The position numbers and the translations under genes are program-made. The notes beneath the pieces were generated by a model. The model was not told the DNA's origin and did not search any database. It saw only the letters and a program-made list of their open reading frames with translations. Positions 1 to 64,000 of a DNA stretch of 64,000 bases are shown here, one piece after another. The stretch comes from Sphingobacterium deserti (lineage in GTDB: Bacteria > Bacteroidota > Bacteroidia > Sphingobacteriales > Sphingobacteriaceae): positions 62,001 to 126,000 of the forward strand of contig NZ_JJMU01000029.1 in the NCBI RefSeq assembly GCF_000757725.1. The letters are read 5' to 3'. Every line of letters starts with the position of its first letter. Position 1 is the stretch's first letter.

Positions 1-915
1 CATGCCCGTAAATCCCTGCATCTGTTTACGTGCGAGTGCATACTGGGGGTGTGTCGGTAAACCTGTGTAGCTGATTTTTTTTATAAACGTGCTTTGTTCC
101 AGCCATTGCGCCAAAGCCAATGCATTTTCATTAATCTGCCTGACACGCAAAGCCAAGGTCTTTAGCCCACGCAGCAACAACCAAGAATCGAAAGGGCTTA
201 ATGAGGCACCCAGCACAAGCGAGCGCCGCCATACGCGCTCAATATATTCCTTAGACCCACATACCACGCCCGCAGTCAAATCGCTATGACCGCCGAGATA
301 CTTGGTGGCGCTGTGGACAACTATGTCAATTCCATATTCGCTCGGCCGTTGATTAATGGGGGATGCGAAGGTATTATCAGCCATGGTGGTAATGCCGTGT
401 TTCTTTCCTAATGATCCAACAAAGGTAAGATCCGTAATGTCAAGGTTTGGATTGGAAGGCGTTTCTACATAGATCAGCTTCGTGTTTGGCTGGATGGCTG
501 CCTCAAAAGCGTTGTTATCGGTTTGGTTGACATGGGTGATTTCCACGCCATAGTCGCGCAGAAACTCTTTCAAAAATAAGGTGGAACCAGAATAGTGGGC
601 GTGCTGGGCGATGATGTGATCGCCAGCCTTAACAATGGCAAGGATAGCGGTACTGATAGCCGCCATGCCGGTGGCTAATACTAGTGCATCTTCCGTATTT
701 TCAAGTTTCGCAATAAGCTCGGCTACTTGACTATTCGTCGGGTTGCCGTGTCTATGGTAAAATTCGGGGTGTTTGGTGGCCGTAGCGGCTTCAATGTAGG
801 CGGAAAGATCAGTATCGGCCAAGTAGGTGGATGTTTGAAATATAGGGGTAGCGACGGCTTTAGTGGTATTATAATGATTTCCCTGATGAATGAGGGCTGT
901 TTCTACGTTTTTCAT
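1..915 (-). CDS. Cys/Met-metabolism PLP enzyme (transsulfuration family), 3' end outside window
   Basis: The reading frame opens at the ATG at 915 and runs leftward off the window, giving about 305 residues of an enzyme usually near 380-430. It matches the cystathionine gamma-synthase / cystathionine gamma-lyase / methionine gamma-lyase family: a YHRHGNPT segment near residue 53, the phosphate-binding LATGMAAIS near residue 80, VETPSNPN near residue 150, and HSATKYLGGHSDL with the PLP-binding Lys205. Family members are cytosolic and act on cystathionine, homoserine esters or methionine; which substrate is used here cannot be told from the sequence. It is convergent with nothing visible and shares its upstream region with the 3' end of mfd. 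Family is certain, substrate is open. Confidence 0.9.
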   Translation of the reverse strand, partial: MKNVETALIHQGNHYNTTKAVATPIFQTSTYLADTDLSAYIEAATATKHPEFYHRHGNPTNSQVAELIAKLENTEDALVLATGMAAISTAILAIVKAGDHIIAQHAHYSGSTLFLKEFLRDYGVEITHVNQTDNNAFEAAIQPNTKLIYVETPSNPNLDITDLTFVGSLGKKHGITTMADNTFASPINQRPSEYGIDIVVHSATKYLGGHSDLTAGVVCGSKEYIERVWRRSLVLGASLSPFDSWLLLRGLKTLALRVRQINENALALAQWLEQSTFIKKISYTGLPTHPQYALARKQMQGFTGM

Positions 916-997
916 GAAAATAGCTTTATTTTCAAAGCTAATAAAAATCTACTTAAATAGTAGATTATAATATCTGTCTGGGGTATATTATAGTCTA

Positions 998-1031
998 CGC
1001 TATACGAATATAGAGGAGCATTCGTATAGCG
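998..1031. repeat. 12-bp perfect inverted repeat, possible mfd terminator
   Basis: CGCTATACGAAT (998-1009) and its exact complement (1020-1031) face each other across a 10-nt loop, 20 bp beyond the mfd stop codon. The position suggests a transcription terminator for the leftward mfd gene, but no strong T-run follows on that strand, so the role is not settled. Confidence 0.5.
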
Positions 1032-1050
1032 CAGAAAAAGCGAGATAGCG

Positions 1051-4000
1051 TTAAGCCATCTTACTGAGCAAATTTAAGGCGTAATCGATGCTATTCACAT
1101 TAGTTAATGCCAATCGTAACTGATTCTTTACCTCCTTGAGATTGGACATTGCTGGATGCGCTTGTACAAAAGCTAATACCTTACCAAATTGATCCGATTC
1201 GAAATAACTGGATTTCGGGTTGTTGAGGAAATAGCCTTTCAATACATTTTTCTTATAGGAGATCTTTTCAAACCCTATCTGCTTACCCATCCATTGCAGC
1301 CTGAGGGTATTAAACAGTTCAAAAACCGGTGCAGGTATCGGACCAAAACGGTCTTCCAGTTCCTTTTGAAAACCTGCCAATTGCTGATCATTCTCTAATT
1401 TGGCAATCTCATTGTAGAGGTTGTAGCGCTCGCCAATATTAGTAACATACTCGTCAGGAATCATGACTTCCAGGTCGGTGTCAATCTGCGTGAAGTTAAC
1501 GTATTTCCGGTTTTTATCATCCGCAAACAATTCGCCGAATTCATCGTCTTTCAATTCTTGAACGGCTTCATCTAAAATCTTATTGTACATTTCAAAGCCT
1601 ATCTCGGCAATAAAGCCAGACTGTTCGGCGCCTAAGAGATTTCCCGAGCCGCGTATGTCCAAATCACGCATGGCTACATTGAAACCAGACCCTAGCTCAG
1701 AAAACTCTTCCAAAGCGGAGAGACGTTTGTAAGCTTCGCTGGTTAAGGTCGATAGGGGTGGACTTAGCAAGTAACAAAAGGCTTTTTTATTCGAGCGTCC
1801 TACGCGGCCACGCATTTGGTGCAGGTCGCTGAGCCCAAACATATGCGCATGATTGATGATGATGGTATTTGCATTAGGAATGTCAAGTCCTGCTTCGATT
1901 ATCGTCGTGGCGACAAGGACGTCAAATTCATGATTGATAAACTTAAGCATCACATCTTCCAGATCATCGCCCTCCAGCTGCCCGTGCGCAATACCTACTC
2001 GAGCACCGGGCACCAGCTTTTGGATCATGGCACCAAGCTGTTTCAAATCTGCGACACGATTGTGAATAAAGAATACCTGTCCGTTGCGGTTCAGTTCGAA
2101 AGCCACCGATTCCTGGATCAAGGTTTCGTTGAAAACGTGCAGCTCCGTTTGTACCGGTTGGCGGTTTGGTGGGGGAGTAGATATAATGCTTAAATCGCGT
2201 GCACCCATGAGGGAAAAATGCAGGGTGCGCGGTATGGGCGTAGCCGTTAAGGTCAAGGAATCGACATTTGCACGCATCACTTTAAGCTTTTCTTTGACCG
2301 AAACGCCAAACTTCTGCTCTTCATCAATGATCATCAGTCCCAGCTCTTTAAATTTCACATCTTTGCTCACCAAGCGGTGCGTTCCAATGATAATATCTAC
2401 TTCGCCAGCTTCCAGCTTTTTTAGGGTTTCCTTAATTTGCTTCGACGACTTAAACCGGTTGATATAATCTATATTCGCTGGAAATCCTTTTAAGCGCTCG
2501 CTAAAGGTGCGGAAGTGTTGTAAAGCCAAAATAGTCGTTGGTACCAAAACTGCGACCTGTTTGCTATCGGCAACTGCTTTGAACGCAGCGCGGATAGCCA
2601 CTTCGGTTTTGCCAAAACCTACATCGCCACATACAAGTCGATCCATTGGGTGGGGCGATTCCATATCGCGTTTTACATCGTTCGTCGCTTTCTCCTGATC
2701 CGGAGTATCTTCATAAATAAAAGATGCTTCCAGCTCATTTTGTAAATAGCTGTCCGGACTAAATGCATTGCCTGTTTGCGCCTTTCTCTTCGCGTAAAGC
2801 TTGATCAGGTCGCGCGCAATGTCTTTGACTTTTTTCTTGGTGGTCTTTTTTAGTTTATCCCAAGCATCTGTGCCTAATTTATTCATTTTAGGCAGTGTGC
2901 CTTCTTTGCCCGAATATTTAGAGATACGGTTCAGGGAGTTAATGTTAACATATAGCAAATCATTATCAGCGTAAATAAGCCGAATCATTTCCTGCGTTTT
3001 CCCATTGACCTCCACTTTCTCTAACCCTGCATATTTGCCGACGCCGTGATCTATGTGTGTGATGTAATCGCCCGGTTTTAGTTCTCTTAGGTCTTTCAGC
3101 GTGATCGCTTGGGATCGTTCGTATCCCTTCTTTCGTTTGTACTTGTAGTATCGATCAAACACCTGATGATCCGTGTAGCAAGCCAATTTCAGACTATCAT
3201 CACGGAAGCCTTCACGAAGGCCGCGGTGTATGGGCGTGAATGTAGTCGATTTTTCTATATCCTCTAGAATGGCGAAAATGCGTTCTATCTGCTTAGTTGA
3301 ATCGGAAAAAATCAGGTTTTGAATACGTTGCTTCTCATTTTCTTTGAAATTGTGAATGAGCAAGGTAAAATCTTTGTTGAAAGAAGGTTGAGGATGCGTG
3401 TCAAAGACGATGGTTTTATCCGCTTTATAGTAAAACTGCTTACCAAATTCAATGTTAGGAAATTCGAACAGCATTTCGCTGAAGGTTCGGTCCGTTGTGA
3501 ACGTAACTCGCGGATCTACCCATTCGGTATTCACCTTAATATCTTTTTCTGGCAATGCTTTCCAAAACTCGGCAGCTTTCTTATAGCCGTCTTTAATGAC
3601 ATCCATCGTAAACTGCACGTCTTTATGCCAAAAGACGCTATTCCGATCCACATATTCCAAAAGTGATATATGGTTGTTGCTTAAAAATTTGGCTTGCACG
3701 TTGGGCACAATGGTCACTGTATGCATCTTGCTTACAGATAGCTGCGATTCGATATCGAAGGTTCGGATACTTTCAATATCATCACCAAAAAATTCGATAC
3801 GGTAGGGAAGGTCGTTGGAAAAAGAAAATATATCTACTATGCCGCCGCGGATGGCGAACTGTCCGGGCTCGTATACGAAATCCACCCGGTCGAAATCATA
3901 CTCATACAGAAACTCGTTTATAAATTCGATGCTGAGCTTGCTGTGTTCGGTGATGGCCAGTGTATTCTTATCCAGGTCATCGCGATTGATTACCTTCTCC

Positions 4001-4386
4001 GCTATAGCTTCCGGATAGGTAACGACCATCTTTGGTAGTTCGGATGCATGGTTAAGTGCACTTAATGTCTCTGCCCGTTGCAGCACATGAGCGGCATCTG
4101 TCTGTGTAAATTCAAAAGCTTTGCGGAATGAAGCGGGGAAGAAAAGAATTTGCTTATCTAAAATACTTTCTAAATCGCTAAGGAAATAGGATGCTTCCTC
4201 GTGCGTTGGAAGGATAAAAATATACGGTCTTTCTTGCAAAATGTAAGCGGCAGCGGCTACCATGGCGTCAGATGAACCGACTAACCCTTTCAGGTGTACT
4301 TTTGGATTTTTTTGTTGTATAGCTTTTACCAGCTCCTGCACATCATTACTGTGCTTATATTTTTCTATAACTTCTTGTATACCCAC
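1051..4386 (-). CDS. mfd: Transcription-repair coupling factor Mfd
   Basis: Mfd is an ATP-dependent DNA translocase that pushes stalled RNA polymerase off damaged DNA and recruits UvrA/UvrB. At 1111 residues it is full length. Visible in order: an N-terminal UvrB-like region (LKGLVGSS near residue 33), the CarD-like RNA-polymerase interaction domain (LKPGDYITHIDHGVGKYAGL around residue 430), a helicase domain with Walker A GDVGFGKTE (Lys593), DEEQ box, TATPIPRTL, a second RecA domain with MRGRVGRS, and a C-terminal TRCF region. The start is GTG at 4384-4386: no in-frame ATG lies nearby upstream, the next Met is residue 42, and the N-terminus MGIQEVIEKYK agrees with the family. It appears monocistronic. 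Confidence 0.97.
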   Translation of the reverse strand: MGIQEVIEKYKHSNDVQELVKAIQQKNPKVHLKGLVGSSDAMVAAAAYILQERPYIFILPTHEEASYFLSDLESILDKQILFFPASFRKAFEFTQTDAAHVLQRAETLSALNHASELPKMVVTYPEAIAEKVINRDDLDKNTLAITEHSKLSIEFINEFLYEYDFDRVDFVYEPGQFAIRGGIVDIFSFSNDLPYRIEFFGDDIESIRTFDIESQLSVSKMHTVTIVPNVQAKFLSNNHISLLEYVDRNSVFWHKDVQFTMDVIKDGYKKAAEFWKALPEKDIKVNTEWVDPRVTFTTDRTFSEMLFEFPNIEFGKQFYYKADKTIVFDTHPQPSFNKDFTLLIHNFKENEKQRIQNLIFSDSTKQIERIFAILEDIEKSTTFTPIHRGLREGFRDDSLKLACYTDHQVFDRYYKYKRKKGYERSQAITLKDLRELKPGDYITHIDHGVGKYAGLEKVEVNGKTQEMIRLIYADNDLLYVNINSLNRISKYSGKEGTLPKMNKLGTDAWDKLKKTTKKKVKDIARDLIKLYAKRKAQTGNAFSPDSYLQNELEASFIYEDTPDQEKATNDVKRDMESPHPMDRLVCGDVGFGKTEVAIRAAFKAVADSKQVAVLVPTTILALQHFRTFSERLKGFPANIDYINRFKSSKQIKETLKKLEAGEVDIIIGTHRLVSKDVKFKELGLMIIDEEQKFGVSVKEKLKVMRANVDSLTLTATPIPRTLHFSLMGARDLSIISTPPPNRQPVQTELHVFNETLIQESVAFELNRNGQVFFIHNRVADLKQLGAMIQKLVPGARVGIAHGQLEGDDLEDVMLKFINHEFDVLVATTIIEAGLDIPNANTIIINHAHMFGLSDLHQMRGRVGRSNKKAFCYLLSPPLSTLTSEAYKRLSALEEFSELGSGFNVAMRDLDIRGSGNLLGAEQSGFIAEIGFEMYNKILDEAVQELKDDEFGELFADDKNRKYVNFTQIDTDLEVMIPDEYVTNIGERYNLYNEIAKLENDQQLAGFQKELEDRFGPIPAPVFELFNTLRLQWMGKQIGFEKISYKKNVLKGYFLNNPKSSYFESDQFGKVLAFVQAHPAMSNLKEVKNQLRLALTNVNSIDYALNLLSKMA

Positions 4387-4687
4387 TTGATGCCTTTACT
4401 TTTTTGCGAATTTAAGAAATTATCAGAGCGAATCAGAATACAAAGCCGTGAAACATCGGCCATCCCGCGTGAAAAAGCAAATAACGTGGAAAATACTGGG
4501 CGACCGTTTTTAATAGGTGATTTAAGAACCCGATAATAGGCAATGCCTTTGAAGGAATAGGGTATGGTTCAACTTGCTGGCTGGAACTCCGTTTTTAACA
4601 CATTTTTAATAAAATCGGGATCAGTGGAAATACGGCGGTAAAACCATCGTGGCTTTTACACCACATATAAAGTGTCATACTTGCTTA
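4387..4687. other. Intergenic, no gene recognised
   Basis: About 300 bp between two leftward genes. It must hold the promoter of mfd and the end of the upstream transcript. No convincing ORF, RNA gene or strong hairpin was seen on either strand. Confidence 0.5.
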
Positions 4688-5233
4688 CTAAATAAGATGA
4701 AGACGTACAGCAAAATCAAGTATTTTTTGCATGTCGTCATTAAGGTCAAATTGAAGGTCTTCGTGCAGCTTGTCAAATTTGTTCGTTGTGGTTTTCAGAC
4801 GCGCTTTGACATACACTTGGAGCTTGAATGCCGCGTGTACGGCGGATGCTTCAAAAAGCGAAGGAAAACGTTCGAAGGCTTCTTTTAAAAGGTAAATACG
4901 ACATTCCATCTCACTGTATTTGTCTTTGGTCACTTTCTCGTGCTCATTGATCATCCCACTGCCTTGGCGCAGCAAAGCTTGCAGCTCTTTGTAGTTGGTA
5001 TATTGGGGAATATTCTTGATCGCGTGGCGGCTCGTGGAAAATAGTTCGCGTAAAGATTCCTTAAGACTTTCGATACGATCATCTAGATCCAGTTGGTTTT
5101 CCAATAACTGGAAATGAAGCTGCTTCATAAGCATCTTATCCTTGCTGACTAAGCGTACCAAGAGTTTGTCTTTCTCTTTTTGCGGTAAGTTTAAAACGGC
5201 ATCTTTTAATTCGGGCTGTTTATGAAGTGACAT
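4688..5233 (-). CDS. Hypothetical, mostly helical cytosolic protein
   Basis: A 181-residue protein without signal peptide or membrane segment. It is rich in Lys, Glu, Leu and Asp with a heptad-like pattern (for example LDLDDRIESLKESLRELF near residue 50), so it is probably an alpha-helical or coiled-coil protein. No catalytic motif was recognised and I cannot name a family. It starts at an ATG (5231-5233) and is divergent from the araC-type gene on its right, with about 150 bp between their starts. Base composition and codon use are like its neighbours, which supports a real gene. Function unknown. Confidence 0.75.
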   Translation of the reverse strand: MSLHKQPELKDAVLNLPQKEKDKLLVRLVSKDKMLMKQLHFQLLENQLDLDDRIESLKESLRELFSTSRHAIKNIPQYTNYKELQALLRQGSGMINEHEKVTKDKYSEMECRIYLLKEAFERFPSLFEASAVHAAFKLQVYVKARLKTTTNKFDKLHEDLQFDLNDDMQKILDFAVRLHLI

Positions 5234-5380
5234 GTGTGTGTTTATCGATGTGAAGTTAAAAATAGGAAGTAAATATTGTATTTGGAAATGCTTGCCAAAT
5301 CAGACCAGCCGAGAGCTCATTATCCGTAAAAAGTACCATTAATAGCAGAAATTATACCATTCATTTCGGCCAAATGCAGG

Positions 5381-5388
5381 TACCTTTG
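5381..5388 (+). promoter_or_regulatory. Bacteroidetes -7 element (TACCTTTG) before the araC-type gene
   Basis: TACCTTTG fits the TAnnTTTG consensus and lies 3 nt before the ATG at 5392. If used, transcription starts at or next to that ATG, which argues against the ATG at 5374 and predicts a leaderless or nearly leaderless mRNA. No clear TTTG -33 element was seen. Confidence 0.4.
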
Positions 5389-5391
5389 TGT

Positions 5392-6261
5392 ATGGAATTG
5401 AAAATACCTGTTATCGAGCAATGTACCGTCGCCAATAGCATTCATCGGGGAGATCTGATGGTGGAAAATTTGGCTGCATACCTGGATCGGAATAAGAACT
5501 TGGTATTTCCGCATAGGCATAATTTTTACCATTTCCTTGTTTTTACGGCCGGTTCTGGCACGCATAGTATCGACTTTGAGCGTTTTGATGTACAGCCATG
5601 GCAGATCTATTTTATGTCGCCCGGACAGATTCATAGTTGGCATTTTGAAGGTGACATACAGGGATTTGTCGTGAATTTTGACAGGGATTTTTTCAAGACT
5701 TTTCTTTTACGTCCAGAAAGTATAACAAATTTTTCCTTCTTTTCGGGCTTAGTAAAGGATGGTGTTTTTATGGTAGGTGCCGAAGAACGTGCTGCTGTGT
5801 TGAATATCTTGACAAGACTATTGGACAATGTTGCTGATCATAACTTCGCCCGTGTTTCCCTTTTGTATCTTTTTCATGTACTCGAAAAGCAACGCGGTTT
5901 AAATAAAGGTTCGAATAGCCATGTCTATAATCATACGCTGCTGCGTAACTTTCTGGATTTAATTGAAAGCAATTATCAAACGCTAAGGTTGCCGAAGGAA
6001 TATGCGGCGATGCTGTATATAACCCCAAATCATTTGAATGCGCTTAGTAACGAATTTTTAGGAATTTCTGCCGGTGAACTTATTCGCAATAGGATCGTGC
6101 TAGAAGCAAAACGTTTGTTGGCCATTCATGATCAGGCTATAGCTGATATCGCCTACACCCTGAATTTTAACGATAATTCGTATTTCACTAAATTTTTTAA
6201 AAAAGCAACAGGGTTAACGCCCGATGAATTTCGACGGAGCATAGCATTAACACATAAATAA
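5392..6261 (+). CDS. AraC-family transcriptional regulator
   Basis: A 289-residue cytosolic regulator. The N-terminal half is an AraC-type cupin ligand domain (HRHNFYHFLVFTAGSGTHS then MSPGQIHSW, residues about 37-85). The C-terminal ~100 residues form the double helix-turn-helix: LPKEYAAMLYITPNHLN, then IADIAYTLNFNDNSYFTKFF and the family signature GLTPDEFR. An ATG six codons upstream (5374) keeps the frame, but a TAnnTTTG promoter element lies between the two, so 5392 is preferred. It is followed after one base by the DUF983 gene, so the two are probably co-transcribed. The ligand and target are not visible. Confidence 0.9.
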   Translation: MELKIPVIEQCTVANSIHRGDLMVENLAAYLDRNKNLVFPHRHNFYHFLVFTAGSGTHSIDFERFDVQPWQIYFMSPGQIHSWHFEGDIQGFVVNFDRDFFKTFLLRPESITNFSFFSGLVKDGVFMVGAEERAAVLNILTRLLDNVADHNFARVSLLYLFHVLEKQRGLNKGSNSHVYNHTLLRNFLDLIESNYQTLRLPKEYAAMLYITPNHLNALSNEFLGISAGELIRNRIVLEAKRLLAIHDQAIADIAYTLNFNDNSYFTKFFKKATGLTPDEFRRSIALTHK

Positions 6262-6262
6262 A

Positions 6263-6697
6263 ATGGATAATACAAACACATATACGATTAGCAAATTTCA
6301 GGCGGCAAGGCAATGTAAGTGTCCACGCTGTCGGACAGGTGAAATGTTTACAGGTAGTTTGCTTAGTTTGAAAGGGCAAAAAATGTCGAAATACTGCCCC
6401 CATTGTGGGTTGAAATTCGAAATGGAGCCAGGATTTTTTTATGTCTCCATGTTTGTCAGTTACGCATTGAACGTCGCACAGTTTATCGCGGTATGCATTG
6501 CTACCTACGTGCTTTCCAGTAAATCTGAATCGCCTTGGCTCTACTTAACGGCTTGTTGTTTTGTCGCGATCGCTCTGGCCGGTTTTAACTTCCGCTATTC
6601 GCGTGTTATACAGCTGTATTGGTTAACGCCGAATTTGAGTTTTAATCCGAAATATTATGGCGATCAGTATAAAAAGGACATAAAAATAGAGGCGTAA
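6263..6697 (+). CDS. DUF983 family membrane protein with zinc ribbon
   Basis: A 144-residue inner-membrane protein. The N-terminus carries a zinc-ribbon-like pair CPRCRTG (residues about 20-26) and CPHCG (about 46-50); then the family-typical EPGFFYVSMFVSYA, two hydrophobic segments (about 63-85 and 92-112) and a cytoplasmic tail. These features place it in DUF983, a family of unknown function common in Bacteroidota and Alphaproteobacteria. Its ATG is one base after the stop of the AraC-type gene, so translation is probably coupled. The stop codon sits in the loop of the terminator that follows. Confidence 0.85.
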   Translation: MDNTNTYTISKFQAARQCKCPRCRTGEMFTGSLLSLKGQKMSKYCPHCGLKFEMEPGFFYVSMFVSYALNVAQFIAVCIATYVLSSKSESPWLYLTACCFVAIALAGFNFRYSRVIQLYWLTPNLSFNPKYYGDQYKKDIKIEA

Positions 6698-6713
6698 GGA
6701 GTGCGCCTCTATT
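6685..6713. terminator. Bidirectional terminator between DUF983 gene and galE
   Basis: A perfect 10-bp stem (AATAGAGGCG, 6685-6694, with its complement at 6704-6713) encloses the stop codon of the DUF983 gene. It lies between two convergent genes and can serve both directions. Confidence 0.75.
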
Positions 6714-6729
6714 CTGTTATTGATCTTAC

Positions 6730-7758
6730 TTATCTTATTGGATTTTCCTGCAAATATTTTTCCCAAGCCCAAGCAGATGACATCATTTCATCAATACCCA
6801 GCTCGGCTGTCCAACCTAGCTCTGCGCTGGATTTGCTAACATCCCCCCATACTTGTACAACGTCGCCTTCGCGTCGTGGGCCTACCTCGTAATTCAATTT
6901 TTGACCAGAAGCTTTTTCAAAAGCCGCAATCGTTTGGAAAACCGAGTAGCCGATACCTGTTCCTACATTGAATAGATCATAATTCCCATTGGGATTACCT
7001 TTTTCCAATAATTTAATAGCAGCCACATGTGCCTTTGCTAGATCTACTACGTGGATATAATCGCGCACGCAGCTACCATCTACGGTATCATAATCGCCTC
7101 CAAAAACGGTTAACTTTTCCCGCTTTCCGATGGCTGTTTGTGTAATGAAAGGCAGTAGATTTTGAGGGACGCCCAAAGGAAGTTCGCCAATTAAAGCGGA
7201 ATTATGCGCGCCCACGGGGTTGAAATAACGTAAAGCGATTACCTGGTAATTATCGTGAGCTTTCGCCGTTTCTTCCAAAATCTCCTCGGCAATCTGTTTG
7301 GTGTTGCCATAGGGCGAGGTCGCTTTTTTGACAGGTGCTGCTTCGCTCACAGGAAGTGTATCAGGCTCTCCGTAAACGGTACAGCTTGAAGAAAAAACAA
7401 AATTGACTGGTCTTTCTTGATAGGCTTTGAGCAAATTGATTAAGGAAAAGAAATTGTTATGGTAATATTTTAGAGGTTTTGCTACGGATTCACCGACGGC
7501 TTTAGAGGCTGCAAAGTGTATGATGCCTGTTACGTCGGAATTGTTTCGCACAAACGCTTCTACTTTTGCCGTATCGCAGAGGTCAAACTGGTGAAATTCG
7601 GGCTTTATACCGATAATTTTTTCAATCTGATCCAAGATTTGCAAGTTGGAATTGGAAAGGTCGTCGATAATAACTGGAGTGTAGCCAGCATGATGTAATT
7701 CCACGACGGTGTGAGAACCTATAAAACCGGTTCCGCCTGTAACTAATATTTTGCTCAT
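6730..7758 (-). CDS. galE: UDP-glucose 4-epimerase
   Basis: GalE interconverts UDP-glucose and UDP-galactose in the cytosol, using bound NAD, and supplies galactosyl units for surface polysaccharide. The 342-residue length is standard. The Rossmann motif TGGTGFIGSH begins at residue 7; SSSCTVYG carries the catalytic Ser (124/125), and SPYGNTK holds Tyr150 and Lys154 of the YxxxK pair. The C-terminus includes RRxGDVVQVWGD. It starts at ATG 7756-7758 with a purine-rich AAAGGATA just upstream. It is convergent with the AraC/DUF983 pair and followed upstream by a long gene-free stretch. Confidence 0.96.
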   Translation of the reverse strand: MSKILVTGGTGFIGSHTVVELHHAGYTPVIIDDLSNSNLQILDQIEKIIGIKPEFHQFDLCDTAKVEAFVRNNSDVTGIIHFAASKAVGESVAKPLKYYHNNFFSLINLLKAYQERPVNFVFSSSCTVYGEPDTLPVSEAAPVKKATSPYGNTKQIAEEILEETAKAHDNYQVIALRYFNPVGAHNSALIGELPLGVPQNLLPFITQTAIGKREKLTVFGGDYDTVDGSCVRDYIHVVDLAKAHVAAIKLLEKGNPNGNYDLFNVGTGIGYSVFQTIAAFEKASGQKLNYEVGPRREGDVVQVWGDVSKSSAELGWTAELGIDEMMSSAWAWEKYLQENPIR

Positions 7759-8498
7759 TATCCTTTATTATAATATATATTTTTCGTTTTCACAAAATTT
7801 ATGATACGCTGTAAGCCCTTATGCTTCTCCTCATTTCTTTATGCGCTCTTGCGAAATTGCAAATCATAGCGATGTGTAATTTTTAGGACGCTTCCCCAGC
7901 CACCTCTATTTTCCTCCTGTCAAATCTACATAAAAAAGAGGAAGTTCGATCGTGCTTAAAAAAAATTGGGTAAAACATTAGCATGGATTATTTCCTGTAA
8001 AAAAGCAGGCATCCTGAGTCTGTTACTTGGGCTACACTGTTTATTCTTCAGCCTGATCGCTCATCGATTCGATAGTTGCTACTTATGGCCTTTCAGAAGC
8101 GAAAAGGGGGGATTTATGCTGGAAGCGAAGAAGTATACATAATTGAAAAATTTTGTTGCTACGTCGCTTCACAAGGACGTTTCTTAGTGGGATAATTCCT
8201 TTTTTTTAATTATTTAGTTTGCTATTAGTTAAAGTTGGCTTGAAATTTGACAAAAACGAAGCGAAAAAGATGTTTTTCATATTTCCACGCAGCATGATTT
8301 GCTCGTGGGATTGAAATCGGATAAGTAGTTCCTAAACGCAATGCTCAGTGCCCCTTTGTTTACGAACGTTGATTGGTTTTTTGCACAATTAAATTTGCCA
8401 TCACTCTGTGATCGATAGGTCTTTTTATGTGTAAATGATTGGTCATTAAAGTGTGATGAACTTTTTTATATATGTATTACTTTAAAATAGGCGAAAAC
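7759..8498. other. 740-bp stretch without a recognisable gene
   Basis: This region separates leftward galE from the rightward small-peptide/FISUMP pair and must hold promoters for both. Stop codons are frequent in all frames and no RNA gene, hairpin with T-run or known repeat was recognised. It is long for this compact genome, so a degraded gene or an untranslated regulatory RNA cannot be excluded. Confidence 0.5.
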
Positions 8499-8699
8499 AT
8501 GAACTTTCACATCCAAAAGAACAAAAATCCCAAAAACAAGATTTCGAAGGCTTACACTGCTCCCCACAGTATCGTTACCATGGTAAAAATGGAAATGGGT
8601 ATTGCTGCGAGCTCAACCACTGTCACCCCGACGAATAGTGGTAACCGAGTGCAAGAACAGTTTGATTTACAGGAGCAAGAAAGAGAATTAGACTGGTAG
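8499..8699 (+). CDS. Small (66 aa) basic-to-acidic peptide encoded ahead of a fimbrillin-like lipoprotein
   Basis: The N-terminal third is strongly basic (HIQKNKNPKNKISK), the middle reads MVKMEMGIAASSTTVTP, and the C-terminus is acidic, ending ERELDW. There is no signal peptide and no cysteine. An in-frame ATG at 8472 exists but adds nine residues of no clear value, so 8499 is preferred. The stop lies 20 bp before the fimbrillin-like lipoprotein gene, which implies one transcript. From memory, similar short proteins with an ME.GIA.S motif and an acidic C-terminus precede fimbrillin-type genes in other Bacteroidota; their function is not known to me. A real gene is likely, the role is open. 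Confidence 0.65.
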   Translation: MNFHIQKNKNPKNKISKAYTAPHSIVTMVKMEMGIAASSTTVTPTNSGNRVQEQFDLQEQERELDW

Positions 8700-8719
8700 T
8701 TTTTTAACCCATTATCATC

Positions 8720-10450
8720 ATGACTATTAAATTGCTACAAATCACAACGATGATTCTAGTCGTATCATCTTTATTTTCGTGTAAAACTGACAATGAACTT
8801 GGCCAGGAAATCGTTACGCTCAACGTAAGCTTAGGTGGGGAAGAGTACGATGAACAGGAAGTAGTTTTTGCGGGGAAATCCACTGCTAATAATTCAAGAT
8901 CAACAGACAAATCAAGCTTGTTAAGCGCACCGGCTGTCCAGATTCAGGAAATACCCTTAGACGATGGTTTCTATATTAGTGCAGAAGTGACATCAAAACC
9001 CGCGGTGTACCGTCCAAGTGGAAGGAAATCTTCATCGGGCGGAAAACGTGCTGCATTAGTGGTTAGCCCTATACAGCGAACCATATCCTTTCGGCTTGCT
9101 GCTTACAACAGTGGGGGGAATTTCGTTCAGGCAAAAGTATATAGTATCGCAGCGAACGGTACGGTCACACCTGCAGATGGGGTGGCGATGCAATTGCCCA
9201 ACGGGCAATATACATTTATTGCCTACTCCTATAATACGAATACAGCGCCAACTGAGAATCTTACAGGAACCACAGCGTCGAACTTTACCATAGCCAACGC
9301 TCCAGTAGCTAACGGTTTTATGGTATTTAATTCGGGGCTGATTACGGTCTCTTCCCAGGCTACAGTAAATTTAAATGTCATCTTACGCCATCTTACTTCC
9401 CCTATGCAGGTACTGATTGACGCGTCGGCTACCAATGGCTATTTAATCACTAATGTAGGTGCAACAACGTTGGGGACGACTAGAGGCACGGCAACGGTTA
9501 ACTTAAGTACGGGTGCGGTTACCAATTTTGCTGGAACAACAACTACGCAAACAATATCTTACCCGAGTACGACCGCTGCAGATGAATGGGTGTCTAATAT
9601 AGCCTATTTCTCCAATAATACTACAGCTGGTACGTTGTCCATTGCGTCGTTGACTGTGGGGCCTTTAAATAGAACAACACCGATCAACTTTAACAACATC
9701 AACATCTTGCCGGGAGTTGCTTACACAGTGCGTCTGCGATTAAATCCTGCCGATGGTTTCGAAACTATTGCCGGACAAGAGGCAGCATTCATTGGGGGGC
9801 GATATTGGATGCGCAGAAATCTCGGCGTAGCAACGACCGTTAATCCGGACGTGCCGAATGCAACTGCTTCAATCGGATTTCGGGATCATATTGGGAGTTA
9901 TTTCCAATGGGGTAGAATTACAGCGCGAGGAAATGGGAACAGTACGGCTAACCAAACGGGTGCACATTGGGCTACCAGAGAGGAAAGTCTGACGGCTTGG
10001 AATACAGGAACGGAAACAGCGCCGGTGAAAAATGCCACGAACGATCCCTGTCCTTCGGGATGGAGAGTGCCTACCCGGAATGAATGGAATCTTCTTCTCG
10101 CGAACACCACGCAGAATGAGAGTGATAACGTAGGAAGCAATTGGACTGCTGGCCCGACAAATTATGCCACAGCGAAGGTGTTCCGTAGCCTCCGCGATCG
10201 GAATGTTATTCTTACATTTCCATCTGGCGGCGCTTATACACCTACAGCAGGCGCAAACAATACAACCGTTGGTGCATTGCAAAGCAGAGGCAATGCCGGG
10301 GCCTACTGGACAAGCCAATCTATAGCGCCAGAAACTGCTGCTTTGAATGCTGCCCGTTTGGTCACCAACCAAACATCGGCTACTATGGGGCAAGGAAACA
10401 ACAATAAGAATTTTGCTATTAATGTACGTTGTATACGCGATGTGCAATAG
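8720..10450 (+). CDS. Fimbrillin-like surface lipoprotein with C-terminal FISUMP domain
   Basis: A 576-residue outer-surface lipoprotein. The signal peptide ends in lipobox LFSC with acylated Cys21. Residues about 60-340 are rich in Thr, Ser, Ala and Asn and resemble the beta-sandwich domains of fimbrillin (Mfa-like) proteins (QLPNGQYTFIAYSYNT; GVAYTVRLRL). Residues about 345-576 carry a FISUMP domain: AAFIGGRYWMRRNLG, DPCPSGWRVPTRNEW, then NVRCIRD near the end. Such proteins are displayed on the cell surface, possibly in pili or as adhesins; no partner assembly genes lie nearby. It follows the 66-residue peptide gene and is closed by a hairpin at 10597-10632. Confidence 0.85.
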   Translation: MTIKLLQITTMILVVSSLFSCKTDNELGQEIVTLNVSLGGEEYDEQEVVFAGKSTANNSRSTDKSSLLSAPAVQIQEIPLDDGFYISAEVTSKPAVYRPSGRKSSSGGKRAALVVSPIQRTISFRLAAYNSGGNFVQAKVYSIAANGTVTPADGVAMQLPNGQYTFIAYSYNTNTAPTENLTGTTASNFTIANAPVANGFMVFNSGLITVSSQATVNLNVILRHLTSPMQVLIDASATNGYLITNVGATTLGTTRGTATVNLSTGAVTNFAGTTTTQTISYPSTTAADEWVSNIAYFSNNTTAGTLSIASLTVGPLNRTTPINFNNINILPGVAYTVRLRLNPADGFETIAGQEAAFIGGRYWMRRNLGVATTVNPDVPNATASIGFRDHIGSYFQWGRITARGNGNSTANQTGAHWATREESLTAWNTGTETAPVKNATNDPCPSGWRVPTRNEWNLLLANTTQNESDNVGSNWTAGPTNYATAKVFRSLRDRNVILTFPSGGAYTPTAGANNTTVGALQSRGNAGAYWTSQSIAPETAALNAARLVTNQTSATMGQGNNNKNFAINVRCIRDVQ

Positions 10451-10596
10451 CATGAGCGAGCTATTGAATGCCGTCTACGAGCGAGATCTAGAAGTGATCG
10501 CGAAATGAAAAAATGAGAACGACTGAAAATAGACAGTTTTCTATCAGGGTGGTAATTGGACTTTTGTAGACGGATAAGATTGATTTTAAGTTTGTT

Positions 10597-10632
10597 AAAA
10601 TGAGTCGTTGCAACGAAGCAATGGCTCATTTT
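10597..10632 (+). terminator. Intrinsic terminator after the FISUMP lipoprotein gene
   Basis: AAAATGAGTCGTTGC (10597-10611) pairs along its whole 15-bp length with 10618-10632, allowing two G-U pairs, and the stem ends in TTTT. It lies between convergent genes, so it may act on both strands. Confidence 0.75.
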
Positions 10633-10698
10633 CATTGGTATGCAGTTGGCTTGTTGGAGATTTTCGTTTAACAAGCCTTTCAGTGGTGCGTGTGCAAC

Positions 10699-11691
10699 TT
10701 ATTTTTGGTTGTAGTAGGTGAAGTCCTTGCGTTTGAGCTCTTCTTGCGGTAAAGTCCTGAAGTATTCAATAGTTCTTCGAAGACCTTCTTCACGGCTAAC
10801 TACCGGAGCCCAATGCAATAGCCTTCTCGCTTTGCTAATATCGGGACGCCGCTGTTTCGGGTCATCAATCGGTAAAGAATGGTACACGATATTCGATCTT
10901 TTTCCGGTCGCTTCAATAATTTCCTGTGCCATGTCGATAATGGTCATTTCATCCGGATTTCCAATGTTCACAGGCAATGCGTAGTCTGCTAACAATAATC
11001 GGTATATGCCCTCTACCTGATCGGAAACATAGCAGAATGATCTGGTTTGCGTACCATCGCCAAATATCGTCAATGCATCGCCGTTTAGTGCTTGCGCGAT
11101 AAATGTGGGTAGTGCTCGGCCATCGTTTAGTCGCATGCGTGGGCCATAGGTATTAAAAATTCGTACAATGCGGGTTTCCAATCCATGAACGTTGTGGTAG
11201 GCCATAGTCATGGCTTCTTGAAAACGTTTTGCTTCGTCGTATACGCCGCGAGGCCCCACAGGATTTACATTTCCCCAGTACTCTTCGGGCTGCGGAGAAA
11301 CTAAAGGATCGCCATAGACTTCGGACGTAGAAGCAACCAATATTCTTGCTGACTTGCTTTTTGCCAAACCCAATAAATTATGTGTGCCTAATGAACCAAC
11401 TTTCAATGTTTGAATCGGAATCTGTAGGTAATCAATTGGGCTTGCCGGCGATGCGAAATGTAGAATATAATCCAACTGGCCAGGGACATGAACAAACTTG
11501 GAAACGTCGTGCTGGTAAAATTCGAAGTTAGGCAACTTAAAAAGATGCGCTACATTGCGTAAATCGCCAGTGATTAGGTTGTCCATCCCGATCACATGGA
11601 AATCTTCCGCTATAAAACGATCACATAAATGCGATCCGAGAAAACCCGCAGCGCCTGTTACCAATATTCGTTTTTTGTGTTGATTATTCAC
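10699..11691 (-). CDS. NAD-dependent epimerase/decarboxylase of the UDP-glucuronate decarboxylase (UDP-xylose synthase) type
   Basis: A 330-residue extended short-chain dehydrogenase, acting on nucleotide sugars in the cytosol. The NAD-binding motif [10 protein letters not shown] starts at residue 12; STSEVYGDP (Thr122-Ser123-Glu124) and [11 protein letters not shown] (Tyr151, Lys155) match the active-site Ser-Glu and YxxxK of UDP-xylose synthases; [10 protein letters not shown] and [11 protein letters not shown] follow. The product would be UDP-xylose from UDP-glucuronate, for capsule or O-antigen. The start is GTG (11689-11691), with no better in-frame ATG upstream. It is divergent from waaA, which also serves LPS synthesis. 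Substrate assignment is by motif only. Confidence 0.85.
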
Positions 11692-11696
11692 GGATG

Positions 11697-11725
11697 TTTG
11701 GAATGGAGAAAGTTTAATATCTTTG
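11697..11725 (+). promoter_or_regulatory. Bacteroidetes promoter of waaA
   Basis: TTTG (11697-11700) and TATCTTTG (11718-11725) are separated by 17 bp, matching the Bacteroidetes -33/-7 consensus. The start of transcription would be near 11731, leaving a leader of about 20 nt before the ATG at 11751. Confidence 0.65.
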
Positions 11726-11750
11726 ACGAATATACGGATAATTTTTTCAC

Positions 11751-13001
11751 ATGCGCGCTCTCTACGACTTCGGGATAGGCTTTTACGCCACTATTTTATG
11801 GATCATAGCGCCCTTTCATGCAAAGGCGAGATTATGGATTGCGGGCCGAAGGAAATTGATGGAGCAGATGCAGCAAACGATTGAACCTGGTAGAAATCCG
11901 ATCTGGTTTCATTTCGCTTCGTTGGGCGAGTTTGAGCAAGGGCGGCCGGTTATGGAAGCAATTAAAAGCAAATATCCCACTGAAAGAATCATCGTCACAT
12001 TTTTCTCTCCCTCTGGCTACGAGATCAGAAAAAACACGGCATTGGCTGACTATGTATTTTACCTGCCGCTGGATACAGCACGCAATGCGCAAAGATTCAT
12101 AACGATTATACAGCCCAAATTTGCCGTATTCACGAAATATGAATATTGGTACCATTATTTCAATGTACTGAAAAAGCAAAATATTCCGCTTTTTTTAGTG
12201 TCGGCTATATTTCGAGAAGATCAGGTATTTTTCAAATGGTATGGAACATTTTTTAGGAGAATATTAAGAAAAGTTAGCTTCTTCTTCGCTCAAAACATGG
12301 ATTCTGTCCATCTGCTTAAATCCATCCATATAAAAAATGCAGGGTTGGCAGGCGATACACGATTTGACCGTGTTGCGGAGCTCCCCAAGCAACGACGAGA
12401 TGTACCTGTAGTGGAGGAGTTTATTGCTGGATGCGCTAATGTTTTAGTAGCAGGTAGTACCTGGCCGGAAGACGAACGCTTGATTGCGGATTGCTTTTTA
12501 AAACACCCGGATTGGAAGATTGTACTGGCGCCGCATGAGGTGTCTGACTTTCACTTGCAACAGATTAAGCAAATATTTCCCAAAGCTATTTTTTATTCAT
12601 CATTTTCTGAATATTCGGAGTGCGCAAAAGAAGCGGCGCAAATACTAATTATTGATAATATCGGCATGCTCTCCTCATTATATGCCTACGGGAAAATCGC
12701 CTATGTCGGTGGAGGGTTTGGAGCAGGAATACACAATACACTAGAAGCTGCGACCTATGGGCTTCCTGTTGTTTTTGGTCCGCGTTACAGCAGGTTTCAG
12801 GAAGCAGTCGATCTTATAGAATTGGGTGCCGGTTTTTCCATAACTAAGTCTACACAATTAGAGGAATTATTGACGGTTTTCGCCGTAGATCAAAAGTATG
12901 CATATGCTGCGGAAAAGGCTCGAGCGTATGTGCAGGAGAAGTCTGGAGCTACGCCGATAATTATGAAATATTTGCAATCGCAGAAACTGCTTCATGACTA
13001 A
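11751..13001 (+). CDS. waaA: 3-deoxy-D-manno-octulosonic acid (Kdo) transferase
   Basis: WaaA (KdtA) transfers Kdo from CMP-Kdo to the lipid A precursor on the inner face of the cytoplasmic membrane. The 416-residue length fits. An N-terminal hydrophobic segment (about residues 5-22) anchors it. Family motifs: [14 protein letters not shown] near residue 50 with the catalytic Glu, FVKYEYW-like [26 protein letters not shown] and [18 protein letters not shown] then [11 protein letters not shown] near the C-terminus. It has its own promoter at 11697-11725 and is divergent from the UDP-sugar decarboxylase gene. Whether it adds one or two Kdo units cannot be read from sequence. Confidence 0.95.
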
Positions 13002-13177
13002 GTCTCAACCTTCGGCATGCGTGATGAAAATTCCATAGAATGCGGGGATGTAGCGTTCAAATTGAAGTTTTTTAAATATATTATTGTTAAAGCATTCTTC
13101 TTGACAGTGTGCGAATATGCTTTTATGTCCTAGCTATTTCTGCACTGCAGTAAATGCAATGGTTGTTTTTTAATTTT

Positions 13178-13210
13178 TTTGAGAAATAATAGAGGGATGT
13201 AATATATTTG
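13178..13210 (+). promoter_or_regulatory. Bacteroidetes promoter of the tandem lipoprotein genes
   Basis: TTTG (13178-13181) and TATATTTG (13203-13210) are 21 bp apart and lie just before the ATG at 13235, giving a predicted leader of roughly 18 nt. Confidence 0.55.
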
Positions 13211-13234
13211 CATCATCAAACATTACCCAAAAAT

Positions 13235-13909
13235 ATGAAATCCAAATTAACCTTATTTATTCTGATTTTCGGAATACTAACTGCATGTGAAAAAACGACT
13301 AATGTCGATGTTGTTGTTTCTACTAGTGGCAAACTGAGCTACAAACTTGTCGATGACAGTGGCAAAGGGGTGCCTGATGTTAAAGTTTCGCTATACGATC
13401 TTTTAGGAACCTATCCGGCATATCAAGTGCTACTTGATCAACGTACAACAGATGCTGCAGGCGTCGTGGATTTCGGTGATCTTAATCCTAAAACCTATTT
13501 TTTACGTGCTGATTCTGCGATTGTAAACAATGTGGGGTATATGGTGCAACAACACGTCCAAGTAATTACAGGGGATGGAAAGCAGAAAGAAACGAAAGTA
13601 ACAGATTTTTCAGGAACGCTTACCGTAACCGCACAATCCTACAATAATCAGCGACTAAGAAATATCGGTGTGGCCGTTGTCCCAGCGAATAGATTTGATT
13701 ACTCGGCAAATACAACTTACTTCATACGGGTTGCAGAGTTTAAAGGACTAACTGATGCCGCAGGAACGTTGCGCTTACAAATTCCTTCTGACAAAGAATA
13801 TGTGCTGTATTTTTATAACAGTGTTACAAACGCTGCTTACAATAATTATCAACATGTAAGCGTGCAAAAGGGGCAGACTGTCAATTATACAACTTACATC
13901 TATCAGTAA
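13235..13909 (+). CDS. Lipoprotein of unknown function, first of a tandem pair
   Basis: A 224-residue lipoprotein: the signal peptide ends at LTAC (Cys18), followed by EKTTNV. The body looks like two Ig/Cna-type beta-sandwich units: GKLSYKLVDDSGKGVPDVKV with SLYD near residue 35, LNPKTYFLRADS near 90, and a second unit with LTDAAGTLRLQIPSDKEY near 175. Such DGKGxPxVxVxLYD patterns resemble carboxypeptidase-regulatory-like or Cna-B-like folds. The ATG at 13235 is chosen because it begins the signal peptide and follows a good promoter. The next gene, 19 bp downstream, is a paralogue. No substrate or partner can be inferred. Confidence 0.8.
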   Translation: MKSKLTLFILIFGILTACEKTTNVDVVVSTSGKLSYKLVDDSGKGVPDVKVSLYDLLGTYPAYQVLLDQRTTDAAGVVDFGDLNPKTYFLRADSAIVNNVGYMVQQHVQVITGDGKQKETKVTDFSGTLTVTAQSYNNQRLRNIGVAVVPANRFDYSANTTYFIRVAEFKGLTDAAGTLRLQIPSDKEYVLYFYNSVTNAAYNNYQHVSVQKGQTVNYTTYIYQ

Positions 13910-13928
13910 ATATCTGCTTTGATGCATT

Positions 13929-14630
13929 ATGAAACTTAGAGTCTTTTTTTTGTTTTCTTGCACGTTGCTTTTACTCTCATCGTGCAAGAAAACGACGCAT
14001 GTATCGCTGGTAGAAAATGAAACGCATGGAACTTTAACTTACCATCTTCAGGATGACGATGGTAAAGGTATTCCGGCCGTGAAAGTCTACTTGTATGATA
14101 CGGAAGCTTTTTATCAATGGGGTGAAAGGTCTGACAAAACCTACGTTGACACTATGCGAACGAATCAGCAAGGATCAGTTTATTTCAAAGACCTAAATCC
14201 AAGGAACTATTTTGTTGTTGCCGATTCTGTTTCCCTGAATGGTCTTCGGTACCGGACCGAGGAATATGTACAAGTGGTGGCGGGAATCGAAAAAGAAAAG
14301 TCAGTAAAAATTTCTGACTTTGCAGGAACCTTACGACTCAAACTAATCTCTCACTACGATTACTTCACCGCATTAAGAGGATTAGGCGTAATAGCTTATC
14401 CATCAAACACAGCAGTTCAATCTGATAATGTAAGAACTGTTATTGCTAACGCTAAGCTAAAAGGTGTAACAGATGCTCAAGGGATTGTATCGATTAAAGT
14501 TCCATCAAATGTCAATTACGATTTCATCGTATATAGTCTGACCAGCAATAATCTCGGCTATGGTTATGGCAGTTTTAGCGTGCGAAAAGGGGAGCTTAAT
14601 AATATTGAGCTATATACCCATCCTATGTAA
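13929..14630 (+). CDS. Lipoprotein of unknown function, second of a tandem pair
   Basis: A 233-residue lipoprotein with lipobox LSSC (Cys19) followed by KKTTHV. It is a clear paralogue of the preceding gene: GTLTYHLQDDDGKGIPAVKV then LYD, LNPRNYFVVADS, YVQVVAG, ISDFAGTLRLKL and GVTDAQGIVSIKVPS occur in the same order as in its neighbour. Overall identity is moderate, so the duplication is old or has diverged quickly. It is presumably exposed at the outer membrane and co-transcribed with the first copy (19-bp gap). Function unknown. Confidence 0.8.
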   Translation: MKLRVFFLFSCTLLLLSSCKKTTHVSLVENETHGTLTYHLQDDDGKGIPAVKVYLYDTEAFYQWGERSDKTYVDTMRTNQQGSVYFKDLNPRNYFVVADSVSLNGLRYRTEEYVQVVAGIEKEKSVKISDFAGTLRLKLISHYDYFTALRGLGVIAYPSNTAVQSDNVRTVIANAKLKGVTDAQGIVSIKVPSNVNYDFIVYSLTSNNLGYGYGSFSVRKGELNNIELYTHPM

Positions 14631-14725
14631 ACTACGGAAAGCACAGGATTTACCGTCCTAAAATTTCTTATATATGGAGACTCTTCGGTGTCATGGGGAA
14701 GGAGCACGGCGTGTCATGCTTTATT

Positions 14726-15862
14726 TTAATCATACCCATCCAGAATGAAAAGTTCCGATGCAATATGATCAGCCAACAGCTTTCCGGCGGCTGTCAGTCG
14801 AAGATATCGCTCGTCGATGAGGGCTAGTTGTTGCTTTTCTATAAAGGGCTGCACACCCTTTTGTATTGCTGCCAATATTTCCGTCCCGAATACGTCTTTT
14901 ATTCGATTTAGGTCTATTCCCCACATGGTGCGTAATGCGGTCATAACGTATTCGTTAACCCGATCGCGCAACGTAAGCTCTTCCGTTTCCAGCGCGCCGC
15001 TGCCACTTCGCGTCTGTTGAATATATTGAGCGTTGTTGGCGATATTCCAGCTTCTGGACTTGCCATCAAAAGAATGCGCTGACGGGCCTATACCCATATA
15101 ATGAACACCGCGCCAATAATTTGTGTTGTGTTTTGCATATTGTCCGCGCTTAGCAAAATTGGAAATTTCATAGTGTTCAAAGCCATTCAACGTTAGCGTC
15201 TCCATTAGGAATTCCATTTGGTTTGCCGCCTGTGCTTCATCCATAGGTTGCGTTTTTTGCTGTTGGATAAAATAGGCTAAGGCGGTTTTTTGTTCCACAG
15301 TCATGGCATACGATGAGATATGTGGGATGTCAAACGCTAAAAGCTGTTCTATGTTCGCTTTCCATTTCGCGTCGGTAAGTAGCGGATAACCATAAATAAG
15401 GTCCGCTGTTATATTTTCGAAACCAGCATCCTGCACCCGCTTAATTGCAGATTCGGCTTCGCCGGCATTATGCGCGCGATTCATCCATCGAAGATCCTCC
15501 TCAAAGAAAGATTGAATGCCTACACTAAAGCGATTAATGCTGGTGTGGCGAAGTTCTTCTACTTTCTTCTTATCTAAATCATCCGGATTTGCTTCTAGCG
15601 TAATCTCCACATCTGGGGCAACATCGTAATGGGAACTGATCTTGTCGATCAATCGCTCGATTTCGGAAGCATTCAGGATCGACGGGGTTCCGCCACCAAA
15701 GTAAATAGATTGTACCTTTCGATCGGTTAAGTAGTGTTGGCGTTGATCGAGTTCCGTGTGCATAGCTTCGAGCATCTCATCTTTTTGCTTCAAGGATGTG
15801 CTGAAGTGAAAATCACAATAATGACAAGCCTGTTTACAAAACGGAATATGGAAATAAATCAT
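14726..15862 (-). CDS. hemW: Radical SAM heme chaperone HemW
   Basis: HemW is a radical-SAM protein that binds heme and helps insert it into respiratory enzymes; it is often misnamed oxygen-independent coproporphyrinogen oxidase. The 378-residue protein starts MIYFHIPFCKQACHYCDF: Cys9, Cys13 and Cys16 form the CX3CX2C cluster site, and the residue after CD is Phe rather than the extra Cys of HemN. YFGGGTPS, EANPDD and RFSVGIQSF follow. The frame is open a further 27 codons upstream, but those residues are not family-like and the ATG at 15862 directly begins the conserved part. It is divergent from the ECF sigma gene. Confidence 0.93.
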   Translation of the reverse strand: MIYFHIPFCKQACHYCDFHFSTSLKQKDEMLEAMHTELDQRQHYLTDRKVQSIYFGGGTPSILNASEIERLIDKISSHYDVAPDVEITLEANPDDLDKKKVEELRHTSINRFSVGIQSFFEEDLRWMNRAHNAGEAESAIKRVQDAGFENITADLIYGYPLLTDAKWKANIEQLLAFDIPHISSYAMTVEQKTALAYFIQQQKTQPMDEAQAANQMEFLMETLTLNGFEHYEISNFAKRGQYAKHNTNYWRGVHYMGIGPSAHSFDGKSRSWNIANNAQYIQQTRSGSGALETEELTLRDRVNEYVMTALRTMWGIDLNRIKDVFGTEILAAIQKGVQPFIEKQQLALIDERYLRLTAAGKLLADHIASELFILDGYD

Positions 15863-16043
15863 CTTGCAAAGATAGGTATAAGGAAGATAAGCCTCCTTGG
15901 TAAAAGCATAAATTTCGTAAGCCCATAGGCGCTTAATGAGCAACTCATTCGATTTTGTTCAGCTATCCCTTCGTTATTCATTTTACTCCACGGCTGATGC
16001 ATCGGCCTACATTCAATTTAATGTTTTGTTAATATGGAATATG

Positions 16044-16051
16044 TATCTTTG
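16044..16051 (+). promoter_or_regulatory. -7 element (TATCTTTG) before the ECF sigma gene
   Basis: TATCTTTG lies 7 nt before the ATG at 16059; a TTTG at 16025-16028 is 15 bp upstream, slightly short of the usual spacing. Use of this element would give a nearly leaderless mRNA. Confidence 0.4.
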
Positions 16052-16058
16052 TATTATC

Positions 16059-16661
16059 ATGCAGGAAATGAGGTCTTTTAAAGATAATGAGCTTCTCGAA
16101 GGGATGAAGTGCGGGCGGGAAGATATTTTTGCAGATATCTTTCATATGCAATGGGAGGGTCTTTTTAAAGAAGCTTACTATAGATTAAAGAGTCATAGTG
16201 AAGCGCAAGATATGGTGCAAGATATCTTCACTGATTTTTGGCAACGCAGGCACAGTATTCAAATTTCCACATCCATTTCAGCTTATTTACACGGAGCTTT
16301 AAAGCATAAAATCATACGACATTTTTCTAGATCGCGACTGCACCAAACCGTTGTGGATCATTTGCTTCTCCACATGCAAGTATTCGAGGATAGCATTCTT
16401 GAAGTTATTGCTGCAGGCGAAATTCAAAAAACGCTGCAAGCAGCAATCGCACAATTCCCAGATAATATGCGTGAGATTTTTATGTTGCGTACCGAAGAAT
16501 TCACGATAGCAGAAATTGCAGAAGCCCTCAACCTATCCCAACAAACTGTTAAAAACAACAATTCTCAAGCTTTGAAACGCTTGAAGCATGTATTGACTGA
16601 AAAACATCCTGAGATATCCTCTTCTCTTTATGCAGCTTTAATGTTGTTTATAAAAAGTTAA
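16059..16661 (+). CDS. ECF RNA polymerase sigma factor, FecI-like
   Basis: A 200-residue sigma-70 family factor that directs RNA polymerase to genes for an outer-membrane uptake system. Region 2 is seen at about residues 30-70 (EAYYRLKSHSEAQDMVQDIF then TDFWQRR), and region 4 at about 130-185 (LPEN-like FPDNMREIFMLR, then FTIAEIAEALNLSQQTVKN). The frame is open 41 codons further upstream, but the family begins near MxxFKDNELLEGM, so the ATG at 16059 (or 16068) is preferred. A FecR anti-sigma gene follows after 50 bp and a SusC/SusD locus after that, the usual arrangement for substrate-induced control. Confidence 0.9.
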   Translation: MQEMRSFKDNELLEGMKCGREDIFADIFHMQWEGLFKEAYYRLKSHSEAQDMVQDIFTDFWQRRHSIQISTSISAYLHGALKHKIIRHFSRSRLHQTVVDHLLLHMQVFEDSILEVIAAGEIQKTLQAAIAQFPDNMREIFMLRTEEFTIAEIAEALNLSQQTVKNNNSQALKRLKHVLTEKHPEISSSLYAALMLFIKS

Positions 16662-16711
16662 CAAAGGCGTAACAATTTCTTGAAGTACTTTTCCGCGTTT
16701 CGATTCACTAT

Positions 16712-17704
16712 ATGTGTGAAAAGCGAAGGAAAGTGATATTTAATAAGCTAAAAAAACTACTCCGTAAATACGAAGATAATAGCGCATCACCTGCGGAACG
16801 TAGGGCTGTAGATATCTGGTACGAATCTTTTTCTGTGAAGAAAGAGGGTTCGCCTCTATTCGATAGTAAAATGGAGCGAGATGCTATGCAGCAGCGTATA
16901 TGGGCTAATTTGCCGGTGTCGAAAAAGCAACCATCGTGGTTGCAACGAAACCGATACCTGATGATAAGCTTAAGCGCAGCGGCGCTCTTTGCAGTTGTAT
17001 TTTCTTGGACTCAGCTGCAGCAGCGTTTTGATATTGATAGCAAAGAAGTGCAGCTGTCGAATTATGTAGCAGCCTTTACCGCGTCGACAGGAACAAAAGA
17101 ACGAAAATTGATCACGCTGCCAGATAGTTCACGCGTATGGCTTAATGCCAACTCAACCTTGTCTGTCGAAGCCGGATATGGAACGGAGGCGCGCCTTATG
17201 CAGCTGGAGGGTGAAGCCTTCTTCGACGTATCGCCCGATCCGGAAAAACCATTTGTTGTTAAAACTGAGCACATCAAGATTGAAGTGCTGGGTACAGCAT
17301 TTAATATTCAAGCCTATACGGCTGCTGACAAATTTCGCGTGGGAGTAGAGCATGGAAAGGTCGCGGTTTGGGATAATGCCGGACAAGAATTAAATAAACT
17401 AACCAAAGGCCAAATGTTGTCTTACGAAACTCGTAGTGGTGAGAGCCTTACACAACAAGATGCTGTTGTTGGCTCTTGGCGTGAGGGACGAGTTGTTTTA
17501 GAACAGGCGACTTTTTCGGAGCTGGCGCAGGCCATTTATAATATATACGGCGTTCGGTTACGCAACGAAAAAAAATCTGCCAAAAACTATTCATACAATT
17601 TACAAATACATAGCAACCGCTCGCTCGTGCAAACCTTAGACGTTATCTGTGGCATGCACCGGCTAAACTATAGGAGGGAAGATAATGGAATAATACTTTA
17701 CTAA
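16712..17704 (+). CDS. FecR-family anti-sigma factor
   Basis: A 330-residue single-pass inner-membrane protein that holds the ECF sigma factor inactive until the cognate TonB receptor signals. The cytosolic part covers residues 1 to about 85; a membrane segment (YLMISLSAAALFAVVFSW) lies at about 89-106. The periplasmic FecR domain has ERKLITLPDSSRVWLNANST near residue 130, EGEAFFDV and FNIQAY; the C-terminal DUF4974 region begins at about 262 (LEQATFSELAQAIYNIYGV). It is encoded directly after the ECF sigma gene and before a SusC gene that has the STN signalling domain, so the three form a trans-envelope signalling chain. Confidence 0.93.
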   Translation: MCEKRRKVIFNKLKKLLRKYEDNSASPAERRAVDIWYESFSVKKEGSPLFDSKMERDAMQQRIWANLPVSKKQPSWLQRNRYLMISLSAAALFAVVFSWTQLQQRFDIDSKEVQLSNYVAAFTASTGTKERKLITLPDSSRVWLNANSTLSVEAGYGTEARLMQLEGEAFFDVSPDPEKPFVVKTEHIKIEVLGTAFNIQAYTAADKFRVGVEHGKVAVWDNAGQELNKLTKGQMLSYETRSGESLTQQDAVVGSWREGRVVLEQATFSELAQAIYNIYGVRLRNEKKSAKNYSYNLQIHSNRSLVQTLDVICGMHRLNYRREDNGIILY

Positions 17705-17714
17705 TCGATAAACA

Positions 17715-17741
17715 AAACAGGCGCCAAAGAGGCACCTGTTT
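17715..17741 (+). terminator. Hairpin between fecR-like gene and susC-like gene
   Basis: AAACAGGCGCC (17715-17725) pairs with 17731-17741 with one mismatch across a 5-nt loop. It would separate the sigma/anti-sigma transcript from the SusC operon, which would then be transcribed from its own, ECF-dependent promoter in 17745-17820. Confidence 0.6.
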
Positions 17742-17820
17742 ACATTTGTTTGGCCAAGCTCAGCTTGAGACCCTTAGCACGGCCACTTAGCTTAATATGA
17801 ATTACTAAGACAATAAAAAT

Positions 17821-20800
17821 ATGAATAAAAACCTGTTGTTCATACGAATAATGATGCGTACGACAATTATTATCTATCTAATCGGTTTAACAGTGTCTCA
17901 ATTGCTGTTAGCCGCTCCGCTTAGCGGACAGGTCCATCTTCGGAAAGTGGACTTCTCAGTATCCAATACAAACTTGTATGCGGCAATCAAAAAATTGCAG
18001 GCCGAGCATGGCATCGATATGGCCTTTGACGATAAAGCTCTTAATCTAGTAAATATCGAAGTGCGCCAACAGGCGTACCGAGCGACGTCCGTCGACGCGG
18101 TATTAAAAAGCCTCTTTGCAGGAACTGCCTTAACCTACGAAGAAAAGGCTGATGGAACGCTCGTCTTAAAAAAACAGCAGCGCCCAGGCCGTATTACCGG
18201 TGTTATTACGGATAGCCAAGGCGAGCCATTAGCAGCAGCATCTGTGCAGATTGTGGAACTAAACAGAACCGTAATTGCAGATGCAGACGGTCGTTTCACC
18301 ATTTCAGCTGCTCCGGGTACCTATACCCTTACCGCCAGATACATATCTTTTGAAACAATGAGCAAGTCAAAGATCACGGTGAGCGAAGGCAGCACTTCCA
18401 CAGTGGACTTTGCCTTATTACCAACAACAGGCGATTTGGAAGAGGTTGTGGTTACTGCTCTCGGTATTACGCGAGAGAAAAAGGCCTTAGGCTATGCCGC
18501 TACTGAAGTGAAAGGTGAAGATATTGCTCAGACGATGCCGAACAATTGGAGTGAAGCGTTATCTGGCCGCGTTGCCGGTGTGAACCTCGTGCGCTCTGGA
18601 GCTGGTCCTGCTGGGTCAAACAAAATTATTCTTCGTGGAGAAAACAACCTCACGGGAAGTAATGAGGCACTTATCGTTATTGATGGTGTGATGGTAAGCC
18701 AAAGTAGCGGTAGACAGATTGGTAATGGATCTGGAGCCTATCTTGGCGGGGACTCGCCAACGGATTTTGGAACGGGAATCAATGATATCAATCCTGAAGA
18801 CATCGAGACACTTACGGTTTTGAAAGGGCCAAATGCGACTGCGCTTTATGGTGAGCGTGGCGGTAATGGTGCCATTGTGATTACCACAAAATCAGGTCGG
18901 GCTAGAAAAGGCATCGGCGTCACCATTACGTCAAATGCCACGATGGAATCAATCTCTAGATGGCCAGATTACCAATATGAATACGGACAAGGTACCGAAG
19001 GCGTTCGCTTTTACTCCTTCAACGCAGGTATCGATGGAGCAAGCACACGCAGCACGAGTTCAGCCTGGGGGCCTAAGTTTGACGGGCAATACTTTTTCCA
19101 ATACGACCCCGTAACCCAAACGCGGGCAACTGAGCGCACCTTGTGGCAGGCTTATCCGAATGAACGTAAAAACTTTTTTGATACGGGAACAACCTTTACC
19201 AACTCTGTGAGTTTGGATGGTGGTAATGCTAAAACTCAAATTCGATTTTCATTCACCGATTTGCGAAATAAATGGATTATCCCAAACACAGGGTACGAAC
19301 GAAACAACGTATCCTTAACAGCCGGTCATAGCGTAACTGATAAATTACGAATACAAACGCGGATCAACTACCGCCAAAACCGTAGTGATAACTTGCCGTC
19401 TACTGGTTATAATAATCAGTCTTTGATGTATTGGAATGCTTTTTGGCAACCCAATGCCTCTTTAGATTGGTTGACTGACTATTGGCGTATTGGCCAAGAG
19501 AATATTTTACAAAATTATCCATTTAGTAGTTTGGTTGACAATCCTTATCTCATTACCAACGAAATGTTGAACAAGAATAAGCGCCATGGTTTGACGGGAA
19601 GTGTGGATGCTACCTATCAATTTTCAAAAAACTGGGATATTTTGGTTAGAACAACCATGGATCTAAATGCAGAAAGCAGGAGCCAGCAGCGACCTTGGGA
19701 TACCGAGAAATTCCGTAAAGGGATGTACAGGACGCAGTCTATTAATAGTTCGGAAACAACGTCTGATGTGATGTTGACTTATAAAAAAGAAATCACACCG
19801 GATCTTAAATTACGATTAACAGCAGGGGGAAGCACCCGAAGACGTGAAAGCAATTTAGAAAGAAACAATGCTGACTCGCTAGCCTACCCAGGAATATTCA
19901 ACTTAGGAAATGCCGCAGGCAACCTTGTAAGTATGCCACATAAGGAAGAACAGGTAACCAACAGTCTTTACGCTTTAGGAACGTTATCTTTCAAAGAATT
20001 CCTTTTTGCGGATTTCTCCTTTAGAAATGACTGGAATAGTGCTTTGGCTTCTCCAATTAATAAGGGTGACCCCTTCCAATATCCATCGCTTAACTTAAGC
20101 TTTGTGCTTTCGGATGTTGTACGTTTACCTAAGCAATTTTCGCTAGTTAAATTCCGCGGTTCGATTGCTGGCGTGGGAAGCGGTTCTGACGTGCCTTATG
20201 TGACATCGTACAACTATCTCGTTGAATCTATCTTTCCTGGAGGTCGATCTAATCCAACAAGGATGCCGAACTACACATTGGAACCCCTATATACCACCAG
20301 TTATGAGGCAGGGGCAGACGTTTCGATGTTCGCAGGTAGATTCTCCGTCAATATGACGTACTATACCTCCAAAACTTCAAATCAACATTTAACGGCCACG
20401 GTCGATAGGTCGTCAGGAGCCAGCACAATATTAGTGAATGCGGGTTTGATTCAAAATAGTGGTTTGGAGATCGAGTCACGCATTATGCCAATTCGCAATG
20501 AAAACTTCCAATGGACGATGAGCCCGACGTTCAGCACCAATAAAAATAAGGTATTGGAACTGACAGATGAATTACGTGAAATGATCTTGCAAAATGGTCC
20601 CGGAAGTAGAGGCGCTATTATTGCAAAAGTTGGTGCGCGTATGGACGATCTTTATGGCCGAGGATATGAGCGCGCTCCGGATGGACAGATTGTTTATGAA
20701 AACGGTATTCCACAGTTGACGGATACTATGCAATATATCGGTCAAACCAATCCGGCATGGCGGGTAGGTTTACACAATGAATTTCGTTATAAGCAGTTCC

Positions 20801-21288
20801 GTTTAGGTTTTATGTTTGATGCGCAATTTGGCGCGGTGGGCTATTCATTGACCTCTGCTGTACACGGCGAGCAAGGCAAAACAAGAAACACCTTGCCAGG
20901 CCGTTACAATGGTATCATCGGAAACGGTGTGATTGCCAATGGTGACGGGACTTACCGTCCGAACGACGTTATAGCAACCAATGTTTGGGATTACTACAAT
21001 GCTCACCTTGGGCGTGACAATGTTGAAGGAACCTCCTATTCAACAGATTTCTTAAAGCTTCGCGAATTGCGCTTTGATTATACATTAAGTCCCTCTGTGC
21101 TCTCGCATATAGGGTTGCAGCGTGCTTCCGTAGGGGTGTTTGGTCGTGATCTATTTATCTGGTCAAGCTGGCCAGCATTTGATCCTGAATTTGGAACATT
21201 AGGTAACGGCGACATCACCCGTGGGTTTGAGCTTGGTCAGTTTCCAGCAACACGGACTTTCGGCGTGAATCTCGTTATAGGATTATAA
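17821..21288 (+). CDS. SusC/RagA-family TonB-dependent outer-membrane receptor with STN domain
   Basis: A 1155-residue outer-membrane transporter that imports a bound ligand with TonB energy. In order: signal peptide (to about residue 32), STN signalling domain (about 40-115, FSVSNTNLYAAIKKL to ALTYEEKADG), carboxypeptidase-like regulatory domain (about 121-205, GRITGVITDSQGEPL), plug (LEEVVVTALGITREKKALGY, then GRVAGVNLVRSG, ILRGENNLTGSNEAL), and a 22-strand beta barrel to the C-terminus. The STN domain is what talks to the FecR protein encoded just upstream. A SusD-like partner follows after 7 bp. Ligand not known; neighbours suggest a phosphorylated compound. Confidence 0.95.
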   Translation: MNKNLLFIRIMMRTTIIIYLIGLTVSQLLLAAPLSGQVHLRKVDFSVSNTNLYAAIKKLQAEHGIDMAFDDKALNLVNIEVRQQAYRATSVDAVLKSLFAGTALTYEEKADGTLVLKKQQRPGRITGVITDSQGEPLAAASVQIVELNRTVIADADGRFTISAAPGTYTLTARYISFETMSKSKITVSEGSTSTVDFALLPTTGDLEEVVVTALGITREKKALGYAATEVKGEDIAQTMPNNWSEALSGRVAGVNLVRSGAGPAGSNKIILRGENNLTGSNEALIVIDGVMVSQSSGRQIGNGSGAYLGGDSPTDFGTGINDINPEDIETLTVLKGPNATALYGERGGNGAIVITTKSGRARKGIGVTITSNATMESISRWPDYQYEYGQGTEGVRFYSFNAGIDGASTRSTSSAWGPKFDGQYFFQYDPVTQTRATERTLWQAYPNERKNFFDTGTTFTNSVSLDGGNAKTQIRFSFTDLRNKWIIPNTGYERNNVSLTAGHSVTDKLRIQTRINYRQNRSDNLPSTGYNNQSLMYWNAFWQPNASLDWLTDYWRIGQENILQNYPFSSLVDNPYLITNEMLNKNKRHGLTGSVDATYQFSKNWDILVRTTMDLNAESRSQQRPWDTEKFRKGMYRTQSINSSETTSDVMLTYKKEITPDLKLRLTAGGSTRRRESNLERNNADSLAYPGIFNLGNAAGNLVSMPHKEEQVTNSLYALGTLSFKEFLFADFSFRNDWNSALASPINKGDPFQYPSLNLSFVLSDVVRLPKQFSLVKFRGSIAGVGSGSDVPYVTSYNYLVESIFPGGRSNPTRMPNYTLEPLYTTSYEAGADVSMFAGRFSVNMTYYTSKTSNQHLTATVDRSSGASTILVNAGLIQNSGLEIESRIMPIRNENFQWTMSPTFSTNKNKVLELTDELREMILQNGPGSRGAIIAKVGARMDDLYGRGYERAPDGQIVYENGIPQLTDTMQYIGQTNPAWRVGLHNEFRYKQFRLGFMFDAQFGAVGYSLTSAVHGEQGKTRNTLPGRYNGIIGNGVIANGDGTYRPNDVIATNVWDYYNAHLGRDNVEGTSYSTDFLKLRELRFDYTLSPSVLSHIGLQRASVGVFGRDLFIWSSWPAFDPEFGTLGNGDITRGFELGQFPATRTFGVNLVIGL

Positions 21289-21295
21289 AAAATGA

Positions 21296-22768
21296 ATGAT
21301 GAAGATGAAACTTATTAAAAGATCAATATACATACTTGGCTTGGGGTTGGCGACGCTTATGCTCGTGCCTTCCTGTAACAAGAATTTTCAGGAAATAAAT
21401 ACCGATCCCAACTCGAGTCCGCGTGTGCAGCCAGAAAACTTACTGGCACCGGCAATTACCAAAGTGGTTACGTATAATATGAGCCGCAGTCAACGTATTA
21501 CCAATGAGCTGATGCAGGTGACGGTCAACATGGGCGATGGGGACGGCCGTATCTTCCGCTATGATATTCGGACGAGTGAAGCTGATTATATGTGGAATAA
21601 CTTGTACTTGCAATTGCGCAATTTTCGGGATATCTATGAATTTGCAGAGGAGTTAAACCAGCCGGAATATATGGCTATCGCCCAAATTTGCGAGGCTTGG
21701 ATATTTTCAATCCTGACGGATATCTATGGCGATATTCCTTTCAGCGAGGCCTTGCGAGCAAAAGATCTTAATGCGGTGCGTCCAGTGTTTGATAAGCAGC
21801 AGGACATTTATCCGGCACTATTTGCAAAACTGGAAGAAGCTAATACTTTACTTCGCGGCTTAAATCCTACATTTAAGATCAATGGCAACGCCGATCCTAT
21901 TTTCGGCGGTGATACCTGGAAATGGCGCCAATTTGGAAATTCCCTCTATTTGCGGTTGGCCCTACGCTTGGCCCACAAAACGGAATTAAATACCCCCGCA
22001 ATCATCAAGAAAATAGTAGATGAATCGCCTATAATTTATCCTATTATGCTTAATAATGATGATTCGGCTATTCTGCGTTGGTCAGGCTCGGCACCCTATG
22101 TTTCGCCTTTCGCGACTTGGCGACCTGCAGATTGGTATGGGCCTCGTTCGGCAAGCTTCTTTATCGATAAACTAAACGAACGGAGCGATCCGCGTATCGT
22201 GACCTGGGTATCATTGGCTGATGGCGATTATTTTGGTGTGCCGAGTGGTTATCCTGTGGGACAGCCACCAGTGGCCGGTTCTGCACTGCATACCGGATTG
22301 ATGTCAAACCCGCTATTGGGTAATATCCTGAACTATGGTGAATTGCAGTTAATATTGGCAGAGGCAGCCGTTAAAGGTTGGATTACAGCGCAGCCTGCTC
22401 GAACGTACTATGAAAGAGGTACAGTAGCAGGCATAGAACTTTGGAACCATACCGTACCTTCTTTTTATCTGACATCCGACTTGGTAGCTTGGGACGATTC
22501 TTACAGCGAATTCGAGAAAATGGAGCTTATTCATCTGCAAAAATATTATGCGCTTTTCTTCACGGATATGCAGTCTTGGTTTGAGTATCGCCGTACGGGG
22601 CATCCAGTATTACCTATCCGTTCCGGGCATCTTAATGGGGGAAGAATGCCGGCAAGGCTCAACTACCCAATTTATGTACAATCTGCCAATCGGGAAAACT
22701 ATTCGAGCGCTGTGGCAGAACAAGGTCCAGATGATATCAACACATTGGTATGGTGGCAAAAACCATAA
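21296..22768 (+). CDS. SusD/RagB-like substrate-binding lipoprotein (SusD-like_2 type)
   Basis: A 490-residue lipoprotein that forms the lid of the SusC transporter on the cell surface. The lipobox is VPSC (Cys27), followed by NKNFQEINTDPN, a signature of the SusD-like_2 branch. Family-typical segments are AQICEAWIFSILTDIYGDIP near residue 140, QFGNSLYLRLALRLA near 220, GELQLILAEAAVKGW near 350 and MQSWFEYRRTGHPVL near 430. The ATG at 21296 is used; an ATG three codons later (21305) is equally possible. It belongs to the SusC operon and is followed by the DUF5689 lipoprotein gene. Confidence 0.95.
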   Translation: MMKMKLIKRSIYILGLGLATLMLVPSCNKNFQEINTDPNSSPRVQPENLLAPAITKVVTYNMSRSQRITNELMQVTVNMGDGDGRIFRYDIRTSEADYMWNNLYLQLRNFRDIYEFAEELNQPEYMAIAQICEAWIFSILTDIYGDIPFSEALRAKDLNAVRPVFDKQQDIYPALFAKLEEANTLLRGLNPTFKINGNADPIFGGDTWKWRQFGNSLYLRLALRLAHKTELNTPAIIKKIVDESPIIYPIMLNNDDSAILRWSGSAPYVSPFATWRPADWYGPRSASFFIDKLNERSDPRIVTWVSLADGDYFGVPSGYPVGQPPVAGSALHTGLMSNPLLGNILNYGELQLILAEAAVKGWITAQPARTYYERGTVAGIELWNHTVPSFYLTSDLVAWDDSYSEFEKMELIHLQKYYALFFTDMQSWFEYRRTGHPVLPIRSGHLNGGRMPARLNYPIYVQSANRENYSSAVAEQGPDDINTLVWWQKP

Positions 22769-22791
22769 TATTTATCGTAAAACGTATATTG

Positions 22792-24339
22792 ATGAAAAAG
22801 AATCTAAACTATATCTTTTTGCTACCTCTGCTCATAATCTTGATGCAGGCATGTGAAAAGCGAAATTTTTTGGACGGCACATTGAGTCCCTACATCACCA
22901 TTGAGGATGTTCGGCAAATACATAAAGGTACTGACGTACAGATGTCGGCCGACCTGCTGAATGAAGCGCAGCAGACGCGAGGGGTGGTAATTTCGGATTC
23001 CCGGTTGGGAAATGTTCCTGAAGGGATGCTGATTGTGCAGCAAGCACAGCCGGGTAAGTTGCACGGTATTGCACTTAAGGTAGGGGATATCGCTGCTAAT
23101 TATCGCGTAGGCGATTCTATCCTAATAAATATCAGCAACAAGCAACTAAAAAGGGAAGGCTTCCTCTATGTGGATGCTGTTACAGCAGCAGATATAGAAG
23201 TTATTGCAAATGTCTCGCGGATATACCGTCGCAATTTAACGGCCTCGGCAATTTACCAGCGACCTCATGAATTTGAGGCTACGTATGTCCAAATCATTGG
23301 TGGGGAGATGTTTCCACGCCCGGAAGTAGGACAAACATTTTCTGGCGTAAAGAGAATGGTGAATGGAGCCGATACATTGAATATACGCACCTTGCCTAGC
23401 GCACCTTTTGCTAATCTTCAAGTTCCACGTAATATCAATGTGCAGGGAATACTGCTTGGAGATTCGGATAATGCTAGGGTAATGGCTATTTGGCCTCGTA
23501 TGGCCTCAGATATTCTAGATGTTTCAGATCCTGAAATTCCGGGCGACTTAGGCGACATGCCTTTAGTATTTACCGGCTATTGTCCTGACCCTGAAGGAGG
23601 AGACGGTAATTATGAATACATACAATTGCGCGCTAATGTGGATATTAATTTTGCGGAGATTCCGTTCGCTGTGGTGACGACGAATAACGCTGGAGCAAAT
23701 CAGCCGAATGCTGGCGCGCCTCCAGGAGCAGGCTGGGCAACAGGTGGAGCACGTACACTGAAGTTTAACCTGACGGAAGGTTCCGTAAAGAAAGGCGAAT
23801 TTTTCTATGTAGGGGGGCATCAGAAGCGTATTAGCGGTGCAAACTCTACGTCACTTTCTGCGCTAAACTGGGTTCGTGCGATACCGTATGCTACCTCGGG
23901 TGGCGATGGCTTGGGCGACGCCAATGCGAATATCTTAGCGAATAGTGGAAATGCCAGCGGGATGGCGCTCTTTGTAGGGACCAACATCAATGAGGGGACT
24001 GTGCCAATTGATTTAGTGATGTTTGGCGGTCTAGGCACTGCGACAGTAATTGACTCGGTCAATAATTTAGGGTATCGGGTAGCCAACAACGATCACTACA
24101 GCCCGTCTCATAAGGAGACTGGCGAGGCACAACCATTCTTCTCGATGGGCAGTAATCAATATCGTATCCCACATTTTCTCCCAGCAAACGTAGGTTTCTT
24201 CATTCAATTAGGTGGAGTCTTTAATACCACTACGCGAACTTGGGAAACACCTCGAAGCTACAACGCGAAGCAGTTGACTAAACAGTCTCCAGCTAGCGAT
24301 TTGGAAGTTGGCGAGTTTGTGACGCGACAAACAGAGTAA
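22792..24339 (+). CDS. DUF5689-domain lipoprotein
   Basis: A 515-residue lipoprotein: the signal peptide ends in lipobox MQAC (Cys21). Residues about 30-230 are the DUF5689 region, an OB-like beta domain (YITIEDVRQIHKGTDV, RGVVISDS, GIALKVGD, YRVGDSILINI). The second half (about 255-515) contains a Gly/Asn-rich region and NDHYSPSHKETGE, which I cannot assign. DUF5689 proteins usually accompany SusC/SusD pairs and secreted phosphoesterases or nucleases and are thought to be surface binding proteins. The frame is open 14 codons upstream, overlapping susD, but the signal peptide begins at the ATG at 22792. Catalytic motifs were not found. Confidence 0.85.
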   Translation: MKKNLNYIFLLPLLIILMQACEKRNFLDGTLSPYITIEDVRQIHKGTDVQMSADLLNEAQQTRGVVISDSRLGNVPEGMLIVQQAQPGKLHGIALKVGDIAANYRVGDSILINISNKQLKREGFLYVDAVTAADIEVIANVSRIYRRNLTASAIYQRPHEFEATYVQIIGGEMFPRPEVGQTFSGVKRMVNGADTLNIRTLPSAPFANLQVPRNINVQGILLGDSDNARVMAIWPRMASDILDVSDPEIPGDLGDMPLVFTGYCPDPEGGDGNYEYIQLRANVDINFAEIPFAVVTTNNAGANQPNAGAPPGAGWATGGARTLKFNLTEGSVKKGEFFYVGGHQKRISGANSTSLSALNWVRAIPYATSGGDGLGDANANILANSGNASGMALFVGTNINEGTVPIDLVMFGGLGTATVIDSVNNLGYRVANNDHYSPSHKETGEAQPFFSMGSNQYRIPHFLPANVGFFIQLGGVFNTTTRTWETPRSYNAKQLTKQSPASDLEVGEFVTRQTE

Positions 24340-24376
24340 ATTTTATAAAAGTGGCCGGTTAAAAAAGCAGGACATG

Positions 24377-24469
24377 AGCGTCATTGCAAGAATAAGGAAC
24401 AACGACAAAGCATTCTTACGAAAAAATCAAGATTGCCGTGATATCCTTCCTTGCAGTGACGCTTTTTTT
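24377..24469 (+). repeat. Palindromic REP-like element with terminator-like end
   Basis: AGCGTCATTGCAAG (24377-24390) pairs with 24450-24463 with one G-U pair; the ~60-nt interior includes further partly paired parts (AAAGCATTCTT with AAGATTGC) and the right arm is followed by seven Ts. The outer arms resemble the GTCATTGCGAG... family of dispersed palindromic repeats known from many Bacteroidota and other bacteria. It may also end the SusC-SusD-DUF5689 transcript. Confidence 0.6.
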
Positions 24470-24522
24470 GTTCGTCAATGTCCTTTTCCTCCCGGTATTT
24501 ATTTTTAAATAAGAAAGTTATT

Positions 24523-26520
24523 ATGCTGTTGAAAAAAGCATTTCATTTCTCCCAAAAGGCACGCCCGCATTATTTCTTTTTATTGTTGATCCTCCTGATT
24601 TTTTCGGCTTGCCGGAAAGAGGTTTCAACAGCAACGGAAGTGCCGCCGCCAACGGTAGAGAGTAGTAAGCTCGAATTGGGCGATGTACGTATCCCACAAG
24701 TGTGGGACGTGGTCAAGGAATCGACTACGCAAATTTTAGGAAAAGGTTTCCAGATCAATGATGAAGTCACATTGGAGCCCTTGGATGGCTTGACAAAATC
24801 TTTTAGTATTCGTATCACAGAAGTACAAGCCACGCACGCTTTGCTAAAGCTGCCCATAGATTTTGTGCAGGGACGTTACAACGTCTCTGTTTCCAGGGGT
24901 GATGCCAAACAGACATTGGGGACAAGTAGTTTTAATTTTGTACTTCGTGCCGATATTCCCGATATGGATGGCAAAACTGTTAAGGGCGTTGTTCATGTTG
25001 ATGGAAAGGGATTGAGCAATGTAGTCGTATCAGACGGATATGATGTCACCACGACAAACCAAGATGGTGTCTATTACCTCGCATCTAATAAGCGGACAGG
25101 TTATGTCTTTGTTTCCATTCCCGGCAACTATGAAATGGCCAGTACGAGTCAAAACCTTCCTTTGTTTTACAAATACCTTAATGCCAATCCGACAATCGTT
25201 GATACGCGTGACTTCGAGTTGAAGCCAGTAAATAATGAAAACCATGTTGTACTGAGCTTGGCAGATATGCATCTCGCAAATAGAAATGATGACCTTTCAC
25301 AATTTCAAAATGGCTTTATAGCGGACGCAAATCAGCAGATAGCTAAAATACAATCTGAAGGAAAAAAGGTGTATGCTTTAACTCTGGGAGACCTCACATG
25401 GGAAACATATTGGTATAGCAACAGCTTTATGCTTCCAGAATATGTAAAGGAGATTTCCAAGCTCAATGCGCCCGTTTTCAATACGATTGGTAATCATGAC
25501 AATGATCCCTATTTTGCGAGCGATTGGCTTTCTGAAAATGCCTATCGTCGGATCTTAGGGCCAACCTACTATTCTTTCAATATCGGACAGGTACATTATA
25601 TTGTACTAGACAATATAGAATATATCAATTCGGGTGGTGTTAATGGATCGATCGGGAGCCGTAATTACAACGCGAAATTAGTCGAGCAGCAGATCGACTG
25701 GTTGAAGAAAGATTTGGCAACGGTAAATACGTCCACACCAATTATTTTAGCTACGCATATCCAACTGCACAATGCGCCTTCCAGCAACGGGAGTCTACCT
25801 GGTTTCCGTATGAGTAATGGGCAGCAGCTGGTTGATTTATTTGCAGGCTTTGAGCAGGTACACGTGCTGACAGGACATACGCATATCAACAATAATATCG
25901 TGAGGAATGAGCGTTTCATGGAACACAATACGGCAGCGATATGTGCCACTTGGTGGTGGACGGGAAGAAATGGATATGCAAACAACCATATCGCACCGGA
26001 TGGAAGTCCTGGCGGCTACGGTATTTGGGATATGACAGGAAAAGTTTTGAAGTGGCGCTACAAAGCGATCGGCTATGACGACAACTATCAGTTTCGTTCT
26101 TATGACCTAAACAATGTACATATCACGTCGGAAAAGTATGCGCCAAATGTCAATGAGGAAAATAAGCGTTTGGTTACCCAATATGCGTTTGATTTTGCAA
26201 AAGAGAATAAATCCAACGAGGTTTTAATCAATGTATGGGGGTATGACCCTAAATGGACGATATCCGTCACCGAGCAAGGTACGCCGTTAGCTGTACAGCG
26301 TGTTACATCTTATGACCCATTGCACATCATCTCTTACGCTATGAAGCGAATTAATGTGAATGCGGTGCCCACATTTGATTCATCCAACTCTTCGCATATG
26401 TTTAAAGTAAAGGCATCTTCCGCAACAAGTACGTTGCAGATTCGTGTTACAGATCGATTTGGCAATAGTTACTCTGAGCAGATGGAAAGGCCGAAGGCTT
26501 TCAATTACGCTATGCGGTAA
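24523..26520 (+). CDS. Calcineurin-like metallophosphoesterase lipoprotein
   Basis: A 665-residue exported lipoprotein (lipobox FSAC, Cys30) that should hydrolyse a phosphomonoester or diester with two bound metals. Residues about 45-150 form an N-terminal beta domain and about 155-215 a second one (MetallophosN-like, KGVVHVDGKGLSNVVVSDG). The catalytic core has D248-x-H250 (LADMHLAN), GD290, GNHD with Asn324-His325-Asp326, ATHIQLH, and GHTH with His452 and His454. A C-terminal beta domain follows from about 545. The frame extends 15 codons upstream, but the signal peptide starts at the ATG at 24523. It completes the SusC-SusD-DUF5689 locus and is likely its main enzyme. Confidence 0.92.
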   Translation: MLLKKAFHFSQKARPHYFFLLLILLIFSACRKEVSTATEVPPPTVESSKLELGDVRIPQVWDVVKESTTQILGKGFQINDEVTLEPLDGLTKSFSIRITEVQATHALLKLPIDFVQGRYNVSVSRGDAKQTLGTSSFNFVLRADIPDMDGKTVKGVVHVDGKGLSNVVVSDGYDVTTTNQDGVYYLASNKRTGYVFVSIPGNYEMASTSQNLPLFYKYLNANPTIVDTRDFELKPVNNENHVVLSLADMHLANRNDDLSQFQNGFIADANQQIAKIQSEGKKVYALTLGDLTWETYWYSNSFMLPEYVKEISKLNAPVFNTIGNHDNDPYFASDWLSENAYRRILGPTYYSFNIGQVHYIVLDNIEYINSGGVNGSIGSRNYNAKLVEQQIDWLKKDLATVNTSTPIILATHIQLHNAPSSNGSLPGFRMSNGQQLVDLFAGFEQVHVLTGHTHINNNIVRNERFMEHNTAAICATWWWTGRNGYANNHIAPDGSPGGYGIWDMTGKVLKWRYKAIGYDDNYQFRSYDLNNVHITSEKYAPNVNEENKRLVTQYAFDFAKENKSNEVLINVWGYDPKWTISVTEQGTPLAVQRVTSYDPLHIISYAMKRINVNAVPTFDSSNSSHMFKVKASSATSTLQIRVTDRFGNSYSEQMERPKAFNYAMR

Positions 26521-26547
26521 CAAACCGTTTGAAAAAAGCGATTGAAA

Positions 26548-26578
26548 ACAAGACTCGCCACGTTTTGGCGAGTCTTGT
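26548..26578 (+). terminator. Terminator after the metallophosphoesterase gene
   Basis: ACAAGACTCGCCA (26548-26560) and its exact complement (26566-26578) form a 13-bp stem with a 5-nt loop, followed by a T-rich stretch. It closes the SusC-type locus. Confidence 0.85.
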
Positions 26579-26650
26579 TGTCTTGTTTTCCTTCCACGAT
26601 TAGGAAGCTTATAAAAGGTTATCACCAGCATCTCATGTAAACTGCGCTTA

Positions 26651-26729
26651 TTCTGTTACAAAAATTGACTAAAACTGGTTTTATTTTGTTACAAAATTTA
26701 TGTGAATTTGGGTTTATTTTGTTACAAAA
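26651..26729. repeat. Three phased copies of TTxTGTTACAAAA at 33-bp spacing
   Basis: TTCTGTTACAAAA (26651-26663), TTTTGTTACAAAA (26684-26696) and TTTTGTTACAAAA (26717-26729) begin exactly 33 bp apart, each inside a longer imperfect direct repeat. Every copy is a near-palindrome (TTTTGT-T-ACAAAA) and the spacing is close to three helical turns, which suggests binding sites for a dimeric protein on one face of the DNA. They lie right before the ATPase remnant. Confidence 0.8.
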
Positions 26730-26753
26730 TGTAGATTACTGGTAGATTACGGC

Positions 26754-26855
26754 ATTAAAAGAACTATTCAAAAACACCTTTGGCAGTGGAAGTTAAGTAG
26801 TACAAGGAAGCCATTAATTATACGAGGTGCGCGGCAGGTTGGTAAACGCAGATAG
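26754..26855 (+). pseudogene. Remnant (N-terminus) of an AAA_14 / DUF4143-type ATPase gene
   Basis: The frame starting at 26754 reads IKRTIQKHLWQWKL, then RKPLIIRGARQVGK and a stop. This matches the very beginning of AAA_14 (DUF4143-associated) ATPases, proteins usually near 380-450 residues with RKPLILRGARQVGKT at the Walker A site. The homology stops inside Walker A, directly after GK; the next bases belong to a 12-bp hairpin (26844-26877) that ends the neighbouring leftward gene. No in-frame ATG remains (the frame begins at an ATT). The gene has been removed by a deletion that left its first 31 codons and the upstream repeats. Confidence 0.75.
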
Positions 26856-26877
26856 GGGATGTTCTCTATCTGCGTTT
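26844..26877. terminator. Terminator at the 3' end of the M1 peptidase gene
   Basis: AAACGCAGATAG (26844-26855) pairs perfectly with 26866-26877 over a 10-nt loop, just past the stop of the leftward peptidase gene. T-runs flank it more clearly on the rightward strand (GTTTTTAT), so it may act in both directions. Confidence 0.65.
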
Positions 26878-26881
26878 GTTT

Positions 26882-28747
26882 TTATGGCTGCACGTAACTG
26901 TTGTTAGATGATTCAATATCAGCTAACCGTTGTGACGGGTCAATTTCAACTTTCGCAACTTTCTTTTCCAATTTTAAGCTGTAGGTTGGCTTGGTCCAAA
27001 ACCAATCTTCAAGCACGGTCCTTTTCACACCTTCGTACATGCTAAAGTTTTCAGCAGGTTTCTCACCACGCATTTCGCGCAGCGGTATATAAAACAGCTC
27101 TTTCGTTCCATCAGCGTAGTGTACCAAAAGGTCGATAGGCATAGCAAAATTTGATTTGTTCGTGATTAGGATTTCTTGGTCATTTACGCTCGTCACACCG
27201 TAGTCAATAGTGCGTGTTGTGTTGATGAACAGATTGAAATACCATTTCAAATTGATACCTGAAACTTCTTCCGCTATCCGTTTAAAATCATTTGGAGTAG
27301 GGTGCTTAAGCTTCCAAACATCGTAAAACTTTAGAAAAGTCTTTTGCAGGTTTTCCTTTCCAATGATATAGCCAAGCTGCTCCGCTAAAACCTGTCCTTT
27401 GTTATATGCTTCATTGCTATAAGCGTAGTTACTGTTGTAGTAATCTGCCAGTAAACTCATAGGCTCTTCTTTCCCTGAAAGCGCCAATTTATAATAAGCT
27501 CTGTAGGCATCGATAACAGGGTTTGTTTCCAGTGCTCCCTTTTTCTCAAACAAATGCTGAAAGGCCAGCTCCTGTACATAGCTTGTAAAACCCTCATCAA
27601 ACCATTCGTCTACGGTTTCGTTGATGCCGAAGAGGTGTTGATACCAAGAGTGTGCCGCTTCGTGAAAGATAACACCAACAAGACTTTTTATATTTCGTCC
27701 GCCGGTAACAAGTGTTGCGGTACCATACTCCATGCCGCCATCGCCGCCCTGAACTATGCTGTACGTTGGCCAAGGGTAAGCGCCAAAACGAGCCGATGTA
27801 TAATCGAAAAATTCTGTAGCCAAGGAAAGAGCGGTTTTCCAATTATCTTTTACTTCTTTATTCGTAGGCAGGAAAACAGTATATACTGTAACGCCGCCTT
27901 TGCTCTGCGCAGAATCCACGGTAAAGTTGGGGTCGGCAGCCCAAACAAAATCATGAATATTCTCCGCTTTGAAATGCCAGGTCGCCTTACCATCTTCAGC
28001 AATAACTTTTGCCTTTTTATGATATCCTTTTACGGACAAAGGGTTTTGTAGTTTTCCCGATCCGCCTATCACGTAATCTTTATTAAGGTGGATGGTTACG
28101 TCAAAATCTCCAAAGGGTGCAACGAATTCGCGTGCGATATATTCGTCTAAATGCCAGCCAAATTCATCAAAGTGTGCCATTTTCGGGTACCATTGTGCCA
28201 TAGATAGCGCAACACCTTCTTTAGAATTACGTCCGCTCCGGCGGATTTGCTCGGGAACCTGAGCCGTCCATTGCATTTCGAAACGTGCAGTACTTCCGGC
28301 CTCGATGGCCTGTGGAAGGTCTACCACCAGCAATGTACCGTCTATTTTATACGTTGCTGCTTTTCCGTTCACGGTAAGCGCATCCACTTTTTGATAACCA
28401 ATTTGAGCAGGCGTTAGCGTAGCAATACGACTTTGGTATTTGGGATTGTCTTTTGTGCCAAGGTTAGTTGCCATGCGCGAATCGGGATCGCTGATATTAG
28501 CCAGCCGATAATCCATCATACTCCCCGGTTGAAAAGCATTAAAATAGAGATGGAAATATACTTTAGATAGGGATTGATTGGAATTATTGCTATAATTTAA
28601 GGTCATTTTACCTCGATATTGATACTTCTCTTCATCAACATCAATATCCATTTTATAATCCACCGCTTGTTGCCAATAACCTGCTCTTTGCGCAAAAAGC
28701 AGTGTGTTGACGAGCATAAAAAAAGCGAGGGTAAATAGTTTTCTCAT
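26882..28747 (-). CDS. M1-family metallopeptidase, secreted
   Basis: A 621-residue zinc aminopeptidase-like protein exported by a signal peptide (residues 1-19, cleaved after LLFA). The N-terminal beta saddle domain covers about 25-215. The catalytic domain shows GGMEYG (337-342, the GAMEN exopeptidase loop in variant form), HEAAH (362-366) and the third zinc ligand Glu385 in DEWFDEGF, giving HExxH-18-E. The C-terminal part holds a beta sandwich. It would trim peptides in the periplasm or outside the cell. The gene lies 11 bp after a small membrane protein gene and probably shares its transcript. Confidence 0.93.
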   Translation of the reverse strand: MRKLFTLAFFMLVNTLLFAQRAGYWQQAVDYKMDIDVDEEKYQYRGKMTLNYSNNSNQSLSKVYFHLYFNAFQPGSMMDYRLANISDPDSRMATNLGTKDNPKYQSRIATLTPAQIGYQKVDALTVNGKAATYKIDGTLLVVDLPQAIEAGSTARFEMQWTAQVPEQIRRSGRNSKEGVALSMAQWYPKMAHFDEFGWHLDEYIAREFVAPFGDFDVTIHLNKDYVIGGSGKLQNPLSVKGYHKKAKVIAEDGKATWHFKAENIHDFVWAADPNFTVDSAQSKGGVTVYTVFLPTNKEVKDNWKTALSLATEFFDYTSARFGAYPWPTYSIVQGGDGGMEYGTATLVTGGRNIKSLVGVIFHEAAHSWYQHLFGINETVDEWFDEGFTSYVQELAFQHLFEKKGALETNPVIDAYRAYYKLALSGKEEPMSLLADYYNSNYAYSNEAYNKGQVLAEQLGYIIGKENLQKTFLKFYDVWKLKHPTPNDFKRIAEEVSGINLKWYFNLFINTTRTIDYGVTSVNDQEILITNKSNFAMPIDLLVHYADGTKELFYIPLREMRGEKPAENFSMYEGVKRTVLEDWFWTKPTYSLKLEKKVAKVEIDPSQRLADIESSNNSYVQP

Positions 28748-28758
28748 GGGTTTTGGTT

Positions 28759-29199
28759 TTACATATAATAATATTCTACACCTTGTTGTTTTAAAACGTG
28801 TATAAGGGCGTTAAGGTCATCGTCTTTTTGAAACAGCTTATTTCTCCAATAACGTTTAGGCTGTTTTTTACGCTTATTAAAGATCATAATCAGGTTTCCG
28901 CCTGAGCGGGGTAGATTCCGCAAGTATTTGATATCTGCGAGCAAAAGCGTCTCGTGCTTTTTGTCATGAAACTGGATGGCGATCTCGCTATCCGTGACGA
29001 TCCACTGTGAATCGTTACGGCTCCATGTTATACTTAAAAATAATAGGAGCGGTAGACTGCATAGTACAATTAGAATTTTCGGCACTTCTTGTAGAGGAAG
29101 CCTCGAAACTATCGCCGTTACTATGCATACGCCGATTAATAGAAGGATCATATATTTTCCACGGTGCAGGGTTGCAATGTGAAACGTCTTTTCGCTCAT
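28759..29199 (-). CDS. Small membrane protein with two hydrophobic segments, unknown function
   Basis: A 146-residue protein taken from the ATG at 29197-29199; the frame extends nine codons upstream but MSEKTFHIATLHRGK is a more natural start. Two membrane segments sit at about residues 16-35 and 43-59 (LLLIGVCIVTAIV; LIVLCSLPLLLFLSI). The rest is a soluble domain with alternating hydrophobic strands (WIVTDSEIAIQFHDKKHETL, then LIMIFNKRKK) that resembles bacterial PH-like membrane proteins, without firm proof. It ends 11 bp before the M1 peptidase start, so the two are likely co-expressed. Confidence 0.7.
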   Translation of the reverse strand: MSEKTFHIATLHRGKYMILLLIGVCIVTAIVSRLPLQEVPKILIVLCSLPLLLFLSITWSRNDSQWIVTDSEIAIQFHDKKHETLLLADIKYLRNLPRSGGNLIMIFNKRKKQPKRYWRNKLFQKDDDLNALIHVLKQQGVEYYYM

Positions 29200-29313
29200 G
29201 AGCCAAAAATAAGAAAGAGCAATCATATTTTGCTCTTTTCTCTGAATATCACGATATCTTTACGCATAAGCGCCGTTTCCTTCGTGACAAAATATGAAGT
29301 TTGTTAAGGCCTG

Positions 29314-30168
29314 TTAAAAGTAGAAAAACTTTGCAGGGTTTAGTTTTTTATCATGCTGTGTTACTTCGTAATGCAGATGTGGGCCGGTACTTCTTCCCGT
29401 GCTGCCTAATAAGCCTACGATTTCGCCCGCTTCTATGGCTTCGCCTCGTTTTACGCGGGTTCTTGTAAGATGCGCGTAGCGCGTTTCAAAGCCATTGTTA
29501 TGTTTTACCATAACAACATAACCATAATCACCTTTGTAACCCGCGAATGCTACTTTACCTTTTGCCGTAGCCCTTACCGGGTCGCCCACCCGCCCTTTTA
29601 GGTCTACACCGCCGTGCATTTCGCGGCCCCTATTCGTAAATGGATTTCTACGGTAACCGAATGGCGACGTGATACGGCCAGGATGTGGCACACCAAATGG
29701 CATACCGTCTAATTTCGTTTCTAAATTTTTAAGCTGTTTTTTATAAAATAGGGAGAGCTCTACAAGATCTTCGTCATCATTTTCTACAGGGCCTCCAGCA
29801 TTTTTCATGCGTATTTCCTTTAAACCCCGAGTCCGCATTTTTTTATTGATGCGTTCCAGGGTGCTATCGATGGAATTAAATGATTTCTTCATCTCATCCG
29901 TCGTTAACTGGCTGTTGAATCCTTCCTTTTCCAATTGTCTTTTTTCCTCATTCAGGAGGTCTATTTTTTTATTGTAGGCCAATGTGTATTCTTCGGAAGT
30001 CTTTTGCTTAACGACGTAAGCAACTGAAAATACGGCGATAGCAATTAAAACAACTAGCGACCCCAATATTTTTTTCCAGTGGGTGACCATTAGGGTCGGC
30101 ACTTGCACTCTTTTGGTAGATGTACCATCCGTTTCCACGAAAAGTACAGCGGTTTTTTTCTTCAACAT
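29314..30168 (-). CDS. M23-family peptidase (LytM-type), membrane anchored
   Basis: A 284-residue cell-wall endopeptidase or divisome/envelope regulator. A single membrane segment (about 34-53, LGSLVVLIAIAVFSVAYVV) anchors it; a coiled-coil region (about 60-165) follows, and the LytM domain occupies the last 110 residues: GRITSPFGYRRNP, MHGGVDLKG with the zinc ligands His and Asp of HxxxD, YAHL, and GPHLHYEV with the HxH pair. All catalytic residues are present, so it is probably active. The frame opens 13 codons earlier, but the start at 30168 agrees with the promoter at 30207-30239. Divergent from mutY. Confidence 0.93.
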   Translation of the reverse strand: MLKKKTAVLFVETDGTSTKRVQVPTLMVTHWKKILGSLVVLIAIAVFSVAYVVKQKTSEEYTLAYNKKIDLLNEEKRQLEKEGFNSQLTTDEMKKSFNSIDSTLERINKKMRTRGLKEIRMKNAGGPVENDDEDLVELSLFYKKQLKNLETKLDGMPFGVPHPGRITSPFGYRRNPFTNRGREMHGGVDLKGRVGDPVRATAKGKVAFAGYKGDYGYVVMVKHNNGFETRYAHLTRTRVKRGEAIEAGEIVGLLGSTGRSTGPHLHYEVTQHDKKLNPAKFFYF

Positions 30169-30206
30169 ACTGTCAATAACAAAAACTGTTTTTATGATAC
30201 GGAGCA

Positions 30207-30239
30207 CAAAGGTACCCTAACAACTGCTTTATGTTCAAT
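30207..30239 (-). promoter_or_regulatory. Promoter of the M23 peptidase gene
   Basis: On the minus strand TACCTTTG (30214 to 30207) matches the -7 consensus, with ATTG about 21 bp upstream as a weak -33 element. The transcript would start near 30200, giving a leader of about 30 nt before the ATG at 30168. Confidence 0.5.
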
Positions 30240-30302
30240 ATTTTACATTTTTTAACATTTCGACATCACGTTTTTATTGTAAAAAAATAAGCAACTTTGC
30301 AT

Positions 30303-31370
30303 ATGTCGTTTGCATTGAAATTGATGAATTGGTACCGTGAGCATGGACGCGATTTACCCTGGAGAAACACCCAAAACCCCTATATTATATGGCTTTCCGA
30401 GATTATACTTCAACAGACAAGAGTTGAGCAAGGTTTGCCGTATTTCCATCGCTTTTTGGAGGCTTTTCCAATTGTAACAAAATTTGCCGCTGCAGAGGAA
30501 GAAGAGATACTGAGGTTGTGGCAGGGACTGGGCTATTATTCGCGCGCCAGAAATATGCATAAGGCAGCTAAAATGGTGGTAAATGATTTTGATGGCATAT
30601 TTCCCAGCAGCTATACGGAGGTCATTCGCCTGTCAGGCGTTGGCGACTATACGGCGGCAGCAATTTCTTCATTTTCTTCCAATGAAGCGAAAGCTGTGGT
30701 CGATGGAAATGTCTATCGCGTGTTGTCCCGGTATTTTGGTATTGACGAACCCATCAACGGAACCAAAGGCAAAAAAGTGTTTGCAGAGATTGCAGCCGAC
30801 ATGTTAGACATGAAAGATGCATCGACATACAATCAGGCAATTATGGATTTTGGCGCTTTGCAATGCAAACCCAAAAAGCCAGATTGCGAAATCTGTGTGT
30901 TTAATTTGGAATGCGTTGCTCATCGTGAGGGAATTGTCGATAGGCTTCCGGTAAAATTGAGGGGTAAAGCCAGCAAAAACCGATATTTCCACTATTTCAT
31001 TGTCGAGAGCGACAACCAACTTTTGATGTCGAAAAGAGGCGAAGCCGATGTATGGGCAAACTTATATGAATTTCCCATGCTAGAAACCGAGCAAGATCTT
31101 ACGCTGGAAGGACTTTTGAAAACAGCGCAATTCTCGGAATACTTTGATGAAGAGGCGAGCTTCGTACAGTTGGGCAATGTCACCAAGCATATCTTAAGCC
31201 ATCAAAACATCTATGCCCGCTTTTACATGTTGGAAGATGCGAAATCACTTCGCATCAAAAAAAGCAATTGGAATTATTTTTTTGTTGAAAAAATCGATAC
31301 ATTAGCCAAACATAAACTTATATTTTCTTTTCTTGAAAAGAACAAACAGCTAATTAACCCTAAATTTTAA
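30303..31370 (+). CDS. mutY: A/G-specific adenine glycosylase
   Basis: MutY removes adenine mispaired with guanine or 8-oxoguanine. The 355-residue length is typical. Seen: LPWRNTQNPYIIWLSEIILQ with catalytic Glu33, helix-hairpin-helix LSGVGDYTAAAI (about 110-121), catalytic Asp134 in VVDGNVYRV, the 4Fe-4S ligands Cys188, Cys195, Cys198 and Cys204 (C-x6-C-x2-C-x5-C), and a C-terminal NUDIX-like domain for 8-oxoG recognition. ATG 30303 is chosen; the frame opens two codons earlier at TTG. A degenerate -7 element (CAACTTTG) ends 3 nt before the start. ssb follows after 2 bp in the same transcript. Confidence 0.96.
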   Translation: MSFALKLMNWYREHGRDLPWRNTQNPYIIWLSEIILQQTRVEQGLPYFHRFLEAFPIVTKFAAAEEEEILRLWQGLGYYSRARNMHKAAKMVVNDFDGIFPSSYTEVIRLSGVGDYTAAAISSFSSNEAKAVVDGNVYRVLSRYFGIDEPINGTKGKKVFAEIAADMLDMKDASTYNQAIMDFGALQCKPKKPDCEICVFNLECVAHREGIVDRLPVKLRGKASKNRYFHYFIVESDNQLLMSKRGEADVWANLYEFPMLETEQDLTLEGLLKTAQFSEYFDEEASFVQLGNVTKHILSHQNIYARFYMLEDAKSLRIKKSNWNYFFVEKIDTLAKHKLIFSFLEKNKQLINPKF

Positions 31371-31372
31371 TT

Positions 31373-31819
31373 ATGGCAAGTGTTAACAAAGTAATTTTGG
31401 TTGGACATTTGGGCAAAGACCCTGAAGTACGATATCTAGAAGGCAATATCACCGTTTGCAGTTTTCCTTTAGCCACATCAGAAACATATACGAAAGATGG
31501 CGTTCGTATGCAACATACAGAATGGCATAACATCGTTATGTGGCGTAACCTGGGCGAAATGGCCGTTAAATACCTCAAAAAAGGTAAACTTGTATATATC
31601 GAAGGCCGCCTGCGCACACGGAATTATGAAGACAAGGAGGGCACCAGACGCTTTGTAACCGAAATCGTAGGTGAAAGCTTCAAATTGCTGGGAAGACCAT
31701 CTGACTTTGGCCAAACTACCAAAAGCACACATCCAGAAAATACAACAGAAGAGGTTGAAAAGGAACAAGAAGTGGACTTCACAGAAACCGATAATGATAC
31801 CGATGGATTGCCATTTTAA
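31373..31819 (+). CDS. ssb: Single-stranded DNA-binding protein
   Basis: SSB coats single-stranded DNA and recruits replication and repair proteins. The 148-residue protein has the OB fold (NKVILVGHLGKDPEVRYLEG, then WHNIVMWRNLGEMAVKYLKK and LVYIEGRLRTRNYEDKEGTR) in residues 1-110, a variable acidic linker, and the acidic tip DTDGLPF that binds partner proteins. It begins 2 bp after the mutY stop, which implies coupling of a repair glycosylase with SSB. Many bacteria carry a second ssb gene elsewhere; this window cannot show whether this is the main copy. Confidence 0.95.
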   Translation: MASVNKVILVGHLGKDPEVRYLEGNITVCSFPLATSETYTKDGVRMQHTEWHNIVMWRNLGEMAVKYLKKGKLVYIEGRLRTRNYEDKEGTRRFVTEIVGESFKLLGRPSDFGQTTKSTHPENTTEEVEKEQEVDFTETDNDTDGLPF

Positions 31820-31886
31820 GACCTCCGCGATCGAGATTCTTGCTTAAAATTGGAACTGTGTGGGCATAAGTTTTAATATTTTGCCG

Positions 31887-31894
31887 TATCTTTG
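31887..31894 (+). promoter_or_regulatory. -7 element (TATCTTTG) before pheS
   Basis: TATCTTTG matches the consensus and ends 6 nt before the ATG at 31901. Its position implies transcription starting at about the ATG itself. Confidence 0.45.
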
Positions 31895-31900
31895 GACACT

Positions 31901-32938
31901 ATGTTGCAGGACAAAATTAAGCAGTATTCAGAAGAGATAAATCAGTTCACGCCTACATCAGCTGCTGATGTGGAACAATTTCGGTTAAAATTCCTCGTAT
32001 CCAAAGGACTCGTCAAGGCTTTGTTCGACGAATTTAAATCTGTTGGGCCTGAAGAGAAACGCACTTTGGGCAAAGTTTTAAACGAATTTAAACAGCTTGC
32101 CGAGCAAAAGTTTAGTGAGGCACAAGCTCAATTTTCAGGAACATCTGACACGCAGTCGAAAAAAGAAGGCGATCTAACATTACCGGGTGAAGGTTTTCAG
32201 CTGGGTTCACGTCATCCGCTTTCGCTAGCGCGCAAGGAAATTGTTGAAATCTTTAAGAAGCTCGGATTTGTGGTATCTGAAGGGCCTGAAATTGAAGATG
32301 ACTGGCATAACTTTTCTGCCCTTAATTTTCCTCCTGAGCACCCTGCCCGGGATATGCAAGATACTTTTTTTGTAGAGAAAAAGGAGGGAAATGATATTGC
32401 CCTGCGCACACATACATCCTCGGTACAAGTACGCTTAATGGAGATGGGCCAGCCGCCTTTTCGGGCGATAATGCCAGGCCGGGTGTATCGCAATGAAGCC
32501 ATATCCGCAAGAGCACACTGTTTCTTCCATCAGGTAGAAGGCTTGTACGTAGATGAGAACGTTTCTTTTGCAGATTTAAAGCAAACACTTTTTCACTTTG
32601 TCCAAGAGTTATATGGTGAAGGCACGAAGGTTCGTTTTCGTCCTTCTTATTTTCCATTTACGGAGCCTTCAGCAGAAATGGATATTTCTTGTACCATTTG
32701 TAAAGGCGAGGGATGCCAGCTTTGTAAATATTCTGGTTGGGTAGAAATTTTAGGTTGCGGTATGGTCGATCCGAATGTGCTGGAAAACTGTGGCATTGAT
32801 AGTAAAAAATATTCAGGCTTCGCATTCGGTATGGGCATTGAGCGAATTACAAACTTGAAATACGAAATTCGCGATTTGCGGTTGTTCTCCGAAAATGACG
32901 TGAAGTTCCTCTCGCAATTCGAAACAGAGATTATTTAA
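31901..32938 (+). CDS. pheS: Phenylalanine--tRNA ligase alpha subunit
   Basis: PheS is the catalytic subunit of the alpha2beta2 enzyme that charges tRNA-Phe. At 345 residues it is full length: a coiled-coil arm (about 1-85), then the class II core with LGSRHPLSLARKEIVEIF, GPEIEDDWHNFSALNFPPEH, HTSSVQ, the motif 2 region RVYRNEAISARAHCFFHQVE, RPSYFPFTEPSAEMDI, four cysteines (CTICKGEGCQLC), and motif 3 GFAFGMGIERI. The ATG at 31901 follows a -7 element closely; the frame opens three codons earlier at a TTG. The beta subunit gene is not in this window, as in many Bacteroidota where pheS and pheT are apart. Confidence 0.97.
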   Translation: MLQDKIKQYSEEINQFTPTSAADVEQFRLKFLVSKGLVKALFDEFKSVGPEEKRTLGKVLNEFKQLAEQKFSEAQAQFSGTSDTQSKKEGDLTLPGEGFQLGSRHPLSLARKEIVEIFKKLGFVVSEGPEIEDDWHNFSALNFPPEHPARDMQDTFFVEKKEGNDIALRTHTSSVQVRLMEMGQPPFRAIMPGRVYRNEAISARAHCFFHQVEGLYVDENVSFADLKQTLFHFVQELYGEGTKVRFRPSYFPFTEPSAEMDISCTICKGEGCQLCKYSGWVEILGCGMVDPNVLENCGIDSKKYSGFAFGMGIERITNLKYEIRDLRLFSENDVKFLSQFETEII

Positions 32939-33136
32939 ATATGATTGAAGGAACCCAATACACATCTGTTCTTACATCCTTTGAAACCATCTTATGTTGT
33001 AGAGCAATTAGCTGTCATGGGGTTCCTAAAATTTCGTTTCCGGCTCATTGCAATCAAGCGGCAGCTACGGCATGTTTTTTACTATCGGATGTCGTTGGGT
33101 TAAGTAGTAAAGTGTTTTACGTACAAAACCTATTGC

Positions 33137-33712
33137 ATGGAAACGGATAAGGTCATATTGTCAATAAAGAAGTCAGCTCGCGAGCTTTTCAGGCGCTATG
33201 GCTATAACAAAACCAGCGTCAATGAGCTTGCTAAACATTCAAAAATAGCTAAGGCGACTTTCTATAAACATTTTTCAAGTAAGGAACTGATTTTGCACGC
33301 CGTCCTGATGGACTATATTCGTGAAAATGTGCAGGATATCCTGGATAAAAATGTGCGAGAGAAAGACTTGTCAACATTCTTGGCGAATACTATTCTTCGG
33401 GTAAGCCGTGTAACCTACACCGTGTGTAATGAATTTGTTGGCTGGGAGTTTATTCGAGAATCTGCTAACGCGCAGGAGTACTTGAAAACACTGTCTGATG
33501 ATTTGGAATTTCTCCTCCTAAGTTCTTTTATTCAGAATGAGACGATAGGGCAGACTGTACCTGAAGAACGACTAACATTCTTGATAAAGTCCAGTAAAAA
33601 TATTGTTTTTTCTTTTGCTTTTACAGCCGTTACCGAGGCCGATGTCCGTAAGAATTTCATCTCCTTCCAAAAGGAAATATTGCCTTATCTCGTACAGGCT
33701 ACATTAATCTAA
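33137..33712 (+). CDS. TetR/AcrR-family transcriptional regulator
   Basis: A 191-residue repressor-type protein. The N-terminal helix-turn-helix is plain: ARELFRRYGYNKTSVNELAK then HSKIAKATFYKHFSSKELIL (residues about 13-55). The C-terminal ligand and dimer domain is helical and without recognisable ligand motif. It is not next to an efflux pump or any obvious target; pheS lies upstream after a 198-bp gap and rlmD downstream after 137 bp. It could act on itself or at a distance. Confidence 0.88.
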   Translation: METDKVILSIKKSARELFRRYGYNKTSVNELAKHSKIAKATFYKHFSSKELILHAVLMDYIRENVQDILDKNVREKDLSTFLANTILRVSRVTYTVCNEFVGWEFIRESANAQEYLKTLSDDLEFLLLSSFIQNETIGQTVPEERLTFLIKSSKNIVFSFAFTAVTEADVRKNFISFQKEILPYLVQATLI

Positions 33713-33833
33713 GTTTCAAAACTGCTATAGACAGATCGTTAATTCGCTTGTTTTCATTTTTATTCGTGGTAAGGTGCGCGCTGTTGTATACCTGATTAGA
33801 TACGGAGTGCTTTAAGGTTCAGCTAAAAAAGCG

Positions 33834-33841
33834 TACTTTTG
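33834..33841 (+). promoter_or_regulatory. -7 element (TACTTTTG) before rlmD
   Basis: TACTTTTG fits TAnnTTTG and ends 8 nt before the ATG at 33850; the transcript would begin at or within a few bases of the start codon. Confidence 0.45.
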
Positions 33842-33849
33842 CAGCCATT

Positions 33850-35256
33850 ATGGGTAGACGAATTCCACAAGACAAAAAATTTATCGCCAACGTCGATATT
33901 ATAGACATTGCTGAAGAGGGCAAGGGTGTAGCGAAGCAAGATGAGATGGTGATGTTTATAGAGCAGGCGGTCCCAGGCGATGTTGCTGATGTGGAGCTAT
34001 TACGCAAAAAAAAGAATTTTGCTGAAGGGAAATTGGTGGCTTTAAAACAGCCTTCACCACATCGGGTAGATCCATTTTGTCCGCATTTTGGCGTCTGTGG
34101 GGGCTGTAAATGGCAACATATGAATTACCCGGCGCAGCTTCAATTTAAGCAACAATATGTGGATAACGCACTGCGACGTCTGGGAAAAGTCGATACCCAA
34201 TCGATGGAAGAAATATTAGGCTCTTCGCAAACAGAATACTATCGCAACAAGCTGGAATTCACTTTCTCTAACAAGCGCTGGCTTACCTCTTTAGACCAAG
34301 AGGTTTTACCGGAAGATATGAATGCTCTTGGTTTTCATGTTCCAGGACGTTTTGATAAAATTCTGGATATTGATCATTGCTTTTTACAACAGGATCCTTC
34401 GAATGCCATCCGGAATAATGTGCGCGAGTTCGCCGTTAAGAATGATATATCTTTCTACGACTTACGCGAACACGAGGGTGTATTGCGGAATTTAATCATT
34501 CGGACCTCATCCACGGGCGAGGTAATGCTTATTGTGGTATTTGCCTACCCTACTGAAGAACAGGTGGAGCTGCTCATGGCCCATATTCACCAAAGTTTTC
34601 CAGAGCTAGCATCGCTGCTTTACATTGTAAATCAAAAACGTAACGACACTATTTTCGATCAGGATATTCACCTATTTGCAGGTCGGGATTTTATTTATGA
34701 GGAGATGGAAGGATTAAAATTCAAAGTTGGACCGAAATCATTCTACCAAACAAACTCTGCCCAAGCTTACGAGCTGTATAAAATTACACGGGAATTTGCA
34801 GATTTAAAAGGCGACGAGCTGGTTTACGACTTATATACAGGAGCTGGCACGATCGCTAATTTTGTCGCCAAAACGGCGCGTGAAGTTGTTGGTGTGGAGT
34901 ATGTACCATCAGCAATTGAAGATGCAAAAATTAATTCAGCGATAAACGGGATCAGCAACACCAAGTTTTATGCCGGTGATATGAAAGATGTGCTTACTTC
35001 GGACTTTGTTGCCGAGCATGGCAAACCCGATGTGGTTATTACCGATCCGCCACGGGCTGGAATGCACGTCGATGTGGTACATCGTATCTTAGAAATGGAA
35101 GCCGATAAAGTGGTTTATGTTAGTTGCAATGCCGCTACGCAGGCAAGAGACCTGGCTATATTGCAAGAAAAATATGCTGTAGAACGGATTAAGCCTGTTG
35201 ATATGTTTCCGCATACACAGCATGTAGAAAATGTTGTTTTGCTCCGTTTGAAGTAG
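33850..35256 (+). CDS. rlmD: 23S rRNA (uracil-C5)-methyltransferase of the RlmD/RumA type
   Basis: This SAM-dependent enzyme makes 5-methyluridine in 23S rRNA (position 1939 in E. coli). The 468 residues contain a TRAM RNA-binding domain (about 12-66), an iron-sulfur site with Cys77, Cys83 and Cys86 (CPHFGVCGGCKWQH), the SAM-binding VYDLYTGAGTIANFVAK, DPPRAGMH, and the nucleophile cysteine in VVYVSCNAATQARDL. The end QHVENVVLL is typical. The Fe-S motif separates it from TrmA-type tRNA enzymes, but which uridine is modified (1939 or 747, or both) cannot be told. It is monocistronic. Confidence 0.92.
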   Translation: MGRRIPQDKKFIANVDIIDIAEEGKGVAKQDEMVMFIEQAVPGDVADVELLRKKKNFAEGKLVALKQPSPHRVDPFCPHFGVCGGCKWQHMNYPAQLQFKQQYVDNALRRLGKVDTQSMEEILGSSQTEYYRNKLEFTFSNKRWLTSLDQEVLPEDMNALGFHVPGRFDKILDIDHCFLQQDPSNAIRNNVREFAVKNDISFYDLREHEGVLRNLIIRTSSTGEVMLIVVFAYPTEEQVELLMAHIHQSFPELASLLYIVNQKRNDTIFDQDIHLFAGRDFIYEEMEGLKFKVGPKSFYQTNSAQAYELYKITREFADLKGDELVYDLYTGAGTIANFVAKTAREVVGVEYVPSAIEDAKINSAINGISNTKFYAGDMKDVLTSDFVAEHGKPDVVITDPPRAGMHVDVVHRILEMEADKVVYVSCNAATQARDLAILQEKYAVERIKPVDMFPHTQHVENVVLLRLK

Positions 35257-35317
35257 TTCAGGGATTGGGCAAATTCAAAATTTGAGAAAGCAGCTTCTTA
35301 ATTTTGAAGTATTCATT

Positions 35318-35460
35318 TTTTACTTTTGAATTTGAAGGGTTCTAATTTCTAACTTTTGACTTGTTTGCTCTGACTTTTTACTTTTAAATTTGAAGGTTCT
35401 AATTTCTAACTTTTAACTTCTGACTTTTTACTTTTAAATTTTTACTTTTTACTTTTCAAA
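35318..35460. repeat. AT-rich tandem repeat, about 50-bp unit, 2.5-3 copies
   Basis: A unit of 50 bp starting TGACTTTTTACTTTTAAATT (35371-35420) recurs at 35421 for over 20 bases, and a diverged copy precedes it from about 35318; TTCTAATTTCTAACTTTT appears in both longer copies. Within the unit TTACTTT-like heptamers repeat. The array ends at the ATG of the next gene, so it forms that gene's whole upstream region. Confidence 0.75.
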
Positions 35461-35856
35461 ATGGATATTGAAGATTTAATGGCACGGGATTCATCTGCTG
35501 ACGATCCGACCGCGTCCAGTCCCTTAAAGAGCTTAAAACTAGACTTAGACTTTTACAAGGAATCTATAAAAGAGGTTGCTAACGAGATGATCGCAGAGGG
35601 CTACACCTTGTATCCCATTTTTATTGCGCATCAGCATGAGGTGAACGTTGGCGAAATGTTATTAGACAAAAATGAATTGAATACGCAATGGACTATACAA
35701 GTAAGTTCCTTCGAAGAATTTGTTGAGCGTGGGCTTATCAAGGAAGAGCGTAAAGATCATTTTATAAAAAGCTATAAAAACGCGAACGATTTCATGTGTT
35801 TATTTGTCATTGTACCTGAGGGGGCAAATTTCGTTTTCTATCCCTACGCGAACTAG
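35461..35856 (+). CDS. Hypothetical protein, conserved-looking, cytosolic
   Basis: A 131-residue acidic protein without signal or membrane segment. After a variable N-terminus (about 20 residues, DSSADDPTASS) the rest is regular: LDLDFYKESIKEVANEMIAE, GYTLYPIFIAHQHE, WTIQVSSFEEFVERGLI and FMCLFVIVPEGANFVFYPY. The pattern suggests a compact alpha/beta fold. I do not recognise the family by name. The start directly abuts an AT-rich tandem repeat array, so the promoter must lie within the repeats or there is read-through from rlmD. Likely real because of its ordered composition. Confidence 0.75.
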   Translation: MDIEDLMARDSSADDPTASSPLKSLKLDLDFYKESIKEVANEMIAEGYTLYPIFIAHQHEVNVGEMLLDKNELNTQWTIQVSSFEEFVERGLIKEERKDHFIKSYKNANDFMCLFVIVPEGANFVFYPYAN

Positions 35857-35916
35857 GTTCAATAATTTAAATCTTTTTAACATAGAGAAGTCTAAACATT
35901 TGTTATTTTTAGCTTA

Positions 35917-36678
35917 ATGTATTTGGGAATAAAACATATTTATATAGTCATTTTTGCCGTTTTAATAGCACTGTGCACTGTTGAAATGGCGTCGGCGCAG
36001 TCTACGGGTATTTCAGGAATTGTAGTGGCAAAAGGAGGAAGCATCAGGCTGGCTGAGGTAAATGTGCAAAACCTGCGTACGAACAGAAGAGCCCAAACGA
36101 ATACATTCGGTGTATTTATTTTAGAGGCGTCGGTAGGTGACAGTTTATCATTTAGTAAAACTGGCTATGGTCCGGTAAAGACAGTTATTCAGACTGCTGA
36201 AGATATCCTTATAGAGATGCAGGAAGGGCTGACGATTGAGACGGTTGTTGTGAATCGGATGAGCAAAGAAGCCGAAATGCGAGACATGCTGGATGATTAC
36301 GCAAAAAAAGGCGTTTACAATGGTGGTAAAAATACCGTTGGGACGTATTTAGGAAGTCCAGCTACCGCCCTTTACAATCTTTTCGGCAAAGATGCTAAGA
36401 ATGCCAAGCGATTTGCGAAGATTATGGATCGTGAACTTGAAGAGTCTAGGGTTGACCGCGTTTTTAATAAATCATCCGTCGGTTCGTTGACAAGTCTTGA
36501 GGGCGATGAGCTTCAATCTTTCATGGATTTATACCGTCCTTCGTTTAGTTTGGTAGAACGCTGGGGTCAATATGATTTTATGAATTATGTCAAAACATCC
36601 CTGGAATCTTGGGAAAAAAACGGACGCCCCCGTTCTACGCGCTTACCTAAGCTGGACGTACCGCCCCAAGAAAAATAA
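35917..36678 (+). CDS. Secreted protein with carboxypeptidase-like regulatory domain
   Basis: A 253-residue exported protein with a signal peptide (about 1-28, ending ASAQ). Residues about 33-105 form a carboxypeptidase-regulatory-like beta domain (STGISGIVVAKGGSIRLAEV, NTFGVFILEASVGDSLSFSK). The rest is helical and charged, with no membrane segment and no catalytic motif. Unlike TonB receptors, no plug or barrel follows the domain. Related proteins are frequent in Bacteroidota and sit in the periplasm or outer membrane; their role is unclear. It lies 60 bp after the preceding hypothetical gene and may be co-transcribed. Confidence 0.8.
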   Translation: MYLGIKHIYIVIFAVLIALCTVEMASAQSTGISGIVVAKGGSIRLAEVNVQNLRTNRRAQTNTFGVFILEASVGDSLSFSKTGYGPVKTVIQTAEDILIEMQEGLTIETVVVNRMSKEAEMRDMLDDYAKKGVYNGGKNTVGTYLGSPATALYNLFGKDAKNAKRFAKIMDRELEESRVDRVFNKSSVGSLTSLEGDELQSFMDLYRPSFSLVERWGQYDFMNYVKTSLESWEKNGRPRSTRLPKLDVPPQEK

Positions 36679-36778
36679 ATTTATTTGCTTTTCTCGTTAT
36701 TTTGATAAGAACGATATAGTTTGGCATTCGCTTTGATTAACAGCTAGTATATTACAGTTTAATAGTAAAGAATTAGTT

Positions 36779-37468
36779 ATGAAAATGAGTAGAAAAGTAG
36801 CTATATATGGCTTATCCGTTGCGACATCCATGATGTTGTTAGCGAGTTGTTCAACAATACAAAATACAAGTAGTACGACAAAGGGAGCGGCTGTTGGTAC
36901 CGCTGCTGGTGCTGGTCTTGGTGCCCTAATTGGTGGTAAAGCTGGTAACACAGCTATCGGAGCAATTGCGGGAGCTGCCATTGGTGGTGTTGCTGGTGGT
37001 TTAATTGGTAAAAAGATGGATCGCCAGGCCAAAGAAATTGAGAATGAGGTAGCCGGAGCACAGGTTATTAAGTCTGACGAAGGTATTATCGTAAAATTCG
37101 ATGAAGGTATCCTTTTTGACTTCAATAGCTCATCATTAAAAGCTGCTGCTAAAACAAATATCAATAAGCTTGTGACTACCTTAAACAAAGAGCCTAACAC
37201 AGAAATTCTTGTTATTGGTCACACCGATAATCGCGGTACTTTAGAAGTTAACCAAAAAATTTCTGAGTCACGTGCAAATGCTGTTAAAGCGTATGCTGTT
37301 GCACAAGGCTTAGGTGGTGCACGAATCAAAACGCAAGGTAAAAATTACTCGGAGCCTTTAACATCAAATGATACAGATGCGGGACGTGCTGAAAACCGTC
37401 GTGTAGAAATTGTTATTGTTGCTGGTGATAAAATGATCAAAGAAGCAGAGAGCGAAGCAGGTAGATAA
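36779..37468 (+). CDS. OmpA-family lipoprotein with glycine-zipper region
   Basis: A 229-residue outer-membrane lipoprotein that tethers the membrane to peptidoglycan. Lipobox LASC (Cys24). Residues about 37-85 form a glycine-zipper membrane-like segment (AAVGTAAGAGLGALIGGKAG, then AIAGAAIGGVAGGLIGKKMD). The OmpA domain covers about 110-225: FDFNSSSLKAAAKTNI, VIGHTDNRGTLEVNQKISES and the peptidoglycan-binding DTDAGRAENRRVEIVI. All key residues (Asp of GHTDxxG, Arg of NRRV) are present. This is a YiaD/Pal-like arrangement. It has a strong terminator and appears to be transcribed alone. Confidence 0.93.
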   Translation: MKMSRKVAIYGLSVATSMMLLASCSTIQNTSSTTKGAAVGTAAGAGLGALIGGKAGNTAIGAIAGAAIGGVAGGLIGKKMDRQAKEIENEVAGAQVIKSDEGIIVKFDEGILFDFNSSSLKAAAKTNINKLVTTLNKEPNTEILVIGHTDNRGTLEVNQKISESRANAVKAYAVAQGLGGARIKTQGKNYSEPLTSNDTDAGRAENRRVEIVIVAGDKMIKEAESEAGR

Positions 37469-37485
37469 ACTTATTCAAGCTTTTA

Positions 37486-37523
37486 AAAAAGAGTTGTCAT
37501 TCTAAAAAATGACAACTCTTTTT
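37486..37523 (+). terminator. Terminator after the OmpA-family gene
   Basis: AAAAAGAGTTGTCATT (37486-37501) and its perfect complement (37508-37523) form a 16-bp stem with a 6-nt loop; the right arm ends in a run of Ts. Confidence 0.9.
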
Positions 37524-37673
37524 GTTTATAGATAAGGTAACAACAACATTGACCCACCTTATACTGCATTTCGTCGCTACACTATAGCTACAGCTCTTTT
37601 AATTAAGCAAAATAGCGTTTGTTAAATTTGGGTCAAGCTCTGCCAAAGTGTCATCAATTTAAACTTTTATTGT

Positions 37674-37681
37674 TAGCTTTG
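37674..37681 (+). promoter_or_regulatory. -7 element (TAGCTTTG) before miaB
   Basis: TAGCTTTG matches the TAnnTTTG consensus and lies 19 nt before the miaB ATG at 37701; the -33 element is not clear. Confidence 0.45.
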
Positions 37682-37700
37682 TAGTCTTTTAAATGAAGTC

Positions 37701-39137
37701 ATGCTAGAATTAGAACATACTACAAAGACACACGATGAAGCCCGTCAGGGCGAGGCTTTAGAACTATTGCCGACGGGCAAATCTACAGGTCGTAAATTGT
37801 ATATCGAAAGTTACGGTTGCCAGATGAACTTTTCGGATAGCGAGATTGTTGCGTCGATTTTGGTGGGTAATGGTTTCGAAACAACGAAAGACTATAAAGA
37901 GGCAGATGTGGTATTTATAAATACCTGCTCCATACGCGAAAATGCGGAGCAACGTGTGCGTAACCGATTAAAGGAGTTTGAGTCTGCTAAGAACAGAAAT
38001 CCAGGTATGATCGTGGGCGTGCTAGGTTGTATGGCTGAGCGCCTCAAGTCAAAATTTTTAGAAGAAGAAAAGCTGGTAGATGTTGTCGTCGGTCCTGATG
38101 CCTATCGTGATCTTCCTAACCTTATTGGCAAGGTGGATGACGGGACGAAAGCAGTAAACGTTTTGCTCTCTAGGGAAGAGACCTATGCCGATATCAATCC
38201 TGTACGATTGAACTCAAATGGCATATCGGCATTTGTTTCTATTATGCGGGGTTGCGATAACATGTGTTCTTTCTGCGTGGTGCCATTCACCCGCGGACGC
38301 GAGCGTAGCCGCGACTACCAATCTATTGTTAAAGAAGCCCGAGAGCTTTTTGAAGCTGGGTATAAGGAGGTCACCTTGCTAGGGCAAAATGTGGACTCGT
38401 ATAAATATACGGCTCCAGTTGCCGAAGGCGAAACGGCAACGCCTACTGTAAACTTCGCCCATTTATTGGCGATGGTTGCCGAGGTAAGCCCAGAGCTCCG
38501 CATTCGTTTTTCCACTTCCCATCCGAAAGATATCACGGACGAGGTTCTTTATACGATGGCCCGTTACGACAATATCTGTAAATATATACATCTACCTGTG
38601 CAGTCCGGTAACTCGCGCGTTCTGGATTTGATGAACAGGACGTACGATCGGGAATGGTATATGGAACGCGTAGAAGCTATCCGTCGCATTATTCCAGCGT
38701 GTGGTATATCTACCGATGTTATCACCGGTTTTTGCACAGAAACGGAAGAGGAGCATGCTGAAACATTATCCATGATGGACTATGTAAAATACGACTTTGC
38801 GTATATGTTTGCTTACTCCGAACGCCCAGGTACGCTGGCGGCGAAACGTTATGAAGATGATATCCCAGAGCAGGTAAAGAAAAGACGGTTGACGGAAGTT
38901 GTTAATAAACAGCAAGAGCACAGTCTTTTCCGACTTCAAAATTTCGTTGGAAAAGTACATAAAGTTTTGATCGAAGGTTTTTCGAAGCGGTCAGATCAGG
39001 ATTACTGTGGGCGTAATGATCAGAATACGATGGTTGTGTTTCCCGTTGACTCACGTTTCAAACCGGGACAATATGTGCATGTATTGGCAGAGCGCTGTAC
39101 ATCAGCAACGTTAATGGGACGTATTGTAGACCTTTAG
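37701..39137 (+). CDS. miaB: tRNA-2-methylthio-N6-dimethylallyladenosine synthase
   Basis: MiaB is a radical-SAM methylthiotransferase that modifies A37 of tRNAs reading UNN codons. The 478-residue protein has the N-terminal UPF0004 domain with its three cluster cysteines ([28 protein letters not shown]), the radical-SAM site [11 protein letters not shown] (CX3CX2C), and a C-terminal TRAM domain ([19 protein letters not shown]). About 30 residues precede the first conserved segment, longer than in E. coli but usual in Bacteroidota. It opens the run miaB, sigma-54 activator, lptE, TPR-like, secG, with gaps of only 7-16 bp. Confidence 0.96.
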
Positions 39138-39153
39138 TATTAAGAGAACTATC

Positions 39154-40413
39154 GTGGACATTCAAGATATTAAGAATAGATTTGGCATCATCGGTAACTC
39201 ACCGGTGCTCAATCGTGCAATAGATGTTGCAAAACAGGTAGCACCGACTGATATTTCCGTTTTGATACAAGGGGAAAGTGGATCTGGAAAGGAAGTCTTT
39301 TCACATATTATTCATCAAATGAGTGCCCGTAAACACGGATCATTCATCGCGGTAAACTGCGGAGCAATACCAGAAGGAACAATTGATTCCGAACTTTTTG
39401 GACATGAGAAGGGCTCGTTTACGGGTGCCCACGAGGCTAGAAAAGGCTATTTCGAAGTGGTTGATGGGGGAACGATTTTTCTGGATGAAGTTGGTGAACT
39501 TCCTTTGGGTACACAAGCTCGGCTATTGCGGGTTTTAGAAACTGGCGAGTACATTAGGGTGGGCTCTTCTAAGGTTCAAAAGACAAATGTACGTGTCGTT
39601 GCCGCAACGAATGTTGATGTGTATGAAGCGGTGAAGAAAGGTAAGTTTCGTGAAGATCTCTATTACAGGTTGAATACGGTTCCACTCCGAATTCCCTCTC
39701 TTCGCGAACGGAAGGAAGATGTTAACCTGCTATTTCGGAAATTTATAGTAGATTTTTCCGATAAATACCGGACGCCTGGCATACAGCTCACCCCTGATGC
39801 GCAGGATATGCTGATGAATTATGGCTGGCCAGGAAACGTCAGACAGCTGAAAAATATTGCCGAGCAGATTGCTGTTTTAGAGCGCGAACGCGTCGTAAAT
39901 TCCAGCATCTTATCAAAGTACCTACCCGTAGAGCATGTATCCTCATTACCTGCGCTTGTGAAAGAGACGAGCAAAGAGGATTTTTCTGAACGCGACCTGT
40001 TGTATAAAGTGTTATTTGACATGAAAAAAGACATGGTGGATTTAAAGAAGTTGGTAGTCGAGTTGATTCAAAATGGTGTTAATAAGGGTACATTTGAAGA
40101 AAATTCTCCCTATATTAACCAACTATATAGCGAAGTAACTCCATCATCTGCTTATCTAGGTGAAGAGCAAGCATCGCCAAAGCTTACCATTCATAATCCT
40201 AATCAAAGCGTTAAATCAAACAATGACTATATGTCTTATGAAACGCAAGATGCGGAGGAAGTAGAAGAGTCGTTGTCATTGGTTGAAAAAGAATCAGATT
40301 TGATACGGAAGGCTTTGCGGAAACATAAGGGAAAACGTAAGGCTGCCGCCCGAGAACTCGGAATTTCCGAACGAACCTTATACAGAAAAATTAAAGATTT
40401 AAATTTAGATTAG
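39154..40413 (+). CDS. Sigma-54-dependent transcriptional activator without sensor domain
   Basis: A 419-residue AAA+ enhancer-binding protein. It begins directly with the ATPase domain: Walker A GESGSGKE (40-47), GSFTGA (87-92, the sigma-54 contact loop with Ser in place of the usual first Ala), Walker B GGTIFLDEVGE, and the sensor segment RLNTVPLRIPSLRER. A linker of about 130 residues leads to a Fis-type helix-turn-helix (KRKAAARELGISERTLYRKI). No receiver, GAF or PAS domain is present, so it is probably constitutively active or controlled by its level. The start is GTG at 39154, 16 bp after miaB. Its target genes are not visible. Confidence 0.93.
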   Translation: MDIQDIKNRFGIIGNSPVLNRAIDVAKQVAPTDISVLIQGESGSGKEVFSHIIHQMSARKHGSFIAVNCGAIPEGTIDSELFGHEKGSFTGAHEARKGYFEVVDGGTIFLDEVGELPLGTQARLLRVLETGEYIRVGSSKVQKTNVRVVAATNVDVYEAVKKGKFREDLYYRLNTVPLRIPSLRERKEDVNLLFRKFIVDFSDKYRTPGIQLTPDAQDMLMNYGWPGNVRQLKNIAEQIAVLERERVVNSSILSKYLPVEHVSSLPALVKETSKEDFSERDLLYKVLFDMKKDMVDLKKLVVELIQNGVNKGTFEENSPYINQLYSEVTPSSAYLGEEQASPKLTIHNPNQSVKSNNDYMSYETQDAEEVEESLSLVEKESDLIRKALRKHKGKRKAAARELGISERTLYRKIKDLNLD

Positions 40414-40425
40414 TTCATCAGTCAT

Positions 40426-40944
40426 ATGCAAAGAATTATTACGGCTTTTACACTACTATCGTTGGTGCTTGTTATGGCCTTTTCAAGTTGTGGTGTCAAA
40501 TATCGCTTCTCTGGAGGTTCTATACCGGAAAATATGAAAACGGTAAATGTCCAATTCTTTGAAAATATAGCGCCTTTGGTGTACGCAACGCTAAGCCAAA
40601 ATTTTACAGAGGGGTTGAAAGAACGTATTAGAAGTCAGTCGCGTCTAAGCCAAGTAAACGGAGATGCTGACGCTATGTTTGAAGGCGTTATAACAGGTTA
40701 CGACATCAGTCCGGCAGCCGTGGAGGCAAATTCGGATAGAGCTGCGTTGAACAGGCTTACCATCACCGTCAAGGTGAAATATACGAATCGCTTAGATGAA
40801 ACGGGTGAAAGTAATTTTGAGCAATCGTTTACGCAGTTTCGCGAGTTCTCTGGTTTGGTACAGAATCAGGAAGATGGCTTAACTATGCAAATCATTAGTT
40901 TGTTAACTGAAGATATTTACAATAGAGCATTTGCAAACTGGTAG
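40426..40944 (+). CDS. lptE: LptE-family LPS-assembly lipoprotein
   Basis: A 172-residue lipoprotein (lipobox FSSC, Cys22) of the Bacteroidota LptE family, the partner that plugs the LptD translocon and helps place LPS on the outer leaflet. Family features are GVKYRFSGGSIPENMKTVNV straight after the lipobox, FENIAPLVYATLSQNFTEGL, the conserved GVITGYDISP, and LTITVKVKYTN. It begins 12 bp after the sigma-54 activator gene and is followed by a TPR-like protein. The same order is widely seen in Sphingobacteriales, which supports the assignment. Confidence 0.88.
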   Translation: MQRIITAFTLLSLVLVMAFSSCGVKYRFSGGSIPENMKTVNVQFFENIAPLVYATLSQNFTEGLKERIRSQSRLSQVNGDADAMFEGVITGYDISPAAVEANSDRAALNRLTITVKVKYTNRLDETGESNFEQSFTQFREFSGLVQNQEDGLTMQIISLLTEDIYNRAFANW

Positions 40945-40951
40945 GTTATAT

Positions 40952-42628
40952 ATGGAAAATCAAGGACAAACATTCACACGGTTATATCACCAAGCCCTCG
41001 TAAATCCAAAGGAAGTCTCTCAGGAGGACTTTGACCTTCTATTGTCCCGGTATCCCTATTCACAGCCTTTACATTTCGCCTTTGAGCGGCGGAAGTTTTT
41101 ATGTGGTGAGCTTACCAAATTGGGCAGTCGCGCGATTTTATTGGCGAGTAGCCCGAGTTGGTTACATGATTATGTGCAATTACCTGTTCAAGATATCCCA
41201 TTCATAGCCGCTATCGACGATGACCTTTTGGTCACTGATTTAACCTCCCCATTGAGTACTGGCAACGAAGACCGACAAGAACCAAATAATTCTGCAGTCG
41301 AACATCCGCCGTTTGCGGGGGAGACATCCGGTGATGACGCTGAGCCGTCGAACGACGCTGTCGAGCGTGCACAGTCTACTGGTGTTAAGCTATCAGAAGA
41401 AGAATCGATCACATCTCCTATGGATTCGGAGCGTGTAGCAGCTTTGGATCCTTCTTCTGAGGGAACTTCGCAGCATGAAGTTGAAGCGACAGATGTCGAT
41501 CCAAAAGCCGGTGAAATTAAAGATACTGATGATGATAAACCATTGGCCGAAGAAGCTGCAGTATCAGATGTCGTTCCAAGTGGCGAACCAACTTTCGAAC
41601 CTTCTGTTGAAGAGTCATTAACGGCGGAAACGGAAGCGTCGGATTTTAAGGTCGGGGAAGAAGCCATTCATGCTACCACGGAGCATGAGCCTTCTGCCAA
41701 CGGAACGGAGATACCATCTATCGATAAAGACGAGGAACGAGTTGTCGATCTGAATGATACGGAACTTTTAGCAGATGAATCCAAGCCGGCAGATAGCGAA
41801 GAAATAGAGCACAGTTCTCTTGGTGCGACTGAAGAGCAGCATGAGTCAGAAGGCCATACAGCACCTGATCGTGCTCGACATGTAGACATCAATCTGGAAA
41901 ACTTACCAGATTTGACAAAGGAAGAGGAAAATGCGGCGCTGGATAACCTTGTGCATGAGGGTATTGGCGGAGGTGATTACTTTGCACTGCATACCAAAGA
42001 GATTCGTTGGGAGACTAACGTGGGCTTAAGCGGGAATAACGAAGCCGACAGTAATTCCAGTGTCATTTCGGAGCCGGTAGATCAGCAAAAGGAAGAAGAT
42101 GTAAGTGTTTACAACGATGATTTGATGCCTTACAGCTTTCGTTGGTGGTTGCATAAAACACGTTTGGAATATGCGGATACGTATCAACCATTTGCCTCGC
42201 CCCATTTACCTACGAATAAAAAATCCTCTTTTGATCCGGAAGCATTTGATAAAGTCGTTTTGGATCAGCAGATCCGCGAGAACATCATCCACTTGCAAAG
42301 TCCTGAAGACAAACTGAGTGAGGAAGTCAAACAACGTGCTGTTACCTATAGCAGGGTTGACAAAACAACAGAAGTTATCGAGCGATTTATTCGAGAGGAA
42401 CCGCAAATCCAGCCACCGCCAGCCGATCAGCTGACGATGGAGAATAAAGCTCGGAAGAGCTCGGAGGAGCAGTTCAACTTGGTCACGGAAACTTTGGCCA
42501 ATATATATGCTAGCCAAGGTATGTACGTGAAGGCCATAGAGGTTTACAAAAAATTAATTTTGAGATTTCCAGAAAAAAAATCGTATTTTGCGACCCAAAT
42601 TAAAGGTCTGGAAGAGAAACTATATTAA
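40952..42628 (+). CDS. TPR-like protein with long acidic low-complexity middle
   Basis: A 558-residue cytosolic protein. The N-terminal ~90 residues are ordered (RLYHQALVNPKEVSQEDFDL, SRYPYSQPLHFAFERRKF). Residues about 95-330 are a low-complexity region dominated by Glu, Asp, Ser, Ala and Thr with no strict repeat. A second ordered part follows (PYSFRWWLHKTRLEYADTYQ) and the end is TPR-like (LANIYASQGMYVKAIEVYKK, then LRFPEKKSYFATQIKGLEEK). The ATG at 40952 is 7 bp after the lptE stop. Position between lptE and secG is conserved in Bacteroidota, hinting at an envelope-related job. Function unknown. Confidence 0.82.
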   Translation: MENQGQTFTRLYHQALVNPKEVSQEDFDLLLSRYPYSQPLHFAFERRKFLCGELTKLGSRAILLASSPSWLHDYVQLPVQDIPFIAAIDDDLLVTDLTSPLSTGNEDRQEPNNSAVEHPPFAGETSGDDAEPSNDAVERAQSTGVKLSEEESITSPMDSERVAALDPSSEGTSQHEVEATDVDPKAGEIKDTDDDKPLAEEAAVSDVVPSGEPTFEPSVEESLTAETEASDFKVGEEAIHATTEHEPSANGTEIPSIDKDEERVVDLNDTELLADESKPADSEEIEHSSLGATEEQHESEGHTAPDRARHVDINLENLPDLTKEEENAALDNLVHEGIGGGDYFALHTKEIRWETNVGLSGNNEADSNSSVISEPVDQQKEEDVSVYNDDLMPYSFRWWLHKTRLEYADTYQPFASPHLPTNKKSSFDPEAFDKVVLDQQIRENIIHLQSPEDKLSEEVKQRAVTYSRVDKTTEVIERFIREEPQIQPPPADQLTMENKARKSSEEQFNLVTETLANIYASQGMYVKAIEVYKKLILRFPEKKSYFATQIKGLEEKLY

Positions 42629-42641
42629 CGACTATAAAGAA

Positions 42642-43001
42642 ATGCAAACATTTTTAATTATCCTGATTGTATTGACAAGTGTTTTATTGGCACTGATGGT
42701 GTTGATTCAAAACCCAAAAGGAGGAGGTTTATCATCAGGATTCGCTGGCAGCTCAAATTTAATGGGTGTTCAGCGTACAGGAGATTTTCTTGAAAAAGGA
42801 ACATGGGGATTGGCTATTGCCTTGATGGTTTTTTGCTTGGCAATCAACATTGTAGGCCCGTCAGCAGGTAAAAGACCGGGTGGATTGGGCGACCAAATTG
42901 AAGCTCCGGCGCAAACATCGCCATTGAACCTAAACGGACCAGCACAGCAGCAGCAAGCACCAGCTACAACGGCGCCTGCGACAGCAGATACAACAAAATA
43001 A
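42642..43001 (+). CDS. secG: Protein translocase subunit SecG
   Basis: SecG is the third, non-essential subunit of the SecYEG channel. The 119-residue protein has two membrane helices (about 3-22, LIILIVLTSVLLALMVLI, and 55-74) joined by the family loop QNPKGGGLSSGFAGSSNLMG. The C-terminal tail is rich in Pro, Gln, Ala and Thr, as usual in this phylum. The frame is open 18 codons upstream into the preceding gene, but the ATG at 42642 starts the first helix, 13 bp after the TPR-like gene. It ends the miaB-secG transcription unit, closed by a strong terminator. Confidence 0.94.
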   Translation: MQTFLIILIVLTSVLLALMVLIQNPKGGGLSSGFAGSSNLMGVQRTGDFLEKGTWGLAIALMVFCLAINIVGPSAGKRPGGLGDQIEAPAQTSPLNLNGPAQQQQAPATTAPATADTTK

Positions 43002-43024
43002 GGCACTCTTTTGCTGAAGAAATT

Positions 43025-43057
43025 AAAAGTCTCACACCATATGTGGGACTTTTTTTT
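43025..43057 (+). terminator. Terminator after secG
   Basis: AAAAGTCTCACA (43025-43036) pairs with 43042-43053 with one G-U pair over a 5-nt loop, and eight Ts follow. Confidence 0.9.
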
Positions 43058-43278
43058 ATCCGGAATTTTCGGTGCGGCTCTAGGTAGCTTCTGTTTAAAA
43101 GTAGGTAAGCCAATGCGTCTCGCTTAAGTAATGACAGGATGACACGGAGAAATTTGCTGACTGTCAATTTTAAGACCGTTAATGTGAAAAAATGTCAACA
43201 AACACTGCTTTTTTGCATTTGGCATAATTGGTGATAAAGATTGGAAGTAAAAACGTAAAACAATAAAACACAATAATT

Positions 43279-43554
43279 ATGGCATTAAGTATTAAACCTA
43301 TCGGAGACAGAGTTGTGGTAGAAGCAGCTCCTGCAGAAGAAAAAACAGCATCTGGACTTTATATCCCTGATACTGCAAAAGAAAAGCCTTCACAAGGAAC
43401 TATTGTTGCAGTTGGATCGGGCAAGCCTGAAGAACCCCTTACCGTGCAGGTAGGTGATAAAGTTTTATACGGAAAGTACGCAGGTACAGAAATCACTTAC
43501 GAAGGAAAAGAATATTTAATCATGCGTGAGTCTGACATTTACGCAGTGTTATAA
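43279..43554 (+). CDS. groES: Co-chaperonin GroES
   Basis: GroES caps the GroEL chamber during protein folding. The 91-residue length is standard. Family segments are [40 protein letters not shown] with the mobile loop, and [20 protein letters not shown]. It precedes groEL by 76 bp. The 220 bp upstream contain no CIRCE element (TTAGCACTC-N9-GAGTGCTAA), so heat control is not through HrcA at this promoter. Confidence 0.98.
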
Positions 43555-43630
43555 GCTAATCAACAAATTTAGAAAACAAAAACAATACGGATTGAAGCTT
43601 GCTTTATCCACATATTAAAAAGTTATAGAA

Positions 43631-45268
43631 ATGGCAAAACAAGTAAGATATAACGTTGAAGCTCGTGACGCACTGAAAAAAGGTGTTGATACATTAGCAA
43701 ATGCAGTAAAAGTAACATTGGGACCTAAAGGCCGTAATGTTATCATCGAGAAAAAATTCGGATCTCCGATGATCACAAAAGACGGTGTTTCCGTTGCTAA
43801 AGAAATCGATTTGAAAGATGCTTTAGAAAACATGGGCGCACAAATGGTGAAAGAAGTAGCATCAAAAACTGCTGATCAAGCTGGTGATGGTACGACTACT
43901 GCTACTGTATTAGCGCAAGCGATCGTATCTCCAGGATTAAAGTCTGTGGCTGCTGGTGCAAACCCTATGGATCTAAAACGCGGTATTGACAAAGCTGTTG
44001 CTGCTGTCGTGGCAAATTTGAAATCACAGTCACAAGTAGTAGGTGCTGATAACAACAAAATCAAGCAAGTAGCTACAATTTCTGCGAATAACGATGACGT
44101 TATCGGCTCATTAATTGCAGAAGCAATGGAAAAAGTAGGTAACGACGGTGTTATCACAGTTGAAGAGGCGAAAGGTACAGAAACAGAGGTGAAAACTGTT
44201 GAAGGTATGCAGTTCGATCGTGGTTACTTATCTCCATACTTCGTTACAAACTCCGACAAAATGGAAGCTGAGTTAGAAAACCCTTACATTTTGATCTACG
44301 ATAAGAAAATCAGCAACATGAAAGAGTTGTTGCCGATTTTAGAAAAACAAGTGCAAACCGGCAAACCGTTGTTGATCATTGCAGAGGATTTAGATGGCGA
44401 GGCTTTAGCTACATTAGTGGTTAACAAAATCCGTGGCTCACTGAAAGTTGCTGCCGTTAAAGCTCCAGGTTTCGGCGATCGTCGTAAAGCGATGCTTGAG
44501 GATATCGCCATCTTAACAGGTGGTACAGTTATCTCCGAAGAAAGAGGTTTTAAATTAGAAAATGCAGAGCTTTCTTACTTAGGTCAAGCAGAGAAAGTTG
44601 TGGTTGATAAAGACAACACAACCGTTATCAACGGTTCTGGCGATGCGGAAGATATCAAAGCACGTGTTGCGCAGATCCGCTCACAGATCGAAACGACTAG
44701 TTCTGATTATGATCGTGAGAAATTGCAAGAGCGTTTAGCGAAGCTATCTGGTGGTGTTGCCGTTCTTTACGTTGGTGCTACTACAGAAGTAGAAATGAAA
44801 GAAAAGAAAGACCGCGTTGATGATGCTTTACACGCTACTCGTGCAGCGGTAGAAGAAGGTATCGTAGCTGGTGGTGGCGTTGCTTTCATCCGTGCAACAG
44901 AAGCTTTAGCTGGTCTAAAAGGAGCAAACGAAGACGAGACTATCGGTGTCGAAATTATCAAACGTGCTATCGAGGAGCCACTTCGTCAAATCTGTAATAA
45001 CGCAGGTATCGAAGGCGCAGTTGTCGTACAAAAGGTAAAAGAAGGTACTGCAGACTTTGGTTACAATGCACGCACAGATGTTTACGAAAATTTAATCGGA
45101 GCAGGTGTTATCGATCCGACTAAAGTTTCCCGTGTAGCATTAGAAAATGCGGCATCTATCGCATCGATGTTGTTAACTACAGAATGTGTTCTTGCTGATG
45201 AGCCAGAGGAAAACCCGGTAGCTGCTGGCGGACCTCCAATGGGTGGCGGCATGGGCGGTATGATGTAA
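43631..45268 (+). CDS. groL: Chaperonin GroEL
   Basis: GroEL forms the double-ring ATP-driven folding chamber. At 545 residues with [20 protein letters not shown], the ATP-binding [13 protein letters not shown], and a C-terminal GGxMGGMM-type tail ([11 protein letters not shown]) it is complete and typical. Codon use is markedly biased toward highly expressed codons compared with neighbours. It is co-transcribed with groES and closed by a perfect hairpin at 45288-45322, also used by the convergent peptidase gene. Confidence 0.98.
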
Positions 45269-45287
45269 GACATATCAATCCCTATAG

Positions 45288-45322
45288 AAAGAGGTTCCAC
45301 GTGTTAAGCGTGGAACCTCTTT
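45288..45322. terminator. Bidirectional terminator between groEL and the M90 peptidase gene
   Basis: AAAGAGGTTCCACG (45288-45301) and its exact complement (45309-45322) form a 14-bp stem with a 7-nt loop; T-rich sequence follows on the right and A-rich on the left, so both convergent genes can use it. Confidence 0.9.
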
Positions 45323-45325
45323 TAT

Positions 45326-46132
45326 TTACTGGCTTTTTTCAGGCCTATTATACATTTCGTTCAATAATGCAAAGAGTTCGGGATGGTCTTCTTCGAGCTG
45401 TTTCGGTTTCTGAAAGAAATATTCTGAAACCACCGCGAGGAATTCAGCTTCATTTGTCGCTGCGTAATCGCGAATATCTGATCGGTCGTGCCGAATGGCA
45501 TTAATAGTCTTATGCATCTCACGAAGCCAAGGTTGCACAAGGTCCCTTGAGATGAGGTATGAGGGCACGCCGTCGATTTCGCCATCTGCTTTGTCGATAA
45601 GGTGCACAAACTCATGAATGGCGGTGTTTCCCTCTGATGGGTGATCTTTAAACCCAGCGCGCAATGAATCTAGGGAGAGGATCATCTTTCTGTTCATCAC
45701 ACCTTCACCCACCATGCCTAATACCGTGCGATCTTGCGCTTCTATATCATATTTTTCATTAAATGTTCCCGGATAGATAAGTACTTCATCTAGATTTTCA
45801 TAAGACCAGCGGCTAAAATGAAATAGGGGAATAGTTGCGCTCGCGGCCACCAATACACGATCCGTATCAGTTATAGCAGCTCCTTTTTCCGGTGAAATCT
45901 TCGTTGTAGCTAGAAAATATTGTACACGCTCTATAAATTCGTCTTGCGCGGCTTTTTGTAGTCTTTGGAAAAATGCTACGCTTCTTTGAAGTACCGATCT
46001 GACTGACGCTTCCTGTGGCAACTGGCTCCTTCGGTACTTTTTGTTTCCTACATACTTAAATACGTACCAAATTAACAGCATGCCCACCAAGGTTATAGCA
46101 AGAAGCATCCATACCTTATTGTCTATCATCAT
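45326..46132 (-). CDS. MtfA-like zinc-dependent peptidase (family M90)
   Basis: A 268-residue metallopeptidase with one N-terminal membrane segment (about 7-26, VWMLLAITLVGMLLIWYVF), then a helical linker and the MtfA domain: the motif HEFVH (residues 173-177) in NTAIHEFVHLIDKADGEIDG, with PGTFNEKYDI and AATNEAEFLAVVSEYFF. In E. coli MtfA binds the repressor Mlc and affects glucose uptake; here the membrane anchor makes a different, membrane-linked role likely. Active-site residues are present. It is divergent from the GYF/CD225-type gene and convergent with groEL. Confidence 0.88.
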   Translation of the reverse strand: MMIDNKVWMLLAITLVGMLLIWYVFKYVGNKKYRRSQLPQEASVRSVLQRSVAFFQRLQKAAQDEFIERVQYFLATTKISPEKGAAITDTDRVLVAASATIPLFHFSRWSYENLDEVLIYPGTFNEKYDIEAQDRTVLGMVGEGVMNRKMILSLDSLRAGFKDHPSEGNTAIHEFVHLIDKADGEIDGVPSYLISRDLVQPWLREMHKTINAIRHDRSDIRDYAATNEAEFLAVVSEYFFQKPKQLEEDHPELFALLNEMYNRPEKSQ

Positions 46133-46188
46133 ATCAGGGATAATTAAAAAAAGATTTTATTATATTTATGCAATATATCCATGTAAAG

Positions 46189-46701
46189 ATGCAAAAATTT
46201 CACTATACAGATGGTACTAATACCTTTGGCCCTTTTTCTGTGGAAGAATTAAAAGGAAAAGGAATCACCGGAGATACATTCGTTTGGGCAGAGGGGCTAC
46301 CAAATTGGGTAGCAGCTCGACAAATCCCTGAGTTGGCTTCGGTTATCAATGAAGGAGCACAACCCTATTACACAGGAACAACCCAAGTGCCGCCGCAATT
46401 TGGAGGGAGTATGCCGCCAACATTTAATAGACCTACTGGCAGACCGCCCAAAACATATTTAATTGAATCTATATTAACGACTATCTTCTGCTGTTTGCCG
46501 CTAGGGATACCATCCATTATTTACGCTTCACGGGTGGAGGGAAAGTATTATCGTGGCGACTATTTAGGTGCTGAAGCTGATTCGGCCAGTGCAAAAAGGT
46601 GGTTGTTCATCAACCTTGGACTCAGTGTAGGCCTCTGGATCTTGTATTTCTTGATATTTGGGTCTGCGATGTTTGCTGCGATGATGGGCGACTTCAATTA
46701 A
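46189..46701 (+). CDS. GYF_2 plus CD225/dispanin-like membrane protein
   Basis: A 170-residue protein. The N-terminal ~50 residues are a GYF_2 domain (FHYTDGTNTFGPFSVEELKG, then VWAEGLPNWVAARQIPEL). A Pro/Gly/Thr linker leads to a CD225-type pair of hydrophobic segments (about 92-112 LIESILTTIFCCLPLGIPSI and 138-160) with IYASRVEGKYYRGDYLGAEA between, typical of the interferon-induced-transmembrane-like family. An ATG at 46168 is also in frame, but MQKFHY starts the domain. The DUF2752 gene follows after 4 bp; the two families are commonly paired. Role unknown; membrane remodelling or signalling is only a guess. Confidence 0.85.
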   Translation: MQKFHYTDGTNTFGPFSVEELKGKGITGDTFVWAEGLPNWVAARQIPELASVINEGAQPYYTGTTQVPPQFGGSMPPTFNRPTGRPPKTYLIESILTTIFCCLPLGIPSIIYASRVEGKYYRGDYLGAEADSASAKRWLFINLGLSVGLWILYFLIFGSAMFAAMMGDFN

Positions 46702-46705
46702 TTTT

Positions 46706-47095
46706 ATGCTAACTGGACACCTCCGCTGGCTATTTATTGGGCTGGGAGCGGGTATTGTAAGTCTGCTAATCTATATTTACTACAAGTATGACCCGTTGCA
46801 GTCTGCCTGGTTTCCGAAGTGCCCTTTCAAGACATTTACGGGTTTGGATTGCCCTGGCTGCGGCTCACAGCGAGCAATCCACGCTTTGTTGCATGGTGAC
46901 TTCTCGGCCGCTGTCCGATACAATGCGTTATTATTACCCTTCATTCCCTATGTCTTAATCGGTACAATTTTCCAGTGGAAACAAAACTTAACCGCTCCTA
47001 TGCTACGCTGGCGCAGAATTTTGTATGGGGAATGGGCTATAAAAATTGTGGCTACCGTCATATTGCTTTATTTTATTGGCCGTAATATCTACTAA
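46706..47095 (+). CDS. DUF2752 membrane protein
   Basis: A 129-residue inner-membrane protein with three hydrophobic segments (about 8-26, 69-87 and 108-125). Between the first two lies the family signature FPKCPFKTFTGLDCPGCGSQ then RAIHALLHGD, whose cysteines (CPFK...CPGCG) may bind a metal. The function of DUF2752 is unknown. It starts 4 bp after the GYF/CD225-type gene and is surely co-transcribed with it. A weak hairpin (TTGCC/GGCAA at 47100-47115) follows. Confidence 0.88.
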   Translation: MLTGHLRWLFIGLGAGIVSLLIYIYYKYDPLQSAWFPKCPFKTFTGLDCPGCGSQRAIHALLHGDFSAAVRYNALLLPFIPYVLIGTIFQWKQNLTAPMLRWRRILYGEWAIKIVATVILLYFIGRNIY

Positions 47096-47460
47096 AGCGT
47101 TGCCCTGAAAGGCAATATAATTGGTAGTTTGTCTGGATGTTGATTGCACCAACGGTTCTTCGGTTAAGTTCCCATTGCTATTCCACAGTCTATCAAGCCA
47201 TCCGAGCTATGTTTTCTATCTGCTGCTATGGATTTCAGAGAATTGCAGGTAATAATGATTTTCGCCCAGTCCTTTCGAAATAAGTGCGACATCAAGGTTA
47301 GGGTCACATATTTGTTTACAGTTTGCTGCGCAGGACCATGTGCCGTGCGTGCATTCGCGCCCATGTGCACGTAACATAACTCATTATGCGCAGAAAAGTA
47401 CAGTTCTTCCCGAATTATAGTCGTTAGTTTATTTTGTTATCGATCGTCTGTAAAAAAGTC
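47096..47460. other. Intergenic between convergent genes, nothing recognised
   Basis: About 365 bp between the DUF2752 gene and the leftward namZ-like gene. Only a weak 5-bp hairpin near 47100-47115 is seen; the short ORFs here lack coding character. No known repeat or RNA was recognised. Confidence 0.5.
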
Positions 47461-48690
47461 TTATTCGAAGTCTTTATAAAGCAGATATTTCTTTCGCATC
47501 TCTTTGTATGCAGCCAAATCATTTTTCCAAGATGCTCTAATTTCCTCCTCTGTCTTCCCTGCGATGATTTGCTTCCTTAGTTCGTCTGTGCCGGCCAGCT
47601 TGTCAAAAAATTCAGCACGGCTGAAAAACTTACTTTTATCAGGCATCTTAGTATAGAAATCGAGCACATACTTAAGGGTAAATTTATGCTTGTTTGCGTC
47701 AACGCTTCTTAAGTCCAACCCATAGTTGACCTCACCTTTGCCTGCCACATGCTTGGCCATACCTGATTTTTCTCCTGGCGTAAACTTAAAATCTCCGAAT
47801 ACAGGATCGGGATACCCAATGACTTGAAAAGGCCATGCTGTGCCTCTACCCTCGGATATGGATGTGCCTTCGAAAAGACATAGCGAGCCATACAAGCGCA
47901 CGGAAAGATGGTTTGGCAAAGATGGTGAAGGGATCACAGGAAGCTCATACATCATCGTATGGTCGTAATTCTTTACAGGGATCACCGTCAGGCTACATTG
48001 GCGTCCTTCCTCCAGCCACTTTTCCCCGTTTATCATTTGCGCCATTTCTCCCATCGTCAATCCATGCATGATCGCCACTTTGTGAAAAGAAATATCTGCT
48101 TTAAATTTATCATCCTTACGTACAGGCCCATCCACCTGGTCTCCATTTGGATTAGGACGATCTAATACAATCATTTGTTTACCATGCTTGGCGCAGAGCT
48201 CCATAACGTGGTGCATAGAAGCCATATAAGTGTAAAATCGAGCGCCTACATCTTGTAGATCGAATAGCATCACATCAATTGACTGGATAATAGAGTCTTG
48301 TTTTGAATTGCCCCCATATAACGTGTATAAGGGAAGACCGGTTTTTTCATCCTTTTCGTTTCCAACTTTCTCACCACGCTCAATAGTGCCGCGAAAGCCA
48401 TGCTCTGGTGCAAAAGCAAAGTGAAGATCCACCCCCTTTTCAAGTAGGATATCGACTAGATGCTCTTTTTCGGCACCCACGATAGTCGTTTGATTTCCCA
48501 TCAGGCCTACCTTTTTATCTTTTAATAGCGGCAGGTAATCATTAAGCTGATCCGCTCCAGGTAAAATTTTAAGCGCCTGATCGGTCGAATCTGCTGATTC
48601 TATAACGGTTTTTGGCTTAGATCCAGACTGGCAGGATAGAAGGCTGGACGAAAGAATTATTAAAAGTGAAATAGTTTTAAACTGTGGCAT
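47461..48690 (-). CDS. namZ: NamZ-type exo-beta-N-acetylmuramidase (DUF1343), lipoprotein
   Basis: A 409-residue lipoprotein (lipobox LLSC, Cys20) of the DUF1343 family (GH171), whose studied members release N-acetylmuramic acid from the non-reducing ends of peptidoglycan fragments. Family segments: GLMGNQTTIVG, APEHGFRGTIERGEK, LYGGNSKQD, MLFDLQDVGARFYTYMASMH, VLDRPNPNGDQVDGP, HGLTMGEMAQMINGE, SLPNHLSVRLYGSLCLFEGT then SISEGRGTAWPFQVIG. It is divergent from a second DUF1343 gene, with a 768-bp gap. The lipid anchor would keep it at the outer membrane facing peptidoglycan or the medium. Confidence 0.9.
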   Translation of the reverse strand: MPQFKTISLLIILSSSLLSCQSGSKPKTVIESADSTDQALKILPGADQLNDYLPLLKDKKVGLMGNQTTIVGAEKEHLVDILLEKGVDLHFAFAPEHGFRGTIERGEKVGNEKDEKTGLPLYTLYGGNSKQDSIIQSIDVMLFDLQDVGARFYTYMASMHHVMELCAKHGKQMIVLDRPNPNGDQVDGPVRKDDKFKADISFHKVAIMHGLTMGEMAQMINGEKWLEEGRQCSLTVIPVKNYDHTMMYELPVIPSPSLPNHLSVRLYGSLCLFEGTSISEGRGTAWPFQVIGYPDPVFGDFKFTPGEKSGMAKHVAGKGEVNYGLDLRSVDANKHKFTLKYVLDFYTKMPDKSKFFSRAEFFDKLAGTDELRKQIIAGKTEEEIRASWKNDLAAYKEMRKKYLLYKDFE

Positions 48691-49458
48691 AGCTATCGTT
48701 ATTAGAAATATTGATTACACTATAAAAGTAGAAAAAATATGCATAATCATGCGTTTTTTTGCGCTGAATTTTACGTTTAATTATTAGTTTCTTTGTGGCC
48801 ATAGTGTTAAAACAAGTATAAACCTGCAAATATGTTAGCTATGCTCGAGTAAAGAATGTAAACTCATTCAGCGACGAGCAAATACGTATTTAGTCATTCT
48901 GCTATGAAAATGGCCACTTACAGTTACCTACTATTACTTACGAAAAGATCCAATTGGCCTCAATCAAAAAAATGTGTATACAATAGATATGGTAATAGGT
49001 ATTGCTGCATAAGGGATTTTTCCCTACTCGTTATTTAAGGCATGTTAAACTATAAACTACGACCTATTACCGTTAAAGCGACTTATGCTTTGGCCCGCTA
49101 TCTTAGCTTCTTTGTCAACCTCGTTCAGTACGAAATGAAAAAAGGTGATCGATAAATTAACGATCGTATAGCAAATTCTAAGCTGGGTTATTAAAAATAA
49201 ATGTGTTACATATGCCCAAGTTTGCTTACCCTGCATTTTTGTGCAATTGTATTTTCAAACGTTCAATTGTGTGTATTCAGAAATACCTTTGTAACAATTA
49301 TTTGCTTAGTCACATGCGTTTTCTTGCATATTTCATTTTTAATCCCTATTCTTACGGAACTATTAATGAGTCGATGGTGCAGTCTTTCAGGCCTGTCGAT
49401 TAATTCAAAATGAGTTAGCCATATTAATTTGAAACGTTGTAAGTTCAATTTTGTCATT
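48691..49458. other. 768-bp AT-rich region between two divergent namZ-like genes
   Basis: Must hold both promoters. No gene with coding character was found: overlapping short frames near 49201-49413 are rich in Cys, Phe and Leu and look random. No clear hairpin, known RNA or duplication of either flanking gene was recognised. Confidence 0.5.
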
Positions 49459-50649
49459 ATGAAAATCAAAAACATCAGCTTATTTATCTGCCTATTCTTG
49501 TTTGTTTCTGCGCCGACGTTTTCGCAAATCGTTCCGGGAGCAGATCGGATAGATGAATACCTCAATTACCTGAAAGGCAAAAGGATCGGCATGGTTGTCA
49601 ATCCCACCTCACGGATAGGTGATAAGCCTAGCGTAGATAGTTTATTGGCACTCGGTGTCAATATTGTTAAAGTATTTGGTCCAGAACACGGTTTTCGCGG
49701 AGATGTAGGTGCTGGAGTTAAGGTCAAGGATGCTGTCGATGCATTAACCGGAGTGAAGGTTGTGTCGCTTTATGGAAAGACGAATAAGCCTACCAAGGAA
49801 ATGCTAGACGATATTGATTTAATGATTTTTGACATCCAAGATATTGGTGTTCGTTATTTCACCTATCTGGCAACTATGCATAGGGTGATGGAGGCTTGTG
49901 CGGAAAATGGCAAGGAATTACTGATCCTTGATCGGCCGAATCCCAATGGATACTTCGTGGATGGTCCTATATTGGATATGGATTACAAATCAGGCATAGG
50001 TATGCACCCCGTGCCGATCACGCATGGGATGACGGTTGGTGAATATGCACAAATGATCAATGGCGAAGGATGGTTGGCTGATGGCATCAAATGTCAGATA
50101 AAAATTATCCCTGTTGCAAACTATACGCACGATATGGAATACCATCCTCCTGTCAATATGTCTCCGAATATTAACACGTATCAAGCGGTCATCTTATACC
50201 CGTCAACCTGCTTGTTCGAGGGCACAGTCTTAAGCGAGGGCAGGGGCACCCAATTTCCATTCACAGTGATCGGGGCACCCGAATTCAGGGGTATTTACGA
50301 TTTTTCATTTACGCCAAAAAGCATAGCAAATATGAGCGCTACGCCTATTCATTTAGGAAAGAAATGCTATGGTTTGGATTTAAGAAATGTAGACCTAAAG
50401 AGCGTTCGCAAGGCACAAGCGATCAACCTTTCCTGGCTTATAGAAACGTATAATAAATATCCGGATAAAAAGATATTTTTCGATAATAAGCAAAGCAAAG
50501 AGATTGTGGTGTTTGATAAATTGGCGGGCGGCCCATTGCTAAAGCAGCAAATAATCGATGGGCTAACCGAAAAACAGATCCGCGACAGCTGGAAGCCAGG
50601 CCTCGAAAAATACAAGGTGATGCGTAGCAAGTATTTGCTGTATCAATAA
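49459..50649 (+). CDS. NamZ-type exo-beta-N-acetylmuramidase (DUF1343), secreted
   Basis: A 396-residue paralogue of the preceding leftward gene, with a cleavable signal peptide (about 1-23, ending APTFSQ) rather than a lipobox. It keeps the family segments: RIGMVVNPTSRIG, FGPEHGFRGDVGAG, LYGKTNKPTKE, MIFDIQDIGVRYFTYLATMH, LLILDRPNPNGYFVDGP, HGMTVGEYAQMINGE and YPSTCLFEGTVLSEGRGTQF. The frame begins ten codons upstream, but the signal peptide starts at the ATG at 49459. The protein would be periplasmic and soluble, so the two copies probably act in different compartments on the same cell-wall substrate. Confidence 0.9.
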   Translation: MKIKNISLFICLFLFVSAPTFSQIVPGADRIDEYLNYLKGKRIGMVVNPTSRIGDKPSVDSLLALGVNIVKVFGPEHGFRGDVGAGVKVKDAVDALTGVKVVSLYGKTNKPTKEMLDDIDLMIFDIQDIGVRYFTYLATMHRVMEACAENGKELLILDRPNPNGYFVDGPILDMDYKSGIGMHPVPITHGMTVGEYAQMINGEGWLADGIKCQIKIIPVANYTHDMEYHPPVNMSPNINTYQAVILYPSTCLFEGTVLSEGRGTQFPFTVIGAPEFRGIYDFSFTPKSIANMSATPIHLGKKCYGLDLRNVDLKSVRKAQAINLSWLIETYNKYPDKKIFFDNKQSKEIVVFDKLAGGPLLKQQIIDGLTEKQIRDSWKPGLEKYKVMRSKYLLYQ

Positions 50650-50718
50650 TTACGGATCGTTCAAGGACTCGCAAATCTTGACGTCATTATCAAGCTATGA
50701 TAGATTTAATCGGCTTTC

Positions 50719-51423
50719 TTATCTGCTGGCCGCGCCCAGCTTTTTAAACAACTCGACTTTATAGCGTCCGCCAATTGGAATCTCAGGTAATTTACCTTTC
50801 ATTTTGATGGTATTTCCAATGACATGTTCCGCATAATCTAAATTGATGATGTAAGATTTGTGCACGCGAGCAAACCTTCGCATACCCTTTAAGGTGTCTT
50901 CCAAGTCGATAAGTTTGCGCCAAACATAGTATTCCCGTTTAATTGTCCAGATATGTACGTAATCTTTATCTGCCTGGATATAGCAGATATCGTCATAAGA
51001 GGTAATAAAACTGTACTGCTTATCTTTAATCACCATATAGTCAGAAGCTAAATTTTCTGCTTTTCGAGACCTCAGGAGGTTTTTGGCTTTGTTTACCGTT
51101 TTTAATAAACGCTCAATCCCGAAAGGCTTGAGGATGTAATCCAATACATTCAGTTCATAACACGCTACTGCATAAGTAGGGTCTGTCGTTACAAAGGCAA
51201 AAAATGGAGGGTTTTGTAAACTTTTAAACAAGCTCAAGCCATTGATGTCAGGCATTTGTATGGCACAAAATACTAGATCCACCTCGTTAGTACTTAGGAT
51301 AGTGATGGCAGCGAGTGCAGTATCGAATACCGCAACAATTTCTACATCAGCCATCTTTTTCAATGTCGATACTACATGTTTCTGTGTATGTATATCATTC
51401 TCAACTACAATGCATTTAATCAT
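50719..51423 (-). CDS. LytTR-family response regulator lacking the phospho-acceptor Asp
   Basis: A 234-residue protein with a receiver domain (about 1-118) and a LytTR DNA-binding domain (about 132-232; DDICYIQADKDYVHIWT, FARVHKSYIINLDYAEHV). In the receiver the usual DLVFLDIQMP reads DLVFCAIQMP, so the phosphorylated Asp is Ala54 (codon GCC); the acidic pair is Glu8-Asn9 instead of two Asp, while Lys99 (LKPF) is kept. It therefore cannot be phosphorylated in the usual way. No sensor kinase gene is next to it. It is convergent with a namZ-like gene and faces the AT-rich relic region. Confidence 0.9.
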   Translation of the reverse strand: MIKCIVVENDIHTQKHVVSTLKKMADVEIVAVFDTALAAITILSTNEVDLVFCAIQMPDINGLSLFKSLQNPPFFAFVTTDPTYAVACYELNVLDYILKPFGIERLLKTVNKAKNLLRSRKAENLASDYMVIKDKQYSFITSYDDICYIQADKDYVHIWTIKREYYVWRKLIDLEDTLKGMRRFARVHKSYIINLDYAEHVIGNTIKMKGKLPEIPIGGRYKVELFKKLGAASR

Positions 51424-52028
51424 GGCATGTTCTTATTTTAGAGTGATTTCCTATCACACAACATTTTTCGTTTACTATGTAGAATAGTAGATTCTGTATC
51501 AATTGGCCCAATTACAATATAGCACCATAAAACTTACATCATCAAGACAGCTCCATTTCTCCATCTATATCCCAAACTATTTAAAGGATTTGTTTTATGT
51601 TCTTATTGTCAATGTTTACTAATATAAATAATAAAATATTACAAAATATGTTTTTAATAAAAATTCTATTTTTTGGAGAGAAAAAGAGATGGTGCTTGTG
51701 TGATCAAGTGGTTACTATTTGTTATAATTTGTTCCTTGTATTGGTTCTTATTTTCTTAAAATATTGATTAATTGAGGCTGTTAGGTTGATTCAAGGCTGT
51801 GTAGCTATTCACGTCTGTCGGCTATGGTTTGAACTCGGGCTTGAGTGCGTTATACTTCAGCAGGAATATCGGGTCAATTTTGCCTTTTAAACGATTAATA
51901 TAGGAGTTCGTCGAAAATATTTCATAGGAATCTTACTGAATGGTAAATTAACCAACGCTTAAATTACCGAATTTTTTATTGTAAGCTACTTTAATCTTCT
52001 TTTTTGTCAAATTTAAAACCACAGTATT
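51424..52028. other. 605-bp AT-rich region, possible relic
   Basis: Strongly AT-rich stretch between the leftward LytTR gene and the rightward truncated secreted-protein gene. Apart from a short coding-like frame on the minus strand (51822-51932) nothing was recognised. Composition differs from flanking housekeeping genes and continues into the next 1.5 kb, which suggests acquired DNA in decay. Confidence 0.5.
51822..51932 (-). pseudogene. Possible C-terminal gene fragment
   Basis: Between a stop at 51933 and a stop at 51822 the minus strand reads 36 residues that look protein-like: SYINRLKGKIDPIFLLKY, then NALKPEFKP and stop. There is no start codon. The balanced composition suggests the 3' end of a lost gene, but a chance frame is possible and no family was recognised. 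Confidence 0.2.
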
Positions 52029-52421
52029 ATGAAAATGAAGCTATCTATATGTTTTATCAGTGTATTCCTTGTTATGCAGACTTGCGTTATGGCTAGATCA
52101 AATGGAACGGCTGATTCTGTCTTGAATAACATTCAGGAAAGAGTTTACAATGCCTTTGTATCTGATGTTTCACAAAAAACGGAGAAACTGCAAGAGCTCA
52201 AGGGTCAACTGGGAAATCTGGATAAAGGAAAACAAAGCGCAATTTTAGTTTATTGGAGAGCGTATCTACAGTTCTATACGACCATACTTTATTCACAAAG
52301 TGGTAAAAAGTCGAACGCGAAGGAGGAGGTAGATTTTGGTATAGAGTTGCTAAGCAGCCTTCCTAATAAATCAAGTGAAGATTTCGCACTTCTCGCAAGG
52401 CTGGAAAGTAATCTGGTATGA
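52029..52421 (+). CDS. Secreted protein, probably C-terminally truncated TPR-like family member
   Basis: A 130-residue protein with a signal peptide (about 1-22, ending VMA). The mature part is helical: VLNNIQERVYNAFVSDVSQK, SAILVYWRAYLQFYTTILYS and SSEDFALLARLESNLV before the stop. From memory it resembles the N-terminal half of a ~220-230-residue TPR-like protein found in Bacteroidota near small double-glycine-leader peptides and TonB receptors, in which the segment corresponding to SSEDFALLARLES continues into a second helical half. Here the second half is missing, so the gene is probably cut by a deletion. A start at ATG 52029 or 52035 is possible. Confidence 0.6.
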   Translation: MKMKLSICFISVFLVMQTCVMARSNGTADSVLNNIQERVYNAFVSDVSQKTEKLQELKGQLGNLDKGKQSAILVYWRAYLQFYTTILYSQSGKKSNAKEEVDFGIELLSSLPNKSSEDFALLARLESNLV

Positions 52422-52549
52422 ATTTTGAAAAATTTTTTCTAGCGCAGAAAAAAGCCCGTGTCGGTTCGAAACGCACTTGGGCAAAAGAGAGCTCACAAAT
52501 TCCTCTCTTGTTAATTAACGAATTTGATCCGGGTGTGGGCGGATTGTAA
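52418..52549 (+). CDS. Possible 43-residue small protein overlapping the previous stop
   Basis: An ATG at 52418 overlaps the stop of the preceding gene (ATGA), an arrangement typical of translational coupling. The product is basic at first (FLAQKKARVGSKRTW) and ends LLLINEFDPGVGGL. It has no signal peptide and no family I recognise. It may be a real small protein, or part of a gene fused here by the deletion that truncated its neighbour. Low confidence. Confidence 0.3.
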   Translation: MNFEKFFLAQKKARVGSKRTWAKESSQIPLLLINEFDPGVGGL

Positions 52550-52577
52550 GATAAAACTATTTTAAATTTTTAAAAAA

Positions 52578-52817
52578 ATGAAAAAAATTTCATTGAAAAA
52601 TCTTGGTAAGGATCAGATTCTGACCAGTGACGAGTTAAAGCTTATTATGGGTGGTACTATCGATAGTGAAGATGGATATGAGGATGGATATAGTACATTT
52701 AAATGCAAATGCTATAATAGTGGTATAGTTTGGGAAGCCAAATATAAAAATACATCAGATATGGTTAATTATATCGATGGATCTTGTTCGAACGGTGGGG
52801 AATGTAATGCTGTTTAA
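52578..52817 (+). CDS. Double-glycine-leader peptide, RiPP-type natural product precursor
   Basis: A 79-residue peptide of the Bacteroidota natural-product-precursor type (TIGR04149-like). The leader MKKISLKNLGKDQILTSDEL then KLIMGG ends in Gly25-Gly26, a cleavage signal for peptidase-containing ABC exporters. The 53-residue core is acidic at its start (DSEDGYEDGYS) and has four cysteines: Cys43, Cys45, Cys70 and Cys76. It could be disulfide-bonded or modified, for example by a radical-SAM enzyme. No maturase, peptidase or exporter gene lies in the window. The neighbours are a truncated secreted protein and a broken TonB receptor, so the locus looks decayed. A hairpin terminator follows. Confidence 0.75.
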   Translation: MKKISLKNLGKDQILTSDELKLIMGGTIDSEDGYEDGYSTFKCKCYNSGIVWEAKYKNTSDMVNYIDGSCSNGGECNAV

Positions 52818-52827
52818 TTATTTATAC

Positions 52828-52858
52828 GAGGCTGTCTCAAAATGGCAGCCTCTTTTTT
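52828..52858 (+). terminator. Terminator after the leader-peptide gene
   Basis: GAGGCTG (52828-52834) pairs with CAGCCTC (52846-52852), followed by six Ts. GAGGCTGTCTCAAAAT is also a sequence often found at insertion-sequence ends and terminators in Bacteroidota, so an IS scar is possible. Confidence 0.6.
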
Positions 52859-52867
52859 ATGAATTAG

Positions 52868-53497
52868 CAGGCGTTAGATTACCAATACAAAAAGGCTGAT
52901 CTTTTGATCAAAGGTGCATTATACTATAAAAATGAAACTGGAGATCGTCAACAGGATCAATCGTTCGAGTTATTATCGAATAGAGTCCAGACATTTGGTG
53001 CAGAGTTCTATTTTGAAAAGGTCTTTTACAATTACATCAAATACTCTTTCTCCAACTCATTTATCGATCAAAAAGCCTTTATAGGGGATGGTCAATATAA
53101 TGGTACTAGTCATTTAAAGTATTTCGTCAAGACATTCGTACAATATAACAATCCCTCCCTGTTTTCCCTTTCGCTCGTGTATTTCGCTCGGCCTGGAACC
53201 TTCATTAATACGGTGGATAGGGCAGAGTATAATAGCGATTTAGATCTTTATTACCCAATTTTTAGTTCTGATTATTTTAATCAACAGTTGCCTGCTTATA
53301 ACAGGTTTGATGTATCTTTCTCGAAATTCTTTCGTGGGAAAAAGCTTTCGGTTGCAACATTCGTTTCGTTGAATAACGTATTCAATACGAGTAATGCAAG
53401 AAGGCCTATTTATAGTCGTGACTACAGCGCGGTCAGCTACGATTCCTATCAGTTTAGGACTTTATATTTCGGCTGCGTATGGTATTTAAAGAACTGA
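52868..53497 (+). pseudogene. 5'-truncated TonB-dependent receptor (C-terminal beta barrel only)
   Basis: The frame is open from 52868 (after a stop at 52865) to 53497 and reads as the last ~209 residues of a TonB-dependent receptor barrel: YQYKKADLLIKGALYYKNET, RVQTFGAEFYFEK, NPSLFSLSLVYFARPGTFIN, LPAYNRFDVSFSKFF and RTLYFGCVWYLKN at the end. Receptor-like sequence continues upstream of any possible start (TTG at 52904), so this is not a small gene but the remains of one of about 800-900 residues. Signal peptide, regulatory domain and plug are gone. It probably was the receptor partner of the neighbouring leader-peptide gene. Confidence 0.8.
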
Positions 53498-53521
53498 GCC
53501 GGCTGATGACGTTTTAAAAGG

Positions 53522-53562
53522 CAAACCCCACAAGATGGCTTGTTGCCGACTTGTGGGGTTTG
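53522..53562. terminator. Bidirectional terminator between the receptor remnant and the EEP-fold enzyme gene
   Basis: CAAACCCCACAAG (53522-53534) and its exact complement (53550-53562) form a 13-bp stem with a 15-nt loop, between convergent coding sequences. Confidence 0.85.
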
Positions 53563-53579
53563 ATAATGCTCATCGGAAC

Positions 53580-54419
53580 TTATTTCAGTTCCAGAACCGT
53601 CAAGATCGGAAAGTGATCCGATGGAAACTTACCAAAATAGGTGTCGGTCAGTATGCCCCACTTGATCGCGTCGAAATGCTTGCTCATAAATACGTGGTCG
53701 ATGACCCTATTGTTTTTAGGCTTGCGGAAAGCATTTGCCGAAGAATTATTTTGATAAGGATGGCTTACCTTGGCGTGCACATCAACTATGCTGCCTGAGT
53801 CTGCAATCCTTTTGTACCAAGACGATTCGCGGTCGCCATTGAAATCACCGGTGAGTAATACCGGTGCGTCTCCTGCGATCTTTTTGATCTGTGCAAGTAT
53901 CAGTTTGGCACTTTCTTCCCGGGCAACAACGCCTTGATGATCAAAATGTACATTAAACACATACAAAGATTTACCGTTGCGCACATCGTTAAGCTGTACC
54001 CAAGAGCAGATACGGTTGCAGCAGGTTGCATCCCAGCCCAAGCCCGGCTTTGATGGGTTTTCAGCCAACCAAAAGTCACCGCTCTTCAGCAAGGTAAACC
54101 GATCTTTTTTATAAAATATCGCGGAATGTTCACCGGCTTCCTTACCGTCATCGCGGCCCTTGCCATAGCGGCTGTATTCGGGCAGTTTGCGAGCAATATC
54201 ATCCAGTTGATTTTTAAAACCTTCTTGTGTCCCGAGGATATCGAAGTCGTGAAACCGAATCAGGTTGGCGACTACAGGTGCACGATCAACCCACAAGTTT
54301 CCGGTATCGGCGGGATTATCGTACCGAATATTGTAACTTCCTAATGTGATCTGCTGCGCTTGAAGTCCAAAGCTGATGATGAATAGTAGGGCTACGGCGC
54401 CTAGTTTTTTCAAGTTCAT
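53580..54419 (-). CDS. Endonuclease/exonuclease/phosphatase-family enzyme, secreted
   Basis: A 279-residue exported enzyme: signal peptide about 1-21 (ending LQAQ). The DNase-I-like fold is clear: TLGSYNIRYDNPAD with the conserved Asn, FDILGTQEG with the metal-binding Glu, LYVFNVHFDHQGVVAREES, the catalytic VLLTGDFNGDRES (Asp and Asn), and the C-terminal KFPSDHFPIL with the Asp-His pair. All catalytic residues are present, so it should cleave a phosphodiester or phosphomonoester outside the cytosol; sphingomyelinase-, inositol-phosphatase- or nuclease-like activity cannot be told apart. It is the last gene of the SusC-SusD operon (32-bp gap). Confidence 0.93.
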   Translation of the reverse strand: MNLKKLGAVALLFIISFGLQAQQITLGSYNIRYDNPADTGNLWVDRAPVVANLIRFHDFDILGTQEGFKNQLDDIARKLPEYSRYGKGRDDGKEAGEHSAIFYKKDRFTLLKSGDFWLAENPSKPGLGWDATCCNRICSWVQLNDVRNGKSLYVFNVHFDHQGVVAREESAKLILAQIKKIAGDAPVLLTGDFNGDRESSWYKRIADSGSIVDVHAKVSHPYQNNSSANAFRKPKNNRVIDHVFMSKHFDAIKWGILTDTYFGKFPSDHFPILTVLELK

Positions 54420-54451
54420 TTCTATTCTATGTTTTTAGACAATAGTGACAT

Positions 54452-56233
54452 TTATTCCCAGCCGGGATTTTGACCTAGATTCGGATTCCGTTGCAAATCA
54501 TTGAGCGGAATAGGGTAGTAGTACATATGTTCTTTCCAGTCTCTCGGAATCTCGTTCATCCAGATCAGTTCACCGCTGCTACCGTTTTTTAGTTGCTGCG
54601 AATTGATGGCATTACCAATTGTCGCGGAGACATTCACATACGTCACGCCGGGGACGGGATTCGGACGCGTACCTTGGTAAAAGGCGACATCGAGTATACC
54701 ATCCTCATTGAGATCCAACGGCGTGTTTAATGCCGGTACGTAGAATCCATTCCATTGTTGTTCCATCAGTTCGCCACGTTTCCAACGTAAGATGTCTGCG
54801 AAGCGCAAGCCTTCCAGGCTGAGCTCAATGCCGCGCTCTCGTCGGATTTCAAGAAGTGTAGGATCACTGATCTCCGGGAAATAATTGGCTATCAAATATG
54901 GATCTGCCTTGGTAGGCTTGCTTGATAAACCGCCGGTAATACCTGCTCTTGCACGCAGAACACCAACTGTGTTTGCCCAATCAGCATCGCTCAATGTACC
55001 AAGCTCTGCTTTGGCCTCTGCGTAATTAAGAAGTACCTCAGCATAGCGGAATAAAGGAATAGCGTTATTGTTTAGCGCGCCTGCATCATAGTACATATCA
55101 TCCAACGTCCATTTGATAGGTTGATAGCCGGTGAAGGTGTAAGAAAATACTGGTGGAGCAGGCACTTGCTGCCCGTTGTTAATGCGCTTGTAATCGCCGG
55201 AGCGGATAGTTTGTTTCAAGCGTAAATCACGATCTTTTACTTCATCCTTAAATAGCATCGTCTGGTAGTTTTGTTGGTCTGTAAACGGTGTGCCATCAAG
55301 TTTCAAGTATGTATGTATAAACGTACGGGTAAAGCTGGCCTTAGCGCCATATGTCCCACTCGTCCACCACCAGTTTGCTTCGTTTAAGATACCTAGATTT
55401 ACATCGGCCACTGCTGCTTGCAACACTTCTGTCGCAACAGGAGCAGTGCTGGTGAACACTTGGCGGTAAGCTAAATTAGAACCACCGGCTGTATTGATCG
55501 TATAGCCACCATTCGCCATAACTGCAGCAGCGGCGCTTTCCGCTTCGCTCAGCCAACTGTTTGCAGAAGCCGTTAAGCCTAATGAGCTATGATATTTCCT
55601 GAAAGTGCCCTCAAAAAGGCAAACCCGCGCTTTGTAAGCGTGCGCAACCCACTTCGTAACTGTGGTTCTGCTCGCATCGTTTGTTGCTATGATGTGCTCG
55701 CATGCGAAATTCAGATCGGCAAGCACAGAATCCATCACCAATGTTCTGGGGTCTCTAGCGCCTTCAAGCCGCGGATCATCCAAATCAAGTGGCTCGCCGA
55801 TCCAAGGTACATTCCCGAAGCGTTTTACTTTCTCCATATAGAAGTAAGCGCGGTAATAACGGGCGATGCCTAAGTAATTGTTGCGCACCTGCTCGGGCAC
55901 AGCCGGATCATTGCAGTTTGCAATAAAATAGTTGATGTTTCGCAGATCTGTCCAGGTCCATCCGGAACTGTTATTTGCAGCAAAAGCGCCGGGGCGAAGA
56001 AAGTTTTGCACTTCCCTAACCGCCAGGTAATCAGACATGGCATCACGGCTAGTGGAGTTCCGCGGAAGGAAATCCATATTGTAAAAGCCGTTTGTATATA
56101 GTTTCAGGCCGTTCTCCGTGCCGAAAACGGCGGATTTTGTGGCTGTTGACTGCGGTTCCTGATCCAGCTGTTTACAGGCCGAAGCACTTAAACAGGCTAG
56201 CAAAATCCATATATAGTTTTTCATTGTTTTCAT
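54452..56233 (-). CDS. SusD/RagB-family substrate-binding lipoprotein
   Basis: A 593-residue surface lipoprotein (lipobox SASAC, Cys20) acting as the substrate lid of the SusC transporter encoded upstream. Family segments: KQLDQEPQSTATKSAVFGTE after the lipobox, RYYRAYFYMEKVKRFGNVPW near residue 128, KWVAHAYKARVCLFEGTFRK near 195, LFRYAEVLLNYAEAKAELG near 395, and ISDPTLLEIRRERGIELSLE then GLRFADILRWKRG. The C-terminus ends DLQRNPNLGQNPGWE, the usual SusD end. Starts at 56233 or three codons later (56224). A 25-bp gap separates it from susC. Confidence 0.96.
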   Translation of the reverse strand: MKTMKNYIWILLACLSASACKQLDQEPQSTATKSAVFGTENGLKLYTNGFYNMDFLPRNSTSRDAMSDYLAVREVQNFLRPGAFAANNSSGWTWTDLRNINYFIANCNDPAVPEQVRNNYLGIARYYRAYFYMEKVKRFGNVPWIGEPLDLDDPRLEGARDPRTLVMDSVLADLNFACEHIIATNDASRTTVTKWVAHAYKARVCLFEGTFRKYHSSLGLTASANSWLSEAESAAAAVMANGGYTINTAGGSNLAYRQVFTSTAPVATEVLQAAVADVNLGILNEANWWWTSGTYGAKASFTRTFIHTYLKLDGTPFTDQQNYQTMLFKDEVKDRDLRLKQTIRSGDYKRINNGQQVPAPPVFSYTFTGYQPIKWTLDDMYYDAGALNNNAIPLFRYAEVLLNYAEAKAELGTLSDADWANTVGVLRARAGITGGLSSKPTKADPYLIANYFPEISDPTLLEIRRERGIELSLEGLRFADILRWKRGELMEQQWNGFYVPALNTPLDLNEDGILDVAFYQGTRPNPVPGVTYVNVSATIGNAINSQQLKNGSSGELIWMNEIPRDWKEHMYYYPIPLNDLQRNPNLGQNPGWE

Positions 56234-56258
56234 GTGTATAATATTTGACTTTAATCCA

Positions 56259-59200
56259 TTAAAATCCGAAGTTCAACCCAAATGCGTAGCTCTTCATCAA
56301 TGGATAGTTGTATCCATCGCCATTGGTGCTGTTCGGATTTAAATCCTGATCAGAAGCTACAGCATTCTCCACGTCGATAGTCTTTACGATTTTATACATC
56401 GGGGAATAGGTGAATAGGTTTTCGCCAGAGAAAAATACCTTCAAACTGCGTGCACCAACTTTTCTACTCACACTAGTCGGTAGGGTGTAGCCAATTTGGA
56501 TATTTTTCAAACGCAGGTAGGCGACATTTTGCAGATAGCGTGTTTGCGCCACGCCCAGTGTCCTATTCGTGTTGTTAGACGCGGCTCTAGACATGGTGCG
56601 TGGAAAGTACGCATCGGTATTTTCTGGCGTCCACATATTTCCGAGGTGGAAAGTCGGGATGTTGTTATAAGGCCTGTTATATTGTCCCCAAAACATTTCC
56701 GTCTCTGTCGATGGATACCATTGCTGCTTGCCCACGCCTTGGAAGAATGCTGCAAAGGAGAAGTTGTGGTATTCAGCACCGAGATTTAATCCATACATAT
56801 ACCGTGGCGCGGAGTTTCCAATAATGTGTCTATCGCCTGAATTGCCTACACGGTTTTCGCCTACGTTGATAAATCCATCACCGTTAAGATCACGCAATTT
56901 AATATCACCCGGTGCCCAGATATTTGTCGGCGAGGCGCGCATTTGTGGACTTTGTTTGGCATGTGCATCGATATCGGCCTGGTCGATAAAAAATCCTTCC
57001 GTTTCATATCCCCAGATCTCACCCAACACTTGTCCTTCATAGTAATCCGACAAAAGTTTGTTGGGATTGTTGTAGCGGTCGATCGTCGACTTGTTGTCAG
57101 ACATGGTTACGCGTACATTGTACCGGAATGGTTTGTTGGCGTCGCCAAGCTGGTCATTCCAAGACAAACTAGCTTCCCAGCCACGTGTTGTTAGATCAGC
57201 ATAGTTTCCTTTCGGCACGGCCGTACCAAATAGGGCTGGTGGCGTTAGTGCATTGGTAAACATATCCGTTGTCTTGCGTACGTATGCATCGGCGGTAAAG
57301 CTCAATCTGTTAGAGAGCATCGTGAGGTCAAGACCTATATTGGTCGTTGTAGACGTTTCCCAGGTCAATCCGGCCGGCAGTACTGCAGGCATTCCCGTAG
57401 TTTGCGGGCGTACGCCATTTAAGATAACATTAGACTGCGCAATATTAAAGATCTCTTGGAATGCGTAGGATGCAATATTACCATTCCCTAGTGAACCATA
57501 CGAGGCACGCACCTTGAAATCGGAAACTAGATTTTCGGAAACGTTCCAAAAGTCTTCTTTATTGATTCTCCAACCCCCAGAAACCGATGGGAAGAAACCG
57601 TAACGCTGATCGCTCGGGAACTTTGAAGAGCCATCAACCCGCGCATTGACTTCAAGCAAATAGCGATCTTTGAAGGAATAATTTAAACGGGAAAATCCGC
57701 CTAATATGGCCCATTTCTCATAGCCGCCGCCCGTGCCAATTGATTGACCAAGCGCAAGGTTTAAGTCCGTGGCATCCTCGAAAATAATGCCGTTTCGCTG
57801 AACAAAGTTTCGGTTATAGGTGGATTGCTCATAGTTGTAGCCTACCATAGCTTTCAAGTAATGGTCTTCAGCAAAACGGTCTTCAAACTCTGCGTATATA
57901 TTCGTCGCTAGGTATTGCGTTTCGCGAAGATCAACCATCAAATCATTGGTTGTTGTACCGATATAGGACGTAACGCCAGCGGAATTGCTGTAGGGCACCT
58001 GCACGCGTTTTTGGTGGATATCGTTATTTGTATTTCTAAAAGAGAAGTCGGCATTTACTCGTAATTTGTTGTCGAAGAAATTACTCCGAAGGCCGGTGAT
58101 ATTACGGAATACCTGCCTGCGCGTGTCTCTCCCATTCTTTCCATAAATAAAATCGCCCACGGTATAGGCCGCTGAAAAGGTAAGGCTGCCATCCGGGTTA
58201 AACATAGGCATGGTCGGGTGGCCTTCATCAGCAATGTTACGCCAGATTCCACCGCCTTCACCCACGTTGATGGGGTTATGGTAATTCATCACCGAGTAAT
58301 CGGAATTGTTCTCGATCTTCAGCCATGGAAATACTTGTATCGATCCACGTGCCCGGATATTTTTCATATCGTAGTCGTCGCTATTATGACGAAACAGACC
58401 ATCTTGCTTCAATAACCGGCCAGACACTAGGTAAGAAACCTTATCGTTGCCACCGGTAATGGACAAGTTGTTTTCCATAGCGGGTGTGTGGGGCTTATAG
58501 AGTTCTTTGTAATAGTCTACACTTCCGTAATACGTGTATTCGCCCGTTACTGGGTCGATCTCTACTTCATTATAAGGTTGCCCGGATTCCACACGACGTT
58601 TAAATTCATCGAGGTAGGCTTGTGAAAATTTCTGCGTTTTATTGGCATTTTGTGGGAAAGATCCATCACCATTTATAAAAGCCTCTGCGAACATTTTTGA
58701 CCAGGTATACCCATCTGTTACAAAATCAGGAACCTGTAAAGGACTTTTTAGCGCATAGTTGCCTGCATAATTCAATTGCACCTGTCCTTTTTTAGCTTGC
58801 TTGGTGGTGATTAGCACCACGCCAAAAACACCGCGCGCACCATAGATAGCGGCAGATGCGGCATCTTTCAAGATGGAGACGCTTTCGACATCATTCGGGT
58901 TGAGCAAACTAGGGTCGCCCTCGAAGCCATCAATCAAAACAAGCGCGCTTCCGCCTTGCCCGATGGACGTGGTTCCCCTGATATTATAAGCCGGTGATTG
59001 GGTAGGCTTGCCATCGGCCATCCGCAGGTTTAAGTTGGGGAGCAAGCCTTGTAAGCCCTGTGTCAGGTTTGTGATTGGCCGGTTTTCCAATACTTTGGAT
59101 GTAATTTGATCTACGGCGCCTGTGGCATTTTCCCTTTTTTGTGTTCCGTATCCTACTACAATAACTTCGTTCAGCGTTCCTGATTCTCCGGTAAGCTGAA

Positions 59201-59558
59201 CGTTGAGCGTGTTTTCGCCACTTTTGACGACCGTCTTATCATACGTGGCCGTGGTGTAGGATACAAAACTGACGACGATGCTATAGGTTCCTTCGCTTAG
59301 GTTGATGCGGAAAGATCCGTCGGCATCACTCTGCGTCGTGAGATTAAGTTCTTTGACGAGGACAGTCGCGCCAGCCAATGGCATGCCGTTTTGATCGACC
59401 ACTTTGCCGCGTAGCGATGCGTTTTGCCGGATAGGGGAGCTGTGTTCAACGATACGCCTGTCTGCTGCTCTACTGGGCGTAATCATGCCTTGATCTGTAA
59501 GGTTTGCAGCTAAGGCAATGAGCGCAACCTTCAGAAAAAAGTTTTCTGATTGTTTCAT
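56259..59558 (-). CDS. SusC/RagA-family TonB-dependent outer-membrane receptor (no STN domain)
   Basis: A 1099-residue outer-membrane transporter. The N-terminal signal region (about 1-31) is followed by a carboxypeptidase-like regulatory domain (SLRGKVVDQNGMPLAGATVL, about 48-130), the conserved TonB/plug start LNEVIVVGYGTQKRENATGA, QGLQGLLPNLNLRMADG, NIRGTTSIGQGGSALVLIDG and ILKDAASAAIYGARGVFGVV, and the beta barrel ending SYAFGLNFGF. Unlike the SusC at 17.8 kb it lacks an STN domain and has no sigma/FecR genes nearby, so it is regulated in another way. It leads the operon susC-susD-EEP enzyme. Ligand unknown. Confidence 0.96.
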   Translation of the reverse strand: MKQSENFFLKVALIALAANLTDQGMITPSRAADRRIVEHSSPIRQNASLRGKVVDQNGMPLAGATVLVKELNLTTQSDADGSFRINLSEGTYSIVVSFVSYTTATYDKTVVKSGENTLNVQLTGESGTLNEVIVVGYGTQKRENATGAVDQITSKVLENRPITNLTQGLQGLLPNLNLRMADGKPTQSPAYNIRGTTSIGQGGSALVLIDGFEGDPSLLNPNDVESVSILKDAASAAIYGARGVFGVVLITTKQAKKGQVQLNYAGNYALKSPLQVPDFVTDGYTWSKMFAEAFINGDGSFPQNANKTQKFSQAYLDEFKRRVESGQPYNEVEIDPVTGEYTYYGSVDYYKELYKPHTPAMENNLSITGGNDKVSYLVSGRLLKQDGLFRHNSDDYDMKNIRARGSIQVFPWLKIENNSDYSVMNYHNPINVGEGGGIWRNIADEGHPTMPMFNPDGSLTFSAAYTVGDFIYGKNGRDTRRQVFRNITGLRSNFFDNKLRVNADFSFRNTNNDIHQKRVQVPYSNSAGVTSYIGTTTNDLMVDLRETQYLATNIYAEFEDRFAEDHYLKAMVGYNYEQSTYNRNFVQRNGIIFEDATDLNLALGQSIGTGGGYEKWAILGGFSRLNYSFKDRYLLEVNARVDGSSKFPSDQRYGFFPSVSGGWRINKEDFWNVSENLVSDFKVRASYGSLGNGNIASYAFQEIFNIAQSNVILNGVRPQTTGMPAVLPAGLTWETSTTTNIGLDLTMLSNRLSFTADAYVRKTTDMFTNALTPPALFGTAVPKGNYADLTTRGWEASLSWNDQLGDANKPFRYNVRVTMSDNKSTIDRYNNPNKLLSDYYEGQVLGEIWGYETEGFFIDQADIDAHAKQSPQMRASPTNIWAPGDIKLRDLNGDGFINVGENRVGNSGDRHIIGNSAPRYMYGLNLGAEYHNFSFAAFFQGVGKQQWYPSTETEMFWGQYNRPYNNIPTFHLGNMWTPENTDAYFPRTMSRAASNNTNRTLGVAQTRYLQNVAYLRLKNIQIGYTLPTSVSRKVGARSLKVFFSGENLFTYSPMYKIVKTIDVENAVASDQDLNPNSTNGDGYNYPLMKSYAFGLNFGF

Positions 59559-59603
59559 TAGAAATTGGGGTTTAGAGTATTATCGATACGGTTATCGAAT
59601 GGC

Positions 59604-59611
59604 CAAAACTA
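59604..59611 (-). promoter_or_regulatory. Possible -7 element (TAGTTTTG) of the second susC operon
   Basis: On the minus strand TAGTTTTG fits TAnnTTTG, about 46 nt before the ATG at 59558. No good TTTG -33 box was found, so this is tentative. Confidence 0.3.
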
Positions 59612-59824
59612 CATCCGGAAAATGAATAGAATATTAAGGATGTATTACTAATTGGTGAGCTTATTCTTTTGAATTATCCTGTGATATTAAGTTATTGTGA
59701 AGGTTGATTAGAAACGATTGGTATTATTATTTACAATCCAAGTAAGTCCAAGCTCGATAGACATTCAATACGAAGCTTTATAATTCTATGCTCTGCTATA
59801 GCGAAATGTTTATATATTGACTAA

Positions 59825-60910
59825 ATGAAAAAAATAGAGAATTGGGCGGCAAAAGTGATTGATACAATAACGCCCCATGCAGAAAAGCTCAATAGGGATT
59901 TTTACCCACTACAGTCTCCTATTAAAAAATATGTTGATGTATTATTCATAGGGCTTAATCCAGGGGGCGGATACACCTATGCATCGCAAAAGACCAATCT
60001 TTCATGGGAATTCCGTAACGGCCGTATGACAGTCGAAAGACTATTAAAAGGTAATCCTGATTTTTCTAGTGCGTTAGAAAGCTGGTCTCTATTCAGAGGC
60101 TTGAAGCAAATCCCCTATATACATAAGGTCTTGCAAAAGGATAATTATGCCTATACAAATTACTATTATATCAGTACGCAATCCTTCGACGAAGCTTTAA
60201 CCGATCCCGATCAAACCCAAGCGATAAAGCAATGCAAAGAATTAACGCTGGAACTGATCCGCCTTATACAACCCAAAACAATACTTGTGTTAGGAACGTC
60301 TAATGGTATTGACAAACTCCCATTTAGCAATAAAAAAACAATACTAGAAGGCATCAAAAAGCGATTATTAGTGTCCGCTGAATTTGAGGGGATAAACGTT
60401 TACGCCATTCCCCACCCGTCTACCTTGGCTATTTCAAAAGAGGAGATCAAAGCGTTGAACACAAACCTAATCGAATTGATAGAAAGCAGAACTTTAACGT
60501 CTTTTGCTTTCGATCGAAAGTTTGCGGAACAGTTTTCAGTAGCAGCCTTCCTGCAGTTAGCTTCCTCGCAAAATATATCTTTTGAACAATTCATTACGAA
60601 TGATCGAAAAGCTGAATTCCGCAAAACGGTTAAAATAAATGGAGATAATCTATTGATCAAAATTGTTGTCAAAACAAACGAAAAATATTTAGGCATTCGG
60701 GATGCAAATGCCGGCAATAAAGGGAATGCTGACCGGTTTTATAAAGATATTCTTAATACGGAATATCACTGTACGAAAGTAGCAGACCCGAAGATTATCA
60801 AGGAAGGAGCTTGGTTAATAAAGAAGAATTTCAATGCTTATGAAGCCCTATCGTTAGCAGATTTATATAATGCGGTGTTGGTTGATATTCAAAATCTGAC
60901 CCGTGTTTAA
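59825..60910 (+). CDS. Uracil-DNA-glycosylase-fold protein with C-terminal extension
   Basis: A 361-residue cytosolic protein. Residues about 30-220 have the signs of the UDG superfamily: VLFIGLNPGGGYTY (motif A, GxNPG), TNYYYISTQS, TILVLGTSNGI and YAIPHPSTLA (motif B, HPS). The C-terminal ~140 residues (about 222-361) are a separate lysine-rich domain that I do not recognise (KTVKINGDNLLIKIVVKTN, then NRFYKDIL-like NADRFYKDIL). Whether it excises a base or only binds nucleotides is unclear, as motif A lacks the catalytic Asp/water pattern of Ung. It stands alone, with about 265 bp upstream and 250 bp downstream free of genes. Confidence 0.7.
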   Translation: MKKIENWAAKVIDTITPHAEKLNRDFYPLQSPIKKYVDVLFIGLNPGGGYTYASQKTNLSWEFRNGRMTVERLLKGNPDFSSALESWSLFRGLKQIPYIHKVLQKDNYAYTNYYYISTQSFDEALTDPDQTQAIKQCKELTLELIRLIQPKTILVLGTSNGIDKLPFSNKKTILEGIKKRLLVSAEFEGINVYAIPHPSTLAISKEEIKALNTNLIELIESRTLTSFAFDRKFAEQFSVAAFLQLASSQNISFEQFITNDRKAEFRKTVKINGDNLLIKIVVKTNEKYLGIRDANAGNKGNADRFYKDILNTEYHCTKVADPKIIKEGAWLIKKNFNAYEALSLADLYNAVLVDIQNLTRV

Positions 60911-61127
60911 AAAATCAAGGGCACAAGGAGCAGATTACCGCTTGATAATTCCCGTTTTAGAACATTATAATTTGAATTGCCAAGGTCTGTTGCGACTTGA
61001 TATACTTTCTGCCTACGTACTTGTATTGAATACTCCTCTGTATCTATGTTTTTGAAATAAAATCAAACAAAATTTCACATTTGTTTTTGTAGAAATGTGT
61101 AATATTAAATAAATAGAAATTATTATA

Positions 61128-61135
61128 TATTTTTG
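61128..61135 (+). promoter_or_regulatory. -7 element (TATTTTTG) before the secreted hypothetical gene
   Basis: TATTTTTG fits TAnnTTTG and lies 24 nt before the ATG at 61160, in a very AT-rich stretch, so chance occurrence is possible. Its position supports the later start codon. Confidence 0.35.
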
Positions 61136-61159
61136 TCGCCTAAATTGCATTTAAACGTT

Positions 61160-61816
61160 ATGATCAAAACATTAATTATCGGCATTCTGTTGTGTATAGG
61201 CTTGTGCAGTGTCGGGCAGGTTGCTATGCGTCCTGAAATCAATTATCCAGAAGGAATCTATTTGACGAAAGAGGACTTTATAAAAAAGACACCAAGCGAT
61301 AATAAAGAGGTAGTCGTGAAGAGCATAGCGTTGAAGCCGAAGACTATTCATGATTCCATTCCAGACCATTGCATGTTTTATTACAAAGAGAGTGATAAGA
61401 AAGTGAAAAATGTATTTGCTATCTCGCACCAAGGTAATCTTTATTTTCAGGCGCTCTCCATTTTGAAGAACTGCACTAAAAAAGACAAAACAGAAACGAC
61501 CCATGCCTTAAATTCCTTTTGCAGGGTGCTTATTGGCGGCTCAAATTACCTCTATACAGAACTGGATCTAGCAAATTCATGGAAGCAAGGGTTAGGATAC
61601 GGTTTAGGTGGAGCGGCCGGAGGTGCTATAGCTGCAAGTGCCATTAAGGGTAAGGGCCTAGTGTGGGATTTCAAGAACGAGGAATTCAACATCTTTCGGC
61701 ATTGCAAGGATTATAACGAGTTTATGACGGATGTATATCCAGATGGCGTGCAAAAGTGCGAAGGTAAGCAGCCAGATATGGTGCAGGTAAGAGCTACTAT
61801 GGAACTGATTAAATGA
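61160..61816 (+). CDS. Secreted hypothetical protein with glycine-rich hydrophobic segment
   Basis: A 218-residue exported protein; the signal peptide spans about 1-19 (IKTLIIGILLCIGLCSVGQ). The mature part begins VAMRPEINYPEGIYLTKEDF, has a hydrophobic glycine-zipper-like run near 155-172 (GLGYGLGGAAGGAIAASAI) that could enter a membrane, and cysteines at several positions. The frame is open nine codons upstream from a TTG, but the ATG at 61160 starts the signal peptide and follows a possible promoter. No family was recognised. Confidence 0.7.
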   Translation: MIKTLIIGILLCIGLCSVGQVAMRPEINYPEGIYLTKEDFIKKTPSDNKEVVVKSIALKPKTIHDSIPDHCMFYYKESDKKVKNVFAISHQGNLYFQALSILKNCTKKDKTETTHALNSFCRVLIGGSNYLYTELDLANSWKQGLGYGLGGAAGGAIAASAIKGKGLVWDFKNEEFNIFRHCKDYNEFMTDVYPDGVQKCEGKQPDMVQVRATMELIK

Positions 61817-62003
61817 TTTCGCTGGGTGGCCTGTAAGGGAATTTTCTGTTGCTCGTATAGTCGATCTAGTTAAACTGTACCAATGGCTTGTTTTAAGTAG
61901 AGATCAACCGGCAAGCACCGGGTTTCCCTCCCCGTCGCCAAAACCGATGGGGCGAGCAGTTTAGCAATAACCTGCTTGCGCTCTTCTTTTCTATCGGCCA
62001 GCA

Positions 62004-62546
62004 TTAACAAAATGTAGGAATCTTTATTTTCTTTCCTAATTCCTCTTTCCATTCACTTTCCTGCGCCATTGTTTCGTTAATCTTGTCACGATAATATAAC
62101 TGATACCAGCCTAATTGCTTGTGTTCTTCCTCCTTCAGCCGTTGAAATTCAGTTATCAAGTACAATTTAAATGGTACGCCAATGGCAGAGCCGAATTTGA
62201 AGGCAATATCTTTATGGGCTTAGGTTCCGCCGTATTTCCTTTTTTTACGATAATACCAATTGCATCGGTTTTTTCGATCCATTCTGAAACACTCAACACG
62301 AAATTTGGTAAACCAGACTGCATTTTAAAGTGGTCGGATTCGACCACTTTAAAAATGGACATTATTAATTTGTTCCCAAATACTCAAAAATTCAAGAGCA
62401 TAACTTGTCCTGAGCAGGTTTTTGATAACGTCGGCGGCACGACTATCGCCTTCTTTTGCATTTGCCATATCGGTGAGGGAGATATAATCGCTATCTGCTA
62501 TCGATATAACCGTGATTTCGGTATGATGTACATTGATTTTTGCCAT
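62004..62546 (-). pseudogene. KilA-N domain protein gene, broken by two frameshifts and a stop
   Basis: Reading leftward from the ATG at 62546: MAKINVHHTEITVISIADSD, YISLTDMANAKEGDS, RAADVIKN, then EFLSIWEQINN. The family continues in the +1 frame after a T-run near 62350 (FKVVESDHFKMQSGLPNFVL, SEWIEKTDAIGIIVKK), and in a third frame after an A-run near 62230 (KYGGT-stop-AHKDIAFKFG, then GVPFKLYLITEFQRLKEEE). After QLGW at about 62106 the sequence no longer matches the family and stops at 62004; another coding-like frame runs on to 61870. KilA-N proteins are DNA-binding proteins typical of phages and mobile DNA. Confidence 0.85.
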
Positions 62547-62623
62547 TTCAATTAGGTCGTTTGATTTCCGTTGTACATATAGCTATTTCTGAAAGGCCAA
62601 GAAGCTTGTGTCTTCAGAAATAG

Positions 62624-62649
62624 AAAGCCCGATGGTCACATCAGGCTTT
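62624..62649. terminator. Hairpin at the 3' end of the XRE gene
   Basis: AAAGCCCGATG (62624-62634) pairs with 62639-62649 with one mismatch over a 4-nt loop, flanked by T-rich sequence on both strands. It lies 55 bp past the stop of the leftward XRE gene. Confidence 0.6.
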
Positions 62650-62704
62650 TAATTTGCTCGTGGGAGCAGGATAGTATTGACTCGAACAAAGGCTACATTA
62701 CAGC

Positions 62705-63133
62705 TTATTTTCCTTTCAGCAAGCGCTCCAAATAGTCTACTTTAGATTTTTCGGCTTCTAAGAGGCGTTCGTAGAGCTTTTTGTTTTCTTCATGTGACTC
62801 GATAAGTTTATCGAGAGGATTGAAGTTTGGTTGGTAATTCACTGCGCTTGCGATCAAGGTCGAATTGTCGCTGCTCGTATTGTGATAAGTGTTATTAATA
62901 ATATTGAACACGGCTTCCTCACTAAAATTTTCAATAGCTTCTGGCGTAACACCCAAAATATTAGCAACCTGCGCTAAAAGACTGGCTTCGATAGCAGCAC
63001 TTTTCTCGATATTGGATACAGTTTGCTGACTCACGCCCAATTCAATGGCTAATGCTTCTTGCTTCATACCGCGCAGTTCGCGGATCCGGCTGATCTTTCT
63101 TCCTATATGGTTTGTCGTGTGGGTTGTGCTCAT
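62705..63133 (-). CDS. XRE-family helix-turn-helix regulator with coiled-coil tail
   Basis: A 142-residue repressor-like protein. The HTH_3 domain spans about 10-70 (IGRKISRIRELRGMKQEALA, IELGVSQQTVSNIEKSA, LGVTPEAIENF). The central part is Asn/Ser-rich, and the last ~35 residues (IESHEENKKLYERLLEAEKS then KVDYLERLLKG) form a short coiled coil for dimerisation. This layout is common in Bacteroidota mobile DNA. The ATG at 63131-63133 follows a -7 element; a palindrome lies in the expected -33 region, suggesting autoregulation. A broken KilA-N gene lies downstream, so this may be the remaining regulator of an old element. Confidence 0.88.
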   Translation of the reverse strand: MSTTHTTNHIGRKISRIRELRGMKQEALAIELGVSQQTVSNIEKSAAIEASLLAQVANILGVTPEAIENFSEEAVFNIINNTYHNTSSDNSTLIASAVNYQPNFNPLDKLIESHEENKKLYERLLEAEKSKVDYLERLLKGK

Positions 63134-63138
63134 ACCTC

Positions 63139-63179
63139 CAAAGTTAAAAATATTCAGCGTTTAAGATACGAAATATCTT
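63139..63179 (-). promoter_or_regulatory. Promoter and possible operator of the XRE gene
   Basis: On the minus strand TAACTTTG (63146 to 63139) is a -7 element 5 nt before the ATG. The palindrome AAGATACGAAATATCTT (63163-63179; 6-bp arms, 5-nt centre) covers the -33 region and is a fair candidate for the binding site of the XRE protein itself. Confidence 0.45.
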
Positions 63180-63310
63180 GGGATGGTACAAAACCAAGAT
63201 GGCTTGTATGTTACCAAGCCTGCTGGTGGTATACAAAGCGTAATGGTTCGGCACGCGGATGATGCTGTGTTTATTTGCGTATCGGTACATCATTTATAAC
63301 AAGCAAAATT

Positions 63311-64000
63311 ATGGATAATGCATATTTAACCAATCCAGGAAGTAAGTGGGATACGCCTTTGTATTTGCTAGACGGCGGAATTGCCGAAGCATTACAGCAC
63401 GATACATTCGCATCGTTTAACAAGAAAATGTGGAAGCTGCTCGTTGCATTGACTTCAAGGCAAGAAAGCAGTGCAGCTGAAAAAAAGCAATTGAAGAAAA
63501 CGTTAGCTAACATCGTGCTCATGATCAACGGCTGCCATTATTTTTTGCACCATAAAAATCGTTTGCACTATACCGATGAATGGATCGATATCGACTGGGT
63601 GAAAAATCCGTACCGCTGTCTTAAAAAATATCGGTCAGCAGATGATGCACGGCTTAACCATCATCTGGCGCATTTTAAGGATCATTTTACGCTGCTTAAT
63701 AGGCGAGAAGGACAAAACTTTGCCCTAGCATTTGCAGATCTTTTTAGCGTGATAGACCTCAGTGCTTGGCTCAGGCTCTTGAAAGGTTGGAAGTGCTGTA
63801 TCGAATCGCAGGGCAGCTTATTTGAAGATGCTGGAGACTATGCGCCGTTGGAAACTTATGCACAACTATCAAAATTGCATGAAGCCTGTCGGTTGGCGTT
63901 GTATTGGGCAGATCTTTCCTATCCTCCTCCAAATCGGCATTTGGTTGAAGACTATCTGGCGTCGGAGTATGAGAACGGCTATCAGAGCGCTAGTCCTTTA
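63311..64000 (+). CDS. Hypothetical protein, 3' end outside window
   Basis: The frame opens at ATG 63311 and runs off the window after 230 residues without a stop. The protein is rich in Leu, Lys, His, Trp and Tyr, with no signal peptide or membrane segment; it begins MDNAYLTNPGSKWDTPLYLL and contains NPYRCLKKYRSADDARLNHH and LSAWLRLLKGWKCCI. No family was recognised. It is divergent from the XRE gene with 177 bp between, which might place both under the same regulator. Confidence 0.7.
   Translation, partial: MDNAYLTNPGSKWDTPLYLLDGGIAEALQHDTFASFNKKMWKLLVALTSRQESSAAEKKQLKKTLANIVLMINGCHYFLHHKNRLHYTDEWIDIDWVKNPYRCLKKYRSADDARLNHHLAHFKDHFTLLNRREGQNFALAFADLFSVIDLSAWLRLLKGWKCCIESQGSLFEDAGDYAPLETYAQLSKLHEACRLALYWADLSYPPPNRHLVEDYLASEYENGYQSASPL

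Follow-up and report, generated by a model that had tools for sequence, protein, structure and literature searches.

Bacteroidetocin loci encode a four-cysteine peptide with a double-glycine (GG) leader of 15-16 aa, an exporter of the C39 type, usually a thiol oxidoreductase, and a transmembrane protein (PMC6671954). Two other kinds of peptide system are relevant to the locus described here: the TIGR04149 precursors of Bacteroidota, with a leader of the form MKKISLKNL...ELK.I.GG and a small cysteine-bearing core, and the azole-peptide (TOMM) clusters of the SagB/SagC/SagD type. We analyzed a 64-kb stretch of the Sphingobacterium deserti genome (hereafter, the window), in which a GG-leader peptide gene lies between the remains of two genes, one for a TPR-like exported protein and one for a TonB-dependent receptor.

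The window peptide resembles the TIGR04149 precursors in both leader and core, and has a GG leader and a four-cysteine core of a size similar to that of bacteroidetocins (PMC6671954). Unlike in bacteroidetocins, its leader comprises 26 aa rather than 15-16, and its core is acidic (-5.6) rather than basic; because of these differences in leader length and charge, we do not class it as a bacteroidetocin. Nor does the window locus have a linked exporter, oxidoreductase or five-TM gene, although the host, similarly to bacteroidetocin producers, carries a C39-type ABC exporter and a thiol oxidoreductase in another locus (C53). In contrast to the TIGR04149 family, the host lacks a radical-SAM maturase, while the sister loci have VKOR/C39-like/Trx and TlpA genes instead; unlike these sister loci, the window peptide has no partner genes beside it. 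TOMM clusters are linked to the window in a different way, as four of them (G007, G207, G147, and G583) end in intact homologues of its TPR and receptor fragments. Still, the host has no YcaO gene, and the GG-leader peptide is not a TOMM precursor.

A preliminary description of this DNA took the peptide, the TPR-like protein and the receptor for one decaying locus with a shared function. Most probably, two unrelated things meet here instead: a TPR-receptor module and a segment with an orphan peptide gene that replaced part of it. The three features themselves were correctly placed in that description; they and the elements around them are as follows.

50719-51423, minus strand: LytTR-type response regulator, 234 aa (Pfam Response_reg and LytTR)
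52029-52410, plus strand: 5' half of the gene of a TPR-like exported protein, residues 1-127 of ~253 (by the G077 orthologue)
52411-52871, no strand: foreign segment of 461 bp carrying the peptide gene and its terminator (by comparison with G077)
52417-52424, plus strand: left copy of an 8-bp direct repeat, TATGAATT; second copy at 52858-52865
52578-52817, plus strand: GG-leader peptide gene, 79 aa (TIGR04149 match and full-length relatives)
52828-52858, plus strand: intrinsic terminator of the peptide gene (hairpin of -16.9 kcal/mol, z = -5.2, followed by a T-run)
52872-53497, plus strand: 3' third of the gene of a TonB-dependent receptor, residues 511-717 of 718 (by the G077 orthologue)

Two truncated genes and the segment between them

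G077, which belongs to the same genus, has an intact gene for a 253-aa TPR protein situated 17 bp upstream of the gene for a 718-aa receptor with CarbopepD_reg_2, Plug and barrel domains, with nothing between them. The window TPR fragment is 54% identical to residues 1-127 of the G077 protein, and its ORF continues past 52410 to 52421 in unrelated DNA, yielding 130 aa in all. The receptor fragment (~207 residues, 70% identity) has no signal sequence, and its frame is still open. The intact orthologues thus demonstrate that both genes are truncated, as had been supposed.

Nucleotide homology to the G077 locus ends at 52410 and restarts at 52872; between these points there are ~1928 bp in G077 versus 461 bp of unrelated DNA in the window. 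The junctions come from a draft assembly of 75 contigs, both being inside one 151-kb contig. The 461-bp segment has no homology to the G077 locus and no second copy in the host genome. As the two genes are each cut on the side that borders this single foreign segment, one replacement event is the best reading. In this reading, the site once held an intact two-gene module, in which the gene of a CarboxypepD_reg-type TonB-dependent receptor came after that of an exported TPR-like protein. The segment, with its orphan TIGR04149-like gene and terminator, would have replaced ~1.9 kb of this module, so that the TPR gene lost its 3' half and the receptor gene its 5' 70%. Such losses would leave the module dead. 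With the peptide gene sitting inside the unit it destroyed, the three neighbors would have come together by accident, through a single replacement, and would not form one system. Points against this explanation include that the left 160 bp of the segment have no recognized relative, that no recombinase or transposase is present at the junctions, and that the assembly is a draft.

The 8-bp repeat is a possible micro-homology at the junctions, but given the A+T content here, it could be a chance occurrence. We also considered the terminator as a transposon end and rejected this, as its first 15 bases appear a single time in the window and are absent from all six loci checked. Insertion at a tRNA gene was dismissed, as the window has none, and no RNA element in 51400-53600 matched Rfam at E <= 1.

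The LytTR regulator is 52% identical over 230 aa to a LytTR protein adjoining the intact pair (L045, G077). Compared with L045:6526-10270, the LytTR, TPR and receptor genes at 50719-52421 of the window form a circular permutation in different surroundings.

The TPR-receptor pair in other genomes

The pair occurs without the GG-leader peptide in six genomes (G077, G483, G007, G207, G147, and G583), and both window fragments, as well as the order of TPR gene and then receptor gene, agree with all of them. The TPR gene and the receptor gene form a genuine, conserved two-gene module. TPR proteins of ~200 aa that occur throughout the class are distant paralogues and were not counted as the module; each of the three inspected also adjoins a CarboxypepD_reg-like receptor. 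An Aureibacter plasmid carries a TPR relative on its own, which was likewise set aside.

These data bear directly on the single-system reading, in which the peptide, TPR protein and receptor cooperated, and the TPR and receptor genes lost parts at a later time, with the peptide remaining in place. The three features are indeed close in order and spacing and share one strand, and related TPR-receptor pairs do occur in peptide (TOMM) clusters. On the other hand, a locus with the peptide, a full TPR protein and a full receptor was sought among relatives and not found in any of those sampled, neither among the six TPR-receptor pairs nor among ~30 GG-leader loci, and the loci of all sampled relatives of the peptide lack both this TPR protein and this receptor. 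Moreover, a mere 17 bp separate the TPR and receptor genes in G077, and both truncations point inward at the edges of a single foreign segment. We consider a former three-part system highly improbable. Of the earlier proposal, the decay and the truncations stand; as far as sampled, the peptide does not belong with the TPR protein and the receptor.

In four of the six genomes (G007, G207, G147, and G583), the pair closes a YcaO azole-peptide (TOMM) cluster. All four clusters encode a SagD-type YcaO protein. SagB dehydrogenase was matched in G007, G147 and G583 (the clusters tested), and a SagC-like protein in G147 and, below the cut-off, in G007. Candidate TOMM precursors are located upstream in G007, G207 and G583, share the leader motif LTI..VENR, and have tails that include CTSTCTTCTCSCCC and CCCSCCCSCC; none was recognized in the G147 cluster. 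Each of the YcaO/SagB clusters (L046:2595-12298, L068:822-10525, L067:2013-10273, and L104:7014-14674) closes with one TPR protein, or two in G007 and G207, and a TonB receptor; three of the four have candidate precursors with very cysteine-rich tails. Hence, the receptor does keep company with peptides, as had been proposed, although not with the one supposed.

The pair probably serves uptake, sensing or self-protection for the azole product. We tentatively suggest that the TPR protein and the CarboxypepD_reg receptor may form a dedicated outer-membrane module of an uncharacterized polyazole RiPP family of Bacteroidota (precursor tails including CTCSCCC and CCCSCCCSCC), in which case pairs outside the clusters might be listeners, scavengers or liabilities, broken once the pathway is gone.

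No YcaO gene is present in the genomes of the host, G077 or G012, and in two of these three genomes that have the pair without YcaO (the host, in the window, and G012) the receptor is broken. The G012 pair has its receptor split over two contig ends (L047:9351-11255 and L048:3-2630) beside IS66-like ORFs, apparently through an IS insertion. The insertion in the window might have been selected for inactivating a receptor through which a toxic azole peptide or a phage enters, with the peptide gene no more than the means. The fact that the two receptors are broken differently, by the 461-bp segment in one case and beside IS66-like ORFs in the other, would fit such selection. However, this amounts to three cases only, an intact orphan pair has been retained in G077, and the same pattern follows from simple neutral decay of a receptor that is not used; we regard selected inactivation as unlikely.

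The peptide gene and its possible export in trans

The leader of the peptide (residues 1-26, MKKISLKNLGKDQILTSDELKLIMGG) ends in a double glycine at residue 26, and the predicted mature core comprises 53 aa with four cysteines and is acidic (computed charge of about -5.6 at pH 7, pI 4.2). G25 and G26 are invariant when the peptide is aligned with eight of its sister peptides. The match to NCBIfam TIGR04149 scored 20.0 bits from the ATG of the peptide and 24.4 bits in a genome-wide scan (25.2 bits with frame neighbors), against a curated cut-off of 25. A relative in G347, which belongs to another genus of the family, covers residues 1-77 (E 7.7e-7), and the window core resembles cores of the G347 type more than shuffled sequences do (p = 0.003, 5000 shuffles). 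Given the TIGR04149 match near the cut-off, the end-to-end relatives, the core comparison, and the terminator, which is situated at the right end of the foreign segment, the gene is real and not a chance ORF. In addition, among ORFs of the 64-kb window, a loose leader pattern was fitted by this peptide alone. No relatives were found on plasmids or viral contigs; a 43-bp Campylobacter plasmid match was taken as chance, as it falls in an A/T-rich stretch at the gene start.

As the preliminary description had stated for the vicinity of the peptide, no maturation enzyme or exporter is encoded, and this holds for the entire 64 kb: neither a C39 exporter nor a VKOR-type oxidoreductase was matched in the window, including its larger ORFs. 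Radical-SAM maturation was rejected since the host genome lacks the TIGR04148 partner, its best match to this maturase scoring 17 bits against a cut-off of 300; the radical-SAM label attached to TIGR04149 thus finds no support here.

The closest relatives of the peptide, in G347, G034 and Pedobacter sp. KBW06, adjoin a VKOR/C39-like/thioredoxin gene, as do the two other loci of the host. In G347, there are five such peptide genes in a row (L066:9652-11439), with near-identical leaders and varied cores, beside the VKOR/C39-like/Trx gene. Several of the relative and host loci also carry TlpA-like thioredoxins, GT25-like proteins or a C39 ABC exporter. In ~30 other stretches matching TIGR04149, a VKOR-type partner was seen within the compared stretch in about half, and the TPR protein or receptor of the window in none; as most of these stretches span ~3 kb and some matches are weak, the comparison addresses close linkage alone and would miss distant linkage. 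The preliminary description had proposed a search for linked radical-SAM or C39 ABC genes in relatives; a C39 exporter is often near them.

Two further TIGR04149-like loci, C2:213600 and C53:87317, were found in the host genome, which was examined through searches and individual stretches. The C53 locus, which is not adjacent to the window peptide, encodes a C39 ABC exporter (Peptidase_C39 and ABC), HlyD, TlpA-type proteins, and a fusion of VKOR and thioredoxin that also has a C39-like domain. Between this exporter and those near GG-leader genes in G034 and G003, identity is 76-83%. The GG-leader peptide loci of the host at L051:4504-16492 and L050:8483-14001 have GT25-like or other large proteins beside thiol-redox genes; two L050 neighbors of 276 and 507 aa had no Pfam family match.

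The shared leader and the exporter and VKOR genes of the C53 locus make cleavage, export and oxidation in trans plausible. If expressed, the peptide would be cut behind its Gly-Gly site, leave the cell through the C39 ABC exporter of this locus and be oxidized to disulfides by the VKOR-thioredoxin partner encoded there, which would yield a small secreted disulfide-bonded peptide of the bacteriocin type. This agrees with the earlier suggestion that an orphan peptide could be served in trans, the exporter and oxidative-folding genes being present with the sister peptides elsewhere in the genome. The leader of 26 residues, versus 28 in the sister peptides, might count against recognition by the C53 exporter. 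As a first guess, by analogy with bacteroidetocins, the role of the peptide may be antibacterial.

It is also possible, if somewhat doubtful, that the peptide gene itself is dead, being a fragment carried with a passing segment and neither expressed nor exported. Its neighbors are pseudogenes, there are no maturation or export genes within 64 kb, and there is no second copy or close relative by which selection could be measured. Still, the frame, leader, GG site, four cysteines and terminator are all intact, and the genes for the exporter and the oxidase are present in trans.

Significance of the locus

The replacement reading removes a tempting but false three-gene peptide-receptor system, and the locus provides an example of how an orphan precursor gene comes to lie inside another unit. 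In this respect, the finding is mostly ordinary. At the same time, the comparison uncovered a conserved association between azole-peptide clusters and the pair of TPR protein and TonB receptor; the literature searched on TonB receptors with YcaO clusters in Bacteroidetes yielded nothing relevant and no description of it. The link of the receptor pair to azole clusters is the part worth following since, if confirmed, it would point to an outer-membrane partner of azole-peptide products.
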